Assembly (NCBI RefSeq): GCF_013377085.1
Contig: NZ_JACAAX010000027.1
Location: forward strand, 23,583-87,582
Source of the DNA: Rhodoplanes sp.
GTDB taxonomy: Bacteria > Pseudomonadota > Alphaproteobacteria > Rhizobiales > Xanthobacteraceae
Length of the DNA: 64,000 nucleotides
Direction: 5' to 3'
The notes beneath the pieces were generated by a model, which saw only the letters and a list, made by a program, of their open reading frames with translations, was not told the origin of the DNA and searched no databases. This document shows, one piece after another, positions 1-64,000 of the stretch (the first letter of the stretch is position 1; every line of letters begins with the position of its first letter). The position numbers were made by a program, and so were the translations under genes.

Positions 1-517
1 CGGCCATGTAGGGCACGGCCGACTCGGCCCACTGCCAGGTCATGGCGGGGCGGATGTTGTCGCGCATCATCAGGCCCGGATCGGTCAACGGATCGATCTT
101 GTGCTCCTTGGCGCCGGCCGCGATGGAGGCGGAGCCCTTCAGTCCTTCGGCGATGTTGCTGCCGCGGGTCTTGTGCAGCCACGGAAGGTCGATGCGGGCG
201 CACTGCATGTCGGAGCCGGCGGTCTCGAACAGGACCGGGTCGCCCCCGCGCGGCAGCACCGCATAGCGGATGTTGATGTTGTACTTCCAGTTGCCCTGAT
301 ACGAACCGGTGATGTAGCGAATGTTTGCGCCCGCATAGAGCACCAGCGCGCCGAGATCGTGGATCTCCATCTGCTCGCGGGCCTTCGCCAGCCGCTCCTT
401 GCGGAGGCGCTCGTAATCGACGCGATACTGCCAATCGCAGCCTTGGGCCGCATACACCCGGCGCGGCAGCTGGTGATGCGGCTTGCCGAGAAATGCATGG
501 TCAAGTTCATAGCTCAT
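1..517 (-). CDS. M24-family (Xaa-Pro peptidase/creatinase-like) protein, N-terminal part
   Basis: The gene runs off the left edge, so only about 172 N-terminal residues are visible. It starts at ATG 517, with GAGGAG about 6 nt upstream on the minus strand. The visible part resembles the creatinase-type N-terminal domain of M24 peptidase-like enzymes: an arginine/lysine-rich helix (residues 25-45), then a beta-alpha stretch containing ALVLYAG, NIRYITGSYQGNW and YAVLPRGGDPVLFE. The catalytic pita-bread domain would lie beyond the window, so activity cannot be judged. M24 proteins include aminopeptidase P, prolidase, creatinase and the DMSP lyase DddP, and I cannot separate these here. It is divergent from a GntR regulator, a common arrangement for a catabolic gene and its repressor. 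Confidence 0.72.
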   Translation of the reverse strand, partial: MSYELDHAFLGKPHHQLPRRVYAAQGCDWQYRVDYERLRKERLAKAREQMEIHDLGALVLYAGANIRYITGSYQGNWKYNINIRYAVLPRGGDPVLFETAGSDMQCARIDLPWLHKTRGSNIAEGLKGSASIAAGAKEHKIDPLTDPGLMMRDNIRPAMTWQWAESAVPYMA

Positions 518-1035
518 GGAGCGCTCCTCGTTGGACCGACTTCGAGGTTAGGAATGTGGGAGCCCGTGTTGCGGGACGGTTGGGAACCCGTGTTGCGGGG
601 AGGTGCGAAGAAAGCCCGAACGCAAGTGATCCGAGCAGCCGGGATTATAACGGTCGCGGACCGGGAGGGAAGCGAACGGCGATGTGGTTCCTACGGTGCT
701 GCCTTGCAAATTTGGACGGCGACGACGACGCTGGAACCGCCCCGGACGCAGCGTGTTGACCGTCGTCCGAGCATGCGCGCCGGAGCATCTGCCGGTGTGA
801 TTCGCACCGATCCGGTTTTCGCCGATTGCAGCGGAAACCGCCGCGCTGCGCAAAACGCGGTGGTGCGCCGCGTCCGGCGCGCGGCTGTCGCACTGCGTCA
901 CCCCGGTCCGCTGGCGTCGAGCCCCGAACAGCTTTAGGATTTGGGCGGCGCGACAGGAGGTCGCGGGGGCCTGCTGCCGTATACCGCGGCGCAACATGAC
1001 ATGGCCCGTCTGGCTCGAAACGGCAGGGCGTCCCC
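518..1035. other. Divergent intergenic region M24 gene / GntR gene
   Basis: About 518 bp separate the two divergent genes. Long open frames cross it on both strands but have no good start site and look like compositional artefacts. Its only clear structure is an imperfect tandem repeat at 557-600, a pair of roughly 22-bp units sharing CCCGTGTTGCGGG. This lies close upstream of the M24 gene and could be an operator, but that is inference. Confidence 0.4.
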
Positions 1036-1833
1036 ATGGCACAGGCTCGGAGCGAACGTAGCGCACGGCCGAAGCGCAAGAACGGCGAGACGGAGGCCTC
1101 ACCGCGCCCGCCCAAGGCGTCGTCGATGTCCGACCGGGCGTATCAGCAGATCAAGGAGCTGATCCTCACGCTGTTCTTCCTGCCCGGACAGTACCTGAAC
1201 GAGGCGGCGATCTGCGATCTCCTGAAGCTCGGCCGCACGCCCGTGCATCAGGCCCTGCAGCTCCTGCAGGTCGAGGGCCTGGTGGAGGTGGTGCCACGCA
1301 AGGGCGTGATCGTCCGCCCCGATTCGATCGGTGAGGTGATCGAGATCCTCGACGCGCGGATCCTGGTCGAGGTCGAGCTGGTGCGACGCGCCGTCGCCAA
1401 CGGCACGCGCGAGGACCTGCGCGAGCTCGCCGCCATCCTGGACAAGACCAACCGCCGCCACGGCGGCGGCTCGATGGACGCCTTCGTCGAGTCCGACCGC
1501 GCCTTCCACGTCAAGGTCGCGGCGATGTCGGGCAACGCCATCCTGGCCGACTTCGTCCGCCTGATGCACGAGCGCTCGACCCGCTTCTGGTATCTTCACC
1601 TGTGGCAGACGATCGACCTCTACGGGGCGTCGCGCCAGCATCGCACCATTCTCGAGGCCATCGAGGCGCACGATCCCGAGCGGGCCGCGCGGGCGATGCG
1701 CAAGCACATCGACAGCCTGCGCGAGCGGCTCCAGCACATCCTGCACAACGCGCCCTCGCGCGGCGGCCGCCCGAGCGCAGTGCCGCAGGCGCGCACGCGG
1801 CGGATCGGCGCCGGCGGCGCGTCCCGGACCTGA
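1036..1833 (+). CDS. GntR-family regulator, FCD subfamily
   Basis: 265 aa. After a basic, probably disordered leader (residues 1-30) comes a GntR winged-helix domain (about 33-100) with the typical AYQQIKELI helix, the LNE and LGRTPVHQAL recognition region and the wing VPRKGVIVRP. Residues 105-235 are an all-helical FCD ligand-binding domain with the expected acidic, arginine and histidine positions (LDARILVE, SDRAFHVKVA, QHRTILEAIEAHDPERA). Members of this family usually bind a small organic acid through a metal held by Asp and His residues. A start at about 1126 would remove the leader. The divergent M24 gene is the natural candidate target. The effector is unknown. Confidence 0.88.
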   Translation: MAQARSERSARPKRKNGETEASPRPPKASSMSDRAYQQIKELILTLFFLPGQYLNEAAICDLLKLGRTPVHQALQLLQVEGLVEVVPRKGVIVRPDSIGEVIEILDARILVEVELVRRAVANGTREDLRELAAILDKTNRRHGGGSMDAFVESDRAFHVKVAAMSGNAILADFVRLMHERSTRFWYLHLWQTIDLYGASRQHRTILEAIEAHDPERAARAMRKHIDSLRERLQHILHNAPSRGGRPSAVPQARTRRIGAGGASRT

Positions 1834-2046
1834 GCGTATCGGCCCGGCGGACGCTCGGGACGCGCGCCGCGCACGCTTTACATGACAAGTTCGACGCCCG
1901 CACCGGCGCGCAGCGCCGGTCCCGCGGCCGGGTGGCGCGGCGCGGCACCGCTTGATGCGGCGGTGCAAAGCTGATTGATAGCGGCACCCCCCGCGCCGCG
2001 GCCGCCGATCCCTGCGATCGCCGAGCCGCCTGGAGCCGCACCGCGC

Positions 2047-2589
2047 ATGCAGGACGTCCCGTTCGATCAGGCCCGTTTCCGCCAGGCCCTGGGCCGATTC
2101 GCGACCGGGGTCGCCGTGGTGACGGGGCTCGCCCCAGACGGCACCCGGCTCGGCATCACGGTGAGCTCGTTCAACTCGGTCTCGCTCGTCCCGCCCCTGA
2201 TCCTGTTCAGCATCGCGTGCCGGGCCAACAGCTTCCCGGCCTGGCAGGCGGCGCAGCACTATGCCGTCAACATCCTGTCCGAGGCGCAGGAGGCCCTGTC
2301 GGACCGCTTCGCCCGCCCCCTCCCCGACAAGTGGGACGGCGTCGAGACCATCGCGGGCCGGCGCGGCCTGCCCATCCTGCAGGGGGCGCTCGCCGTGCTC
2401 GAATGCGAGGCGCATGCCCGCCACGACGGCGGCGACCACGAGATTTTCGTCGGCCGGGTGGAGGAGCTGCTGATCGGCGGCGCCCCGGGCCGGCCCCTGG
2501 TATTCTTCTCGGGGCGCTACCGGCGGCTCACGGCCGATGGCGAGGCCCATGTGGCCCCATCTGATTCACTGTTTCCGCGAATCTGGTGA
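2047..2589 (+). CDS. Flavin reductase domain protein (FMN-binding split barrel)
   Basis: 180 aa from ATG 2047. The frame is open back to a TTG at 1975, but that would add a Pro/Ala-rich leader absent from the family. The sequence shows the flavin reductase-like fold: FRQALGRFATGVAVVTG at residues 8-24, GITVSSFNSVSLVPPL (36-51, phosphate and isoalloxazine binding), and the C-terminal HEIFVGRVEEL and PLVFFSGRYRRL elements. Such proteins supply reduced FMN to two-component monooxygenases or reduce flavin with NAD(P)H. No monooxygenase partner is nearby. It lies downstream of the GntR gene on the same strand with a 213-bp gap, so co-transcription is possible but not shown. Confidence 0.85.
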   Translation: MQDVPFDQARFRQALGRFATGVAVVTGLAPDGTRLGITVSSFNSVSLVPPLILFSIACRANSFPAWQAAQHYAVNILSEAQEALSDRFARPLPDKWDGVETIAGRRGLPILQGALAVLECEAHARHDGGDHEIFVGRVEELLIGGAPGRPLVFFSGRYRRLTADGEAHVAPSDSLFPRIW

Positions 2590-2663
2590 ACGGCGGTTCA
2601 CTTTGTGGATTCGTTGTGCATGCCTGCTTTCGCGGCAGGCCCCGATCTTGACTTCGCGGACCG

Positions 2664-2691
2664 TTGACGGCATCGATTGAAGACCTTGGAT
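2664..2691 (+). promoter_or_regulatory. Weak candidate sigma-70 promoter for the glycine riboswitch
   Basis: TTGACG at 2664-2669, 16 nt, then TTGGAT at 2686-2691 would place transcription start near 2698, just before the first aptamer. The -35 is good and the -10 is poor. The position supports it more than the sequence. Confidence 0.25.
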
Positions 2692-2699
2692 CAAGGAGG

Positions 2700-2876
2700 T
2701 TTCGCGTACTCTCGACGGGAGAGACCGGCTCTGCCGGCGCCGAAGGAGCAACCGCCCCGGAAACTCTCAGGCAAAAGGACCGTCGCGAGGAGTGAATCTG
2801 GAAAGTGATCCGTCGCGTCACTATGCGAGCGGGTCCGCCGACGGGATAACACTCTCAGGCACAGAAGACAGATGGG
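2700..2876 (+). promoter_or_regulatory. Tandem glycine riboswitch (gcvT motif)
   Basis: Two glycine aptamers lie in tandem. Aptamer 1 (about 2706-2785) has the signature GGGAGAGACCGGC, GCCGAAGGAGCAACCG, AAACTCTCAGGCAAAAGGACC. After a short linker, aptamer 2 (about 2795-2876) has GTCCGCCGACGGGATAAC, ACTCTCAGGCACAGAAGACAG. The CTCTCAGGCA blocks at 2764-2773 and 2852-2861 are the clearest marks. The motif usually switches on glycine-cleavage genes when glycine is abundant, and gcvP follows. Confidence 0.95.
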
Positions 2877-2911
2877 GCGCCGAGGCGAGCTGAGCTTGTC
2901 GGAGGGCGCCC
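2874..2911 (+). promoter_or_regulatory. Hairpin after the glycine riboswitch, candidate expression platform
   Basis: GGGCGCC (2875-2881) is complementary to GGCGCCC (2905-2911), closing a 23-nt loop directly after aptamer 2. No U-tract follows, so it does not look like an intrinsic terminator. The 3' arm abuts GGAG (2901-2904) and an ATG at 2912, but that reading frame looks non-coding. The gcvP start lies about 200 nt downstream. Confidence 0.4.
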
Positions 2912-3107
2912 ATGTCGTGCCGTGGCACACAGGCCCATCACCGTCCGTTCGGCTTGCGTTCGTTCCGCGGTGACGCGCGACGACGCATCGCCCTGGCACC
3001 TGTATCCGGCCCGTTCCGCGCGCCGGCGCCCGTCCGTGTCCGACGGAGGGCTCCGGCGATCGTCACGGGGACCGCATCGTCGTCAGGCCCGACCCGAGGA
3101 CCGCAGC

Positions 3108-5993
<2,886 letters not shown>

Positions 5994-6007
5994 CGGAGCA
6001 CAGCATC

Positions 6008-6083
6008 GTAGGGTGCAATGAGCGAAAGCGAATTGCACCGCCGGCGCCGGCGGTGCAATTCGCTTTCGCTCATTGCGCCCTAC
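6008..6083. repeat. 76-bp near-perfect palindrome between convergent genes
   Basis: Two 38-nt arms match with one mismatch (a G-U pair in RNA). Each arm also contains a smaller hairpin: GGTGCAAT...ATTGCACC around a GCGAAAGC tetraloop core. It sits 14 bp after gcvP and reaches the end of the convergent TSUP gene, so it may act as a bidirectional terminator. The layout resembles REP/BIME-type repeats. Confidence 0.85.
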
Positions 6084-6862
6084 GGCCGAAGGATCCCGTC
6101 GAACAGCGGCAGGCTGAACAAGCCGGTGGCGGCGATCAGGCCGTAGGCGACGGCACGGAACACGCGGGCGTCGGTGAGGCCGAACATGCGGGTGCCGATG
6201 TAAAGGCCGAAGCCGTAGACCGGCCCGATCAGCAGCGCGAGGCCGAACACCGCCTTGGTGAACATGCCGACGGTGAGATAGGCCGTGATCGACAACAGCG
6301 TCGACAGCGCGAAGTAGAAGACCAGATTGGCGCGCATATGCGCGTGGTGGCCGCTGCCGCCGAGCCAGTAGAGGACCACGGGCGGCCCGCCCGTCTGCGA
6401 CATGCCGCTGAAGAAGCCGGCCATCGCCCCGACCGCGACGGTCAGCGGCCGCCGCGGCTTGCCCTGGAAGCGCCAGCCCGACATCACCACGGCGAGCATC
6501 GCCAACACCAGCACGGCGACGGCCCAGCGGATCGACACCGGGCTCGCATGCACCAGCACGAAGGTGCCGAGCGGCAGGCCGACCACCGTTCCGGTCAGCA
6601 TGGTCAGCACCTCACGCTTGTCGGCGAGGCGCGCCGCATTGGGGATCATGCCGGCCGACATCACCACGTCGACCACCACCAGCAGCGGCGCCACCAAGCT
6701 GGGCGCGATCATGGTCGAGGCGAGCGGCACGAAGATCAGGGCCGAGCCGAAACCGGAGAAGCCGCGCGCCAGGCCGGCGATGAAGGCGGCCACCGCGACA
6801 AACGCGATGGCGCCGGTCGTGTAATCGCTGATGCCGAGCGCGAGCGCGAGCTCGCGCATCAT
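6080..6862 (-). CDS. TSUP-family (TauE/SafE-like) membrane transporter
   Basis: 260 aa, with eight or so hydrophobic segments and the two-repeat layout of the TSUP (sulfite/organosulfonate exporter-like) family. Recognisable pieces are [22 protein letters not shown] near residues 20-41 and its counterpart [20 protein letters not shown] near 145-165. The start ATG at 6862 overlaps the pheT stop as ATGA, and a second in-frame ATG follows at 6859. It is therefore probably co-translated with pheT at the end of the infC-pheT operon. The substrate cannot be told. Members move sulfite, sulfoacetate, taurine-derived sulfur or other small anions. Confidence 0.87.
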
Positions 6863-9276
6863 GCCCTCAGCACCCCGCCGGTGCGCTTGCCGACCTCGCC
6901 GACGATCTTGCCCGCCACCGCCTCGATCTCCTCGTCGGTGAGAGTCTTCTCGCGCGGCTGCAGCATGACGGCCACGGCGATCGACTTCTTGCCGGGATCG
7001 ATGCCCTTGCCCTCGTAGACGTCGAACACCGTGACGCCGGCGATCAGCTTGCGGTCGACGCTCTGGGCCGCCCGCACGATGTCGGCCGCCTTGACGGCGT
7101 GGTCGACGATGAAGGCGAAGTCGCGCGACACCGGCTGGAAGGCCGCGAGATCGAGCGGCGGCTTCGCCCGCGTGGTGCGCGCCTTCGGCTCGGGAATGCG
7201 GTCGAGGATGAGCTCGAAGGCGACCAGCGGCCCGGCGACATCGAGCGCCTCGAGGAGCCTGGGGTGCAACTCGCCGAAATGGCCGAACACCAGCTTCGGC
7301 CCCATCTGCAGCGTGCCGGAGCGGCCGGGATGCAGCCAGGCGGGACCGCCCGGCTGGATCTGGACGCTCTGCACGGGCGCGCCGGCCGCCGCCAGCACGG
7401 CGAGCGCATCGCCCTCGATGTCGAAGGCGTCGGCCGGCTGCGCACCGGTCCGCCATTGCCGGCCGATGCCGTTCGGCCGGGCGAGCCCGCGCCGCAGACC
7501 GGCGGCCGCGATGAACTGATCCTCCGGCCGGTCGCCGCGGAAAATCTGGCCGACCTCGAAGAGTGCGACATCGGGAAAGCCGCGGTCGGCATTGCGCTGC
7601 GCCGAGGCGATCAGGCCCGGCAGCAGGCTCGGCCGCATGTCGGAGAGCTCAGCCGCGATCGGATTGGCGAGCGCCAGCTCCGGCTGGCCGCCGCCGAACA
7701 GCTCGGCCTCTTTCTTCGAGATGAACGACCAGGTCACGGCCTCGGTGAGGCCGCGCGCGGCGAGCGCCCGCTTGGCGCGACGGGTGCGGCTCTGGATCGG
7801 CGTGAGCACCGGCTTGCGGCCGCGATCCTCGCGCTCGAACGGAGTCAGCGGCACGCGATCGACGCCGACGATGCGCACCACCTCCTCGACCAGGTCGGCG
7901 ACGCCGTCGACATCGGGACGCCACGACGGCACCGCCACCTTCAGTTGCTTGGCCTGGCCGGCGACGAAGAAGCCGAGCCGGGTCAGCACGCGCTTGGTCT
8001 CGGCGAGGCCGACATCGAGGCCAGCGAGGCGCGGCAGCGCGTCGAGCGGAAAGTCGATCACCTTGTCGGGGATCGGCGGGGTGCCTGCGACCACCAGGTC
8101 GGACGGCGTGCCGCCGCACAGCTCCATCACCAGGTGCGTCGCGAGGTCGAGCCCGGGCAACATGAAGGCCGGATCGACGCCGCGCTCGAAGCGGTAGCGC
8201 GCGTCCGAGGTGATGCCGAGCCGGCGGCCCGTGCGGGCGATGGCGATCTCGTCCCACAGGGCCGACTCGATCAGCACGTCGGTCGTACCCTCGTCGCAGC
8301 CCGAGGCCTCGCCGCCCATGATGCCGGCGAGCGATTCGACGCCGGTCTCGTCGGCGATCACGCACATGCTCTCGTCGAGCGCATAGGTCTTGCCGTCGAG
8401 GGCGAGTAGTTCTTCGCCGGCGCGGCCGCGCCGCACCGTCAGGTTCCCGTGCACCTTGGCGGCGTCGAACACGTGCAGCGGCCGGGCGCGGTCGAAGGTG
8501 AGGAAGTTGGTGATGTCGACCAGGGCGTTGATCGGGCGCAACCCGATCGCCAGCAGGCGGCGCTGCATCCATTCGGGCGACGGGCCGTTCTTGACGCCGC
8601 GCACCAGCCGCAGGCCGAACGCCGGGCACAGCGACGGCGTGTCGCCGAAGTCGAGCGTCACCGACACCGGACACGGGAACGCGCCCTTCACCGGATGGAT
8701 CGGCTTGCTCAGCAGCGTGCCGACATCGGCGGCGGCGAGGTCGCGGGCGATGCCCGACACGCCCGTGCAGTCGGAGCGGTTGGGCGTGAGATTGATGTCG
8801 ATCACCGGATCGTCGAGCTTCGCCCAGGCGGCGTAGGGCGCGCCGACCGGCGCGTCGGCGGGCAGCTCGATGATGCCGTCGTGATCGTCGGAGATGCCGA
8901 GCTCGTCGCCCGAGCACAGCATGCCGTGGCTCTCGACGCCCCGGATGGTGCCGACCGAGAGCGTGATCTTCTTGCCCGGAATGAACGTGCCGGCCGGCGC
9001 GAACACGCCTTTCAGGCCGGTGCGCGCATTGGGCGCCCCGCACACGACCTGCACGGGCGCGCCGGTGCCGGTGTCGACCATGCAGACGCGCAGCCGGTCG
9101 GCGTTCGGGTGCTGCACGGCCGAGACCACATGGGCGACGACGAAGGGCGCCAGCAGCTTGCCCTTGTCCTCCACCTCCTCGACCTCGAGCCCGATCATGG
9201 TGAGCTTGTCGACGATCGCCTCGAGCGAGGCGTCGGTGTCGAGGTGATCTTTGAGCCAGGAGAGGGTGAATTTCAT
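6859..9276 (-). CDS. pheT: Phenylalanine-tRNA ligase beta subunit
   Basis: 805 aa, normal for bacterial PheT, which forms an alpha2-beta2 enzyme with PheS. The N-terminus has the EMAP/tRNA-binding domain (residues 40-150: [20 protein letters not shown]). B3/B4 editing and B5 domains follow ([46 protein letters not shown]). The C-terminal ferredoxin-like anticodon-binding domain covers about 710-805 ([20 protein letters not shown]). ATG 9276 overlaps the stop of the inserted DUF559 gene as ATGA. The stop overlaps the start of the TSUP gene. pheS lies upstream but is separated by the DUF559 cassette. Confidence 0.97.
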
Positions 9277-9782
9277 GTCGAGCGCTCACCAAGCCGACCG
9301 CGCTCTCCTCCATCGCCGGACGCGGAGGAGACCAGGGAGCGTTCATCGCTCTGTACGGTCGCAGTTTGAGGGTTCCCTCCCCCCTTGTGGGGGAGGGACA
9401 GGGAGGGGGGTGCGCCCCGCATTGCAGCCTCGGCCGTCTCTCTGATAGCCGCGACGACGCCTTCGAGATTTCGGAGGACCTGATCGTTGGTGAACCGCAC
9501 GACGCGGTAGCCCTGCGACCCGAACCAGGCATCACGCGTCCGATCGCGACCGTGTCGCGATTCGAAATCGTGACTCTCACCATCCAGCTCGACGACGAGC
9601 TTGGCGGAATGGCAGACGAAGTCGGCGACATAGACGCCCATCGGCACTTGGCGACGAAAGCCCAGCCCCTCGATCCGGTGCGCCTTGATGTAGCGCCACA
9701 GCAGCGTCTCGGCCCGCGTCATCGTCTGACGGAGCTGTTTCGCGCGCTCACGTTGCCTGTCGTCGACCCTCGTATGCGGCAT
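9273..9782 (-). CDS. DUF559 (Vsr/restriction-endonuclease-like fold) protein inserted between pheS and pheT
   Basis: 169 aa. Residues 10-120 form a DUF559 domain, a small PD-(D/E)XK-like fold related to very-short-patch-repair endonucleases: [60 protein letters not shown] and a final helix. The DF, ELDG and RxVRF residues match the expected active-site strand pattern. The last 45 residues are unlike the family: they are translated through the inner inverted repeat ([11 protein letters not shown]) and on to the pheT start, ending as ATGA. The gene is framed by inverted copies of a roughly 40-bp repeat (9373-9414 and 9790-9829), suggesting an inserted cassette. Whether the nuclease is active is unknown. 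Confidence 0.85.
9373..9414 (+). repeat. CCCTCCCCC...GGGGGAGGG repeat, left terminal copy of the DUF559 cassette
   Basis: This copy reads CCCTCCCCCCTTGTGGGGG followed by AGGGACAGGGAGGGGGGTGCG. Its reverse complement nearly matches 9790-9829, so the two frame the DUF559 gene in inverted orientation. The same family occurs at 62952-62991 and 63019-63059. It is translated as the tail of the DUF559 protein. Confidence 0.9.
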
Positions 9783-9789
9783 CTGCCCG

Positions 9790-9829
9790 ACCCCCCTCCC
9801 TAGCCCTCCCCCACAAGGGGGGAGGGAAC
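9790..9829 (-). repeat. CCCTCCCCC...GGGGGAGGG repeat, right terminal copy of the DUF559 cassette
   Basis: Inverted partner of 9373-9414, directly upstream of the DUF559 start at 9782. The two copies differ at only a few positions over about 40 bp. Outer boundaries are 9373 and 9829, giving a cassette of about 457 bp. A further GC-rich tract at 9902-9925 (CCCCC...GCGGGGGAGGG) may be a degenerate third copy. Confidence 0.88.
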
Positions 9830-9955
9830 AGGGCGGAATGCGCGGCACGCTCGTGCCCAAATCACCAACCGTCGTCTTCACGTCCATCGCGCTGTTCACG
9901 CCCCCCCCCGCACGCGGGGGAGGGAGCGCACGCACTCGCCTCCACGACCGGGATG

Positions 9956-11038
9956 TCACCCGCTCAATCCGCCCGCCAGCGTCGGGAAATCGAGCGGGCG
10001 GAAGCCGTAGTGATCGAGCCAGCGGACGTCGGCCTCGAAGAAGGCGCGCAGATCCGGCATGCCGTATTTCAGCATGGCGATGCGGTCGATGCCCATGCCC
10101 CAGGCGAAGCCCTGGTAGACGTCGGGATCGATGCCGCAGTTGCGCAGCACGTTGGGGTGCACCATCCCGCAGCCGAGGATCTCCAGCCAATCCTCGCCCT
10201 CGCCGAAGCGGATCTCGCCTTTGTCGCGCCGGCACTGGATGTCGACTTCCAGCGACGGCTCGGTGAACGGGAAGAACGACGGCCGGAACCGCATCTTCAC
10301 CTGATCGACCTCGAAGAAGGCCTTGCAGAACTCGGCGAGGATCCATTTCAGGTGGCCGAGATGCGAGCCCTTGTCGATCACCAAGCCCTCGACCTGATGG
10401 AACATCGGCGTGTGGGTCTGGTCGCTGTCGCACCGATAGGTGCGGCCCGGGCAGATGACGCGGATCGGCGGCGCCTTCGACAGCATGGTGCGCACCTGCA
10501 CGGGCGAGGTGTGGGTGCGCAGCAGCCGGCGCGAGCCGTCCGGCTTCGGCGGGAAGAAGAACGTGTCGTGCATGTCCCGGGCGGGATGGCCCTCCGGGAA
10601 GTTCAGCTTGGTGAAGTTGTAGTCGTCGGTCTCGATGTCGGGGCCTTCGGCGACCTCGAAGCCCATGTCGGCGAAGATCGCGGTCAGCTCGTCGACCACC
10701 TGGCTGATCGGATGGATCCGGCCGCGGTCGAGCGCGCTGTCCGGCAGCGGCAGCGTGACGTCGACCGTCTCGGTGGCGAGCCGCTGGTCGAGGGCCACAT
10801 CGCGCAGCGCCTGGCGGCGGGCGACGAGCGCCTCGCCGAGCCGGTCCTTGAGGCCGTTGATCAGCGGGCCCTGAGCCTTGCGCTCCTCCGGCGACATCTT
10901 GCCGAGCGTGGCGAGCAAGGCCGAGACGGCGCCCTTCTTGCCCAGCGCGGCGACCCGCACGGCCTCCAGGGCCGGCTCGTCGGCGCTCGCCGCGACGTCG
11001 GCGAGGAGACGGGCTTCGAGCTCGGAAATCTCGGACAT
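9956..11038 (-). CDS. pheS: Phenylalanine-tRNA ligase alpha subunit
   Basis: 360 aa, the usual length. After an N-terminal coiled coil (residues 1-85) comes the class II catalytic core: [35 protein letters not shown], the motif 2 region [36 protein letters not shown] and the motif 3 region [17 protein letters not shown]. PheS activates phenylalanine and works as a heterotetramer with PheT. The distance to pheT is unusually long (680 bp) because of the DUF559 cassette, so translational coupling between the two subunits is lost here. Confidence 0.97.
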
Positions 11039-11144
11039 GGCTCAACCCAATGCATCGGGGCCGTCCGCTCGCGCGAACGACCCTGCAACACGACCGCAGC
11101 AGATCACGGCCTCGGACCCGGTCGAAATCCCGGACCGCCAGGCG

Positions 11145-11504
11145 TCAGGCCGGCAGCGCGGCCTTGGCCTTCTCGACGATCGCCTGGAACGCCGCCGGCT
11201 CGCGGATCGCGAGGTCGGACAGCACCTTGCGGTCGACCGTGATGCCGGCCCGGGCGAGGCCGTCGATGAAGCGGCTGTAGTTGAGCTCGAACGGACGGAC
11301 GGCGGCGTTGAGCCGCTGGATCCACAGCGCCCGGAAGGTGCGCTTCTTCCGCTTGCGGTCGCGAAAAGCGTACTGGTTGGCCTTCTCGACGGCCTGCTTG
11401 GCAACCCGGATGGTGTTCTTGCGGCGGCCGTAATAGCCCTTGGCGGCCTTGAGGATTTTCTTGTGCTTGGCGTGCGCAGTGACGCCACGTTTGACGCGGG
11501 CCAT
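11145..11504 (-). CDS. rplT: 50S ribosomal protein L20
   Basis: 119 aa, full length. L20 starts [19 protein letters not shown] and has the very basic N-terminal extension that threads into 23S rRNA, then the globular part with [21 protein letters not shown] and [12 protein letters not shown]. It follows rpmI by about 70 bp in the infC-rpmI-rplT-pheS order. In enterobacteria L20 represses this operon by binding its leader; no such site was identified here. Confidence 0.98.
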
Positions 11505-11576
11505 GGCTGATCTCCTGACAAAGACGGTTCGGAAAAAGCGGTCGGGTGAGCCGCGCGCGTGGCGCGGCGTCGGCGA

Positions 11577-11777
11577 TCAGCCGTTGGGCATCCAGTACTT
11601 GATGACCCTGTCGCCGTCGGTCTTGAACATGACCGCCGTGCCCCGGTGCTCGCGGATCTGCTTGGTCGACCGCTTGATCATGCCGTGACGTTTGCCGGAC
11701 TGCTGGAACTTGACCTTCCCGGTGCCGGTGATCTTGAAGCGCTTCTTGGCGCCCGATTTCGTCTTCATCTTGGGCAT
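11577..11777 (-). CDS. rpmI: 50S ribosomal protein L35
   Basis: 66 aa. It starts [15 protein letters not shown], the standard L35 N-terminus, and ends in the conserved KYWMPNG-type tail. The start at ATG 11777 is preceded by AGGAGA about 9 nt upstream on the minus strand. The frame is open further upstream, but that extension is unlike L35. The gap to infC is 266 bp and contains no other gene. Confidence 0.97.
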
Positions 11778-12043
11778 TTGGCTCGTCTCCTGGCCAGCCA
11801 TGACCCGCGCCGAGCCACGAGGCTCGCGGGGTCCGCCGGACCGTCTGGTTGAATAGAGCGCACCCGCAAACGGGCACGGTGCCCAAAAGGGCACGACACC
11901 GCCACGGCAGCCCATTTTCAGCCGGGCGGCGGGAAGGCGCGGTTATGGCAGAGGCGCCGGAAAATGGCAACTCCGGCCGCGGCACCAATGGCCTGCGGCC
12001 GGATGAGCCCTCCCGGACAGACGCGGCGGGCCGGCGGCGCGCC

Positions 12044-12583
12044 TCAGCGCGGCGCCAGCACCATCACCATCTGGCGGCCTTCCATCTTGGGGTCCTGCTC
12101 GACCTTGGCGAGCTTCGAGGTGTCGTCCTTGACTCGGTTGAGGAGTTGGAACCCGAGCTCCTGGTGGGCCATCTCGCGGCCGCGGAACCGCAAGGTGACC
12201 TTCACCTTGTCGCCCTCCTCGAAGAAGCGGTGCATGGCGCGCATCTTCACGTCATAGTCGTGATCGTCGATCATCGGGCGGAACTTGATCTCCTTGACCT
12301 CGACGATCTTCTGCTTCTTGCGCGCCTCGGCGGCCTTCTTCTGCTCCTGGTACTTGAACTTGCCGTAATCGAGCAGCTTGCATACGGGGGGCTCCGCATT
12401 GGGCGCGATCTCGACCAGGTCGAGCCCCGCTTCCTGGGCCAGCCGCAAGGCCTCCGCAATGAGAACGGTGCCTTTGTTGGCCCCGTCCTTGTCGATCAGA
12501 TGAACCTCTCGGACACGAATTTCGTCGTTGACGCGCGGACCGTCCTTTTGGACCGGTGGCGGCGCTCTCATGGGGCGGCGAAT
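12044..12583 (-). CDS. infC: Translation initiation factor IF-3, with an AUU start
   Basis: 179 aa when read from ATT 12583. An ATG lies four codons inside (12571), but AGGAG is 9 nt from the ATT and 21 nt from the ATG, and the ATT gives MRRPMRAPP, the MRRP-type N-terminus usual for this family in Rhizobiales. AUU initiation is the classical basis for IF-3 autoregulation, because IF-3 discriminates against non-AUG starts. Domains: IF3-N about residues 20-85 ([39 protein letters not shown]) and IF3-C about 95-175 ([29 protein letters not shown]). It is first in the rpmI-rplT-pheST operon. Confidence 0.95.
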
Positions 12584-12769
12584 GGCTTTGAACTCCTCTG
12601 CCGTTGAACCTGGGTCGTCTCAGTGACGTGCCGTCTCTCGAAAATGACTGCTAGCTCCGTCGCGGGCCGACCATTCGGGGGGCGGCAGGGCCGCATCGGC
12701 ACAAGGCCGGCGGCCGCGCCGGACGGGGCGCGCGAGGGATCAATAGAATTGGGACATTCGGGTTTCAAG

Positions 12770-14131
12770 TCAACGTTGCTGCGACTCGACCGCGGCGCCA
12801 TCGGAACGGGGCACCGGTGCCACGGTAGCGAGGGGCGCGCACAGCTCGGCATAGATCGCGAGAATCCGGGCGGCCGCGTCGTCCGGGTCGAACTCGGACA
12901 GCACCCAGGCCCGGGCCCGCTGGCCCATCGCCTGCCGCAGCGCCTCGGGATAGGCCAACATGCGGACCAGCGCCGCGGCGAGCGCCGAGTCGTCGCCGGC
13001 CGGAACCCGCAAGCCGGTCATCCGGTCCTCGCCGACGGCGGGAGGCGCCAGCACTGCCTCGGGGCCGGCGGCGAGATCCGAGGCGATCACGGGCCGCGCC
13101 ATGGCCATGCCCTCGAGCAACCCGCGCGGCAGGCCTTCGAGCTGGACGGCGGCGCTGACCACCACGCTCGCGGCGGCGCAATAGGCGGCCGGATCCGGGC
13201 TCGGCCCGCCGAGGCGAACCACGTCGGCCGTGCCCGACGCGAGCACCTGATCCCACAGCTCGCCGCTGTAGCGCGAGCGGCCTCCGTCCTCGCCGGCGAA
13301 CACGAACAGGAAGTCACGCAGCCCCTTCTCCTTGAGGCGCCAGGCCGCCTGCACGGCGACATGGTGGCCGCGGCGGCGGATGATGCGGCCCGGGAACAGC
13401 ACCACGCGGGTCTCGGGCGTGACACCCCAGGCCTTGCGGACCGCCGTGATGCGGTCGGGCGCGATGCCGCACGGATCGAAGCCGGCGAGATCGAGGCCCG
13501 GATGCACCACGACGAGCCGCCTCCACGGCACCCGGTGGCGCTCCACCATGAGGTCGCCGATCGGCTCGCTGACGGCGATCACCCGGTCGCCCCGGGCCAT
13601 CACGCCATTGTACCAGTGCTTGAGCCGGTTCTGCTCGCGGAACCCGGTGTAGCAGGTGGTGAGGAACGGGCGTCCGGTGGCGCGCGCGGCTGCCCAGGCG
13701 CTCCAGGCGGAGGCGCGACCATGGGCGTGCACCGCGTCACAGCCATACAACCGGATCAGCCGGCGCAGACGGCCGGCATTGGCGGCGATCACCAAGGGAT
13801 TGTGGCTCGCCGCGTCGAGCCTGACGAGCTCACCGCCGAGCCGGGCGACCTCATCCTCGAAGCGACCGCCCTGCGAGACCACGATGCTGCGGTGCCCGGC
13901 GGCCGAGAGCGTGCGGACGAGATCGAGGGCGCCCTCGTCGGCCGCCCCGACATCGAGGGTCGGAACCGTCATCAGCACGGTCAGGCGCCGCGACACGGAT
14001 CGGCCGGAGCGCGGCTGGTCGCCCGTCGGGTCGCCGACCCCGTTCGCATCCGAGCGTACTCCGGGGATCGACGATCCCCCCGAGATCTCGTTTGCGCACG
14101 GACCGTGCGACGCGCCCAGAGCTGCCGGCAA
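12770..14131 (-). CDS. GT4-family glycosyltransferase
   Basis: 453 aa from TTG 14131, which has a strong AGGAGG 7 nt upstream. No ATG gives a comparable site, though the domain proper starts near residue 49 (RRLTVLMTVPTLDVG). GT-B fold: the N-terminal acceptor domain has HAHGRASAWSAW and ERHRVPWRRLVVVHPGLDL. The C-terminal nucleotide-sugar domain has VVLFPGRIIRRRGHHVAVQA, the FVFAGED strand, and the EX7E-like VQLEGLPRGLLEGMAMARPVIASD. This resembles lipopolysaccharide or exopolysaccharide glycosyltransferases. The substrate is unknown. It is divergent from the alpha/beta hydrolase gene and lies upstream of infC on the same strand, 186 bp away. Confidence 0.85.
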   Translation of the reverse strand: MPAALGASHGPCANEISGGSSIPGVRSDANGVGDPTGDQPRSGRSVSRRLTVLMTVPTLDVGAADEGALDLVRTLSAAGHRSIVVSQGGRFEDEVARLGGELVRLDAASHNPLVIAANAGRLRRLIRLYGCDAVHAHGRASAWSAWAAARATGRPFLTTCYTGFREQNRLKHWYNGVMARGDRVIAVSEPIGDLMVERHRVPWRRLVVVHPGLDLAGFDPCGIAPDRITAVRKAWGVTPETRVVLFPGRIIRRRGHHVAVQAAWRLKEKGLRDFLFVFAGEDGGRSRYSGELWDQVLASGTADVVRLGGPSPDPAAYCAAASVVVSAAVQLEGLPRGLLEGMAMARPVIASDLAAGPEAVLAPPAVGEDRMTGLRVPAGDDSALAAALVRMLAYPEALRQAMGQRARAWVLSEFDPDDAAARILAIYAELCAPLATVAPVPRSDGAAVESQQR

Positions 14132-14320
14132 TCACAACCCTCCTGGCACGCGACGCGACGGCGTGCGCGCAGTGCGGGCGTCGAGCCCGGCGTGCTGGTA
14201 TAGACCGCGCGCCGGGGGGCGGCAATATTCGCAGCATCACGACCCCGACAGGTCAGCGCCCGCGCCGACACGACGCCGAGCAGGCGCGAGACGCACACTG
14301 CAAGGATCCGGAGTGCCCGC

Positions 14321-15112
14321 ATGGAAAGCAATGTCGTCCATCTGACGGTCGGCGAGGGCGGCACAGCCCGGCGAATCGCGGTGCGGACACGCGCCGGCGC
14401 TTCGCCCGGCCTGGTCTGGCTCGGCGGCTTCATGTCGGACATGAAAGGCACCAAGGCCCAGGCGCTCGACGCCTTCGCGGCGGAGCACGGCCGCGCCCTC
14501 GTCCGGTTCGACTATTCGGGCCACGGCGAATCGGAGGGCGCGTTCGCGGACGGCACCATCGGGGCGTGGCTGGAGGAGGCGGTCGCCGTGTTCACGGCGG
14601 TCTGCCGCGGCCCGCAGATCCTGGTCGGCTCGTCGATGGGCGGCTGGATGGCGCTGCTGCTGGTGCGCGAGCTCGCCCGCCGCGCCGCACCGGCCGATGC
14701 CACGGTCGCCGGCATGCTGCTGATCGCGCCGGCCGTCGACTTCACCGAGGAGCTGATGTGGAAGCGGTTCCCTCCGGAGGTGCGCCGGACGCTCGAGACC
14801 ACCGGCCGCTGGCTGCGCCCGACCGACTACGACACCGGCCCGCATGTGATCACACGGCGGCTCATCGAGGAGGGCCGTAACCATCTGCTGCTCGGCGGCC
14901 TGATCGAGACCGGCTGCCCGGTCCGCATCCTGCAGGGCGTGCAGGACCCCGACGTGCCGTGGCAGCACGCCATGGCGCTGGTCTCGCGGCTCGCTTGCGA
15001 CGACGTGGTGCTGACCCTTATCAAGGACGGCGACCACCGGCTGTCGCGCCCCGAGGACATCGCCCGGATTCTTCGCGCGGTCGCCGAGATGGACGTGGCC
15101 GGATCATCGTAG
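14321..15112 (+). CDS. Alpha/beta hydrolase
   Basis: 263 aa. The alpha/beta hydrolase fold is clear: an oxyanion strand (LVWLGGFMSDMKGTKA), RFDYSGHGESEG, the nucleophile elbow GSSMGG (Ser near residue 106), the acid region VQDPDVPW and the catalytic histidine in KDGDHRLSR. The GGF-SDM and GSSMGGW pattern is that of ABHD10-like acyl-protein thioesterases, so a thioesterase or carboxylesterase role is likely. There is no signal peptide, so it is cytosolic. The gene is transcribed away from the GT4 gene across 189 bp. Confidence 0.85.
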   Translation: MESNVVHLTVGEGGTARRIAVRTRAGASPGLVWLGGFMSDMKGTKAQALDAFAAEHGRALVRFDYSGHGESEGAFADGTIGAWLEEAVAVFTAVCRGPQILVGSSMGGWMALLLVRELARRAAPADATVAGMLLIAPAVDFTEELMWKRFPPEVRRTLETTGRWLRPTDYDTGPHVITRRLIEEGRNHLLLGGLIETGCPVRILQGVQDPDVPWQHAMALVSRLACDDVVLTLIKDGDHRLSRPEDIARILRAVAEMDVAGSS

Positions 15113-15171
15113 GCCGGCAACAATCCGGTGCGACGATCGCCGCGACCCTCCCCTCCCGAGAAGGACCTCGC

Positions 15172-16143
15172 ATGCTCCGCCTGCTCGTCTTCGCTGCCGC
15201 TTTCGCCCTGTCGCTGCTGCCGGCCACAGCCGCCGAGCCGGTCGGCGGCGAGCGCGCCTTCTCGTTCGTGGCGCTCGGCGACATGCCCTACACGGTCCCG
15301 GCCGACTACGCGCGCTTCGACCGGCTGATCGCCGCCGTCAACCGGCTGAAGCCGGCCTTCTCGATTCATGTCGGCGACACCAAGAGCGGCACCACGGCCT
15401 GCACGGACGAGGCCTTCAAAAAGGTGCTCGATCAGTTTCAAAGCTTCGACCAGCCGCTCGTCTATGCGATCGGCGACAACGAGTGGACCGACTGCCACCG
15501 CACCGGCTCCGATCCGCGCGAGCGCCTGGCGCGCGTGCGAAGCATGTTCTTCGCGCCGCCGGACCGCAGCCTCGGCCGCACGAGCATGCCGCTGGAGAGC
15601 CAGGCGACGGTGCTGCCCGGCTTCTCGACCTATGTCGAGAACGCCCGCTTCGCCAAGAACGACGTGCTGTTCGTCACCCTGCATGTGGTCGGCTCCAACA
15701 ACGGCTTCGAGACCTTCGATCCCGCCGCCGCGACAGAGTATTTCGAGCGCAACCGCGCCAATCTGGCCTGGCTCGCCGCGAGCTTCGCCAAGGCCCGCGA
15801 GACCGATGCGCGCGCCGTCGTCGTCGCGTTCCAGGCCAATCTGTGGGACATCCGCGACTCGGTCGGCACCATCCCGCCGGCCTCGGGCTTTCGCGACACC
15901 ATCGCGGCGATCGAGCGCGAGGCGCGCGCCTATGGAAAGCCCGTGCTGGTGATCCAGGGCGACTTCCACACGCTCGAGGTCACCGGCTTTCGCGATACCC
16001 GCATGCGTCTGGTGCCCGGCGTGCAGCGCCTGCAGGTGATGGGCGAGACCGAAGTGCAGGCCGTGCGCGTGATCGTCGATCCCGACATGCCCGGCGTCTT
16101 CGGCTTCGTGCCGCTGATCGTCCCGGAGAATGTGTCGCGGTGA
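15172..16143 (+). CDS. Exported metallophosphoesterase-like protein
   Basis: 323 aa from ATG 15172. A clear signal peptide (about residues 1-21, ending in ATAAEP) predicts periplasmic location. The calcineurin-type metallophosphoesterase pattern is visible in order: [28 protein letters not shown] and QGDFHT, which carry the expected metal-binding Asp, Asn and His residues. The family includes phosphodiesterases and phosphomonoesterases; no substrate can be given. It lies 59 bp after the hydrolase gene and probably shares its transcript. Downstream is a palindromic repeat before convergent purH. Confidence 0.83.
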
Positions 16144-16160
16144 GGCGCAACACCTCGAAC

Positions 16161-16247
16161 CGCTCGTCCCCGCGAAGGCGGGGATCCAGGAGCCTCACGG
16201 CAAAACGCATCGAAGACTGGATTCCCGCTTGCGCGGGAATGAGCGGA
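16161..16247. repeat. Palindromic intergenic repeat (CCCGCGAAGGCGGGGATCCAG family)
   Basis: Left arm CGTCCCCGCGAAGGCGGGG and right arm ATTCCCGCTTGCGCGGGAAT frame about 45 bp. This resembles the common alphaproteobacterial repeat of that pattern. It sits between the convergent phosphoesterase gene and purH and may serve as a terminator for both. Confidence 0.75.
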
Positions 16248-16284
16248 GCTCGGGTCCAGGCTCGACCCGGACCGCCGCCCCCGC

Positions 16285-17877
16285 TCAATGCCGGAAGTGG
16301 CGGAGCCCGGTGAGCACCATGGCGACGCCGTGGTCGTCGGCCGCCTTGATGACCTCCTCGTCGCGGATCGAGCCGCCCGGCTGGATCACCGCGGTGGCGC
16401 CGGCCCGGATCGACACCAGCAGCGCATCGGAGAACGGATAGAACGCGTCGGAAGCGACCACCGAGCCCTTGGTGAGCGGCGCCGGCAGCTCGGCGAAGCG
16501 CGCCGCGGCTTCCGCCTTGCGCACCGCGATGGCGGCGGAGTCGAGCCGGCTCATCTGCCCGGCGCCGACGCCGACCGTCATGCGGTCCTTGGCGTAGACC
16601 ACGGCATTCGACTTGACGTGCTTGGCGACCCGGAAGGCAAAGCGCAGGTCGGCGAGCTCGGCCTCGGTCGGCGCGCGTTTGGTCACCACCTTCAGCTCGA
16701 CGTCGTCCACCACGGCGTTGTCGCGCGACTGCACCAGGAAGCCGCCCGACACCGAGCGCATGGTGAGGCCGCGGCCGCGCGGATCCGGCAGGCCGCCGGC
16801 CAGCATCAGCCGCAGGTTCTTCTTCGACCGGACGATGGCGATCGCCTCCTCGGTCGCGTCGGGCGCGATGATCACCTCGGTGAAGATGCCGGTGATCAGC
16901 CGCGCCGCCTCGACGTCGAGGGTGCGGTTGACGGCGACGATGCCGCCGAAGGCGGAGTCCTGGTCGCACAGCAGCGCCTTGCGATAGGCCTCGCCGAGCG
17001 TCTCGCCCTCGGCGACGCCGCACGGATTGGCGTGCTTGATGATGGCGCAGGCCGCGGTGCGCTTCGGGTCGAACTCGGCGACGCATTCGTAGGCCGCGTC
17101 GGTGTCGTTGATGTTGTTGTAGGAGAGCTGCTTGCCCTGCACCTGGCGGGCCGTGGCGACGCCGAAGCGGACCTCCGGGGTGCGGTAGAAGGCGGCGACC
17201 TGGTGCGGGTTCTCGCCGTAACGCATGGTCTGGATCAGCCGGCCGCCGAGCGCCCGGTAGTCCGGCGCGTTCTCCTCCAGCGTCTCGGCGAACCAGCCCG
17301 AGATCGCCGCGTCGTAGGCAGCCGTGCGGCCATAGGCCTTGGCGGCGAGCTTGCGTCGCAGCGCCAGCGTCGTGGCGCCGCCGTTGGCCGTCATCTCGGC
17401 CAGCACCGCGGCGTAGTCCGAGGCCTCGACCACCACGGTGACGTCGGCATGGTTCTTGGCGGCGGCGCGCACCATGGCGGGGCCGCCGATGTCGATGTTC
17501 TCGATGCAGTCGGCGAAGCCGGCCCCCTTCGCGACGGTCGCCTCGAACGGGTAGAGATTGACGACGAGCAGATCGATCGGCGCGATGCCGTGCGCCTGCA
17601 TGGCGCCGACATGCGCGGCGTCGTCGCGGATCGCGAGCAGGCCGCCGTGCACCTTCGGGTGCAGGGTCTTGAGTCGCCCGTCCATCATCTCGGGAAAGCC
17701 GGTGAGGTCGGCGACGTCGCGCACGGCGAGACCGGCCTCGGCGAGCGCGGCCCTTGTGCCACCCGTGGAGACGAGCTCGACGCCCTGGCGGGCGAGCTCG
17801 CGGGCGAAATCGATCAGGCCGGATTTGTCGGAAACAGACAGAAGTGCGCGGTGAATGCGACGCGGTTGCTCGGTCAT
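16285..17877 (-). CDS. purH: Bifunctional AICAR transformylase / IMP cyclohydrolase
   Basis: 530 aa, the normal length. It carries out the last two steps of IMP synthesis: formylation of AICAR and ring closure. The N-terminal MGS-like cyclohydrolase domain (residues 1-150) has [27 protein letters not shown] in pieces, then [15 protein letters not shown]. The transformylase domain has [26 protein letters not shown] and [11 protein letters not shown] 17877. It is convergent with the phosphoesterase gene and followed on the left by the repeat at 16161. The upstream gap to the heparinase gene holds another repeat. Confidence 0.97.
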
Positions 17878-17942
17878 CGAAGCATATCAATCTGGTTGAT
17901 TTCGTTCGGCGGCATCATGGGCCGCAGGGCTTGGCTTGGCTA

Positions 17943-18048
17943 GAGCATTTTCCGGCGAAGTGGATCCCGGCTCGCCGTCAAAATGCGATCAGGGGATAAC
18001 CCGACAGCATGGTCCGACGGGACCTCGCGCGAGAGCATTTTCCCCGTC
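17943..18048. repeat. AGAGCATTTTCCGGCGAAGTGG-type intergenic repeat
   Basis: Inverted AGAGCATTTTCC units at about 17943 and 18033, with CCGGCGAAGTGGATCC between. This pattern recurs widely between genes in Bradyrhizobium-like genomes. It fills most of the 249-bp gap between the heparinase gene and purH. Confidence 0.65.
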
Positions 18049-18126
18049 GGGGGCGCTCGTTCACGGCCGAAATCGCCGCGCGCCGCGGCTCTGCCCGCGT
18101 CGCCCGAGGCCCCGCGTGCCGGGAGA

Positions 18127-19893
18127 TCAGAACGGCAGTTCGGGCGCCTGCTCGCGGCCCCGCCGCGCACTCGCTGCGGCGGGCTGCGGCTCGCCCGCGA
18201 ACGCGAAGGTCCACTCCACCCGCGGCGCCCGGCGGGCGTGTCCGTGGATGACGAGCTGGGTGGTTCGCCGCGGCCCGGTGCGGCCCCCCAGATAGACGCT
18301 CTCGGCGATCTCGACCTGGTCCTCGTGCGCCAGGAAGGTCCACACGTCCTTGTTGGGCAGGCTGAGCATGACGCCGTGCCCGTCATGGATCCGCGTCGCC
18401 CGGATGGCGGGATTGAGGTGGAAGCGGACCGCGAACTCGTCGGGCGCCTTGGCGGGCAACGCCTCGCCGCGGGCCGGCAGGAAGATGTCCTCGCCCTCCA
18501 GCCGGGTGCCGTCGGCGGCGAGCGTCAGGGTGCGCTGATGGATGACGCCGAAGCGCTCGGCATAGCCGTCGTGACTGACCCGGACCTGCTCGGCATGGTC
18601 GTCGGCGTCGCGCGCGATCACCACCCGGCGCGGACCGGCCGCGATCAGCGTGCCGAACACCCGCCGCAGCAGGCGCGTGTCGTAGAACTCGCAGGACGAG
18701 GTCTGGTTGAACGTCACGGTGGAATGCGCCGCCGTCGCCCGGGCGAGATGGCGCCAGTTGCCCTTGCCGGTGGCGGGCAGGCCGCAATTCACCACGATGC
18801 GCTGCTGGCGCGACGACAATTCGAAGCTGAGACAGCCGGCATGGGCGTCGGCCGACAGCGCCAGCGGCGGCGGCGAGCCGGTGTCCATCAGGACCACGGT
18901 CTGGCGCGTCTCGATGCGCTGATAGCCCGAATGGGTCGCATTGGCGACCGGCGCACCGCGGGCGTCGTCATAGGCCAGGATGGTGGAGAGCAGATCCTGA
19001 CCCGTCGGCCCCATGCCGTTGAACAGCGCGAAGGTCTTGTCGCTGTGCCGGAAGAACCGCAGCATCGGCATCATCCGGTCGATCGCGTGCAGGAGCGCGG
19101 GCGGCGGCGCGACATTGCGGGCCGTGAAGGCCTGGGCGAGCGGCAACAGGTCGGCGAGCAGCTCGATCAGGGCGCCCGGATTGCGGCTGACATGGCCGCC
19201 GTCGGCGAGGATCTGGCGGTCGATCTCGGCCGACAGCCGCCTTGTGGCGCCGCGCAGAGAGCGGAGCTGGCCCGTCATGCACAGCGCCGCATAGGTCAAC
19301 GCGATATAGGCCTGCAGGCGGGGCACGCCGTCCTGCGCGTCGGCCGCCGTCCAGCGCAGGAAGCGCACCTGGCGCGACAGGCTGCGCAGGAAACGGCGAT
19401 AGAAGCGCACGTCGGCGTCGGCGAGGATCAGGCTCGCCTGGGCCAGCCAGGCGACGACGCGTCGCGAGAGGATCTCGGGCCGCCAGGCGACCGGGTGCCA
19501 GCCGCCCTGCAGGCTGATCCACTCGTCGACCAGCGCGCGCGCATTGGCGCGAGAGGCGGCGGATTCGGCGGCGCGCAGATGGCGCAGCCAGTTGAAGCCG
19601 AGCAATGCTGCGGCCCAGTCGGCCGAGGGCGGTTCCATCTCGAAGGGCGAGCGGCCGTCGCACACGACGATCTTGCCGGCGAGCGCGAAGCGGCCCGCAT
19701 AGATCTCGCTCGCCCGGGTCGGATCGGCGGTGCGCAAGCTCTGCGGCGCGATCGCGATCCGATCGCCCCGGCTGAACCAGCGGAAGAGCTGCAGGACGCG
19801 CAGCACCGCGAGCCGGCCCGCCGCGTGAGCGAGGCCGCGCCGCAGCGCGAACCAGATCAGTTTGCCGCGGTCCGCGACCGATACGCCGGACAT
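18127..19893 (-). CDS. Heparinase II/III family protein
   Basis: 588 aa from ATG 19893. The N-terminal two-thirds is a helical toroid with many tryptophans (FNWLRHLRAA, DEWISLQGGWHPVAWRPE, DGGHVSRNPGALIELLADLL), and the C-terminal third (from about residue 330) is the beta-rich Hepar_II_III domain (AHAGCLSFELSS, IVVNCGLPATGKGNWRHLARATAAHSTV in pieces, YAERFGVIHQR). It lacks an obvious signal peptide. Family members are polysaccharide lyases, but this branch, found beside rsmB in Rhizobiales, has no known substrate. It follows rsmB at 107 bp on the same strand. Confidence 0.87.
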   Translation of the reverse strand: MSGVSVADRGKLIWFALRRGLAHAAGRLAVLRVLQLFRWFSRGDRIAIAPQSLRTADPTRASEIYAGRFALAGKIVVCDGRSPFEMEPPSADWAAALLGFNWLRHLRAAESAASRANARALVDEWISLQGGWHPVAWRPEILSRRVVAWLAQASLILADADVRFYRRFLRSLSRQVRFLRWTAADAQDGVPRLQAYIALTYAALCMTGQLRSLRGATRRLSAEIDRQILADGGHVSRNPGALIELLADLLPLAQAFTARNVAPPPALLHAIDRMMPMLRFFRHSDKTFALFNGMGPTGQDLLSTILAYDDARGAPVANATHSGYQRIETRQTVVLMDTGSPPPLALSADAHAGCLSFELSSRQQRIVVNCGLPATGKGNWRHLARATAAHSTVTFNQTSSCEFYDTRLLRRVFGTLIAAGPRRVVIARDADDHAEQVRVSHDGYAERFGVIHQRTLTLAADGTRLEGEDIFLPARGEALPAKAPDEFAVRFHLNPAIRATRIHDGHGVMLSLPNKDVWTFLAHEDQVEIAESVYLGGRTGPRRTTQLVIHGHARRAPRVEWTFAFAGEPQPAAASARRGREQAPELPF

Positions 19894-20000
19894 CGAACCA
19901 AAGCCCCTCCGCTCACGCGCCCCGTCCCGACGCGCGGCGGTCCACCATAACGAACGGAAATCCCAGGGCAACACTCCCGACTGGGCGGCGGGCACCCGGG

Positions 20001-21341
20001 TCAGCGACGCACCAGGCGCGCCGCATAGAAGCCGTCGAGACCGCCCATCCGCGGCTCCGGATCCGGCCACAGCGACGGCAGCGTGCGCAGGTCGCCGGCG
20101 GCCGTCACCATGCCGTCGAGGCCGGGAAGCTCGTCCACCGCGAGCGGCTTGCGCATCACCCGGTCGTCGCGGGCGAGCAGCGCCGCGATCTGGGTCTCGC
20201 CCTCCTCGGGCTCGAGCGAGCAGGTGCAGTAGACGAGGACGCCACCCGGGCGCGTCAGGGTGACGGCGCGGTCGAGCAGGCTCGCCTGGAGGCCGGCAAG
20301 GGCAACGATGTCGCCCGCGGTCTTGCGCCAGGGGATGTCGGGATGGCGCCGGACCGTGCCGGTGGACGAGCACGGCGCGTCGAGCAGCACGGCGTCGAAC
20401 GGCCCGGCCTCGAACGCGGTCACGTCGGCCGCCACCGTCTCGGCGTGAAGCTCGGTCCGCCGCAGGTTTTCACGCAACCTGGCGAGCCTGGGCTCGGACC
20501 GGTCGACGGCCGTCACCCGGGCGCCGGCGGCGGCGAGCTGCAGGGTTTTTCCACCCGGCGCCGCGCACAGGTCGGCGACCGATAGGCCCTCGACCGGCCC
20601 GAGCAGGCGCGCCGGCAGCGCGGCTGCCGCGTCCTGCACCCACCAGCCGCCCTCGGCATAGCCGGGCAGGCCGGAGACGGCGCCGTGCGGCACCAGCCGC
20701 ACCGAGCCGGTCGGCAGCACTTTTCCACGCAACCGCGTCGCCCAGCCCTCCGGGTCGGTCTTGACCGTGAGGTCGAGGGCAGGCTCCGACGCATGGGCGG
20801 CCGCGACGGCGTGGCCGGCCTCCGGCCCGTAGCTGCTCATCCATCGATCGAGCAGCCAGGCCGGCGTGTCGAGCGCGACCGGGTCGCGTTCCGCCATCAT
20901 CTCCTTGCCGCTCCGCGCGATCCGCCGCAGCACCGCATTGACGAGGCCGGCATAGCGGGCCGAGCGGCGGTCGGCCTGCACCAGCCGCACCGACAGGTCG
21001 ACGGCGGCGTGGTCGGGGATGTCGAGCACGTGGATCTGGGCCGCCCCGACCAAAAGGGCGCTCTCCAGCCGGGAGGCGTCGGCCGGCAGGCCGCGATCGA
21101 GGCAGTTGGCGATCAGGTGGCGCAGGGTGCCGAGCCGCCGCAGCGTGGTGCCGACGATGCGGCGGACCAGCGCGCGGTCGCGGTCGGCCAGGAAAGCGAG
21201 CCCCGGATGGGCGGTCGGCCCGTCGAGCTGCTCGTCGAGGGAGCGGCCACGGTGGAGCACGCCCTCGACGATCTCGGCAGCGGCCCGGCGAGCCGCGAAG
21301 CCGGGCGCCTGGGACGGGGGCGAGAATGCAGGACGTGCCAT
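20001..21341 (-). CDS. rsmB: 16S rRNA (cytosine-C5) methyltransferase, RsmB family
   Basis: 446 aa from ATG 21341. The N-terminus is a NusB-like RNA-binding domain (residues 10-145, ARRAAAEIVEGVL, DRALVRRIVGTTLRRLG). The C-terminal Rossmann methyltransferase has the SAM loop LCAAPGGKTLQLAAAGA, the catalytic-site motif IV DAPCSSTGTVRRHPD and motif VI YCTCSLEPEEGE, providing the two cysteines expected for a C5 methylase. The likely target is C967 of 16S rRNA, though in alphaproteobacteria the exact position is untested here. It lies between htpX and the heparinase gene in one direction. Confidence 0.92.
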   Translation of the reverse strand: MARPAFSPPSQAPGFAARRAAAEIVEGVLHRGRSLDEQLDGPTAHPGLAFLADRDRALVRRIVGTTLRRLGTLRHLIANCLDRGLPADASRLESALLVGAAQIHVLDIPDHAAVDLSVRLVQADRRSARYAGLVNAVLRRIARSGKEMMAERDPVALDTPAWLLDRWMSSYGPEAGHAVAAAHASEPALDLTVKTDPEGWATRLRGKVLPTGSVRLVPHGAVSGLPGYAEGGWWVQDAAAALPARLLGPVEGLSVADLCAAPGGKTLQLAAAGARVTAVDRSEPRLARLRENLRRTELHAETVAADVTAFEAGPFDAVLLDAPCSSTGTVRRHPDIPWRKTAGDIVALAGLQASLLDRAVTLTRPGGVLVYCTCSLEPEEGETQIAALLARDDRVMRKPLAVDELPGLDGMVTAAGDLRTLPSLWPDPEPRMGGLDGFYAARLVRR

Positions 21342-21547
21342 CGATTCGGGGCTCCGACCGGACGAGACGAGCGCGGCGCCCGCCCTCTTGGGAAGCGCCG
21401 GGGTGCCCCGGAATTGCCGACATGGACACACCGGCTCGGCGACCGGCGCAGGACCCTAATAACAGATTGCGGGCAGCGGAGGGCAAGACGCCGCCGGCTG
21501 CCCGGCAATTCGGTATTTGCGAACCAGCCGCGAGGCTGCCGCGTGCT

Positions 21548-22483
21548 TCAACCCCAGGGACCGCGGCGGGCCGAGCCGCTCCACGGGCCGGAGGCCGGCC
21601 GGCCGGCGGCACGGGCCGATCCGAAGCTGGTGCCCATCTCGGCGGCAAGCCGCTGGAGCGCGGCGATGCGGTTCTCGGTCGCCGGATGGGTGGTGAACAG
21701 GTTGTCCATCCGGGCCCCCGACAGGGGGTTGATGATGAACAGGTGCGCGGTCGCCGGATTGCGCTCGGCCGCTTCGCTGGGGATCTGGTGCGCGGCATTG
21801 TCGATCTTGGCGAGCGCCGAGGCGAGCCGGTCGGGCCGGCCGGAGATCTCCGCGCCCATGCGGTCGGCGGCGTATTCGCGCGTGCGGCTGATCGCCATCT
21901 GCACCAGCATGGCGGCGATCGGCGCCAGGATCACCATCGCCAGCGTGCCGACGATGCCGAGCCCGCCGCCATTGTTGTCGCGATGGCCGCCGCCGAAGAA
22001 CAGGCCGAATTGCGCCAGCATGGAGATCGCGCCCGCGATGGTCGCCGTCACGGTCATGATCAGGGTGTCGCGGTTCTTCACATGGGCGAGCTCGTGCGCC
22101 ATCACGCCGGCGATTTCTTCGCGCGAGAGCATGTTCAGGAGGCCCGTGGTCGCCGCGACCGCGGCGTTCTCGGGATTGCGGCCGGTGGCGAAGGCGTTGG
22201 GCTGCGGGTCGTCGACCAGGTAGACGCGCGGCATCGGCAGACCGGCACGACGGGCGAGGTCCTGCACCAGGGCGACGAACTCGGGCGCCGTGCGCGCATC
22301 GACCTCGTGCGCGCCCGTCATCGACAGCACCAGGCGGTCGGCGTTCCAGTAGCTGAACAGGTTCATGGCGGCGGCCACCAGGAACGCGATGGTGGCACCG
22401 GCCTGGCCGCCGATCAGATAGCCCACGCCCATGAACAGGGCCGTGAGCCCGGCCAGGAGGATCGCGGTCTTCAGATAGTTCAT
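21548..22483 (-). CDS. htpX: Zinc metalloprotease HtpX
   Basis: 311 aa from ATG 22483, which has GAGGA 5 nt upstream. An ATG five codons earlier has no ribosome-binding site. HtpX is an inner-membrane M48 protease that removes misfolded membrane proteins with FtsH. Two N-terminal membrane segments (residues 5-24, 28-45), the zinc motif HELAH at residues 130-134 with the third ligand in SRTREYAAD, and two further hydrophobic segments (about 145-190) are all present. The C-terminal Gly/Ala/Ser-rich tail ([10 protein letters not shown]) is an unremarkable extension. Confidence 0.95.
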
Positions 22484-22730
22484 CGGGGTCCTCGTCATGC
22501 ACCGCTATTCGGCGGCAAATCGGTCCTCGACGGTCGATATGGGAGGAACCGGCAACCCCGACAAGCGCGAGCGGACGCGGCCGAGCGTCGCGCTATCTGC
22601 CCCCTCGCCTGCCCCCTCGCCTGCCCCCGCACCCGCTCTCGACCGCGCTTTTCCCCCAGCCGGGCCGCGTCCGGCCGGGCTGCGCCCGGCAGGGGTTGAC
22701 GGACCGGCGCCGGGGTCGTCTCTAGGCCGC

Positions 22731-22991
22731 ATGACGAAGCCCTCCTTCATGCCCGATTCCGCCGCGATCACGACTGCCGCTCCGACCGCGGCCGCCACGG
22801 AGGCGCCGGCGCCCGCGCCGGCCAAGATGCTGAGCCCGGCCGCCCAGCGGGCGCTCGCCGAGGCCGCCGCGCGGCGGGCCGAGATCGACCGCAAGACCAC
22901 CGAGCGTCCGCCCGAACGGAACGGCCGCGGCGGGCTCGAGCCGGCCCGCTACGGCGACTGGGAGATCAAGGGCATCGCCAGCGATTTCTGA
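22731..22991 (+). CDS. DUF1674 protein, SDHAF4-like succinate dehydrogenase assembly factor
   Basis: 86 aa from ATG 22731. An Ala/Pro-rich N-terminal half is followed by an arginine-rich helix (AEAAARRAEIDRKT) and the family's C-terminal signature GLEPARYGDWEIKGIASDF. In eukaryotes the same domain (SDHAF4) binds flavinylated SdhA and protects it during complex II assembly; the bacterial role is inferred from that. No sdh genes are in view. The open frame continues upstream to 22497 but that part is low-complexity. It is divergent from htpX. Confidence 0.88.
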   Translation: MTKPSFMPDSAAITTAAPTAAATEAPAPAPAKMLSPAAQRALAEAAARRAEIDRKTTERPPERNGRGGLEPARYGDWEIKGIASDF

Positions 22992-23017
22992 CCAGGCTCG
23001 CCTGGACCCGACATCTG

Positions 23018-23123
23018 GTCATTCCGGGGCGCGGGCCGCAGGCCCGCGAGCCCGGAATCCAGCGACGAGCAGCGACGTCGTGGCTGGAGTCCGGATTTGA
23101 GCCCGCAGCGTCCCGGAATGACG
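23018..23123. repeat. TCATTCCGGGGCGCGG-type palindromic repeat, copy 1
   Basis: About 43 bp starting TCATTCCGGGGCGCGG recur nearly exactly at 41815. The unit ends with CCCGGAATGACG, complementary to its start, so the whole stretch can fold. It lies between the DUF1674 gene and the nuclease gene. Confidence 0.82.
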
Positions 23124-23172
23124 CCGCGAAGGGCTGGTTGTCGGTCCGACTGCGAATCGGTATGATAGGAAT

Positions 23173-23709
23173 ATGGTCCGAGTTCATCGGAACTATTCCT
23201 TCCGGCCCCGCTCACGCGGCAGCTCGGTGCTGGTCAGCCTGCTGGTGGCGCTGGCGCTTCTCGGCGTCGCGGCGCTGAAGTCATGGTGGGACGGCGTGCC
23301 GGCCTCCCGCCCGGCACCGCCCTCGCATGCGGATCTGCGCGGCGCCCCCTCCCGCATGGATGTCGACGTGCTTTACGTGGTCGACGGCGACACCTTCGAC
23401 GCCCGCATCCATGTCGGCGGCGAGCGCATCGTCACCGGCCGGGTGCGGCTGCGCGGCATCGACGCGCCCGAGCTGCACGCCCAGTGCGAGGCCGAGCGCG
23501 TCAAGGCCGAGGCCGCCCGCGACCTGCTGCGCCGGCTGCTGGCGGAGGGGGGGGTGGCGATCTCGTCGCCCGGCGAGGAGAAGTACGGTCGGGTGCTGGC
23601 CGACGTCGCCACCCGCAAGACCACCAATGTGTCGGCCGCCCTGATCGCCGCCGGGGTTGCGCGCCCCTATGACGGCGGCCACCGCTTCGGCTGGTGCGGC
23701 CGCGGCTGA
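23173..23709 (+). CDS. Membrane-anchored thermonuclease (SNase-like) family protein
   Basis: 178 aa. One membrane segment near residues 18-36 (VLVSLLVALALLGVAAL) is preceded by arginines, so the domain is probably periplasmic. The staphylococcal-nuclease-like domain covers about 62-175, with the calcium and catalytic residues in VDGDTFDARI, RVRLRGIDAPE and EKYGRVLADV. Two cysteines (QCEAE and WCGRG) could form a disulfide. Such proteins cut DNA or RNA, but many bacterial copies have no known role. Upstream lies a palindromic repeat. Confidence 0.88.
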   Translation: MVRVHRNYSFRPRSRGSSVLVSLLVALALLGVAALKSWWDGVPASRPAPPSHADLRGAPSRMDVDVLYVVDGDTFDARIHVGGERIVTGRVRLRGIDAPELHAQCEAERVKAEAARDLLRRLLAEGGVAISSPGEEKYGRVLADVATRKTTNVSAALIAAGVARPYDGGHRFGWCGRG

Positions 23710-23743
23710 GCCTGCAACGCGCAGCCCCTGCCGCGATCCACAG

Positions 23744-23778
23744 CAACTGTAAAGAGATACCTGACAGTTGGTGTCAGG
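23744..23778 (+). promoter_or_regulatory. Two overlapping inverted repeats upstream of the OmpW-like gene
   Basis: CAACTGT (23744-23750) pairs with ACAGTTG (23764-23770), and CCTGACA (23760-23766) pairs with TGTCAGG (23772-23778). They share 23764-23766, so only one can form at a time. They lie about 170 bp before the OmpW-like gene and could be an operator or RNA switch. No regulator is identified. Confidence 0.4.
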
Positions 23779-23944
23779 ATACTGGCGCGAATGTGGCGGC
23801 GCCGCAACGGGACGTTGCCCTCGCGCACCCATCCCGTGTCAAAACGGTAGCGGACTGCCGTACGATTGGGTACGCGTGATTACCCCCGGTTGAAGCCTAA
23901 TTCGTCTTACTAATTCCGATTCACGCATGCAGATGGGGGAATAC

Positions 23945-24694
23945 ATGCGCCTTCGAACAACCGCATTCTGGCTCGCCACCGCCGCCGCTGCGGCGCTGTC
24001 GATATCCTCGGCCTCCGCGGCCGACCTTCCGGCGGCCTACAAGGCCCCGGTGGTCGTCGACACCCCCTGGACGGGTGGCTGGCAGGTGCGAGCGCGCGCC
24101 GTCGCCGTGATGCCGCAGGACAAGGTCGACCTCACCGTCCCGGCCCTCGGCGCCCTCGGGGCGCTGCCGAACACCGGCAAGGTGACCACCACGGTCATTC
24201 CCGAGATCGACATCAGCTACTACTTCACGCCGAACATCGCGTTGGAGCTGATCCTCGGCGTGACGCCGCACAAGATCACCGGCAAGGGTCAGCTCGACGG
24301 GCTGCAGGTCGGTGAGACCTGGCTGCTGCCGCCGACCCTGACCCTGCAGTACCACTTCACCAATTTCGGCGCCTTCCAGCCCTACATCGGCGCCGGCGTC
24401 AACTACACGTTCTTCTTCAACACCTCGGCCGCCAACACGACGACCGTGGTGCCGCTGCTGCCTAACGGCCCGGCCGTCGCCGTGACCAGCCTCGGCCTGA
24501 AGAACAACTGGGCGCCGGCCGTCCAGGTCGGCTTCGACTACATGCTGAACAAGCACGTCGGTCTCAACTTCGACGTCAAGTATCTGTGGCTGAGCTCCGA
24601 CGTGACCGCGACCCTGAACAACGCGCTCGCGGTGACCGGCAAGACGAATCTCGATCCGCTGCTGATCGGCGGCGGCGTGACGTATCGGTTCTGA
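23945..24694 (+). CDS. OmpW-family outer membrane protein
   Basis: 249 aa. ATG 23945 has GGGGGA 4 nt upstream, while the earlier ATG at 23927 has none. The signal peptide ends near residue 26 (SSASAAD). The mature chain is an eight-stranded OmpW-type barrel: WQVRARAVAVMPQD, VIPEIDISYYFTPNIALELILG, LPPTLTLQYHF, FQPYIGAGVNYTFFF, APAVQVGFDYML, VGLNFDVKYLW and the terminal strand GGGVTYRF with C-terminal phenylalanine. OmpW proteins pass small hydrophobic compounds. The next barrel gene follows at 16 bp. Confidence 0.92.
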   Translation: MRLRTTAFWLATAAAAALSISSASAADLPAAYKAPVVVDTPWTGGWQVRARAVAVMPQDKVDLTVPALGALGALPNTGKVTTTVIPEIDISYYFTPNIALELILGVTPHKITGKGQLDGLQVGETWLLPPTLTLQYHFTNFGAFQPYIGAGVNYTFFFNTSAANTTTVVPLLPNGPAVAVTSLGLKNNWAPAVQVGFDYMLNKHVGLNFDVKYLWLSSDVTATLNNALAVTGKTNLDPLLIGGGVTYRF

Positions 24695-24710
24695 CCAATA
24701 GGGGGATGAC

Positions 24711-25388
24711 ATGAAGACGCTTCTTCTCTCGACCTGCGCCGCCCTGTCGGTCGTCTGCGCCGGTGCCGCCGTGGCGGCCGATCTGCCGGTCAAGGCGCCG
24801 CCGCCCGTCGTCGTCGCCGCGGCCCCGTGGACCGGCTGCGGCCTCGGCTTCAATGTCGGCGGCGCGTATGGCGATTCGTGGTGGTCCAATACGACCACTG
24901 CGTATGCCGGATCGTATTCGCTGTCCGGCGCGGTTGCCGGCGCGCAGCTCTACTGCGACTACCAGACGGGTCCGCTCGTCATCGGCCTCGAAGGCAATTA
25001 TGCTTGGTCGAGCCTCGACGGAAACGGCACGACGCCGAACGCCGTCGTACACCAGACCACCATCAACTCGATCGGAGGAGCCGGCGGCCGCGTCGGCCTC
25101 GCCGTCGACAAGTCGCTGATCTACGTCCGCGCTCAGGCCGTGTGGGCCCAGATCGACCATACCCAGGTCCTGGGATTCACCAACACGGTGTCCGACACGC
25201 GGGTCGGCTGGGGCATCGGCGCCGGCATCGAGTACATGATCGCGCCGGTCCTGACCGCCCGGATCGAGTACAATTACGACGACTTCGGCAGCAAGAATTA
25301 CACTTACACCAACCTGCCGACACTCCCCTACACCGAGCAGACCCGCTTCCACGTCATGAAGCTCGGGCTGAACTACAAGTTCTGGTGA
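24711..25388 (+). CDS. Outer membrane beta-barrel protein (Omp25/Omp31-like)
   Basis: 225 aa with a signal peptide ending AVAAD near residue 24, then a DLPVKAPPP linker typical of rhizobial OMP_b-brl porin-like proteins. Barrel strands include GLGFNVGGAYGDSWW, LVIGLEGNYAWS, GGRVGLAVDKSLIYVRAQAVW, VGWGIGAGIEYMIA, TARIEYNYDDFG and the closing LGLNYKFW. It probably stabilises the outer membrane or acts as a small porin. It is second in a two-barrel operon and is followed by a textbook terminator at 25431. Confidence 0.9.
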   Translation: MKTLLLSTCAALSVVCAGAAVAADLPVKAPPPVVVAAAPWTGCGLGFNVGGAYGDSWWSNTTTAYAGSYSLSGAVAGAQLYCDYQTGPLVIGLEGNYAWSSLDGNGTTPNAVVHQTTINSIGGAGGRVGLAVDKSLIYVRAQAVWAQIDHTQVLGFTNTVSDTRVGWGIGAGIEYMIAPVLTARIEYNYDDFGSKNYTYTNLPTLPYTEQTRFHVMKLGLNYKFW

Positions 25389-25430
25389 GTCGCCTCTCGA
25401 CGCCCCTCCACGGAGAGTCGCAACCTTCAA

Positions 25431-25456
25431 AGCCCCGGTTCGCCGGGGCTTTTTTT
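25431..25456 (+). terminator. Intrinsic terminator after the two outer-membrane genes
   Basis: Perfect 8-bp stem AGCCCCGG / CCGGGGCT around a TTCG loop, followed by six or more T. It lies 42 bp after the Omp25-like stop. Confidence 0.97.
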
Positions 25457-25625
25457 CTGGGCGTCCTGGCGTCAGGGCTTTTGTTTGTCCCGCAGAAACC
25501 GGCTGATCAGTTCGCTGATGCGGCGCAGCGCGGTCCTGACATCCCTTTCCACTCCCGCTTTGCGGGGAGAGGCGGGACGCCACGCCGATCATCCGGCTCC
25601 CAGTCACCTCGGCCCTGAAAGCACA

Positions 25626-25647
25626 ACGGGCGCCCGCAGGCGCCCGT
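25626..25647 (-). terminator. Hairpin after the L,D-transpeptidase gene
   Basis: ACGGGCGCC / GGCGCCCGT around a 4-nt loop. On the minus strand it is followed by TGTGCTTT, a weak T-tract, 31 bp after the transpeptidase stop. Confidence 0.6.
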
Positions 25648-25678
25648 CCGAGATCGACAGGGCTTCGTCAGGAGCGCC

Positions 25679-26203
25679 TCAGCGGGTCACCACCACGGTG
25701 GTGCCGACGCTGACGCGGCTGTACAGATCCGTGATGTCCTCGTTGAACATGCGGATGCAGCCGTAGGACACGAAACCGCCGATCGAGCGCGGCACGTTGG
25801 TGCCGTGGATGGCGTATTCGCCGCCCGACAGGGTCATGGCCGCGACGCCCATCGGGTTCTGCGGCGTGCCGCCCTTGATCAGGTTGGGGATGCTCGGCTT
25901 GTCGCGCTTCACCTCGGCGGGCGGCGCCCAGTCGGGCTTCACGTACTTGCCGGTGATGCGGGACGTCCCGGTCCATTGCTTGCCGGCCTTGCCGACGCCG
26001 ACCGGATACCGCACCGCGGTGCCGTCGCCGAGCACCAGATAGAGCCGCCGCTCGCCGGTCTTCACCACGATGGTGCCGGCCGCATAGCTGGCGTCCCTGA
26101 ACGCGACCTGCTCGCGCGCCGTGGCGGCCTGCGGCGCCGCGACCGCGACGATGATGCCGGCCGCCACGGCGACGGCGGCCATCCGTGATCCGAAATGTGC
26201 CAT
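25679..26203 (-). CDS. L,D-transpeptidase (YkuD domain)
   Basis: 174 aa from ATG 26203, with AAGGGGGG upstream. The signal peptide ends near residue 28 (PQAATA). The YkuD domain (about 45-173) contains the signature HGTNVPRSIG...SYGCIRM with the catalytic cysteine near residue 149. These periplasmic enzymes make 3-3 peptidoglycan cross-links or attach outer-membrane proteins to peptidoglycan. It is convergent with the outer-membrane barrel genes, which fits an envelope role, but shared regulation is not shown. Upstream is a 538-bp region without a gene. Confidence 0.93.
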   Translation of the reverse strand: MAHFGSRMAAVAVAAGIIVAVAAPQAATAREQVAFRDASYAAGTIVVKTGERRLYLVLGDGTAVRYPVGVGKAGKQWTGTSRITGKYVKPDWAPPAEVKRDKPSIPNLIKGGTPQNPMGVAAMTLSGGEYAIHGTNVPRSIGGFVSYGCIRMFNEDITDLYSRVSVGTTVVVTR

Positions 26204-26741
26204 GGTCCCCCCTTGCGAATGCTCACGGTCCGCGCCCGTGGCGCGTCGGTCCCGCATCAGACGCCGCCACCATTTGAGATTCTGTGTGCCGAGGGCAACC
26301 CCTTCCGACGGTTTTTGGTCGAAGTAAACGGCAGGTGAAGCAGCGAGGCCACACTTGGCCATCGCGCCGCTCGCGCGGTCCGTCCGTCGCAAACGACGAC
26401 GTGGCCCCGGGCTCGAGCCGCCAAGAGACGGTCTCGGCGTGCGTCGCGCGTCCTAATCTGAACGTGCGCTCATCTTTGATCACAATTCCTCGTGCGAACG
26501 CCTTCCCGCGGATTTCACCCGAACGCGGCAGTACCATGGTCCCACGAATGGACATCAGCGCCGTCAGCCCGATGCAGGCGACGTGGGGCGGCAGGAAAGC
26601 CGCGCGCCCCGAACCGGCGAAACGCATCGCCGACGATCTGACAAGACGCATGCCGGCGATCCGATCGCGCCCTCGAGCGTGTTTTCAGTGCCCGTGAAGT
26701 CCTTCGAGCAATCAACCCGGATTCGGAACAGGAGTCCCCCA
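26204..26741. other. Non-coding stretch between the transpeptidase and DUF6600-like genes
   Basis: 538 bp separating divergent genes. It is less GC-rich than its surroundings. The open frames on both strands here lack ribosome-binding sites and recognisable domains. I found no repeat or terminator in it; it presumably holds both promoters. Confidence 0.45.
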
Positions 26742-27575
26742 ATGACCTTCGCAATACGACGTTGCGCCCCGTCGCGACCGCGGTGGTGCACCGCGACTCT
26801 GCCGATTCTCGCCTTGGGGGCGGTGCTCGTGTCGCTCACCCCCGGCCCGGCGAGCGCCCAGGCGGTCGGCCCTCAGCAAACGCAGGGCACCGCAGGCCAG
26901 ACAGAGGTCGTGCACAGCGATGTCCGCGCCGTGCTGTCGCAGTATGGCGCCTTCACGCAGCACGGCGATTACGGCGAGGTGTGGGTCCCGACCTCGCTGC
27001 CGCAGGGCTGGCATCCCTATCCGCCCTGTCACTGGGTGAACACCAAGCAATACGGCTGGTACTTCGACGATCGCACCGCGTGGGGCCAGATCGTCCATCA
27101 CTACGGCCGTTGGGTGCTGGACGGCCGGATGGGCTGGATCTGGGTGCCCGGCAACGAGTTCAGCCCGGGCTGGGTGGCGTGGCGGACCAGCGAGCAGTGG
27201 ATCGGCTGGGCCCCCTTGCCGCCGGACCAGAAATTCCAGGCCGTCTCCGCGAACCAGTCCAACGACAGCGACGAATGGCTGTTCATGGAGGTCGAGAAGT
27301 TCGGCAAGAGCTGCACCGGAACCGTGACGGCGGCCCCCGATCGGGTGCCCACGCTGCTGCATCAGACCAAGTACATCACCCAGCTCGAATATGTCGACGG
27401 CATCGCGGTCTTCGTGCTGCCGCCCTACATCGTCGGGCCGTTCGTCGTCATCGACGTCGGCTTCGATCCGTGGTCGGCGTGGTTCCTGGCGCAGATGATC
27501 ATCAACTGGAATTGGCTGTGGAACAACACGTTGATCTGGAACGTGTCGTTCGTCTGCGCGCCGCAGAGCCCGTGA
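26742..27575 (+). CDS. Exported DUF6600-like protein, first of a tandem pair
   Basis: 277 aa from ATG 26742 with AGGAG 8 nt upstream. The signal peptide ends near residue 40 (GPASAQA). Residues 80-165 are a Trp/Tyr/Pro-rich module: EVWVPTSLPQGWHPY, YGWYF, HYGRW, GWIWVPGNEFSPGWVAWR, IGWAPLPP. This matches the DUF6600-type domain of exported bacterial proteins, whose function is unknown. A hydrophobic patch IAVFVLPPYIVGPF and a Trp-rich end (WSAWFLAQMIINWNWLWNN) follow. The next gene is a paralogue 12 bp downstream. An envelope or matrix role is only a guess. Confidence 0.78.
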   Translation: MTFAIRRCAPSRPRWCTATLPILALGAVLVSLTPGPASAQAVGPQQTQGTAGQTEVVHSDVRAVLSQYGAFTQHGDYGEVWVPTSLPQGWHPYPPCHWVNTKQYGWYFDDRTAWGQIVHHYGRWVLDGRMGWIWVPGNEFSPGWVAWRTSEQWIGWAPLPPDQKFQAVSANQSNDSDEWLFMEVEKFGKSCTGTVTAAPDRVPTLLHQTKYITQLEYVDGIAVFVLPPYIVGPFVVIDVGFDPWSAWFLAQMIINWNWLWNNTLIWNVSFVCAPQSP

Positions 27576-27587
27576 GGAGGTCGTGTC

Positions 27588-29204
27588 ATGTCGATCCTGA
27601 CCAGACTGTCGCGCCGCACGCGTCCGCTTCTGTGCGCATCCGCGCTCGCCCTGCTCGGTCTCGCCGGCGCCTGCGGCATCCCGGCCTTGTCCTCGCCGGC
27701 CGCCGCCCAGCAGCCCCAGGCTGCTCCGGCCACGGTTCAGGACGAGGTCCGCTCCGTGCTGACCCAGTACGGGCAATTCGTTCAGCACCCGCGCTACGGC
27801 GAGATCTGGGTGCCGAGCGTGACGCCGCCGAACTGGCATCCCTACCCGGCCTGCCACTGGGTCAACACCAAGCAGTACGGCTGGTACTTCGACGACCAGA
27901 CGCCGTGGGGGAAGATCGTCCACCATTACGGGCGCTGGACCCACGACGCCCAGACCGGATGGTTCTGGGTGCCGGGCGCGGAGTTCAGCCCCGGCTGGGT
28001 GGTGTGGCGCACCAGCCCGCAATGGATCGGCTGGGCACCGACGCTGCCGGACGAGGACGTGCAGTCGATCAGCAAGGACGACTTCAACAATGGCGGCTTC
28101 TGGACGTTCATGGAAACCGCCAAGTTCGCCCGTAACTGCTCCGACGAGGCGATCCAGCCGGCCCAGCAGACGCCGACGCTGCTGACGCAGACGCAGTTCG
28201 TCACCAACATCCAGGTCGTGAGTGGCATCAGCATCTTCGTGCTGCCGCCCTACATCGTCGGGCCGATCATCGACATCAGCATCACGTTCCCGCCGTGGCC
28301 GTCCTGGTTCTTCGCCCAATGGCTGATCGACCTGAACTGGGTCTGGAACAATCTCGGCGTGCCGCCCGTGGTCGTCTGGGTGGATTGTCCGCCCATGCCG
28401 GCCCCGGTGATACAACCGGCCGCCGCGCCTCCGCCGCCCCCACCCGGGCCGGCAGGCGGTCCCCCGCCCCGGCCCATCGCCGGAGGTCCTCCGCCGGCGC
28501 CGCTACCGGTGCCGGTGCCGCTGCCGTCGACCTGCCCGTTCGGCTCGTTCCGGGTCGGCGACCGGTGCGTCATTGCCGACACCTGCCCGCCCGGCAAGGT
28601 GCACGGTCCGTCCGGCGCCTGCGTCGACCGCATCGTCGGCCGTTGCGACGGACTGGTCGGCCCCGCCCTGCAGCGCTGCCTCGGCGGCGGCGGTCCTTTG
28701 ACCCACTGCGAAGGCCTGACCGGACCGGCGCTCCAGCGCTGTCTCGGCGAACCGACGGGCGGCCAGACCGGTCCGGGTGGCCAGACCAGCGGCCGCTGCG
28801 CCAACCTGTCCGGCGAGGCGTTCCGGCAATGCCTGACCGGGGTGGTCGGCCGCATCGACCCGGACACCCGACCGCCGGTGGTCCGGCCGCCGATCGACCA
28901 TCCGCCGATCGGGCTCGGCGGCCATACCGGCCCGGGCGCCGGACCGCCCGTGATCACCCATCCGGTGTACCAGCCGGGCGGCGGCCCGACCGTGCAGCCG
29001 AACCCCGTCGGGCGGTTGCCGCGCATCGGCGGAGACGCCGTGCGGAAGAACCCGAACCCGGTCGTGTTGCAGGCGGGCGGCGGCGGCCACAACACGTTCG
29101 GCGGCCACGCCACCAATGCGCCGGCTCGCCTGAGCAAGCCGGCGATCACCCATCCGCTGCCGCTCAAGCTGCCGCAGGGCGCTGCCAGCGAGCGTCCGCG
29201 TTGA
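27588..29204 (+). CDS. Exported DUF6600-like protein with Pro-rich and Cys-repeat tail, second of the pair
   Basis: 538 aa. The first 265 residues are a paralogue of the previous protein, in the same order from IWVPSVTPPNWHPY to WVWNNLG. A proline-rich linker (about 272-305) is followed by a unique tail with three Cys-pair repeats near residues 350-425: RCDGLVGPALQRCLGG, HCEGLTGPALQRCLGE and RCANLSGEAFRQCLTG. The remainder is Pro/Gly-rich and low in structure. The signal peptide ends near residue 42. The tail suggests a secreted, disulfide-rich or protein-binding region; no function is known. The terminator at 29258 closes the pair. Confidence 0.75.
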   Translation: MSILTRLSRRTRPLLCASALALLGLAGACGIPALSSPAAAQQPQAAPATVQDEVRSVLTQYGQFVQHPRYGEIWVPSVTPPNWHPYPACHWVNTKQYGWYFDDQTPWGKIVHHYGRWTHDAQTGWFWVPGAEFSPGWVVWRTSPQWIGWAPTLPDEDVQSISKDDFNNGGFWTFMETAKFARNCSDEAIQPAQQTPTLLTQTQFVTNIQVVSGISIFVLPPYIVGPIIDISITFPPWPSWFFAQWLIDLNWVWNNLGVPPVVVWVDCPPMPAPVIQPAAAPPPPPPGPAGGPPPRPIAGGPPPAPLPVPVPLPSTCPFGSFRVGDRCVIADTCPPGKVHGPSGACVDRIVGRCDGLVGPALQRCLGGGGPLTHCEGLTGPALQRCLGEPTGGQTGPGGQTSGRCANLSGEAFRQCLTGVVGRIDPDTRPPVVRPPIDHPPIGLGGHTGPGAGPPVITHPVYQPGGGPTVQPNPVGRLPRIGGDAVRKNPNPVVLQAGGGGHNTFGGHATNAPARLSKPAITHPLPLKLPQGAASERPR

Positions 29205-29257
29205 CGCCGTCGGGGGCCGAGCCCGCCTCGGCTCCCGACGACCGCGCCAATGACGAA

Positions 29258-29285
29258 ACGGGGGCGTCCGACCGGACGCCCCCGT
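29258..29285 (+). terminator. Hairpin terminator after the DUF6600-like pair
   Basis: A 12-bp stem ACGGGGGCGTCC / GGACGCCCCCGT around GACC, followed by TTGCTCG. It has a strong stem but a short T-tract. Confidence 0.75.
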
Positions 29286-29309
29286 TGCTCGTCGGCAAGG
29301 CTCGTCGGC

Positions 29310-29412
29310 TAGAGCGAGATGACGTTTCTTCGAATCATCATCCCGCTCTGGCCCTTTGCTTTGCGCATGATCCTTCCCGAAAACCGGTTCCCGCTGTTCG
29401 GGATCATGCTCC
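29310..29412. repeat. GATCATGCTC / AGAGC-type intergenic repeat
   Basis: It contains GCATGATCCTTCCCGAAAAC and CGGTTCCCGCTGTTCGGGATC followed by ATGCTC, whose ends are complementary. This is the AGAGCATGATCC-type repeat abundant in Bradyrhizobium-like genomes. It separates the DUF6600 pair from convergent acs. Confidence 0.75.
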
Positions 29413-29418
29413 GGCCGC

Positions 29419-31371
<1,953 letters not shown>

Positions 31372-31810
31372 CTGTTGCTCCCTCCACGCGGCGGACATTC
31401 ATTGCGGGGCAACCCCCGGCCGCGCCGTCCGTTTCCTCGTCTTTCAATAGGCTCGGCGAGGGGGCCGCCACAAGACGGCCGATCCTCACACTTTGGTCGC
31501 GGTCCGCGCCTCCTCCCCGGTCTCGGCGGCGGAAGCCGCGGACGACCGTCCCTTCATCGAGAAGCGCCGGCGCGGCGCCGCGGCGGTCGTCGGTATCCTT
31601 CAGAGCCTCCCCTAATCCCGGCGACTTGGCAACGGGCGCGGCACAGTGCCACGGCCGCCGCCGGTGTGCGCGCAGTCATCGCTACAAATCCTCGTCATTT
31701 GAAAAATCCGCGCCTGGTCGCGACGTCATGCTGGCGGGCCGGCTGCGTCCGTATAGCATTCGCCCGGGACCACCACGCCGACACCAGAACCGAGATCCCG
31801 GGAGGACGAC
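31372..31810. other. Divergent intergenic region acs / NHL-repeat gene
   Basis: 439 bp. I see no coding frame with a credible start, no repeat family member and no strong terminator. The stretch just before the NHL gene has GGGAGGA as its ribosome-binding site. Promoters for both genes should lie here but none is convincing. Confidence 0.4.
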
Positions 31811-32953
31811 ATGACGCTGACGACATGGACGCTGGCCGCCGCCGGCGCGTTGGTGCTCTGCGGCACCGCGCTGGCGCAGCAGCCCACCCCTGCTCCCACT
31901 CCGGCCCCGATGGGTACGCCCGCAGCGGCGCCGGGCGTGCCGACATTCCGGGCCGAGCCGCTCTGGCCGAAGCCGCTGCCCGGCAACTGGATCCTCGGCC
32001 AGGTCGCCGGCATCGCCGTGTCGCCCGACAACCACGTCTGGATCGTCCATCGTCCGCTGACGCTGCTCGACGACGAGAAGGGCGCGACCAAGTCGCCGCC
32101 GGAGACCAAGTGCTGCACTGCAGCGCCGGCCGTCATGGAGTTCGACACCGACGGCAATCTTCTGCGCCACTGGGGTGGCGCCGGCGCCGGCTTCGAGTGG
32201 CCGAAGAACGAGCACGGCATCATGGTCGACCGGGACGGCAATGTCTGGGTCGGCGGCAACGACGACATCGACCATCATCTGCTGAAGTTCACGCCGGATG
32301 GAAAATTCCTCCAGCAGGTCGGCAGGCAGGGCTCGACCGGCGGCTCCAACAGCACCACCCAGCTCGGCCGACCGGCCCATATGCAGATCGACGAGGCGGC
32401 CGGCGAGCTCTACGTCGCCGACGGCTACAAGAACCGACGCATCATCGTGTTCGACGCCAAGACCGGCGCCTACAAGCGGCACTGGGGCGCCTACGGCAAG
32501 CCGCCGAGCGACGACAAGATGCCGCCCTACAGCCCGACCGGCCCGCTCTCCGAGCAGTTCTCCAACCCGGTCCACTGCGTGCGGCTGGCCAACGACGGCC
32601 TGGTCTATGTCTGCGATCGCGCCAACGACCGCATCCAGGTGTTCCGCAAGGACGGCACCTTCGTGAAGGAGTTCCGGGTCGAGCCGCAGACCCTGCAGAA
32701 CGGCTCGGTGTGGGACCTGGTCCTGTCCACCGATCCGCAGCAGAAGTTCATCTTCATCGCCGACGGCGCCAACGGCCAGATCCACACGCTCGACCGCGAC
32801 ACCGGCACGTTGCTGACCCAGTGGGGCCGGCACGGGCGCCAGCCCGGCCAGTTCAAGTGGGTGCACAACATCGCCATCGACCAGGCCGGCAATCTCTACA
32901 CGGCCGAGGTCGGCTTCGGCCGCCGGGTACAGAAGTTCCGGCGAACGGAGTGA
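31811..32953 (+). CDS. Exported NHL-repeat (six-bladed beta-propeller) protein
   Basis: 380 aa. GGGAGGA lies 5 nt before ATG 31811. The signal peptide ends ALAQQP near residue 23, then a Pro/Thr/Ala linker. Propeller blades repeat from about residue 65: VAGIAVSPDNHVWIVHR, NEHGIMVDRDGNVWVGG, LGRPAHMQIDEAAGELYVADG, NPVHCVRLANDGLVYVCDR, KFIFIADGANGQIHT and NIAIDQAGNLYTAEV. The fold resembles peptidyl-alpha-hydroxyglycine alpha-amidating lyase, but enzymatic activity is uncertain. The CC pair near residue 98 could bind metal or form a disulfide. It is followed by a palindromic repeat. Confidence 0.86.
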   Translation: MTLTTWTLAAAGALVLCGTALAQQPTPAPTPAPMGTPAAAPGVPTFRAEPLWPKPLPGNWILGQVAGIAVSPDNHVWIVHRPLTLLDDEKGATKSPPETKCCTAAPAVMEFDTDGNLLRHWGGAGAGFEWPKNEHGIMVDRDGNVWVGGNDDIDHHLLKFTPDGKFLQQVGRQGSTGGSNSTTQLGRPAHMQIDEAAGELYVADGYKNRRIIVFDAKTGAYKRHWGAYGKPPSDDKMPPYSPTGPLSEQFSNPVHCVRLANDGLVYVCDRANDRIQVFRKDGTFVKEFRVEPQTLQNGSVWDLVLSTDPQQKFIFIADGANGQIHTLDRDTGTLLTQWGRHGRQPGQFKWVHNIAIDQAGNLYTAEVGFGRRVQKFRRTE

Positions 32954-32979
32954 CCCGAGCGAACCTTCACTCGGACTCG

Positions 32980-33068
32980 TCATGCCCGGCCTTGTGCCGG
33001 GCATCCACGTCTTTCCCACCTCGCAGCGACGAAGCGCGTGGATGGCCGGGACAAGCCCGGCCATGACG
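32980..33068. repeat. GTCATGCCCGGCCTTGTGCCGGGCATCCACG palindromic repeat
   Basis: Two complementary halves, TCATGCCCGGCCTTGTGCCG and TGGCCGGGACAAGCCCGGCC, each also a hairpin. This is a familiar alphaproteobacterial intergenic repeat. A diverged relative sits at 38370-38460. It occupies the start of the 324-bp gap before the caspase-like gene. Confidence 0.8.
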
Positions 33069-33277
33069 ACGTCAGCGCTCGTCGACGCACGCTCGCGCTT
33101 CACGCCCTCGTGAGAACGCCCCACCTGTGTGAGCGCCCTCACATCGGACTCACCGCCGCAGCCGCCATCGTCGCCCTCACGAGAACCGTGGGCTTTCAGA
33201 CGGACCCAACCGCTGGAGCAGCACGACGTCTGCCGGCCGGCTCCGCCGCGCCGCCGGACACTTCGGGGAGAACGACG

Positions 33278-34879
33278 ATGTCACGAGGTGCGGTCATGTC
33301 CTATCGATCCTGGTTGTTCGCAGGCGCCGTGGCGCTGGCGTCCGTCGCGGGTCTCGGGAGTGCTTTCGCGGAGAGCCGGGTCGCGCTGGTGATCGGCAAC
33401 TCGTCCTACCAGTCGGTGCCGGCGCTGCCGAACCCGGCGAACGATTCGAAGGCGATGGCCGATCTGCTGCGCTCCGCCGACTTCGAGGTGATCACGGCGC
33501 GCGACCTCGGCCAGAGCGAGATGCGCCGCGCCTTCGGCGACTTCGCCCGCACGATCGCCGGCAAGGGCTCCGACACGGTCGCGCTCGTCTACTACGCCGG
33601 CCACGGCGTTCAGGTCGACGGCGACAATTATCTGGTCCCGATCGACGCCCAGATCCGCCAGGAGGCCGACGTGCCGCTGCAGACCGTGCGGCTCGCCGAT
33701 CTCATGAACGCCCTCGCCGCCGTGAAGGTGAAGACCCGCATCGTGATGCTCGACGCCTGCCGCAACAACCCGTTCTCCGAGATCGGCAAGAGCGGCGGCC
33801 GCGGCCTCGCCATCGTCGACGCGCCGGCCGGCTCGATCGTGTCCTACGCGACGGCGCCCGGCTCCGAGGCCGAGGACGGCGAAGGCCGCAACAGCCCGTA
33901 CACGGCGGCGTTCCTCACCGTCGCGCGGGAGCCCGGCCTGCCGATCGAGCAGGCCTTCAAGAAGGTCCGCTATTCGGTCCACCAGGCGACCGACGGCCGC
34001 CAGATCCCGTGGGAAAGCTCGTCGCTCACCGGCGACTTCGCGTTCTTCGGCGGCGGCGCCCAGACGACCGGCGTCGCCACCACCGCCTCCGGCCCGGCTG
34101 TCGCGGGCACCCAGGTGGCCTCGCTCGGCGGCGGTCCGGTGACCCGCTCGACCGACGGCTGGCGCGGCGAGCTGCAGAGCAAGTCGGCCCGCGAGGCCTA
34201 CGAGATCGTCATCCGCGAGGACCAGCCCGAGGCCTACCAGGCCTTCGTCGAGCTGTTCCCGGCCGAGACCTTCACGCCGCGGGTGCGCAGCCTGCTCGAT
34301 CGCCGCCAGGAGCTGCTGGCCTGGCACGACGCCGTCACCATCAACACGGCCGCCGCCTATCGGGCGTTCCTGGCCGAGTTCCCCAACAGCGACTATGCCG
34401 GCACGGCGCAGCGGCTGGTCGAGCGCACCGGCCGGTCGCTCGGCGCCACCGACCGCGACCGCGCCTGCGGCACCCCGGTGATCCGCCGTCGCGCCGACCT
34501 GTCGGGCCCGACCCGCCACGCCCTGATCGACCCGACCCCGTCGGTCACGGCCGTGGTGGCGCCCGTGGTGTCGGCTCCGGCCATCATCGCTCCGGCGATC
34601 ATCGACCACGGGCCCTTCGGCCGGCATGGCGGGCTGCCCCCGATCATCGGCAAGCCCGACGGCAAGCCGCCCGTGATCGTCAAGCCGCCCGTCGTGGTGA
34701 AGCCGCTGCCGATCAAGCCGGTCGTGACCAAGCCGTTGATCGACAAGCCGAAGTTTGTCGCCCGCCCGATCGTCTCGAAGCCGCAATTCGTCGCCCGGCC
34801 GGTCACGACCGGCCCGCGGATGGTGATGGGCGGCGGCGGCGGCATGCGGTTCGGCGGTGGTGGGTTCGGTCGCCGCTGA
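33278..34879 (+). CDS. Exported caspase-like (peptidase C14) protein
   Basis: 533 aa from ATG 33278 (GGGGAG 7 nt upstream); ATG 33296 is also possible. The signal peptide ends near residue 31 (GSAFAES). The caspase-fold domain (about 32-265) begins RVALVIGNSSYQ, with the catalytic histidine in YYAGHG (residue 109) and cysteine in LDACRNNPF (residue 161), so the dyad is intact. Residues 305-400 hold helical repeats that recall SEL1/TPR-like or YARHG-type spacers (ARGAYEIV-like, YQAFVELFP, YRAFLAEFPNSDYA). The tail is Lys/Pro-rich (KPPVIVKPP...) and ends Gly-rich. Its periplasmic position is unusual for a protease of this class. Confidence 0.87.
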   Translation: MSRGAVMSYRSWLFAGAVALASVAGLGSAFAESRVALVIGNSSYQSVPALPNPANDSKAMADLLRSADFEVITARDLGQSEMRRAFGDFARTIAGKGSDTVALVYYAGHGVQVDGDNYLVPIDAQIRQEADVPLQTVRLADLMNALAAVKVKTRIVMLDACRNNPFSEIGKSGGRGLAIVDAPAGSIVSYATAPGSEAEDGEGRNSPYTAAFLTVAREPGLPIEQAFKKVRYSVHQATDGRQIPWESSSLTGDFAFFGGGAQTTGVATTASGPAVAGTQVASLGGGPVTRSTDGWRGELQSKSAREAYEIVIREDQPEAYQAFVELFPAETFTPRVRSLLDRRQELLAWHDAVTINTAAAYRAFLAEFPNSDYAGTAQRLVERTGRSLGATDRDRACGTPVIRRRADLSGPTRHALIDPTPSVTAVVAPVVSAPAIIAPAIIDHGPFGRHGGLPPIIGKPDGKPPVIVKPPVVVKPLPIKPVVTKPLIDKPKFVARPIVSKPQFVARPVTTGPRMVMGGGGGMRFGGGGFGRR

Positions 34880-34906
34880 CCGGCCCGCAGCACCGAGCAC
34901 AGACAA

Positions 34907-34937
34907 AACGGCCGGGCTCACGCCCGGCCGTTGCTTT
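34907..34937 (+). terminator. Terminator after the caspase-like gene
   Basis: AACGGCCGGGC / GCCCGGCCGTT around TCAC, followed by GCTTTTC. It can also serve the convergent Gfo/Idh gene, which ends at 34967. Confidence 0.85.
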
Positions 34938-34966
34938 TCACGACCAATCGAGCGAGTGGACCGTCG

Positions 34967-36037
34967 CTATCGCCTGTTCCACTCGGCGATACGGGCCAGC
35001 GCCTCGTTGTCGAGCGGCAGGCTGACCGGCTCGTTGCGCTCGGCCGAGAGGTCGGCGGCCGTGTAGGCCTCCATCACCATGCGGGCGTGCACCGGCTCGA
35101 CCATCACGGGCCGGTCGAGCATGCAGCACTCCAGGAAGTGGATCGTCTCCGGACCCATCTGACCGGCGAAGACGTGATCGACCTGCTCGCCCGGCATGGT
35201 CGACATCGGATAACGGGTGCCGCCCTCGACCGTGTTGAGCCAGTTGTCGCGGTACGTTCCGTCCAGGGTGAGAGCGCCCTCTGTGCCCGTGATCTCGATC
35301 CAGGTGGTGGAATAGTTCGGGTAGCTGGGCGGCAGGTTCCAGCCGCCGCCGACCACCACGACGGACCCGTCGTCCATGGTCACGGTGTTCCACATGCAGT
35401 CGTAGGAGCCGTTGAGCGGCTTCATCACCCCGTAGGCGCCCTGCGAATAGACCCGGACGGGCTTGGCCGGCTCCAGCATCCAGAACACGAAGTCGAGGTC
35501 GTGGGTCGACTCCATCGCGGCCGGCGACAGCTTGGTGCGATTGGCGATCTTCTTGCCGAGGCTGCGCGACAGATGGCGGCTCACCATCACGGACACGACC
35601 TTGCCGAGCGTGCCGTCGACGATCTTCTTCTTGGCGTAGGCGATCTTGGTGTTGAACCGTTGCGAGTAGCCGATCGTGAATTTGACGCCGTTGCGCCTGG
35701 CCAGCGTGATCAGCTCGTCGGCCTCCCAGAACTCCAGCGCGATCGGCTTCTCCAGCAGCACGTTCTTGCCGGCCTTCAGGCAGTCGCGGGCGATCGGGAA
35801 GTGGGTCGGCTCCGGCGTGGTGGAGATGTAGACCACCGAGATGTTCGGGTTCTTGATGATGTCCTGATAATCGAGGGTCGCGGTGGCGGCGTTGGTGAGC
35901 GCCTTCACCTCGGCCAGCCGGTCGGGACGGATCTCGCAAATGTGGAGCTTGTCGACCAGGGCTGAGCGGGAGAGCGTCTCGGCGCGGATACCGCCGCACC
36001 AGCCGGTGCCGATGACTGCGACTTCGACCTGCTTCAC
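34967..36037 (-). CDS. Gfo/Idh/MocA-family oxidoreductase
   Basis: 356 aa from GTG 36037, with GGGAG 9 nt upstream. The N-terminal NAD(P)-binding domain begins VEVAVIGTGWCGGIRAE (GxGxxG) and includes the hallmark EKPIALE near residue 95. The C-terminal domain has the substrate-site region THDLDFVFWML and a beta sheet (SVVVVGGGWNL, WIEITGTEGALTLDG). Relatives are inositol 2-dehydrogenases, glucose-fructose oxidoreductases and other sugar or polyol dehydrogenases. The substrate is unknown. It is convergent with the caspase-like gene. The AmpG-like gene is upstream at 164 bp. Confidence 0.88.
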   Translation of the reverse strand: MKQVEVAVIGTGWCGGIRAETLSRSALVDKLHICEIRPDRLAEVKALTNAATATLDYQDIIKNPNISVVYISTTPEPTHFPIARDCLKAGKNVLLEKPIALEFWEADELITLARRNGVKFTIGYSQRFNTKIAYAKKKIVDGTLGKVVSVMVSRHLSRSLGKKIANRTKLSPAAMESTHDLDFVFWMLEPAKPVRVYSQGAYGVMKPLNGSYDCMWNTVTMDDGSVVVVGGGWNLPPSYPNYSTTWIEITGTEGALTLDGTYRDNWLNTVEGGTRYPMSTMPGEQVDHVFAGQMGPETIHFLECCMLDRPVMVEPVHARMVMEAYTAADLSAERNEPVSLPLDNEALARIAEWNRR

Positions 36038-36201
36038 GGAACGATCTCCCCGGATTGTTTGCTGAATGGGCCGACGGCGCGCGACGAGCGCCGCCCCGGC
36101 GGGCGCCGGGCATGGGTGCCGCGCGTGGCACCTTCGGGTAAACCACGAACCGCGGGGGTTTGGAAAGACGGCAAGGGGGCGTGGACGCCCGCCGCAAACG
36201 C

Positions 36202-37578
36202 CTAGGTGTCCTGCGCAGAGCGCTTGGCGAGCGCGGCGAAATGATCGGTGCGCTGCAGCCAGGCGAGCAGCACGAAGCTCGGCACCGCGGCGACCGCGCT
36301 CAGCATGAAGAAGGTGACCCAGCCGGACGCCTCCGCCACGTAGCCGGCCCCGGAGGAGAGATAGGTACGGCCGATGGCGGCGAGCGCAGTCAGCAGCGCG
36401 TATTGCGTCGCGGTATGCAATGGGCTGTTGCACAGGGCCGACAGGTAGGCGACGAACACCACGGTGCCGATCGCCCCGGTGAAGTTCTCGACGATGATGG
36501 TCAGGGTCAGGGCCCACAAATTCACCCCGACCATCGCCTGCCAGGCGAACACCAGGTTGGAGGCGGTCTGCAGCAGCGCGCCGATCCACAGCGCGGTCAC
36601 CAGCGGATAGGCTCGCGCGAGTGTGCCGCCGACGAAGCCGCCGATCAGGGTCGCGGCGAGGCCGACGCCCTTGACGATGGTGGCGTAGTCGTTGCGCGAG
36701 AAGCCGAGGTCGATGACGAAGGGCGCCGTCATGGCCCCGGCGAAGGCGTCGCAGAACTTGAAGAAGATGACGAAGGCGAGCACCAGCACGGCGTTGTCGC
36801 GGGTGAGGAACTCGGAGAAGGCGCCGGTCGCGGCGACCATCACCCGGCGGGCCGGATTGTCGATGGTGTGGGACGGATCGCGCTGCGCGCGCTCGGAGGC
36901 GGCCGGCTCGGTCGCCAGCAGCGTGGTGACGATGCCGATGCCCACCAGGGCCGCCATGGTGATGTAGCCCCAGGTCCAGGCCGAGGCCTTGTCGAAGCCC
37001 ATCACTTCGAAGCCGCTGACCAGGAACAGCGCACCGGCCGTCGAGGCCAGCATGCCGATCCGGTAGGCCGCCACATAGGAGGCCATGCCGGCGGCCTGCT
37101 CGTTCTCGGGCAGGCTCTCGACCCGGAAGGCGTCGATGACGATGTCCTGGGTGGCCGAGGCGGTCGCGACCAGGAGGGCGCCGGCCGCCACCAGGGCGGG
37201 GGAGCGGGCCGGATCGCAGACGCTCAAGCCGACGATGGTGGCGATCAGCAGGATCTGGGTGAGGACCAGCCAGCCCCGCCGCCGGCCGAGCAGCCGCGAC
37301 AGGATGGGCACGTCGAGGGCGTCGACGATCGGGGCCCAGGCGAATTTCAGCGTGTAGGGGGTGCCGACCAGGGCGAACAGGCCGATGGTGCCGAGATCGA
37401 CCCCGGTCTCCCGCATCCATACCAACAGGGTCGACCCCGACAGGGCGAGCGGCAGCCCGGCCGAGAAGCCCAGGAACATGACGATCAGCACGCGCGGCCG
37501 CAGATAGACCGTGACGGTCTCGGCGAAGGACGGGCGGGCCGCGGTCTCGGAGGTCGGGGTGATGTCGGTCGGGGTCAT
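36202..37578 (-). CDS. AmpG-like MFS transporter
   Basis: 458 aa from ATG 37578; ATG 37617 upstream has no ribosome-binding site. The protein has about 12 membrane segments. It resembles the AmpG muropeptide permease family: RVLIVMFLGFSAGLPLALSGSTL near the start, TPYTLKFAWAPIVDAL, RRRGWLVLTQ and ATQDIVIDAFRVE are family landmarks. AmpG imports GlcNAc-anhydroMurNAc peptides for cell-wall recycling. Some alphaproteobacteria carry several such paralogues, so I cannot say this one is the muropeptide importer. It is divergent from def. Confidence 0.85.
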   Translation of the reverse strand: MTPTDITPTSETAARPSFAETVTVYLRPRVLIVMFLGFSAGLPLALSGSTLLVWMRETGVDLGTIGLFALVGTPYTLKFAWAPIVDALDVPILSRLLGRRRGWLVLTQILLIATIVGLSVCDPARSPALVAAGALLVATASATQDIVIDAFRVESLPENEQAAGMASYVAAYRIGMLASTAGALFLVSGFEVMGFDKASAWTWGYITMAALVGIGIVTTLLATEPAASERAQRDPSHTIDNPARRVMVAATGAFSEFLTRDNAVLVLAFVIFFKFCDAFAGAMTAPFVIDLGFSRNDYATIVKGVGLAATLIGGFVGGTLARAYPLVTALWIGALLQTASNLVFAWQAMVGVNLWALTLTIIVENFTGAIGTVVFVAYLSALCNSPLHTATQYALLTALAAIGRTYLSSGAGYVAEASGWVTFFMLSAVAAVPSFVLLAWLQRTDHFAALAKRSAQDT

Positions 37579-37743
37579 GGCCACCGTATGGGAGAGGACG
37601 GGATTCGGCACAAGCATGCCGGCCGATTGGGTTGGCTTTTTGTTCGCCGCGGCGGAGAACCCGGAACAGCCGGGGGGCCGACCGCGACGGTCCGGTCATG
37701 GTCGTAACAGACCGGATTTGACGCCCCGCGCGTCTTTCCTTAC

Positions 37744-38271
37744 ATGGCCGCCATGGCCTTGCGAGACATCATCCTCCTCCCCGACAAGCGGCTCCGGCTG
37801 GTCTCCGAACCGGTCGCAGCCGTCGACGACGAGATCCGGACCCTGGTCGCCGACATGTTCGAGACCATGTACGACGCCCCCGGCATCGGGCTGGCCGCCA
37901 TCCAGGTCGGTGTGCCGAAGCGCGTCGTCACCGTCGACACATCGCCCAAAAGCGAGGAGAAGCGGCCGCGGGTGTTCATCAACCCGCAAGTCGTGTGGTC
38001 GTCCGAGGAGACCAATGTCTACGAGGAGGGCTGCCTGTCGATCCCGGAGGTCCACGAGGACGTGGAGCGGCCCGAGCGGGTGCGGGTGCGCTGGATGGAT
38101 CTCGACGGCAAGACCTGGGAGGAGACGGCGGACGGCCTGTTCGCCACCTGCATCCAGCACGAGATCGACCACCTCGACGGCGTCCTGTTCATCGACCACA
38201 TCTCGCGGCTGAAGCGGCACTTCATCACCAAGAAGTTCACCAAGCTGGCCGCCCGCCGCGCCGCCGAATGA
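37744..38271 (+). CDS. def: Peptide deformylase
   Basis: 175 aa. It removes the formyl group from nascent proteins using an Fe/Zn ion. All three motifs are intact: [10 protein letters not shown] (about residues 48-57), EEGCLSIPE (about 98-106, metal cysteine) and QHEIDHLDG (about 138-146, two metal histidines and the catalytic glutamate). The start is ATG 37744 or ATG 37753; neither has a good ribosome-binding site. The usual partner fmt is not next to it; the downstream gap holds a diverged repeat and the next gene is on the other strand. Confidence 0.97.
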
Positions 38272-38369
38272 GGGCTGCCGCGAACGTCGGCGTCGCCTCT
38301 TCACCGTCTCTCGGCCATCATGGCCGGGCCGACCCACCGGGTCCGGTCGGCGGCCGGCCCGATGGCAGG

Positions 38370-38460
38370 CTCCGGCCGTGACCCGGCCATCCATCGATTC
38401 GCGAAAAGTGCCGTCTGAAGAGGATGGATGCGCGGGTCTTCGCCCGCACATGACGGGCGA
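38370..38460. repeat. Diverged copy of the GTCATGGCCGGGC-type palindromic repeat
   Basis: It contains GTGACCCGGCCATCCATCGA and GGATGGATGCGCGGGTCTTC followed by GCCCGCACATGACGG. Outer and inner parts pair as in the copy at 32980, with more changes. It lies between def and the convergent PNPOx-fold gene. Confidence 0.7.
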
Positions 38461-38499
38461 TGATGCTCGGCGCGCAGGTCCAAGCCCCCTCGCCCACCC

Positions 38500-38973
38500 C
38501 TAGCCGCGCGGCGCCGGCACCAGCGTCTCCTTGTGGCCGAAGCCCCGGCTGTTGTCGATCAGCACCACCTCGTCCGGCACCAGCCGGTAGACGGCAACCC
38601 GCCCGGCCGCGGCACGCAGGGCCTCGGGGAGCGCGTCGAGACGCTGCAGGAACGGGTAGCGGGCCGCGAGCACGGCGCGCAACCGCGCCGCCTCGGCGAA
38701 CGCATCCACCCGGGCAGCCCTGCCGTGAATCTGCACGCCCTGTACGGCAGTAAAATCGTCCGTGTCGGCCGCAATCGTGGCTGCTACGGTCGGATTCGCG
38801 CCAAGCTCGGCGGAATGACGTGAGCGCTCCTCCGAGACCCAGACCAGATCGAGGCCGTCCCGCGCATAGAACAGATTCGCAGCATGCGGCCCCTGCGGCC
38901 CGCCGGTGGCGAGGGACATCACGTGGTGGGCATCGAGGAACGCGGCGATACGGTCGCAAAGCAGAGCGGACAT
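38500..38973 (-). CDS. Pyridoxamine 5'-phosphate oxidase-like (split-barrel) protein
   Basis: 157 aa from ATG 38973. It has the small FMN-binding split-barrel fold of the PNPOx-like superfamily: HHVMSLATGGPQGPHAANLFYARDGLDLVWVSE in pieces (residues 16-48), HSAELGANPTVAATIAA, VQGVQIHGRAARV and the C-terminal YRLVPDEVVLIDNSRGFG. The family includes YhbP-type proteins of unknown role and flavin- or F420-binding enzymes, so a PdxH activity is not implied. The start has a weak ribosome-binding site. It is divergent from gcdH with only 95 bp between, so the two may share a regulatory region. Confidence 0.83.
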   Translation of the reverse strand: MSALLCDRIAAFLDAHHVMSLATGGPQGPHAANLFYARDGLDLVWVSEERSRHSAELGANPTVAATIAADTDDFTAVQGVQIHGRAARVDAFAEAARLRAVLAARYPFLQRLDALPEALRAAAGRVAVYRLVPDEVVLIDNSRGFGHKETLVPAPRG

Positions 38974-39068
38974 GGGGTTTTCACTGTTCTGCCGAGTATA
39001 CGGGTCCGTTATAGTCGAACAGAACGCGGGATATGGGTTTCGGGCCGTCCGGACAAGGGGACGTTGCG

Positions 39069-40295
39069 ATGAGCAGTGCCGAGCAGGACCGCACACCGCA
39101 GCCCCTCGAGCCGCTGGGCGGCAATTTCCAGTGGGATGACCCCTTCCTGCTCGACGACCAGCTCGGCGACGACGAGCGGCTGATCCGCGACACCGCCCGC
39201 GCCTATGCCCAGGACCGGCTGATGCCGCGGGTCGCCCGCGATTATCTCGACGAGACCACCGACCGGGCGATTTTTCGCGAGATGGGCGAGATCGGCCTGC
39301 TCGGCGTCACCCTGCCGGAGGCCTATGGCGGCGCCGGGGCGAGCTATGTCGGCTACGGCCTGGTCTCACGCGAGCTCGACCGGGTCGATTCGGGCTTCCG
39401 CACCCTGATGAGCGTGCAGTCCTCGCTCGTCTCCTACCCGATCTTCCATTTCGGCAGCGACCGCCAGCGCGACGCCTGGCTGCCCAAGCTGGTGAGCGGC
39501 GAGGCGATCGGCTGCTTCGGCCTCACCGAGCCCGATGCCGGGTCCGACCCGGCCGGCATGAAGACGCGGGCCGACAAGGTGACGGGCGGCTTCCGGCTCA
39601 CCGGCGCCAAGACCTGGATCACCAATGCGCCGATCGCCGACATTTTCCTGGTGTGGGCGCGCTCGGCCGCGCATGGCGGCACGCTGCGCGCCTTCGTGCT
39701 CGACCGCGGCATGAGCGGGCTCTCCACCACCAAGATCTCCGGCAAGCTGGCGCTGTGCACCTCGGTCACGGGCGAGGTGGTGCTAGACGACGTCTTCGTC
39801 CCCGACGACGCCCTGCTTCCAGACGTGGCCGGCATGGCCGGCGCCTCGCGTTGCCTGGCGCCCGCCCGCTTCGGCATCGCCTTCGGCGTGATGGGCGCGG
39901 CCGAGGACTGCTGGTTCCGCGCCCGCGACTACACGCTCGACCGCAAGCAGTTCGGCCGGCCGCTCGCCGCCACCCAGCTCGTGCAGAAGAAGCTCGCCGA
40001 CATGCAGACCGAGATCGCGCTCGGCCTGCAGGGCGCGCTGCGCCTCGGCCGCTTGATGGACGAGGGACGCGCCACGCTCGAGCTCGTCTCGCTGATGAAG
40101 CGCAACAATTGCGGCAAGGCGCTCGACATCGCGCGCACGGCCCGCGACCTGCACGGAGGGAACGGAATCCAAATCGAGTATCACGTCATGCGTCACGCCC
40201 AGAATCTCGAGGCCGTGAACACCTACGAGGGGACGCACGACATCCACGCCCTGGTTCTCGGCCGGGCACAGACGGGCATCAAGGCCTTCGGCTGA
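39069..40295 (+). CDS. gcdH: Glutaryl-CoA dehydrogenase
   Basis: 408 aa from ATG 39069 (AAGGGG upstream). This acyl-CoA dehydrogenase subtype oxidises glutaryl-CoA, normally with decarboxylation to crotonyl-CoA, in lysine, tryptophan and aromatic degradation. Family-specific blocks: [63 protein letters not shown] and [12 protein letters not shown], with the catalytic glutamate near residue 387 preceded by tyrosine, as in decarboxylating enzymes; the FRTLMSVQS arginine is also kept. It is followed 40 bp later by the small and beta subunits of a sodium-pumping decarboxylase, an unusual neighbourhood. Confidence 0.92.
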
Positions 40296-40335
40296 ACCGG
40301 GACGTCCGGGCCGCCACACTCACGGGGAAAAGAGA

Positions 40336-40485
40336 ATGGACAAATTGACCTTCGGACTAACCATGATGGTGGTCGGCATAGGCGGGACGTTCCTCACCTT
40401 GTCGATCCTCATCTGGTCGATCGCCCTCCTGAAGAAGATCTTTCCGCTCTCGGCCGAGGACGGAAGCAAGAGCAACCGCGGCTAG
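40336..40485 (+). CDS. Small OadG-like (gamma) subunit of a Na+-translocating decarboxylase
   Basis: 49 aa: one membrane segment (about residues 5-30, LTFGLTMMVVGIGGTFLTLS) followed by a short charged tail. Length, topology and position directly before an OadB-type gene match the gamma subunit of sodium-pumping decarboxylases, which holds the complex together. The tail lacks an obvious zinc-binding motif. It lies 40 bp after gcdH, with only 15 bp before the beta gene. Confidence 0.82.
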   Translation: MDKLTFGLTMMVVGIGGTFLTLSILIWSIALLKKIFPLSAEDGSKSNRG

Positions 40486-40500
40486 ACGGGGACTTCCGAA

Positions 40501-41736
40501 ATGATCGAAGGCATTCTCACTGGACTCCTGGGTCTGACCGAGGGCGTACAGATACTGTTCACGATCGCCGGTCTGAAGCAGATCGTGATGCTGATCATCG
40601 GCGGAACGCTGATCTTCCTCGGCGTCAAGAAGGACGTCGAGCCGCTGCTGCTGGTCCCGATCGGCTTCGGCTGCGTGCTGGTCAACATTCCGGGCAGCGA
40701 GCTGATGCACCAGGGCATCGACATCGGTGCCAAGCAGGTGCTCGACGCGCTCGGCCCGAACGCGCCCGAGGCGCTGCGGGCGCTGGCCAAGGACGACACC
40801 GGCTTCCTCCGCAGCATCTACAACATGGGCATCGCCAACGAGCTGTTCCCGCTGCTGATCTTCATCGGCATCGGGGCGATGACGGATTTCGGCCCGCTGC
40901 TCGAGAATCCGAAGATCCTGCTGTTCGGCGCCGCCGGCCAGTGCGGCATCTTCCTCACGCTGCTGCTCGCGCTGTGGCTCGGTTTCCCGCATCTCGAAGC
41001 GGTGTCGATCGCGGTGATCGGCGCCTGCGACGGCCCGACCGCCATCTATGTCGCGTCCCAGTATGCGCCGCAATTGCTCGGCCCGATCTCGGTCGCGGCC
41101 TATTCCTACATGGCGCTGGTGCCGATCATCCAGCCGCCGATCATGAAGGCGCTGACCACCGACAAGGAGCGCAAGACCCACATGCCGACGGTCAAGCGGA
41201 CCGTCTCGCTCAACGCCAAGGTGATGTTCCCCATCATCGTGACGATCGTGACGGGCCTGATCGCGCCGAAGGGCCTGCCCCTGATGGCGTCGATCATGCT
41301 CGGCAACTTCATGCGGGAATGCGGCGCGGTCTCCCGCCTGACCAAGGCATCCGAGAACGAGATCGCCAACATCGCGACGCTGTTCCTCGGCATCGCCATC
41401 GGGGCCACCATGGCGGCCGACGACTTCCTGAAGCCGACCACACTGGCGATCTTCGCGCTCGGCTTCGTCGCCATCTGCCTCGACACCATCGTCGGCGTGC
41501 TGTTCGGCAAGATCTGGTACACGCTGTCGGGCGGCAAGGTGAACCCGCTGATCGGCGCCGCCGGCATCTCGGCCTTCCCGATGGCGGCGCGCGTCGTCCA
41601 GGCGCAGGGCCAGCGCTACGACAAGCGGAACTTCCTGCTGATGCATGCGATGGGCGCCAACTGCGGCGGACAGATCGGCTCGGTCGCGGCCGCCGCCGTG
41701 ATGCTCTCGGTGCTCAAGGGCCTCGGCCTGATCTGA
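40501..41736 (+). CDS. Na+-translocating decarboxylase beta subunit (OadB/GcdB-like)
   Basis: 411 aa, with nine or so membrane segments. The beta subunit takes the carboxyl group from carboxybiotin and couples CO2 release to Na+ export. Ion-site blocks are present: IGACDGPTAIYV (Asp near residue 177, matching the key aspartate of OadB) and the C-terminal LMHAMGANCGGQIGS. The P-rich loop IIQPPIMKALTT is also typical. No alpha (carboxyltransferase) or biotin-carrier gene is nearby, so the substrate (oxaloacetate, methylmalonyl-, malonyl- or glutaconyl-CoA) is open. A strong terminator follows at 41786. Confidence 0.92.
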   Translation: MIEGILTGLLGLTEGVQILFTIAGLKQIVMLIIGGTLIFLGVKKDVEPLLLVPIGFGCVLVNIPGSELMHQGIDIGAKQVLDALGPNAPEALRALAKDDTGFLRSIYNMGIANELFPLLIFIGIGAMTDFGPLLENPKILLFGAAGQCGIFLTLLLALWLGFPHLEAVSIAVIGACDGPTAIYVASQYAPQLLGPISVAAYSYMALVPIIQPPIMKALTTDKERKTHMPTVKRTVSLNAKVMFPIIVTIVTGLIAPKGLPLMASIMLGNFMRECGAVSRLTKASENEIANIATLFLGIAIGATMAADDFLKPTTLAIFALGFVAICLDTIVGVLFGKIWYTLSGGKVNPLIGAAGISAFPMAARVVQAQGQRYDKRNFLLMHAMGANCGGQIGSVAAAAVMLSVLKGLGLI

Positions 41737-41785
41737 TCGAGGGCGACGCCGGCGAGCCGGCACGCAGCATCCTTCTCACGACACC

Positions 41786-41813
41786 AGGCGCGGGCTTCGG
41801 CCCGCGCCTTTTT
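41786..41813 (+). terminator. Intrinsic terminator after the gcdH-oadG-oadB cluster
   Basis: AGGCGCGGGC / GCCCGCGCCT around TTCG, followed by a T-tract. Confidence 0.96.
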
Positions 41814-41814
41814 C

Positions 41815-41938
41815 GTCATTCCGGGGCGCGGACCGCAGGTCCGCGAGCCCGGAATCCATACTCACGGCGCCGGTGGCTCACGCGAGACAGGGCGTATGGG
41901 TCCCGGGCTCGGCGCATGCGCGCCGCCCCGGGACGACC
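41815..41938. repeat. TCATTCCGGGGCGCGG-type palindromic repeat, copy 2
   Basis: The first 43 bp match the copy at 23018 with two compensating changes (GGRCCGCAGGYCC), which preserve base pairing. The end has CCGCCCCGGGACGAC, complementary to the start. It lies between the terminator of oadB and the DUF3574 gene. Confidence 0.82.
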
Positions 41939-42000
41939 AAAGCAGACGCGCGGCCCCCCGCCGGGGAGAGGTGAAGAAGCGCCCCCATCGACTGCCCGTT

Positions 42001-42495
42001 TCAAAACCGTGCGCAGGCGGGCCGGGTCAGCACCAGCACGGATTTCTGGCGGAAGCGGCGCTTGTAGGTGTCGACGATCGCGGCGACGCGGTCTTGGCGC
42101 GACGCCGTGCCGGAGGCGGCGTCCGCCGGCGTCACCAGCACGACCAGCTTGGTCGCCTCGCGGGTGATCCGGCCCCCGGCCGGGTCGCGCCACTGGCCGC
42201 GGGCATCGATCACGGTGAGGCCGTTCGGAAAGCGCGGCGTGATCTCGTGCGCCAGGAACGCCTCCCAGCGCGCCGCGGTGACGACGCGGCGTCCGCCGCC
42301 GTCGCGGCCGAAGAACAGCTCCGTCACCACCGACCGGGTCTCGCCGGCCGGACAGACGATTTCCTGTGCGACGCCGGGCGCCGCCCCGAAAGCCGCCACG
42401 CCGGCCACGAGCAGCGGGCCGTGAAACAGCAAAAAGGCACGGCCCTTGCGGGGCCGTGCCTTCGAGCTCGTCGGAATGGATCGCGGAGCGATCAC
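42001..42495 (-). CDS. Exported DUF3574 family protein
   Basis: 164 aa if started at GTG 42495, which overlaps the pntB stop as GTGA. The chain then has a basic n-region and a hydrophobic core (AFLLFHGPLLVAGVAAF) ending near GVAQ, a good signal peptide. The mature part matches DUF3574: TELFFGRDGGGRRV, WEAFLAHEITPRFPNGLTVIDARGQWRD in pieces, REATKLVVLVTP, AAIVDTYKRRFRQKSVL. The function of this family is unknown. A terminator on the same strand (42434-42462) lies inside the proposed leader, so translation may instead start at TTG 42432 on a separate transcript. Confidence 0.75.
   Translation of the reverse strand: MIAPRSIPTSSKARPRKGRAFLLFHGPLLVAGVAAFGAAPGVAQEIVCPAGETRSVVTELFFGRDGGGRRVVTAARWEAFLAHEITPRFPNGLTVIDARGQWRDPAGGRITREATKLVVLVTPADAASGTASRQDRVAAIVDTYKRRFRQKSVLVLTRPACARF
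42434..42462 (-). terminator. Intrinsic terminator after pntB, inside the DUF3574 leader
   Basis: On the minus strand the stem AAGGCACGGCCC / GGGCCGTGCC around CGCAA is followed by TTTTT. It lies 30 bp after the pntB stop. Its position within the coding leader of the next gene suggests partial read-through control. Confidence 0.85.
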
Positions 42496-43889
42496 CCCAT
42501 CGCCTTCACGATCTCCTCGGTCATCTTCTTGGCGTCGCCGAGCAGCATCATGGTGTTGTCGCGATAGAACAGCGTGTTGTCGATGCCGGCATAGCCGGAG
42601 GCGAGCGACCGCTTGGAGAACATCACGGTGCCGGCCTTCCACACCTGCAGGACCGGCATGCCGAAGATCGGCGACTTGGGGTCCTCCTCGGCGGCCGGGT
42701 TGGTGACGTCGTTGGCGCCGATCACGAAGGCGACGTCGGCCTGGGCGAACTCCGAGTTGATGTCCTCGAGCTCGAACACCTCGTCGTAGGGCACATTGGC
42801 CTCGGCCAGCAGCACGTTCATGTGGCCGGGCATGCGGCCCGCGACCGGGTGGATCGCGTACTTCACCTCGACGCCTTCGGCCTTGAGCTTGTCGGCCAGC
42901 TCGCGCAGCGCGTGCTGGGCCTGCGCCACCGCCATGCCGTAGCCCGGCACGATGATGACTTTGGCGGAGTTCTTCATGATGAAGGCGGCGTCGTCGGCCG
43001 AGCCGAGCTTGACCGGGCGCGCCTCGGCACCCGCCGCTGGACCCGCCACCTCGCCGCCGAAGCCGCCCAGGATCACCGAGATGAACGAGCGGTTCATGCC
43101 CTTGCACATGATGTAGGACAGGATCGCGCCCGAGGAGCCGACCAGCGCGCCCGTGATGATCAGTGCCGAGTTGCCGAGCGTGAAGCCGATGCCAGCGGCC
43201 GCCCACCCCGAATAGGAGTTCAGCATCGAGATGACGACCGGCATGTCGGCGCCGCCGATCGGGACGATGATCAGCACACCGAACAGGAACGACGCCAGCG
43301 TCAGGGCCCAGAAAGCCGTGTAGCTCTCGGTCCGGGCGAACACCGCGATGAGCACGATGATCGCCACGAACAGCGCGATGTTGATGGCGTGCCGGGCCGG
43401 AAGCATGATGGGCGCGCCGCTCATCCGCCCCGACAGCTTCATGAAGGCGATCACCGAGCCGGTGAACGTGATGGCGCCGATGGCGACGCCGAGCGACATC
43501 TCGACCAGGCTGGCGCCGTGGATGGCGCCGACCGTGCCGATGTCGAAGGCGCTCGGCGCGTAGAGGGCGCCGGCGGCGACCAGCACGGCGGCCATGCCGA
43601 CCAGCGAGTGGAAGGCGGCGACCAGCTCCGGCATCATGGTCATCGGCACGCGCCGGGCGATCACGGCGCCGACGCCGCCGCCGATGGCGAGGCCGAGCGC
43701 GACCAGCGCCCAGGAGCCGATGCCGGCCGGCGGATGCAGCGCGAGCGTGGTGAGCACCGCGATCAGCATGCCGGTCATGCCGAAGAAGTTGCCGCGCCGG
43801 CTCGACACCGGGCTCGACAGCCCGCGCAGAGCCAGGATGAACAGCACTCCTGCCACAAGGTACAGAAGCGCGGCGATATTCGCGTTCAT
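42492..43889 (-). CDS. pntB: NAD(P) transhydrogenase beta subunit
   Basis: 465 aa. Proton-translocating transhydrogenase moves hydride from NADH to NADP+ using the proton motive force. The N-terminal part has eight or nine membrane helices (LYLVAGVLFILALRGL onward, with GMTGMLIAVLTTLAL). The C-terminal NADP(H)-binding domain III has PGYGMAVAQAQHALRELAD, AIHPVAGRMPGHMNVLLAEA in pieces, FVIGANDVTNPAA and the NTLFYRDNTMMLLGDAKK tail. It follows pntAB by 155 bp and ends the operon before a terminator. Confidence 0.97.
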   Translation of the reverse strand: MNANIAALLYLVAGVLFILALRGLSSPVSSRRGNFFGMTGMLIAVLTTLALHPPAGIGSWALVALGLAIGGGVGAVIARRVPMTMMPELVAAFHSLVGMAAVLVAAGALYAPSAFDIGTVGAIHGASLVEMSLGVAIGAITFTGSVIAFMKLSGRMSGAPIMLPARHAINIALFVAIIVLIAVFARTESYTAFWALTLASFLFGVLIIVPIGGADMPVVISMLNSYSGWAAAGIGFTLGNSALIITGALVGSSGAILSYIMCKGMNRSFISVILGGFGGEVAGPAAGAEARPVKLGSADDAAFIMKNSAKVIIVPGYGMAVAQAQHALRELADKLKAEGVEVKYAIHPVAGRMPGHMNVLLAEANVPYDEVFELEDINSEFAQADVAFVIGANDVTNPAAEEDPKSPIFGMPVLQVWKAGTVMFSKRSLASGYAGIDNTLFYRDNTMMLLGDAKKMTEEIVKAMG

Positions 43890-44044
43890 GTCACATCGTC
43901 CTCATTCAGCGCAGCGCGCGCGACCGCCGTCGACCATGGTGGAACGAACGGCCGGATGGGGGAGGGTGCGAGAACCCCGTGCGGCGATCCGGCCCCCCTC
44001 GCCCGGACACGCCCGCCTGCAGCCGTCAGCAGCGTAGGCCGCGC

Positions 44045-44368
44045 TCACTTTTTCTTCTTGGTGTACATCCCCAGCATGCGCTGGGTGACCAGGAAGCCGC
44101 CGAAGATGTTCACCGAGGCGAAAACCAGGGCGACGAAGCCGAGCGCACGCGCCAGCAGGGGACCACTGTCGTCGCCCACCAGCGAGACTCCGACGGCGAG
44201 CAGCGCGCCGACCACGATCACGGACGAGATCGCATTGGTCACCGACATCAGCGGCGTGTGCAGGGCCGGCGTCACCGCCCACACGACGAAGTAACCGACG
44301 AACACCGCCAGCACAAAGATCGACAGCCGAAAGATGAACGGGTCGATCGCACTTGCCACATGCTCCAT
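44045..44368 (-). CDS. pntAB: NAD(P) transhydrogenase alpha subunit, membrane part (PntAB)
   Basis: 107 aa from ATG 44368, with AAGGAG 7 nt upstream. Three membrane helices (about residues 12-33, 42-62, 75-93) with the conserved loop [20 protein letters not shown]. In this lineage the alpha subunit is split into the soluble PntAA and this small membrane part, giving a three-gene transhydrogenase. The C-terminus is a run of lysines. Confidence 0.96.
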
Positions 44369-44447
44369 CGCAGATCTCCTTGAACGCGGGCGGTCTCTCC
44401 CCCGCGGGGAGAAGCGCCATTCCAGTGCAGGCCGGCGACCGCGGCCC

Positions 44448-45581
44448 TCAGGCCGCCGTCTTCGGCGCGAAGCTCGGGTGGACCACCGCACCGTCCTTGG
44501 TGAGGCAGGTCGACTTCACGATCTCGTCGTCCCAGTTCACCGCGAGGGCCTTGGTCTTCTTGTCGAACAGGATCTCGAGGAACGTGTAGAGGTTTTTCGC
44601 GTAGAGCGCCGACGACGAGGCGGCCAGCCGGCCGGCCACGTTGAGATGACCGACGATCTTGACGCCGTTCACCTCGACGATCTCACCCGGCTTGGCGCCC
44701 TCGACATTGCCGCCGCGCTCGACCGCGAGGTCGATGATCACCGAACCCGGCCTCATCGAGGCGACCATCTCGGCGGTGATCAGCCGCGGCGCCGGACGTC
44801 CCGGGATCAGCGCCGTGGTGATGACGATGTCCTGCTTCTTGACGTGCTCGGCGACCAGGGCCGCCTGCTTCGCCTGGTACTCCTTGGACATCTCCTTGGC
44901 GTAGCCGCCGGCGGTCTCGGCCTGCTTGAACTCGTCGTCCTCGACGGCGATGAACTTCGCCCCGAGGCTCGCCACCTGCTCCTTCACGGCGGGGCGCACG
45001 TCGGTCGCCGTCACGATGGCGCCCATGCGCCGCGCGGTGGCGATCGCCTGCAGGCCGGCGACGCCGACGCCCATGATGAAGGCCTTGGCGGCCGGCACCG
45101 TGCCGGCGGCCGTCATCATCATCGGCAGCGCGCGGCCGTATTCGGCGGCGGCGTCGATCACGGCCCGGTAGCCGGCGAGGTTCGCCTGGCTGGACAGCAC
45201 GTCCATCGACTGCGCCCGGGTGATGCGCGGCATCAGCTCCATGGCGAAGGCGACCACGCCGGCGCGGGCCAGCGCGGCGAGGGCGGCCTCGTGCCCGTAC
45301 GGGTCCATGATGGCGATGACGAGGGCGCCCTTCTTGTAGCCCGACAGCTCCATCTCGTTGGGGCGTCGCACCTTGAGGACGATGTCGGCGTCCCGCACGG
45401 CGTCGCGCGAGATGGTGGCGCCGGCGGCCTCGTAGTCGGCGTCGAGAATGCCGGACTTCACGCCTGCCCCCGGCTCGACGGCGATGTCGGCGCCGAGCGC
45501 CTTCATCTTCTTGACCGTCTCCGGTGTTCCGGCGACCCGCGGTTCGGCAGCGTCCGCCTCGGCACAAATCGCGATCTTCAT
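44448..45581 (-). CDS. pntAA: NAD(P) transhydrogenase alpha subunit, soluble part (PntAA)
   Basis: 377 aa from ATG 45581, with AGGAGA close upstream. This is the NAD(H)-binding domain [15 protein letters not shown] near the start, [15 protein letters not shown], the NAD-binding turn [24 protein letters not shown] in pieces with the expected acidic residue, [15 protein letters not shown] and [19 protein letters not shown]. Overall it is alanine-dehydrogenase-like. It follows the aa3-oxidase subunit IV gene at 71 bp and precedes pntAB. Confidence 0.96.
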
Positions 45582-45652
45582 GATGTCTCCTGCACAGGCA
45601 TGACCGGACGGGCGCGGCGACCGTTCGCTGCGGGTGCGGTCCGGATTGGTCG

Positions 45653-45805
45653 TCAGACCAGGAATATGGCCATCAGGACGAGGACCAGGACGACCGATCC
45701 GGCGCCCCATTTGACGAGCTGCAGGAAGCTCCGATAGGTCGCTTCGTGCTGAGCGTAGTCGTTGCCCGATGCAGTCTCGTACTCCACGGTGGCGTGCTCG
45801 GCCAT
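45653..45805 (-). CDS. aa3-type cytochrome c oxidase subunit IV
   Basis: 50 aa, from ATG 45805 with GGAGG 5 nt upstream. The sequence runs from EHATVEYETASGNDYAQHE through TYRSFLQLVKWGAGS to one membrane helix (VVLVLVLMAIFLV) at the C-terminus. Size and layout match the small bacterial subunit IV of aa3 oxidase, which is one helix long and of unclear role. Its place before pntAA is known from related genomes. The main oxidase genes are not in view. Confidence 0.9.
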   Translation of the reverse strand: MAEHATVEYETASGNDYAQHEATYRSFLQLVKWGAGSVVLVLVLMAIFLV

Positions 45806-46143
45806 CGCGTCCTCCAGCTCACGGGTTGCTAGGCCGGCGACTTAGCGCAAATGCGGCATCAGGGCAATGGAGTGGCCGTTTTGGGTCCGGCCGGGGGGCG
45901 GCCGCGCGGGCGGCCGGACCGGAGCGCCAAAAGTCAGCTTTGGCGGGACTTTGACGCAGTCTTTCGGGATCCGAGCCGGGACGGACCGTCGGCGGCGCGG
46001 GTCCGTAAGAATGCAGACTCGCCCGCATGCCCGCCCAGCTTCGGGCTAACTCCATCGGGAGCCGGCGACTCCGTCCACACCAGATGCCGCCGCGAGGCGT
46101 CCCGGAGCGAACAGGCCGGCCGGAAAGCGAGCAGGCGAGCGGC
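45806..46143. other. Non-coding stretch between the pnt operon and the tRNA-Gly islet
   Basis: 338 bp without a credible gene on either strand; open frames here have no ribosome-binding site and change frame into the tRNA fragment. I see no repeat family member. It presumably holds the promoter of the cox/pnt operon. Confidence 0.4.
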
Positions 46144-46191
46144 TGGAGCGGGCGATGGGAATTGAACCCACGACATACAGCTTGGGAAGCT
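46144..46191 (-). repeat. 48-bp copy of the 3' half of tRNA-Gly (candidate attachment site)
   Basis: Identical over 48 bp to 49168-49215: from the encoded CCA through acceptor strand, T-arm, variable loop and 3' half of the anticodon stem-loop. It is in the same orientation as the complete tRNA. The 5' half is missing, so it is not a working tRNA. A duplicated tRNA 3' end is the usual scar of integrase-mediated insertion. Confidence 0.93.
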
Positions 46192-46284
46192 AGCAAGATC
46201 GGCGAGATTGGCGAACGAAATCAACGTCGTTCAATTTTCATGTGCCGGTAGTGTCCCGCACATCTTCAGTTTTCTTCGCTGCAA

Positions 46285-46512
46285 CTACCGCGGCCATGAT
46301 TTGCCTAGCACGATCGACACCCGCTTGATCGACCGCTTTTCCCTCAAGAACACTCTTAAAGCTTCGCCAAGAGACAACTGGTCTTGGCGCCGGATGTACG
46401 CGCCAAAACCTTCGCTGCTATCCGTTATCCAAATCGCTCTATCCGCCACCGGTACGTGCCGCACGGGGATTTGTCGATGCGGGTTGGAAATTGTTGGCGA
46501 TGAACAGTCCAA
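46285..46512 (-). CDS. Small hypothetical protein in the tRNA-Gly islet
   Basis: 75 aa from TTG 46512, without a strong ribosome-binding site. The residue mix is protein-like rather than a compositional shadow: VPVADRAIWITDSSEGFGAY followed by IRRQDQLSLGEALRVFL and a basic end. I do not recognise a family. It lies just downstream (66 bp) of the HAF-repeat gene on the same strand, in the low-GC left end of the islet. It may be a fragment of a longer gene. Confidence 0.4.
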   Translation of the reverse strand: MDCSSPTISNPHRQIPVRHVPVADRAIWITDSSEGFGAYIRRQDQLSLGEALRVFLREKRSIKRVSIVLGKSWPR

Positions 46513-46577
46513 TCACACCGCAAGGAAACAGGAAACGGGGAGGTATGGAACGCGAAGCAATAAACGCGGCAGTCCAA

Positions 46578-48635
46578 CTAAAACCTGCTGCTCGCGTTCA
46601 CCTGGACATTGTAGGCGGTGGTCTGGCTGGACCAGGTCGACACGCCGGCCGAGACGCTGAAGGCGCTGGCTTCGCCCCACGGCAGACGAACGCCGCCCGC
46701 CAGCTCCATCCGCTCCCGGCTGATCTGCGCACCGGGCACAGTGAGACCGAACAGATCGATCAACTGGCCGGAGACCGTCTCGGCCGACGCGTTCAGCCGA
46801 TGCGCCCAGGCCGCGCTGGCCCACACCCACTTCTCCGGGCCGAACAGATAGCGGCCGTCGGCGCCGCTGCGCAGGGTGCGGGCGGTATCGTGGATATCGG
46901 CAATGACCGCCGGGAACGGGCCCGTTCCCTCGGTCCAGCCACTGAACTCTGTGCGGGCGATGGCGAGCGAGCCGAACGGCGTCACGCGAACGGTGTCGAA
47001 CGGGCCGAACGTCCAGCCGATGCGGCCGAGCGCGCCGTAGCTGCGCCCGCCGGTGGTGCCGTCCGAGACCGTGATCGCGCTGCCGTTGAGGTATCCCCGC
47101 TTGACGTCGGCTTCGAGCAGGGTGCCGGTCGCGATCGCGGTCCATTGCAGGCCGTGCTCGGGAATCCGCGCGGCGAAGATGTTGGCCGTGCCGCCCTGCA
47201 TCGAGGCGGAGCCGCCATCGGTCCAGTTGTTCTTGATGGCCGCCGCACCGGCGCTGGCGCCGACCATGTGATCCGACGGCAGGTTGCGCTTGACGCCGAT
47301 AGAGCCGACACCGGCCGGATCGAAATCGTAGAAGCCGGTGACGAACACCTCGGTCGACTTGCCGTCGTTCTTGGCGGTCCCGAAATGCTGCGTCAGCAGG
47401 TTGCTCACCGCGTTCAGCGTGCTGCCGACATAGTCGTTGCCGATCGTCGCGATCGCCGAGAGGCCGGCGAACGAACGCGCCACCGAGTCCGCGGTGATCA
47501 GGCCGCTGCCGAATTTCGGGCTGAAGCGCGCGATCCACGGCTGCTGGATGTTGTTCGGATCGATGCCGTTGCCGACGATCACCGACCCGTCGAACGAAAC
47601 ACCGACCGCATCCGTCAGTTTCCACGACCCGAGATTGACGCCGTTGGTCTGCAGCAGTTGCGCGATCGACTGCATTCCGACGGTTTGCGTCCACATGAAC
47701 GCCTGGCTGGTCGAGGTGTTGTAGATGCCGGACGAGCCGACCACCACGACACCGTTGCCGCTGATGGCAGTGGCGCTGCTCACATTCATGCCCGGCAACA
47801 CGCCGAGATCCCTCATGCCGGAGGCAGCGGTCCAGAAAAACGCCCTTTGGGTGGCGGCTGCGCCGAAGCTCGATCCGACGACGGCACTGCCATCGGCGCT
47901 GACGCCACTTGCGCCGCTGTAAATGTGGCCGGGCAGGGTTCCGAGACCCACCATGCCGGTCGCAGCCGTCCAGCGAAACGCCTGTCCATGTCCGGCGACA
48001 GCGCCGGAGCTGTCGCCGACGATCACCGACCCATCGGCGCTGGTCGCGAACGCCCGGCTTTGGGTATCACCGGGCAACATACCCAAACCGGTCATGCCGG
48101 TCGCCGCGGTCCACCTGTAGGCCGTGTTGGAGCTTGTCGCGGTGCTGCTGCTGCCGACGACAACCGAGCCGTCATAGTTGACGCCGTAGGCTTCGCTGGA
48201 ATTACCGCCCGGCAAATAGCCGAGATTGACCACTCCGGTTGCAGCCGTCCACCTGAAGGCCGCAACACCGGGAAACACGCTGTGGCCGACGATCGTCCTG
48301 CCGTCGCCGCTGATCGCGTAGGACACACTGAGCTGCCAACCGGGAGCTACGCCCAGATCGGTGATACCGGCCCCGGCTGTCCAGAGAATGGCGTGTGTGC
48401 CCGTCGTGATGCTGGATGTCGTCTGGCCCCAGCCGGCAACCGCTGTCCCGTCCCAGGACAGGCTGACCGCGTATGTCGGAAACGGCGCAACCAGCGAGCC
48501 GAGGCCCGTGAACTCGTCGGAGAAACACTCCGAGAGCGGCGCACTCGCAAGCACGGCAGACGCGACGAAACGGCGAAGCAGCCTCGCAGAAGACCGCGCC
48601 GTCATTCTCGACACCGTGCGATGTGTGGCGATCAT
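46578..48635 (-). CDS. HAF-repeat autotransporter-like outer membrane protein
   Basis: 685 aa. The basic N-terminus and hydrophobic stretch (RRFVASAVLASAPLS) look like a signal peptide. Residues 45-395 hold about seven degenerate repeats of 40-50 residues with WTAATGMxxLGxLPG and SADGSVVVGxS, as in 'HAF' extracellular repeat proteins. From about residue 430 to the end is a beta-barrel-like domain with alternating strands (TSEVFVTGFYDFD-like, GRIGWTFGPFDTVRVTPFGSLAIAR in pieces, AGGVRLPWGEASAFSVSAG) ending in phenylalanine, as in autotransporters. It is therefore likely a surface-exposed, possibly adhesive protein. It is the main cargo of the tRNA-bounded islet. Confidence 0.82.
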   Translation of the reverse strand: MIATHRTVSRMTARSSARLLRRFVASAVLASAPLSECFSDEFTGLGSLVAPFPTYAVSLSWDGTAVAGWGQTTSSITTGTHAILWTAGAGITDLGVAPGWQLSVSYAISGDGRTIVGHSVFPGVAAFRWTAATGVVNLGYLPGGNSSEAYGVNYDGSVVVGSSSTATSSNTAYRWTAATGMTGLGMLPGDTQSRAFATSADGSVIVGDSSGAVAGHGQAFRWTAATGMVGLGTLPGHIYSGASGVSADGSAVVGSSFGAAATQRAFFWTAASGMRDLGVLPGMNVSSATAISGNGVVVVGSSGIYNTSTSQAFMWTQTVGMQSIAQLLQTNGVNLGSWKLTDAVGVSFDGSVIVGNGIDPNNIQQPWIARFSPKFGSGLITADSVARSFAGLSAIATIGNDYVGSTLNAVSNLLTQHFGTAKNDGKSTEVFVTGFYDFDPAGVGSIGVKRNLPSDHMVGASAGAAAIKNNWTDGGSASMQGGTANIFAARIPEHGLQWTAIATGTLLEADVKRGYLNGSAITVSDGTTGGRSYGALGRIGWTFGPFDTVRVTPFGSLAIARTEFSGWTEGTGPFPAVIADIHDTARTLRSGADGRYLFGPEKWVWASAAWAHRLNASAETVSGQLIDLFGLTVPGAQISRERMELAGGVRLPWGEASAFSVSAGVSTWSSQTTAYNVQVNASSRF

Positions 48636-49166
48636 CCCGGCCCCCCAACCGGTGCAACGGTCGCGGGCCGGATGCTGCCACGGACAGCGAGAAAGGGCAA
48701 TTTACGGCCGACCAGTTCCTCTGCGGTCGTCGAGGCAAACGCGAGGCGGGGCGGCAGACCCTGCGCGCCTGCGTTGCGGAGCCAGTCGGGGGCTTGCCTG
48801 ACTGCCTATGGGATGCTGTGCCGCTTCAAATGCGAAGCGTCTCGATCGCGGTGGCACGGCCGGCATGATCGTCGATCGCTCGGATGAACTCCGCGGCGTT
48901 GGTCCCGGTGGCGCCACCCCGCAGGAAATGGTCCCGGCACTTTTTCAGTTCGGCAACTTCACAAATCAACTCGCCGTCCTAACGGAAATCGAACGTCGCG
49001 CGCGTTTCATGTGTCAACCATGTCACACGGAGGAATTGGAAACCGACGGTGAAGCGCGCCGGAACGGTTGGAAATCGTTGATAACGTGCGGTTTTCTTGA
49101 AATTTGTTTTGAACGAGACGTTGGCACACGGAATCGGCCGAAATACCGGCTAACCAACTGATTTCA
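48636..49166. other. Low-GC stretch between the HAF-repeat gene and tRNA-Gly
   Basis: 531 bp with noticeably lower GC toward the tRNA (for example GTTTTCTTGAAATTTGTTTT near 49091). A plus-strand open frame at 48808-49161 (117 codons) has no recognised domain or ribosome-binding site; it may be a remnant. The promoter of the HAF-repeat gene should lie here. No recombinase remnant was recognised. Confidence 0.4.
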
Positions 49167-49167
49167 C

Positions 49168-49242
49168 TGGAGCGGGCGATGGGAATTGAACCCACGACAT
49201 ACAGCTTGGGAAGCTGTCGTTCTACCACTGAACTACGCCCGC
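49168..49242 (-). tRNA. tRNA-Gly (anticodon CCC)
   Basis: 75 nt including an encoded CCA. Acceptor GCGGGCG pairs with CGCCCGC, the D-arm is GTTC/GAAC, and the anticodon stem ACAGC/GCTGT holds the loop TTCCCAA, giving anticodon CCC (49208-49210). The T-arm is GTGGG-TTCAATT-CCCAT. Its 3' 48 nt are duplicated at 46144-46191. Confidence 0.97.
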
Positions 49243-49379
49243 GCGGACGGCAGATTACTCGGCTCGACCGGGTTGCCGCAAGTGCCCCAGACGCGCGCGA
49301 GGACCGCAGTCCACGCGCGGTGGAATCGTTTCGGCCCGAACCCCGGGGCCGGCGATTCGGGCCGGCTCGGCACCCCGCT

Positions 49380-50486
49380 TCACGGCCGGAAATGCTTGGA
49401 GAGCTTGAGGCCCTGGGCCTGGTAGTTGGAGCCGATGCCCTCGCCGTAGAGCTGGTCGGGCTGCGCCAGCATGCGCTCGTAGACGAGGCGGCCGACCGTC
49501 TGGCCGTGCTCGATGATGAACGGCACCTCGTGCGAGCGCACCTCGAGCACGGCGCGCGAGCCGCCGCCGCCGGCCTCGTCGACGCCGAAGCCGGGATCGA
49601 AGAAGCCCGCATAGTGCACCCGGAACTCGCCGACCAGCGGGTCGAACGGCACCATCTCGGCGGCGTAGTCGGGCGGCACCTGCACGGCCTGCTTCGACGC
49701 CAGGATGTAGAACTCGTCGGGATCGAGGATGAGGGTGCGGCTGCGATTGGCGCGCAGCGGCTCCCAGTATTCGCCGACCTCGTAGCGGGCGCGGCGGTCG
49801 ACGTCGATCAGCCCGGTATGGTGCTTGGCCCGGTAGCCGACCAGAGCGTCGGGCCCGAAGCCGGCGAGGTCGACCCCGACCGCGACGCCGTCGACCAGAT
49901 CCGCCCCCTCCTCGTCGACCAGGCGCTCCTGCGCGTGCAAGGCCGTGAGGTCGTCGCCGATCACCAGGTCGCGGCCGCGATGGAAGCGCATCTGCGCCAG
50001 CCGCGAGCCCTCGCGCACCAGCACCGGGAAGGTGCGCGGGCTGATCTCCAGATAGAGCGGGCCGTGGTAGCCGGGGTCGATGCGGTCGAACGACCGCGCC
50101 GCATCGGCGATCACCCGGGTGAACACGTCGAGCCGGCCCGTGGAGCTCTTCGGATTGGCGGCGGCGCCGAGATCGGCCGGCAGCGCCAGGCTCTCCAAGA
50201 GCGGCACGATGTAGACGCAGCCGGTCTCCAGCACGGCGCCGTCGCCGAGCGCGATCTCGTGCAGCTTGAGGCTGTCGATGCGCTGCGCCACCGAGGCGCG
50301 CGGCCCAGGCAGGAAGCTCGCCCGCACCCGGTAGGCGACCTCGCCGAGCCGCAGGTCGAGGCTGGCGGGCTGGATCTGGTCGTCGGCCAGGGGCACAGCC
50401 GTGATGATGCCGCCCGACGAGGTCAGCGCGGCGATCATCCGGTCGGGCAGGATGCCCCGGTCGGTGGGGCCGAAGGCGAGCGGCAC
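49380..50486 (-). CDS. dcd: dCTP deaminase, double-domain form
   Basis: 368 aa, about twice the usual Dcd length, from GTG 50486 with GAGGAGG just upstream. It converts dCTP to dUTP for thymidylate synthesis. Both halves carry dUTPase-fold elements: IQPASLDLRLGE, NPKSSTGRLDVFTRV, DPGYHGPLYLEIS in the first, and DPDEFYILASKQAVQVPPDYAAEM in pieces, FDPGFGVDEAGGGGSRAVLEVRSHEVPF in pieces, GRLVYERM in the second. This internally duplicated form is usual in Rhizobiales. It is divergent from metZ, and the SAM-II riboswitch lies between. Confidence 0.9.
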   Translation of the reverse strand: MPLAFGPTDRGILPDRMIAALTSSGGIITAVPLADDQIQPASLDLRLGEVAYRVRASFLPGPRASVAQRIDSLKLHEIALGDGAVLETGCVYIVPLLESLALPADLGAAANPKSSTGRLDVFTRVIADAARSFDRIDPGYHGPLYLEISPRTFPVLVREGSRLAQMRFHRGRDLVIGDDLTALHAQERLVDEEGADLVDGVAVGVDLAGFGPDALVGYRAKHHTGLIDVDRRARYEVGEYWEPLRANRSRTLILDPDEFYILASKQAVQVPPDYAAEMVPFDPLVGEFRVHYAGFFDPGFGVDEAGGGGSRAVLEVRSHEVPFIIEHGQTVGRLVYERMLAQPDQLYGEGIGSNYQAQGLKLSKHFRP

Positions 50487-50709
50487 GGGCCCTCCTCGCG
50501 CGCAGTCCGATCGGACCCGATCGGATCGCGCGCTCGTTTCTCTCTGGTCGCGTCTTCTGCGACGAACCGGTTCCCACGTCGCCGGAAAACGCGCCTCGCG
50601 CGCGGTCCGGCCGCGCGGCCGGCGGCACTCGAAAACGCGCGCAATCTTGGGTCTCTAGCCGAACCCCGCCTTGACGGAAAGGCCGGCCGCCGCTATGAGC
50701 CGGCGTTAT

Positions 50710-50763
50710 CCCGTGGTCATTTGAGCCGGCCGGCTTGCCGCCACGTTAAAGAAGGTTGCTAAA
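50710..50763 (+). promoter_or_regulatory. SAM-II riboswitch upstream of metZ
   Basis: The aptamer has the SAM-II core: CCGTGGTCATTTGAGCCGG, CCGGCTTGCCGCCACGTTAA and AGAAGGTTGCTAAA. CGTGG pairs with CCACG, and the A-rich GTTAAAGAAG and GCTAAA complete the H-type pseudoknot that holds S-adenosylmethionine. In alphaproteobacteria it usually controls methionine-synthesis genes. Confidence 0.95.
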
Positions 50764-50764
50764 T

Positions 50765-50812
50765 GGCCGGGGACACGTGCGCCCGGCCTGGATCGTTCCG
50801 GCCGGGTTTTTT
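50765..50812 (+). terminator. SAM-II expression platform: terminator with competing antiterminator
   Basis: CCCGGCC (50782-50788) can pair with GGCCGGG at 50800-50806, followed by TTTTTT, to stop transcription, or with GGCCGGG at 50765-50771 to block the terminator. The upstream partner lies directly after the aptamer, so ligand binding could favour the terminator. Confidence 0.88.
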
Positions 50813-50833
50813 GTCGGCCAGAGGAGGCCGCCC

Positions 50834-52057
50834 ATGCCCGCGTCCGACCAAGACTCCGATTTCGACATCCCGTCCCGCCCCGAACGCGCCTGGCGTCCCG
50901 AGACCGAGCTCGTTCATGCCGGCACGTTGCGCTCGCCCTTCGGCGAGACCTCCGAGGCGCTGTTCCTCACCCAGGGCTTCGTCTACGGCACCGCCGAGGA
51001 GTGCGAGGCGCGCTTTGCCGGGCCGGACGGCGGCTTCCTCTACTCGCGCTTCTCCAATCCGACGGTCGCGATGTTCGAGGCCCGCATGGCGGCCTACGAA
51101 GGCGCCGAGGCGGCGCGCGCCACCGCAAGCGGAATGGCCGCCGTCACGGCCGCGCTGGTCGGCCCGGTCAAGGCCGGCGACCACGTGGTCGCCGCCAAGG
51201 CCCTGTTCGGCTCCTGCCGCTGGGTGATCGAGGACTATCTGCCGCGCTTCGGCGTCTCCTCGACGCTGGTCGACGGGTGCGATCTCGACCAATGGCGCGA
51301 CGCCGTGCGGCCGAACACCAAACTGTTCTTCCTGGAGAGCCCGACCAATCCGACCCTGGAGGTGATCGACATCGCCGCCGTCGCCGGGATCGCCCACGCC
51401 GCCGGCGCCGTGCTGGTGGTCGACAACGTGTTCGCGACGGCGCTGTGGCAGAGCCCGCTGACGCTCGGCGCCGACTGCGTCGTCTACTCGGCGACCAAGC
51501 ACATCGACGGCCAGGGCCGCTGCATGGGCGGCATCATCCTGGCATCCGAAAAATTCATCCAGGACCACGTCCACATGCTGCTGCGACAGACCGGGCCGTG
51601 CCTGTCGCCGTTCAACGCCTGGGTGATGCTGAAAGGGCTGGAGACGCTGTCGCTGCGGATCGAGCGCCAGACCGCGACGGCCGCCGCGGTCGCCGACGCG
51701 CTCGCCGGCCACCCCAAGATCGCCCGCCTCGTCTATCCGGGCCGTAGCGATCATCCGCAGGCCGCCGTGGTGAGGAAACAGATGCGCGGCGGCTCGACCC
51801 TGGTGGCATTCGACGTCGCCGGCGGCAAGGCCGCCTCGTTCCGCTTCATGAACGCGCTTCGGCTGGCGAAGATCACCAACAATCTCGGCGACTCGAAAAG
51901 CCTCGTCACCCATCCGGCCATCACGACGCACCAGCGCCTGAGCGCCGCCGAGCGCGCCGAGCTCGGCATCGGCGACGGCCTGATCCGCTTCTCGGCCGGC
52001 CTCGAGCACCAGGACGACGTGGTGGCGGATCTTTTGGAGGCGCTGAAGGCGGTGTGA
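50834..52057 (+). CDS. metZ: O-succinylhomoserine sulfhydrylase
   Basis: 407 aa from ATG 50834, preceded by GAGGAGG (50821). A Cys/Met-metabolism PLP enzyme that makes homocysteine from O-succinylhomoserine and sulfide. Landmarks: TLRSPFGETSEALFLTQGF, YSRFSNPTVAMFE, ATASGMAAVTAA, FLESPTNPTLEV, DNVFATAL and the PLP lysine of YSATKHIDGQ near residue 222; NLGDSKSLVTHPA and RFSAGLEHQDDV are near the end. SAM-dependent control by the upstream SAM-II element would close a feedback loop on methionine synthesis. Confidence 0.95.
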   Translation: MPASDQDSDFDIPSRPERAWRPETELVHAGTLRSPFGETSEALFLTQGFVYGTAEECEARFAGPDGGFLYSRFSNPTVAMFEARMAAYEGAEAARATASGMAAVTAALVGPVKAGDHVVAAKALFGSCRWVIEDYLPRFGVSSTLVDGCDLDQWRDAVRPNTKLFFLESPTNPTLEVIDIAAVAGIAHAAGAVLVVDNVFATALWQSPLTLGADCVVYSATKHIDGQGRCMGGIILASEKFIQDHVHMLLRQTGPCLSPFNAWVMLKGLETLSLRIERQTATAAAVADALAGHPKIARLVYPGRSDHPQAAVVRKQMRGGSTLVAFDVAGGKAASFRFMNALRLAKITNNLGDSKSLVTHPAITTHQRLSAAERAELGIGDGLIRFSAGLEHQDDVVADLLEALKAV

Positions 52058-52071
52058 CGGCGGCCTTTTAG

Positions 52072-52156
52072 CAAGGGTGGGTCAGGCGCGTCGCGCCGTA
52101 ACCCGCCGTCTTTCTCTGCTTGGTGGGTTCCGCGCTGACGCGCTGACCCACCCTTG
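52072..52156. repeat. CAAGGGTGGGTCA...TGACCCACCCTTG palindromic repeat
   Basis: Perfect 13-bp outer arms, with inner GGCGCGTCGCGCC and a second GGTGGGTTCCGCG tract. It fills the gap between convergent metZ and yebC and could terminate both. Similar GGTGGGTTACG-type repeats are common in Rhizobiales. Confidence 0.85.
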
Positions 52157-52167
52157 ACAACAAGGGC

Positions 52168-52911
52168 TCACGCCATCTTGGCCATGGCGGCTTCGGAGAC
52201 CTCGAAGTTGGCGTAGACGTGCTGGACGTCGTCGTGCTCCTCGAGGCTCTCGATCAGCCTGAACAGCTTCTCGGCCTGCTCGTCGTCGACCGCGATCGAG
52301 TTTTGCGGCTTCCACACCAGGGCGGCCTTCTTGGGCTCGCCGAACTTCGCTTCGAGCGCCTTCGCCACGTCCCGATAGGTCTCCTGCGAGGCGTAGATCT
52401 CGTGGCCGGCCTCGGAGGAGACGACGTCGTCGGCGCCGGCGTCGATCGCCGCCTCCAGCATGGCGTCGGCGGTGGCGACCTCGGGCGCGAACTCGACGGC
52501 GCCGACGCGGTCGAACATGAACGACACCGCCCCGGTCTCGGCCAGATTGCCGCCGCTCTTGGTGAAGTAGGAGCGCACGTCGGAGGCGGTGCGGTTGCGG
52601 TTGTCGGTCAACACCTCGACGATCACGGCGACGCCCGCCGGCCCGTAGCCCTCGTAGCGGATCTCGTCATAGGTCTCGGCATCGTTGCCGGCCGCCTTCT
52701 TGATGGCGCGGTCGATCGAGTCCTTGGACATGTTCTCGGCCCGCGCCGCGATGATGGCGGCGCGCAGCCGGGCGTTCATGGCCGGGTCGGGCAGGCCGAG
52801 CTTGGCCGCGACCGTGATCTCGCGCGCCAGCTTGCCGAACAGCTTGGACTTCATCGCGTCCTGCCGGCCCTTGCGGTGCATGATGTTCTTGAACTGGGAA
52901 TGTCCGGCCAT
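52168..52911 (-). CDS. YebC/PmpR-family protein (TACO1-like)
   Basis: 247 aa from ATG 52911, full length. It starts [18 protein letters not shown], with [17 protein letters not shown], and has the three-domain layout of Yeb[21 protein letters not shown] in pieces, [36 protein letters not shown] in pieces. Members have been described as transcription regulators and, more recently, as factors easing translation of proline-rich stretches. The genomic context gives no clue: in many proteobacteria the gene sits next to ruvC, which is absent here. Confidence 0.95.
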
Positions 52912-53114
52912 GTCGGGTCCTGTCGGGCTCGGTCGTGTCTGTCGAGGTGCCGCGCTGCAACCGCGGGATGCGGGCGCGCCGGCTCCTTTCGATCGCTTTG
53001 AGGCGCCAGATATAACGAGGCGCGCCGGCAAAAGCCATATTCGGGCTCGCCCCGCAAGGGGCAGCCCGGCGCGCCCGCCCGGGAGGCGGGTGGCGGCACT
53101 GCGGCAGCGTCCCG

Positions 53115-54110
53115 TCAGAGCACGGTGCGCATCGGCACCGGGTAGTACCGGAAGGCGTCGCCGTGGCGGCCGACATGGCCGACGCCCGGCCAGGGGAAAT
53201 GATAGCCGACGAACGGAATCCGGTCGGTCGCCAGCATGTCGTAGAGGCGCAGCCGCGACGCCACGGCCTGGGCCCCGTCGGTGTCGAACACGAAGGCGAG
53301 GCGCGGCCGCTCGGTGCTCAGCACGTGATGGTGGCCGAGATCGCCGGCGACGAGCAGCGTCTTGCCCTCCGACGTGATCATGTAGACGGTATGGCCGACC
53401 GTGTGGCCCGGCGCGGCGATCGCCTGGATGCCGGGCAGCACCTCGGCACCGTCGCGCACGAAGGCGATGCGGTCGCGATAGGGCCGAAGATGCTTGCGGG
53501 CGCCCTCGACCATCCATTTCAAGGCATCGTTGCCGAGCTTGCCTTCGTCGGTCCAGAAGTCGAGATCGGCCTGGGCGAGGTGGAGCCCGGCGTTCGGAAA
53601 CACCCGAACGCCGTCGTCCGTCACCAGGCCGAAGCAGTGGTCCGGATGGGCGTGGGTGAGCACCACAGCGTCGATGTCGGCCGGGGCGATGCCGGCGGCG
53701 GCGAGGTTGGCGAGCAGCCGGCCGCTGTTCGGCCCCATGACCTTCAGGGAGCCGATGCCGGTGTCGAACAGCACCAGCCGGTCACCCGTGTTGACCACCA
53801 GGACGTTCTGCTCGAGCTGCACGTCGTCGGTCGGCAGGTAATTGTCGGCCAGCGCCTTGGTGAAGGCCTCGCCCGACAGGCCGATCAGGATGTCGTCCTT
53901 GGGGGCACCGAGCGCCAGCGGACCGTCGGAGACGACGGTCAGCTCGAAGGCGCCGAGCCGGAACCGATGGAAGCCCGGCGCCGGGCTGTTGCGCATCGGC
54001 GCCCGGGCGAACGCCGGCGGCGCGGCGGCGGCCAGGGCCGAGCCGGCGAGCGCGGCGGCGGCGCCGGCCAGCGCGGTACGGCGGGAGATCGGGTGCGGGT
54101 GTCCGGCCAT
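53115..54110 (-). CDS. Tat-exported metallo-beta-lactamase-fold hydrolase
   Basis: 331 aa from ATG 54110 (AAGGAGG upstream). The N-terminus is a twin-arginine signal: [19 protein letters not shown], ending near AFARAP. The MBL domain (about 45-315) has the metal motif THAHPDH (about residue 155), GHTVGHTVY and AGDLGHHHV, and a downstream histidine in VGYHFPWPG. Tat export fits a protein folded with metal before secretion. The family covers lactonases, sulfatases and other hydrolases; the substrate is not deducible. It follows the YmdB-type gene at 106 bp on the same strand. Confidence 0.88.
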
Positions 54111-54216
54111 GACGGCCTCCTTGCCTGTGCGGATCGAGATCACTGACGACGGCAACACGGCGGGCGCATGACGGTCGCCGCGACCGCGGCCTTGGCTCCG
54201 GCCGGCGGTGGGGCGG

Positions 54217-55041
54217 TCAGGCCGCCCAGAACGCCGGCCCGGCCGGCTCGAGCGTCCCGCCGATCCGCACCGGGGCGAGCCGGCGGGCGAGGCCACTCGC
54301 GTCGTCGGTCTCGACCGCAAGGCCGCACAGGGTGGCCGGGCCGGAGGCCGGCTCGAACCGCCCGCTCGGGATACGGCGCAGGAAGCGGTTGAGGGGCTCG
54401 TCCTTGGACATGCCGATCACCGAGTCGTAGTCGCCCGTCATGCCGACATCGCTGATGAAGGCGGTGCCCCCGGGCAGGATCCGGTGGTCGGCGGTCGGCG
54501 CATGCGTGTGGGTGCCGACCACGACGCTCGCCTTGCCGTCGAGGAAGTGGCCCATGGTCTGCTTCTCGCTCGTCGTCTCGGCGTGGATGTCGACCACGAC
54601 GGCGTCGGCGCCGAGCCGCAGCGGACAGGCGGCGATCTCGCGCTCGACCGCCGTGAAGGGATCGTCGAGCGGGTCCATGAAGATGCGGCCCATCAGATTG
54701 GTCACCAGCACGCGGGCGCCGTTGCGGGCCTCGATCAGGGCGACGCCGCGGCCGGGCGTGCCGGGCGGGTAGTTGAGCGGCCGGACCAGCTTCTCGGCGC
54801 GGTCGATGAACACCAGCGCCTCGCGCTGGTCCCAGGAATGGTTGCCGAGCGTCACGGCGTCGGCCCCGGCGGCGAGCAGGTCGTGATAGATCAGCTCGGT
54901 GATGCCGAAGCCGCCGGCCGCGTTCTCGCCGTTGATGACGACGAAGTCGAGCTTCCAGTCGCGGATCAGATCCGGCAGCCGCTGGGTGACGATGGCACGG
55001 CCGCTGCGGCCCACGATGTCGCCGATGAAGAGAATCCGCAC
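54217..55041 (-). CDS. YmdB/TIGR00282-family metallophosphoesterase
   Basis: 274 aa from GTG 55041. It has the metal-binding blocks of this small calcineurin-like family: MRILFIGDIVGRSGR, VVINGENAAGGFGIT, GNHSWDQREAL, VDIHAETTSEK and GTHTHAPTADHRIL, followed by SDVGMTGDYDSVIGM. The Bacillus homologue YmdB hydrolyses cyclic nucleotides and affects multicellular behaviour; the alphaproteobacterial role is not established. It lies between the MBL gene and the 5-formyl-THF cyclo-ligase gene, all on the minus strand. Confidence 0.92.
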   Translation of the reverse strand: MRILFIGDIVGRSGRAIVTQRLPDLIRDWKLDFVVINGENAAGGFGITELIYHDLLAAGADAVTLGNHSWDQREALVFIDRAEKLVRPLNYPPGTPGRGVALIEARNGARVLVTNLMGRIFMDPLDDPFTAVEREIAACPLRLGADAVVVDIHAETTSEKQTMGHFLDGKASVVVGTHTHAPTADHRILPGGTAFISDVGMTGDYDSVIGMSKDEPLNRFLRRIPSGRFEPASGPATLCGLAVETDDASGLARRLAPVRIGGTLEPAGPAFWAA

Positions 55042-55120
55042 GCGCTCAGGTCCTGCGAAGGCAATTCCGAGTTCGAGCGCATCCGGATGTCATCCCGGTA
55101 TCCACCTTTGCGGATACGCC

Positions 55121-55714
55121 CTAGCGAAAGTCGATCACGTCCGCTTCCGTTACCACGAGATCGAGCCGCTCGTCCTGCATGGTCGCCGGCACCCGGGCGA
55201 TCTCTTGGGCCGCGAACGCGACCCCGATGGCGACGATGGTCCTCTCGGCCCGCAGGGCCCTGAGCGTCATGTCGTAATGGCCGGCCCCGTAGCCGATCCG
55301 GTGCCCGCTGCGGTCGAAGCAGGCGAGCGGCACCAGCAGCACGTCGGGCACGACCTCCGGCGCCTCCGGAGCGGGCTCCAGCAGGCCGAAGGCGGCCGTC
55401 ACCAGCGGCACGCCGGGCGCGAAGGCGCGGAACACCAGCGGCCGCCCGCGCCCGACCACGACGGGCAGTGCGAGGCCGGCGCCCTGCTCGACGAAGCGCC
55501 GCATCAGCGGCCCCGGATCGAGCTCGCTGCGGATCGGGATGTAGCCGGAGACGACCATGCCGGCGGCGACCCGAACGGGCAGCGGCCGCGCCGCGATCGC
55601 GGCCGCGGCCGCTGCGCGGTTCTCGGGACGAAGCGCGCCGCGGCGGACCAGTGCCGCGCGGCGCAGCGCCGCCTTCTCGGCGGCGATCGGGTCGACGTCG
55701 ATCGGGGAAATCAT
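55121..55714 (-). CDS. 5-formyltetrahydrofolate cyclo-ligase
   Basis: 197 aa from ATG 55714; the frame stays open to 55777, but that would add a leader. It recycles 5-formyl-THF to 5,10-methenyl-THF using ATP. Family blocks: EKAALRRAALVRRGAL, SGYIPIRSELDPGPLM, FRAFAPGVPL, FGLLEPAPEAPEVVPDVLLVPL in pieces, DRSGHRIGYGAGHYDMTL (nucleotide-binding loop) and the end DLVVTEADVI. It lies downstream of zapA on the same strand, with a gap that in many proteobacteria carries 6S RNA. Confidence 0.93.
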   Translation of the reverse strand: MISPIDVDPIAAEKAALRRAALVRRGALRPENRAAAAAAIAARPLPVRVAAGMVVSGYIPIRSELDPGPLMRRFVEQGAGLALPVVVGRGRPLVFRAFAPGVPLVTAAFGLLEPAPEAPEVVPDVLLVPLACFDRSGHRIGYGAGHYDMTLRALRAERTIVAIGVAFAAQEIARVPATMQDERLDLVVTEADVIDFR

Positions 55715-55799
55715 GATTCGGGATTCATCCCGGGCGGAGGCAGGAATGGCCAGGGGGGGAGGAGTGCGGAGCCGCAAAAGCCGTCGGGGTTCGCGATCC

Positions 55800-55985
55800 C
55801 GGGTTCCCTACCATGGTAGGTGGGCGCCATATGCGCGGGCCCACGGGCCCGCACAGGGACAGCTCCCTTCAGGATCGATAAGGCCCCGGGGATTAAGACC
55901 CCTAACGCACCCCGCAGCCCCGCACGGCCCAATGTAGACACTCCGCCGCTGCACCGCCACCCGGGCCACCGCAGAAATTCCCTGC
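55800..55985 (-). ncRNA. ssrS: Possible 6S RNA between zapA and 5-formyl-THF cyclo-ligase
   Basis: The zapA-6S-cyclo-ligase order is well known in proteobacteria, and this 330-bp gap has no gene. On the minus strand the stretch is GC-rich, with complementary tracts GGTGG near the 5' side and CCCACC near the 3' side, and internal stems such as GCGGGCCC/GGGCCCGC. The ends and central bubble are not resolved by eye, so coordinates are approximate. Confidence 0.4.
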
Positions 55986-56044
55986 TCTGCCAAATCGCTG
56001 GCTCGGGTGCTCGTCCGCCCCGCGGACGGCGCCGGGAGTCCCGG

Positions 56045-56431
56045 CTAGCCTGCCGGCAGCTCGTGGCCGTCGGCGCCCTGGTTGAGCACCCGGGTCACCC
56101 GCTCGATGCGCTCCGCCGCGGAATCGAGCGCGGCCGCGATGGCGGCCGTGGTGGCCTGGCTGCGCTCGCCGGTGACCCGCCGCGCCTCCTGCAAGCCGGT
56201 GAGCTCGTCCTCGAACTGGCGCACGCGCTGGGTGGACTCCGACAGCTCGTCGGCGATCAGCAGGGCCGCCATCACGGTCAGCCGCATGTCGCCGATCTCG
56301 CCGAAATTGGTCCGCAGGCGGGTGATGCGCTGGTCGAGGTCGTGGGCCAGCCGGGCCAGGTGATGCTCCTGGCCGTCGTCGCAGGCCATCCTGTACTGAC
56401 GGCCGTTGATGGTCACGCTCACATGGGCCAT
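56045..56431 (-). CDS. zapA: Cell division protein ZapA
   Basis: 128 aa from ATG 56431. ZapA promotes FtsZ protofilament bundling at the division site. The N-terminal head has VTINGRQYRMACDDGQEHHLARLAHDLDQRI in pieces (residues 5-38), then the MRLTVMAALLIADEL helix and a long coiled coil to the end. It follows the DUF4164 gene by 37 bp on the same strand, an arrangement common in Rhizobiales. Confidence 0.93.
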   Translation of the reverse strand: MAHVSVTINGRQYRMACDDGQEHHLARLAHDLDQRITRLRTNFGEIGDMRLTVMAALLIADELSESTQRVRQFEDELTGLQEARRVTGERSQATTAAIAAALDSAAERIERVTRVLNQGADGHELPAG

Positions 56432-56468
56432 GGACGCCGCCCGTTCCCGGTGTTCCTGCTCCGCACCG

Positions 56469-56750
56469 TCATCCGGCCTCGCCGGCCAGCACCGCCCGTA
56501 CGGTGGCGATCGCCTGGTCGAGACGCCCCGCCACCTCGCGGCCCGCACTCTCGAGCTGCTGGGCCCGGGCGGTCTCGCGATCGAGCGCATCGGCGAGTCG
56601 CGACCGGTCGGCGCCGAGCGTGTGGACCTGGTCGGCGAGGGCGCCGCGGCCGCGCTCGAGCTCGTGGCGGCGCTCGACCGCCTCCTCCAACGCCAGGAGC
56701 GCCCGCTGGAGCCGTGTGCTGGCTGCCTCGACGGTGCTCGTCTCGGTCAT
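56469..56750 (-). CDS. DUF4164 coiled-coil protein
   Basis: 93 aa from ATG 56750 (GAGAGG upstream). It is helical throughout, with a heptad pattern: RLQRALLALEEAVERRHELERGRG in pieces, LADQVHTLGADRSRLADALDRE in pieces, ARAQQLE, GRLDQAIATVRAVL. The DUF4164 family is of unknown function but usually precedes zapA, so a role with ZapA in division is plausible by context only. It is divergent from tkt. Confidence 0.85.
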   Translation of the reverse strand: MTETSTVEAASTRLQRALLALEEAVERRHELERGRGALADQVHTLGADRSRLADALDRETARAQQLESAGREVAGRLDQAIATVRAVLAGEAG

Positions 56751-57137
56751 GGCGCCTCTCGCCCCCTTCCACCGACCCCTCGCCGGCTGCGCCGGCACCG
56801 GACCGAAACCATGGAATGGCAGGTAGATGGAGCCCGAACCTTACGGGCTTTCCGAGCACCGCGTCAATGCGATGCACACAGCCGACATCGGCGTGCAGAG
56901 AGCCGCGCCGACGACCCGCCGCGCGTGCGGCACCGCGACGCCACAGCCGGAGCAGCCCATTGGAGCGCGACCGCAGCGCCGCGCGTTGACAGGGGGGCCC
57001 GACCTGCCTATCAGGTCCCCGACAGCCTCGCGCAGACGAGGCCCTCGGCCGGTGCCGTCCGACGTCCGCCCGCCCCCGACTCCGTCAGGTCCCATCAGGC
57101 GCACCACGGCCGACGCCGTCCTCCGCTCTTGCGACAC
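56751..57137. other. Divergent intergenic region DUF4164 / tkt
   Basis: About 390 bp with no credible gene. Open frames in it on both strands lack starts with ribosome-binding sites. No repeat family member or terminator was found. It presumably holds the promoters of the zapA and tkt operons. Confidence 0.4.
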
Positions 57138-57181
57138 AGGAGGCCGATATTCCCCCGCTCACTCGCGCCGAACACGACCGG

Positions 57182-59152
<1,971 letters not shown>

Positions 59153-59272
59153 AAAAGCTGCCGGACGGATCGGGTAGAACCGACCTATATCAAGGCGGCC
59201 GAGACCAAAATCGGATCGACATGACGCGCAGTCCGCCGGGCTGCGTCGGTGGGCATGGAAGGGAGATTGAGC

Positions 59273-60280
<1,008 letters not shown>

Positions 60281-60287
60281 GAACGCG

Positions 60288-60599
60288 ATGGACCGCACGC
60301 CGGACGGCAGCGAGGCGGGAGGCGGCGGAACGCCGCCCCTCGATCTTCGCGCCGCCCGGCTGGAGGGGGACGTCGGCGAGATGAAATCGCTGCTTCGCGC
60401 CATCGACGCGAAGCTGAGCACTCTCGACACGAGACTGAGTTCCGTCGCGGAGTCGGTGGCCGAGATCAAAGGACGGTTGTCGGGATTCGACGCCCGTTTC
60501 GCGGCACTGCCGTCGACCTGGACGATTCTCACCATCACGTTCACAACCTGGGCCCTGGGCTCCGGCATCCTCATTGCCGCATTGAAGAACCTCCGATGA
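60288..60599 (+). CDS. Small coiled-coil membrane protein between gap and pgk
   Basis: 103 aa. A Gly/Pro-rich start is followed by a heptad helix (residues 22-65: [40 protein letters not shown]) and one C-terminal membrane helix (about 78-98: [20 protein letters not shown]). It starts 7 bp after gap and its stop overlaps the pgk start as ATGA, so it is probably translationally coupled. I do not recognise a named family. A tail-anchored helper or scaffold near glycolytic enzymes is a guess. Confidence 0.72.
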
Positions 60600-61792
60600 C
60601 CGCATTCCGCACACTCGACCAGGCCGACGTGAAGGGCAAACGCGTCCTCGTCCGGCTCGACCTCAATGTGCCGACCGAGAACGGCAAGGTGACCGACGTG
60701 ACCCGCATCGAGCGGGCCGCGCCGACCATCACGGAGCTCGCCGGCAAGGGCGCCAAGGTGATCCTGCTGTCGCATTTCGGGCGTCCGAAGGCGGGGCCGG
60801 ATCCGAAATTCTCGCTCGCCCCGGTCGCCGCCGCGGTCGCCGAGGTGATCGGCAAGCCGGTCGGCTTCGCCGGCGATTGCATCGGCCCGGTCGCCGAGAA
60901 GGCGATCGCCGCGATGCAGCCGGGCGACGTCCTCTGCCTGGAGAACACCCGCTTCTACAAGGAAGAGGAGAAGAACGACCCGGCCTTCGTCGACAAGCTC
61001 GCGGCGCTCGGCGACATCTGGGTCAACGACGCCTTCTCGGCGGCGCACCGCGCCCATGCCTCGACCGAGGGCCTCGGCCACAAGCTGCCGGCCTATGCGG
61101 GCCGCAGCATGCAGGCCGAGCTGGAGGCGCTGACCAAGGCGCTGGAGGCGCCGCAGCGCCCGGTCGCCGCGGTGGTCGGCGGCGCCAAGATCTCGGGCAA
61201 GCTCGACCTCTTGGGCAATCTGCTCGACAAGGTCGACGTGCTGATCATCGGCGGCGGCATGGCCAACACGTTCCTGGCCGCCCAGGGCAAGGCGGTCGGC
61301 AAGTCGCTGTGCGAAAAGGACCTGATCCCGACCGCCAACGAGATCCTCGCCAAGGCCAAGGCCAACGGCAAGGAGATCGTCCTGCCGGTCGACGCCGTGG
61401 TGGCCGAGAAGTTCGAGGCGAAGGCGCCTTCGAAGGTGGTCGACGTCGACCATGTCGGACCGAACGACATGATCCTCGACATCGGGCCGCGCTCGATCGA
61501 GCATGTCGTGTCGGTGCTGGGGCGGCTGAAGACATTGCTGTGGAACGGTCCGTTCGGCGCCTTCGAGATCGAGCCGTTCGACACCGGCACGGTCGAGGTG
61601 GCGGAGGCGGCGGCCGAGCTGACGGCGGCCGGCAAGCTGGTGACGGTGGCGGGCGGCGGCGACACCGTGTCGGCGCTCAATCAGGCGGGCGCAGCGGACC
61701 GCTTCACCTATATTTCCACGGCGGGCGGGGCGTTCCTCGAATGGCTCGAGGGCAAGGCGCTGCCGGGCGTCGAGATTCTCAGGGCAAAGTGA
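60596..61792 (+). CDS. pgk: Phosphoglycerate kinase
   Basis: 398 aa. It interconverts 1,3-bisphosphoglycerate and 3-phosphoglycerate with ADP/ATP. The N-terminal domain has [19 protein letters not shown] in pieces, [23 protein letters not shown] and [21 protein letters not shown] residues; the C-terminal domain has [15 protein letters not shown], the hinge and WNGPFGAFE, and GGGDTVSAL near the nucleotide site. ATG 60596 overlaps the stop of the preceding small gene. fba follows at 12 bp. Confidence 0.97.
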
Positions 61793-61804
61793 CGGGAGAC
61801 GACG

Positions 61805-62893
61805 ATGGCCAGAATCACACTCAGGCAGTTGCTCGACCACGCGGCCGAGAACGACTACGGCGTGCCGGCGTTCAACATCAACAACATGGAGCAGGCACTC
61901 GCGATCATGGAGGCGGCGAGCAGCCTCGACGCGCCGGTGATCATCCAGGCGTCGCGGGGCGCGCGCTCCTACGCCAACGACATCATGCTCAAGCACATGA
62001 TGGACGCCGTCACGGAGATCTATCCGCAGATTCCGGTCTGCGTGCATCTCGACCACGGCAACGGCCCCGCCACCTGCGTGACCGCGATGCAGGCCGGATT
62101 CACTTCGGTGATGATGGACGGCTCGCTCAAGGAGGACGGCAAGACGCCGGGCGACTGGGCCTACAATGTCGGCGTGACCAAGAGGGTCGTCGACATGGCG
62201 CATCTCGGCGGCGTCTCGGTCGAGGGTGAGCTCGGCGTGCTCGGCTCGCTGGAGACCGGCATGGGCGACAAGGAGGACGGCCACGGCGCCGAGGGCAAGC
62301 TCTCGCACGACCAGCTCCTCACCAACCCGGACGAGGCGGTGAAGTTCGTCGCCGAGACCAAGGTCGACGCGCTGGCGATCGCCATGGGCACCAGCCACGG
62401 CGCCTACAAGTTCACCCGCAAGCCGGACGGCGACATTCTGGCCATGAGCGTGCTCGAGGAAATCCATCGCCGCCTGCCGGGCACGCATCTGGTCATGCAC
62501 GGCTCGTCGTCGGTGCCGCAGGATCTCCAGGACATCATCAACAAGTTCGGCGGCCAGATGAAGCCGACCTGGGGCGTGCCGATCGAGGAGATCCAGCGCG
62601 GCATCAAGAACGGCGTGCGCAAGATCAACATCGACACCGACAACCGGATGGCGATGACGGGCCAGATCCGCAAGGTGTTTTCCGAGAACCCGAGCGAGTT
62701 CGACCCGCGCAAGTATCTGAAACCCGCCATGGATGCGATGACCAAGCTGTGCAAGCAGCGCTTCCAGGAGTTCAACACCGCCGGCCAGGCGTCGAAGATC
62801 AAGAAGGTCATCGCGCCGGCCGACATGGCCAAGCTCTACGCCGCCGGCAAGCTCGACCCGGTGATCGGCAAGACCGCCGCCGCGGCGGAGTGA
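61805..62893 (+). CDS. fba: Class II fructose-bisphosphate aldolase
   Basis: 362 aa. This zinc-dependent aldolase is of the Calvin-cycle (CbbA-like) subtype. It starts [25 protein letters not shown], and has VHLDHGNGP (catalytic Asp and Zn His), [29 protein letters not shown] in pieces, [18 protein letters not shown] (Zn His) and [11 protein letters not shown]. It is 12 bp after pgk and closes the transcript before a pair of inverted repeats. Confidence 0.97.
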
Positions 62894-62951
62894 GCTGACA
62901 CGGCCCGCGAGGGGCCTTCGTCTCGAAGCCGACAACGCCCCGGCACCTGCG

Positions 62952-62991
62952 TTCCCTCCCCCCTTGTGGGGGAGGGACAGGGAGGGGGGGT
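62952..62991 (+). repeat. CCCTCCCCC...GGGGGAGGG repeat, first of an inverted pair between fba and thiE
   Basis: Nearly identical to the copy at 9373-9414 (CCCTCCCCCCTTGTGGGGG, then AGGGACAGGGAGGGGGG). Confidence 0.9.
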
Positions 62992-63018
62992 ACACCGCCA
63001 GCCGTTCGGCGCGGGGCT

Positions 63019-63059
63019 CACCCCCCTCTCCACCTCTCCCCCACAAGGGGGGAGAGAGC
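63019..63059 (-). repeat. CCCTCCCCC...GGGGGAGGG repeat, second of an inverted pair between fba and thiE
   Basis: Inverted relative to 62952-62991, with 27 bp between. Together they form a 108-bp palindromic unit without a gene, in contrast to the pair at 9373/9829, which encloses the DUF559 gene. Confidence 0.9.
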
Positions 63060-63201
63060 AGGATGTGCTTCGCCTTGATGCCGGGACCGCTCTCGTAGGC
63101 CGAGAGAGAACCGCACCCGTCATCGAGGCACACGCCCCCGCAACATCGCGAAACGTGCTCGGCCCCGCTTTCGCCCCGATCGCCCCGCAATTCCGAGCGT
63201 G

Positions 63202-63846
63202 ATGCCGGACACCGACCGCCAACGCCTCTATGTCGTCACGCCCGTGGTGCGCGAGCCCGCGGCCGTCGCCGCGCGCCTGGAGACGGCGCTCGGCGCCGGC
63301 GTCGACGTCGCCGCCGTGCTGGTGCGGCTTCCGCCGACGCTCGCCGAGCGCGACGCCATCAACGCCGTCAAGGCGATCGCCCCGGTGGCGCAGCGGCACG
63401 GCGCCGCCGTGCTGGTCGAGGACCGGCCCGACATCGTGGCGCGTGCCGGCGCCGACGGCGCCCATCTGACCGGCGCCGAGGCGTTGCGGACCGCCATCGG
63501 CAGCCTGAAACCGGCCCTGATCGCCGGCGCCGGGGCCTTGCGGACCCGCCACGACGCCATGCTGGCGGCCGAGGCCGGCGCCGACTACGTGATGTTCGGC
63601 GAGCCCGGGGCCGACGGAAAGCCGCCCCCCCTCGACGTCACGGTCGAGCGGGTCGGCTGGTGGGCCGAGGTGTTCGAGACCCCCTGCGTCGGCTTTTGCG
63701 CGAGCCTCGACGAGGTCGCGCCGGTCGCCGCTGCCGGCGCCGACTTCGTCGCGCTCGGCGAGGCGTTCCTGGACGACCCGCGCGGCGCCGATGTCGCGCT
63801 GCGCGAAGTCGCCGCCCTTCTGGCGCAGGCGGAGGCGACGCCATGA
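63202..63846 (+). CDS. thiE: Thiamine-phosphate-synthase-like protein
   Basis: 214 aa from ATG 63202 (a GTG lies directly before it). TIM-barrel of the ThiE/TenI type: RLYVVTPVVREPAAVAARLE in pieces, VLVRLPP, VLVEDRPDIVARAGADGAHLTG in pieces, AGADYVMFGEP and AAGADFVALGEAFLDDP. The family-typical GxSxHT and phosphate-binding GPVF-T-TK signatures are not seen; here the places read GAGALRTRHDA and FGEPGADGKPPP. It could be a diverged paralogue rather than the active ThiE. The downstream gene overlaps its stop as ATGA. Confidence 0.72.
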   Translation: MPDTDRQRLYVVTPVVREPAAVAARLETALGAGVDVAAVLVRLPPTLAERDAINAVKAIAPVAQRHGAAVLVEDRPDIVARAGADGAHLTGAEALRTAIGSLKPALIAGAGALRTRHDAMLAAEAGADYVMFGEPGADGKPPPLDVTVERVGWWAEVFETPCVGFCASLDEVAPVAAAGADFVALGEAFLDDPRGADVALREVAALLAQAEATP

Positions 63847-64000
63847 GGGCGCGGCTCGCCGTGATCCTGGCCACGGTCGGGGTCGTGCTGCTGGCGAGCC
63901 CGCCGGCCCCGGCCCAGCAGCCGACTGCGCCTGCCACGGCTCCCGCTCCCGCCGCGCCGAAACCCGCGGCCCCGCCGCGGGCGGCGGCCCCGGCCAAGCC
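63843..64000 (+). CDS. Exported Ala/Pro-rich protein, N-terminal fragment
   Basis: About 52 residues before the window ends. A signal peptide (LAVILATVGVVLLASPPAPAQ) is followed by a low-complexity Ala/Pro/Thr stretch. ATG 63843 overlaps the thiE stop as ATGA, so the two are probably co-translated. In related genomes a SEL1-repeat exported protein follows thiE, but the domain is outside the window and that identity is only inferred. Confidence 0.7.
   Translation, partial: MRARLAVILATVGVVLLASPPAPAQQPTAPATAPAPAAPKPAAPPRAAAPAK

What the first reader, a model, noticed from the sequence alone, without database searches (positions are those of the whole stretch)
46144..49242. 3-kb islet bounded by tRNA-Gly(CCC) and an exact 48-bp copy of its 3' end
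The duplication, its orientation, its place 3' of the tRNA, and the lower GC of the islet ends all fit site-specific integration. No integrase is present, so it is either a decayed island or a very small element mobilised in trans. The cargo is a surface protein, which hints at niche- or phage-related selection.
Basis: partly seen in the sequence, partly recalled or inferred. Interest (0 to 1): 0.75.

Follow-up and report, generated by a model that had tools for sequence, protein, structure and literature searches.

The report
Integrase-less islet in a tRNA gene
A 3-kb stretch of DNA carrying one intact gene, predicted to make a surface protein, sits behind a glycine tRNA gene in a likely Rhodoplanes bacterium between two identical 49-base repeats; it was likely inserted there by an integration enzyme that it does not itself encode, which would make it a small example of a known kind of mobile-DNA remnant.

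Summary
In detail: an exact 49-bp copy of the 3' half of tRNA-Gly(CCC) lies 3,024 bp away in the same orientation. The islet holds one intact gene, a HAF-repeat autotransporter, and no recombinase was found in it. Site-specific insertion is well supported. Two congeners (G001, G002) have pntA beside the tRNA and no islet. A third, identified as Rhodoplanes serenus, has a different 11.3-kb island in the same tRNA, broken in the same anticodon loop, with a tyrosine integrase 83 bp from the tRNA. A strict fragment pattern hits 12 of 391 family genomes, this one included. The tRNA-Gly integrase clade is absent from this genome, and the islet lacks that clade's arm-like repeats, so source and mobiliser are unidentified. 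Both copies share a T-loop base that the other 45 of 47 fetched copies lack, pointing to close kin or gene conversion. Three more intervals of 1.6-2.5 kb without an integrase match occur at this tRNA in relatives. Best reading: a stranded, CIME-like islet; a new member of a known kind. Mobilisation in trans is neither shown nor excluded.

The parts
49168..49242 (-). tRNA-Gly(CCC), the integration target, intact
   Evidence: ARAGORN, Rfam RF00005 73.5 bits
49167..49215 (-). att copy inside the tRNA (3' half from the anticodon loop, plus one base)
   Evidence: exact 49-bp direct repeat
46143..46191 (-). displaced copy of the tRNA 3' half, far end of the islet
   Evidence: exact 49-bp direct repeat; diverges at once after the anticodon loop
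46192..49166 (.). islet, 2,975 bp, absent between pntA and tRNA in G001 and G002
   Evidence: empty sites
46578..48635 (-). HAF-repeat autotransporter, 685 aa, intact reading frame
   Evidence: TIGR02913 2.6e-27, PF03797 2e-18, model mean pLDDT 86.2 and Foldseek best match EstA
46192..46577 (.). low-GC end next to the displaced copy (GC 0.531), no recognisable gene
48636..49166 (.). lower-GC end next to the tRNA (GC 0.605; 0.554 from 48840), no recognisable gene
48826..48978 (-). short open piece of 50 aa bounded upstream by an in-frame stop; possible trace of a decayed gene (weak)
   Evidence: no family or homologue
46484..46493 (+). TTGGAAAYYG site, possible arm-type site (lead only)
   Evidence: 3 in the window, all in the islet ends, 0.08 expected; chosen after inspection
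49036..49045 (+). TTGGAAAYYG site, possible arm-type site (lead only)
49068..49077 (+). TTGGAAAYYG site, possible arm-type site (lead only)
44448..45710 (-). pntA, chromosomal flank beyond the displaced copy
   Evidence: PF01262, PF05222; conserved neighbour in G001-G003
49380..50486 (-). dcd (dCTP deaminase), flank on the 5' side of the tRNA
   Evidence: PF06559, PF22569

Best explanation
A 3.0-kb islet with one intact autotransporter gene sits between the tRNA-Gly(CCC) gene and a displaced copy of its 3' half; it was likely inserted by a tyrosine recombinase crossing over in the anticodon loop and is likely now stranded, since no recombinase gene was found in it. Inferred steps: an element whose att site matched the tRNA 3' half entered; its copy restored the tRNA and the old 3' half was pushed out to 46143-46191; the integrase and most of the rest were later lost, leaving both att ends and one cargo gene, that is, a CIME-like remnant. 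Shown: the repeat, its orientation and breakpoint, empty sites in two congeners, a different island at the same tRNA in a third, the intact reading frame, and no recombinase match. Inferred: the enzyme class, the loss of the integrase, and the surface function of the protein. Not known: the parent element.
For: Exact 49-bp repeat ending at the anticodon loop. Empty sites in G001 and G002: pntA flank, then about 200-235 bp, then a single tRNA-Gly(CCC). G004 (R. serenus) carries a different 11.3-kb island with a 47-bp copy and an integrase (phrog_1, 1.7e-17) ending 83 bp from the tRNA. 12 of 391 family genomes, this one included, hold a strict-pattern fragment; the reversed-pattern control is 0 in every row shown. 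BLAST finds fragments ending, or 5' halves starting, in the anticodon region in family genomes. Cargo protein not found in 5 congeners. GC3 0.84 against 0.907-0.954 for four neighbouring genes. The displaced copy has 0 of 49 differences although the flank is about 17% diverged from G001.
Against: No parent element with the same ends was found in 390 other family genomes, 396 other order genomes for the 231-bp tRNA-proximal end, or viral contigs, plasmids and phages. The islet has none of the GRGGAACG repeats that 9 of 9 tRNA-Gly-integrase loci have beside the tRNA, so it does not derive simply from the one clade known at this site. No trace of an integrase remains. Both copies share a base that 45 of 47 fetched copies lack, which plain insertion of a distant element would not give. 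The recombinase class is inferred from the breakpoint and from other islands, not observed.
Confidence: 0.65

Rival explanations
1. A minimal element that is still mobile: the islet keeps working att arms and is excised and reintegrated in trans by an integrase supplied by another element.
For: Both att copies are exact and the gene is intact. Short intervals without a PF00589 match recur at this tRNA: G230 2.1 kb, G348 2.5 kb and an outer 1.6-kb interval in G347. TTGGAAAYYG occurs in both ends and nowhere else in the window.
Against: No cognate integrase in this genome: two of its nine lie beside tRNA-Gln and tRNA-Asp, and the other seven have no tRNA within their fetched loci. No second copy of the islet was found in relatives. 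The four short intervals share no similarity by blastn at E 0.01 or tblastx at E 0.001. The TTGGAAAYYG motif was chosen after inspection, and the two ends' best direct match was reached by 3 of 60 shuffles.
Confidence: 0.15
2. The islet came in by homologous recombination with DNA from a close relative that already carried it beside this tRNA, so that no recombinase acted in this lineage.
For: Both copies carry the same T-loop base, absent from the other 45 of 47 fetched copies, as expected if the whole locus came from kin.
Against: Gene conversion between the copies explains the base equally well. It only moves the integration event to another strain. No kin with the islet is held: none of the 5 congeners has the protein.
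Confidence: 0.12
3. The distal copy is the remnant of a tandem tRNA-Gly gene.
For: A partial tRNA copy beside a tRNA gene can arise by duplication.
Against: Identity stops sharply at the anticodon loop, as in fragments of other family genomes. G001 and G002 have a single tRNA-Gly(CCC) in the fetched locus. A gene not found in the congeners lies between the copies.
Confidence: 0.03

Closest known systems
[quoted passage not shown]
   Same: Two att-like copies at a tRNA gene, cargo between them, no integrase or transfer gene
   Different: No parent ICE or IME with the same ends was found, so descent from one is not shown; only one cargo gene remains
Island at the same tRNA-Gly(CCC) in Rhodoplanes serenus (G004, L037) with its tyrosine integrase clade
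   Same: Same target gene, same break in the anticodon loop, same genus
   Different: 11.3 kb, carries an integrase 83 bp from the tRNA, has GRGGAACG repeats there; the islet has neither
Dehalococcoides ssrA islands (PMC3146451, abstract and one section read)
   Same: Islands bounded by copies of the 3' end of one RNA gene; 16 of 31 are reported to hold the integration module
   Different: Serine recombinases, tmRNA gene, T-loop crossover; tandem arrays
Azorhizobium symbiosis island ICEAc, 87.6 kb (PMC9601964 passages; gly-tRNA target from a passage of PMC8954435)
   Same: A glycine tRNA gene as target; Azorhizobium is, from memory, in the same order
   Different: Large conjugative element with its own integrase; its att site was not compared here

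Membership tests
tRNA-targeted genomic island (Islander signature: tRNA gene plus displaced fragment plus integrase) | Intact tRNA gene and displaced fragment in the same orientation | tested here: met
tRNA-targeted genomic island (Islander signature: tRNA gene plus displaced fragment plus integrase) | Integrase gene in the interval | tested here: not met
   Islander tests candidates for one (PMC4383910, passages)
tRNA-targeted genomic island (Islander signature: tRNA gene plus displaced fragment plus integrase) | Empty site in close relatives | tested here: met
   G001 and G002; G003 has about 0.8 kb of other DNA and one tRNA copy; G004 has another island; G005 (58% complete) gave no match
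CIME | attL and attR retained, integration and transfer genes absent | tested here: met
   the only long gene is the autotransporter
CIME | Descent from an ICE or IME, shown by shared ends or a cognate element | tested here: not met
   no element with the same ends found; the tRNA-Gly clade's repeats are absent
CIME | Can be mobilised in cis or trans by a related element | not testable with these tools
   needs an excision or transfer assay
HAF-repeat autotransporter (cargo) | HAF repeats plus C-terminal autotransporter beta-domain | tested here: met
   TIGR02913 and PF03797 above their cut-offs; model and Foldseek

The most novel reading that the evidence does not exclude
tRNA-Gly(CCC) in this family hosts a class of one- or few-gene, integrase-less cassettes of about 1.6-3 kb (a surface protein here, a Fic-domain candidate defence protein in G230, a luciferase-like monooxygenase in G348) that carry their own arm sites and are shuffled in trans by tRNA integrases, like integron cassettes with a tRNA gene at the head.
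Probability: 0.08. Interest if true: 0.65.

Novelty: new member of a known kind. Interest (0 to 1): 0.3.

Why it matters
It shows how a single intact surface-protein gene can be left in a tRNA integration site with no sign of the machinery that brought it. Island finders that require an integrase gene would miss it. Three further short intervals at the same tRNA in relatives suggest that such leftovers recur and can be surveyed by the breakpoint alone. The shared private T-loop base gives a test of where the element came from.

Tried and rejected
Tandem tRNA remnant: rejected (breakpoint, single tRNA-Gly(CCC) beside pntA in two congeners, a gene foreign to the congeners between the copies).

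Integrase remnant in the islet: 13 integrases or pieces of them by tblastn, best E 0.25, rejected.

Derivation from the tRNA-Gly integrase clade: disfavoured; the islet has no GRGGAACG on either strand, against clustered copies beside the tRNA in 9 of 9 loci.

Same islet elsewhere: 391 family genomes at DNA level (own included) gave gene-like or short matches and one 44-bp match at 89% in G297 over the tRNA-proximal end, beside an unrelated 304-aa ORF. 397 order genomes with the 231-bp end: the own match and three of about 30-41 bases. Viral contigs with the cargo protein and two DNA patterns: nothing. Genome contigs with the strict fragment pattern: R. serenus only. Islet ends against the ends of islands in 18 fetched loci: two 14-base matches. 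Plasmids and phages: listed matches are the tRNA parts.

Open piece at 48826-48978: no Pfam or PHROGs family, and no homologue in a search limited to proteins of similar length; left unexplained.

Clean empty site for the G230 islet: not found; its left flank also lies beside the fragment of the 128-kb interval in G261 and about 25 kb from the tRNA in G133.
Full report
What is there. The window holds one tRNA gene, tRNA-Gly(CCC), 49168-49242 on the minus strand. A 49-bp direct repeat, identical, lies at 49167-49215 (within the tRNA, from the anticodon loop to the 3' end plus one base) and at 46143-46191. A 251-bp query spanning the distal copy matched three places of the 6.48-Mb genome: itself, the tRNA copy at 100%, and a tRNA-Gly(GCC) at 83%. 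Between the copies lie 2,975 bp with one well-supported long gene on the minus strand (46578-48635) and two lower-GC ends (0.531 and 0.554, against 0.664 in the gene).

Where it is. The gene order is pntB-pntA-[islet]-tRNA-dcd (pntB named from its neighbour and its conserved place, not by a family search).

Empty sites. In G001 and G002 the pntA flank (83.3% identity over 318 bp and 81.8% over 286 bp) leads to a single tRNA-Gly(CCC), with about 200 and 235 bp between the end of the alignment and the tRNA; in the window the matching distance to the displaced copy is about 228 bp. G003 has about 0.8 kb there and no second copy in the fetched locus. G004 has a different island of 11.3 kb start to start: its 47-bp fragment breaks in the same anticodon loop, and a tyrosine integrase (phrog_1, 1.7e-17; its Pfam match of 21.7 bits is below Pfam's cut-off) ends 83 bp from the tRNA. 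pntA was not found within the 43 kb fetched beyond the G004 fragment, so that locus is rearranged or holds more insertions. G005, 58% complete, gave no match to the tRNA-dcd query. The cargo protein was found in none of the 5 congeners and in 1 of 59 other genomes, a 73-residue stretch at 45% identity in another genus.

The site is used widely. A pattern made to match displaced 3' fragments but not the full gene hits 12 of 391 family genomes, this one and G004 included (14 copies; reversed-pattern control 0 in every row shown). The pattern is strict and misses at least the fragment of G011 seen by BLAST. By BLAST, fragments end, or 5' halves begin, in the anticodon region. Where fragment and full gene share a contig, the start-to-start intervals are 3.0 kb (G000), 11.3 (G004), 17.5 (G226), 2.1 (G230), 2.5 (G348), 107 with a further outer interval of 1.6 (G347), 128 (G261), about 21 (G016) and 59 (G011); in G382 the two are 715 kb apart and probably not one element. 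PF00589 matches lie within the G004, G226, large G347, G261 and G011 intervals (three of them, G004, G261 and G011, under the Pfam cut-off) and in none of the four short ones or in G016. Serine recombinases were not searched for in the relatives' short intervals. The fragments of G402 and G336 and the two of G298 lie on contigs without a full tRNA-Gly(CCC) match, and that of G009 on a 3-kb contig; these were not measured.

The cognate integrase clade. With the R. serenus integrase as query, 66 of 391 family genomes match at E 1e-10 or better; this genome does not. Of the 10 loci fetched at 68% identity or more (R. serenus itself included), 9 have tRNA-Gly(CCC) in the locus; G011's does not. 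Of the 10 loci fetched at 35-45% identity, none has tRNA-Gly; one has tRNA-Lys, one tRNA-Pro, eight none. Short matches of 74-84% identity in G339, G215, G084 and a second in G011 were not fetched. Between integrase and tRNA all 9 loci carry two or three clustered GRGGAACG repeats, which I read as arm-type sites (inference); the islet with both att copies has none on either strand. So its ends are not those of this clade.

Private variant. Both att copies of this genome carry a T where the other 45 of 47 distinct copies in the loci held (41 full genes, 4 fragments) carry C; the count covers only copies that fit a fixed expression. An attP from afar should bring C. Either the element came from close kin, or the copies were homogenised later. 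The displaced copy differs at 0 of 49 positions while the flank is about 17% diverged from G001, so the insertion is probably younger than that split (a plain figure of 1e-4 that ignores homogenisation).

Cargo. The 685-aa protein has an autotransporter beta-domain (PF03797, 2e-18) and HAF repeats (TIGR02913, 2.6e-27). An AlphaFold2 model (24 sequences, mean pLDDT 86.2, pTM 0.77; residues 1-39 under 50) shows repeated beta-strands, a helical stretch and a strand-rich C-terminal domain. Foldseek's best match is the autotransporter EstA (E 9.1e-15), other autotransporters follow, and TolB, which I know as a beta-propeller protein, is ninth (2.8e-07); EstA is also the only solved relative by sequence. 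A protein search passed 7,201 of 7,998 scored candidates; among the 120 listed, only P0002 is close (92%), and those covering 80% or more of the query are otherwise at 44% or less. It hits no PADLOC family. Its surface role is predicted only.

Short intervals elsewhere. G230's holds a 524-aa Fic-domain protein (PF02661; PADLOC PDC-S24, 1.9e-182), G348's a luciferase-like monooxygenase (PF00296), and G347's outer one a 230-aa ORF with a weak MptE-like match below the cut-off and a 134-aa ORF with none. The four interiors share no similarity.

Other ends. TTGGAAAYYG occurs three times in the window, all in the islet ends, 0.08 expected. The motif was chosen after inspecting the ends, and the best direct match between the two ends was reached by 3 of 60 shuffles, so this is a lead only.

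How it most likely works. A tyrosine recombinase likely crossed over in the anticodon loop; the incoming 3' half restored the tRNA and the old one now ends the islet. The integrase is gone. I take it as a CIME-like stranded islet (0.65). CIME is used as PMC5704250 defines it (passages seen). The Dehalococcoides ssrA islands, 16 of 31 with the integration module (PMC3146451, abstract and section 5 read), are a precedent for islands bounded by copies of one RNA gene. Islander tests candidates for an integrase gene (PMC4383910, passages) and so would not list this one; the same passages count 3,760 of 3,919 islands with a 3' fragment and 2,083 with an anticodon-centred site, so the breakpoint is an ordinary one. 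The link between integrase subfamily and tRNA sub-site (Williams 2002) was seen only as a reference and is recalled.

What is not known: the parent element, whether the islet can still move, and what the protein does. Literature searches on Rhodoplanes islands, CIMEs, glycine-tRNA islands, HAF autotransporters and integrase-less islands listed no paper whose title or abstract start describes this locus; only the five papers named with passages or sections (PMC3146451, PMC4383910, PMC5704250, PMC8954435, PMC9601964) were opened.

Noticed in passing
L145-L151, L153, L156 (R. serenus integrase and relatives): A tRNA-Gly(CCC)-specific tyrosine integrase clade sits beside the tRNA, with clustered GRGGAACG repeats and, in most, a conserved TAGTTCARCGGTAG box that resembles the D-arm of the tRNA itself.
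   Followed up: partly
L128:3053-5270 (G230): A 2.1-kb interval with no PF00589 match at the same tRNA holds a single Fic-domain protein that matches PADLOC candidate PDC-S24 at 1.9e-182.
   Followed up: partly
L129:3630-6224 (G348) and L130:3816-5482 (G347): Two more short intervals without a PF00589 match: 2.5 kb with a luciferase-like monooxygenase, and 1.6 kb with a 230-aa ORF and a 134-aa ORF.
   Followed up: partly
L039, L041 (G008, G028) and G382:C1:3201872 and 3218328: At the same tRNA a second, different integrase type leaves a 5' half of the tRNA beside its integrase, on the other side of the gene, with the full gene 18-73 kb away.
   Followed up: no
L034, L035, L036 (G001, G002, G003): On the 5' side of the tRNA, tRNA and dcd are about 3-10 kb apart in three congeners but only 137 bp apart in the window; the contents were not examined beyond ORF lists.
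   Followed up: no
G000:C26:62273-62653 (L059) and G000:C45:9525-9938 (L060): Two integrases of this genome lie beside tRNA-Gln(CTG) and tRNA-Asp(GTC); the first has an in-frame stop.
   Followed up: no
window 49002-49045 and L099: A 44-bp block of the tRNA-proximal islet end recurs at 89% in G297 beside an unrelated 304-aa ORF.
   Followed up: partly
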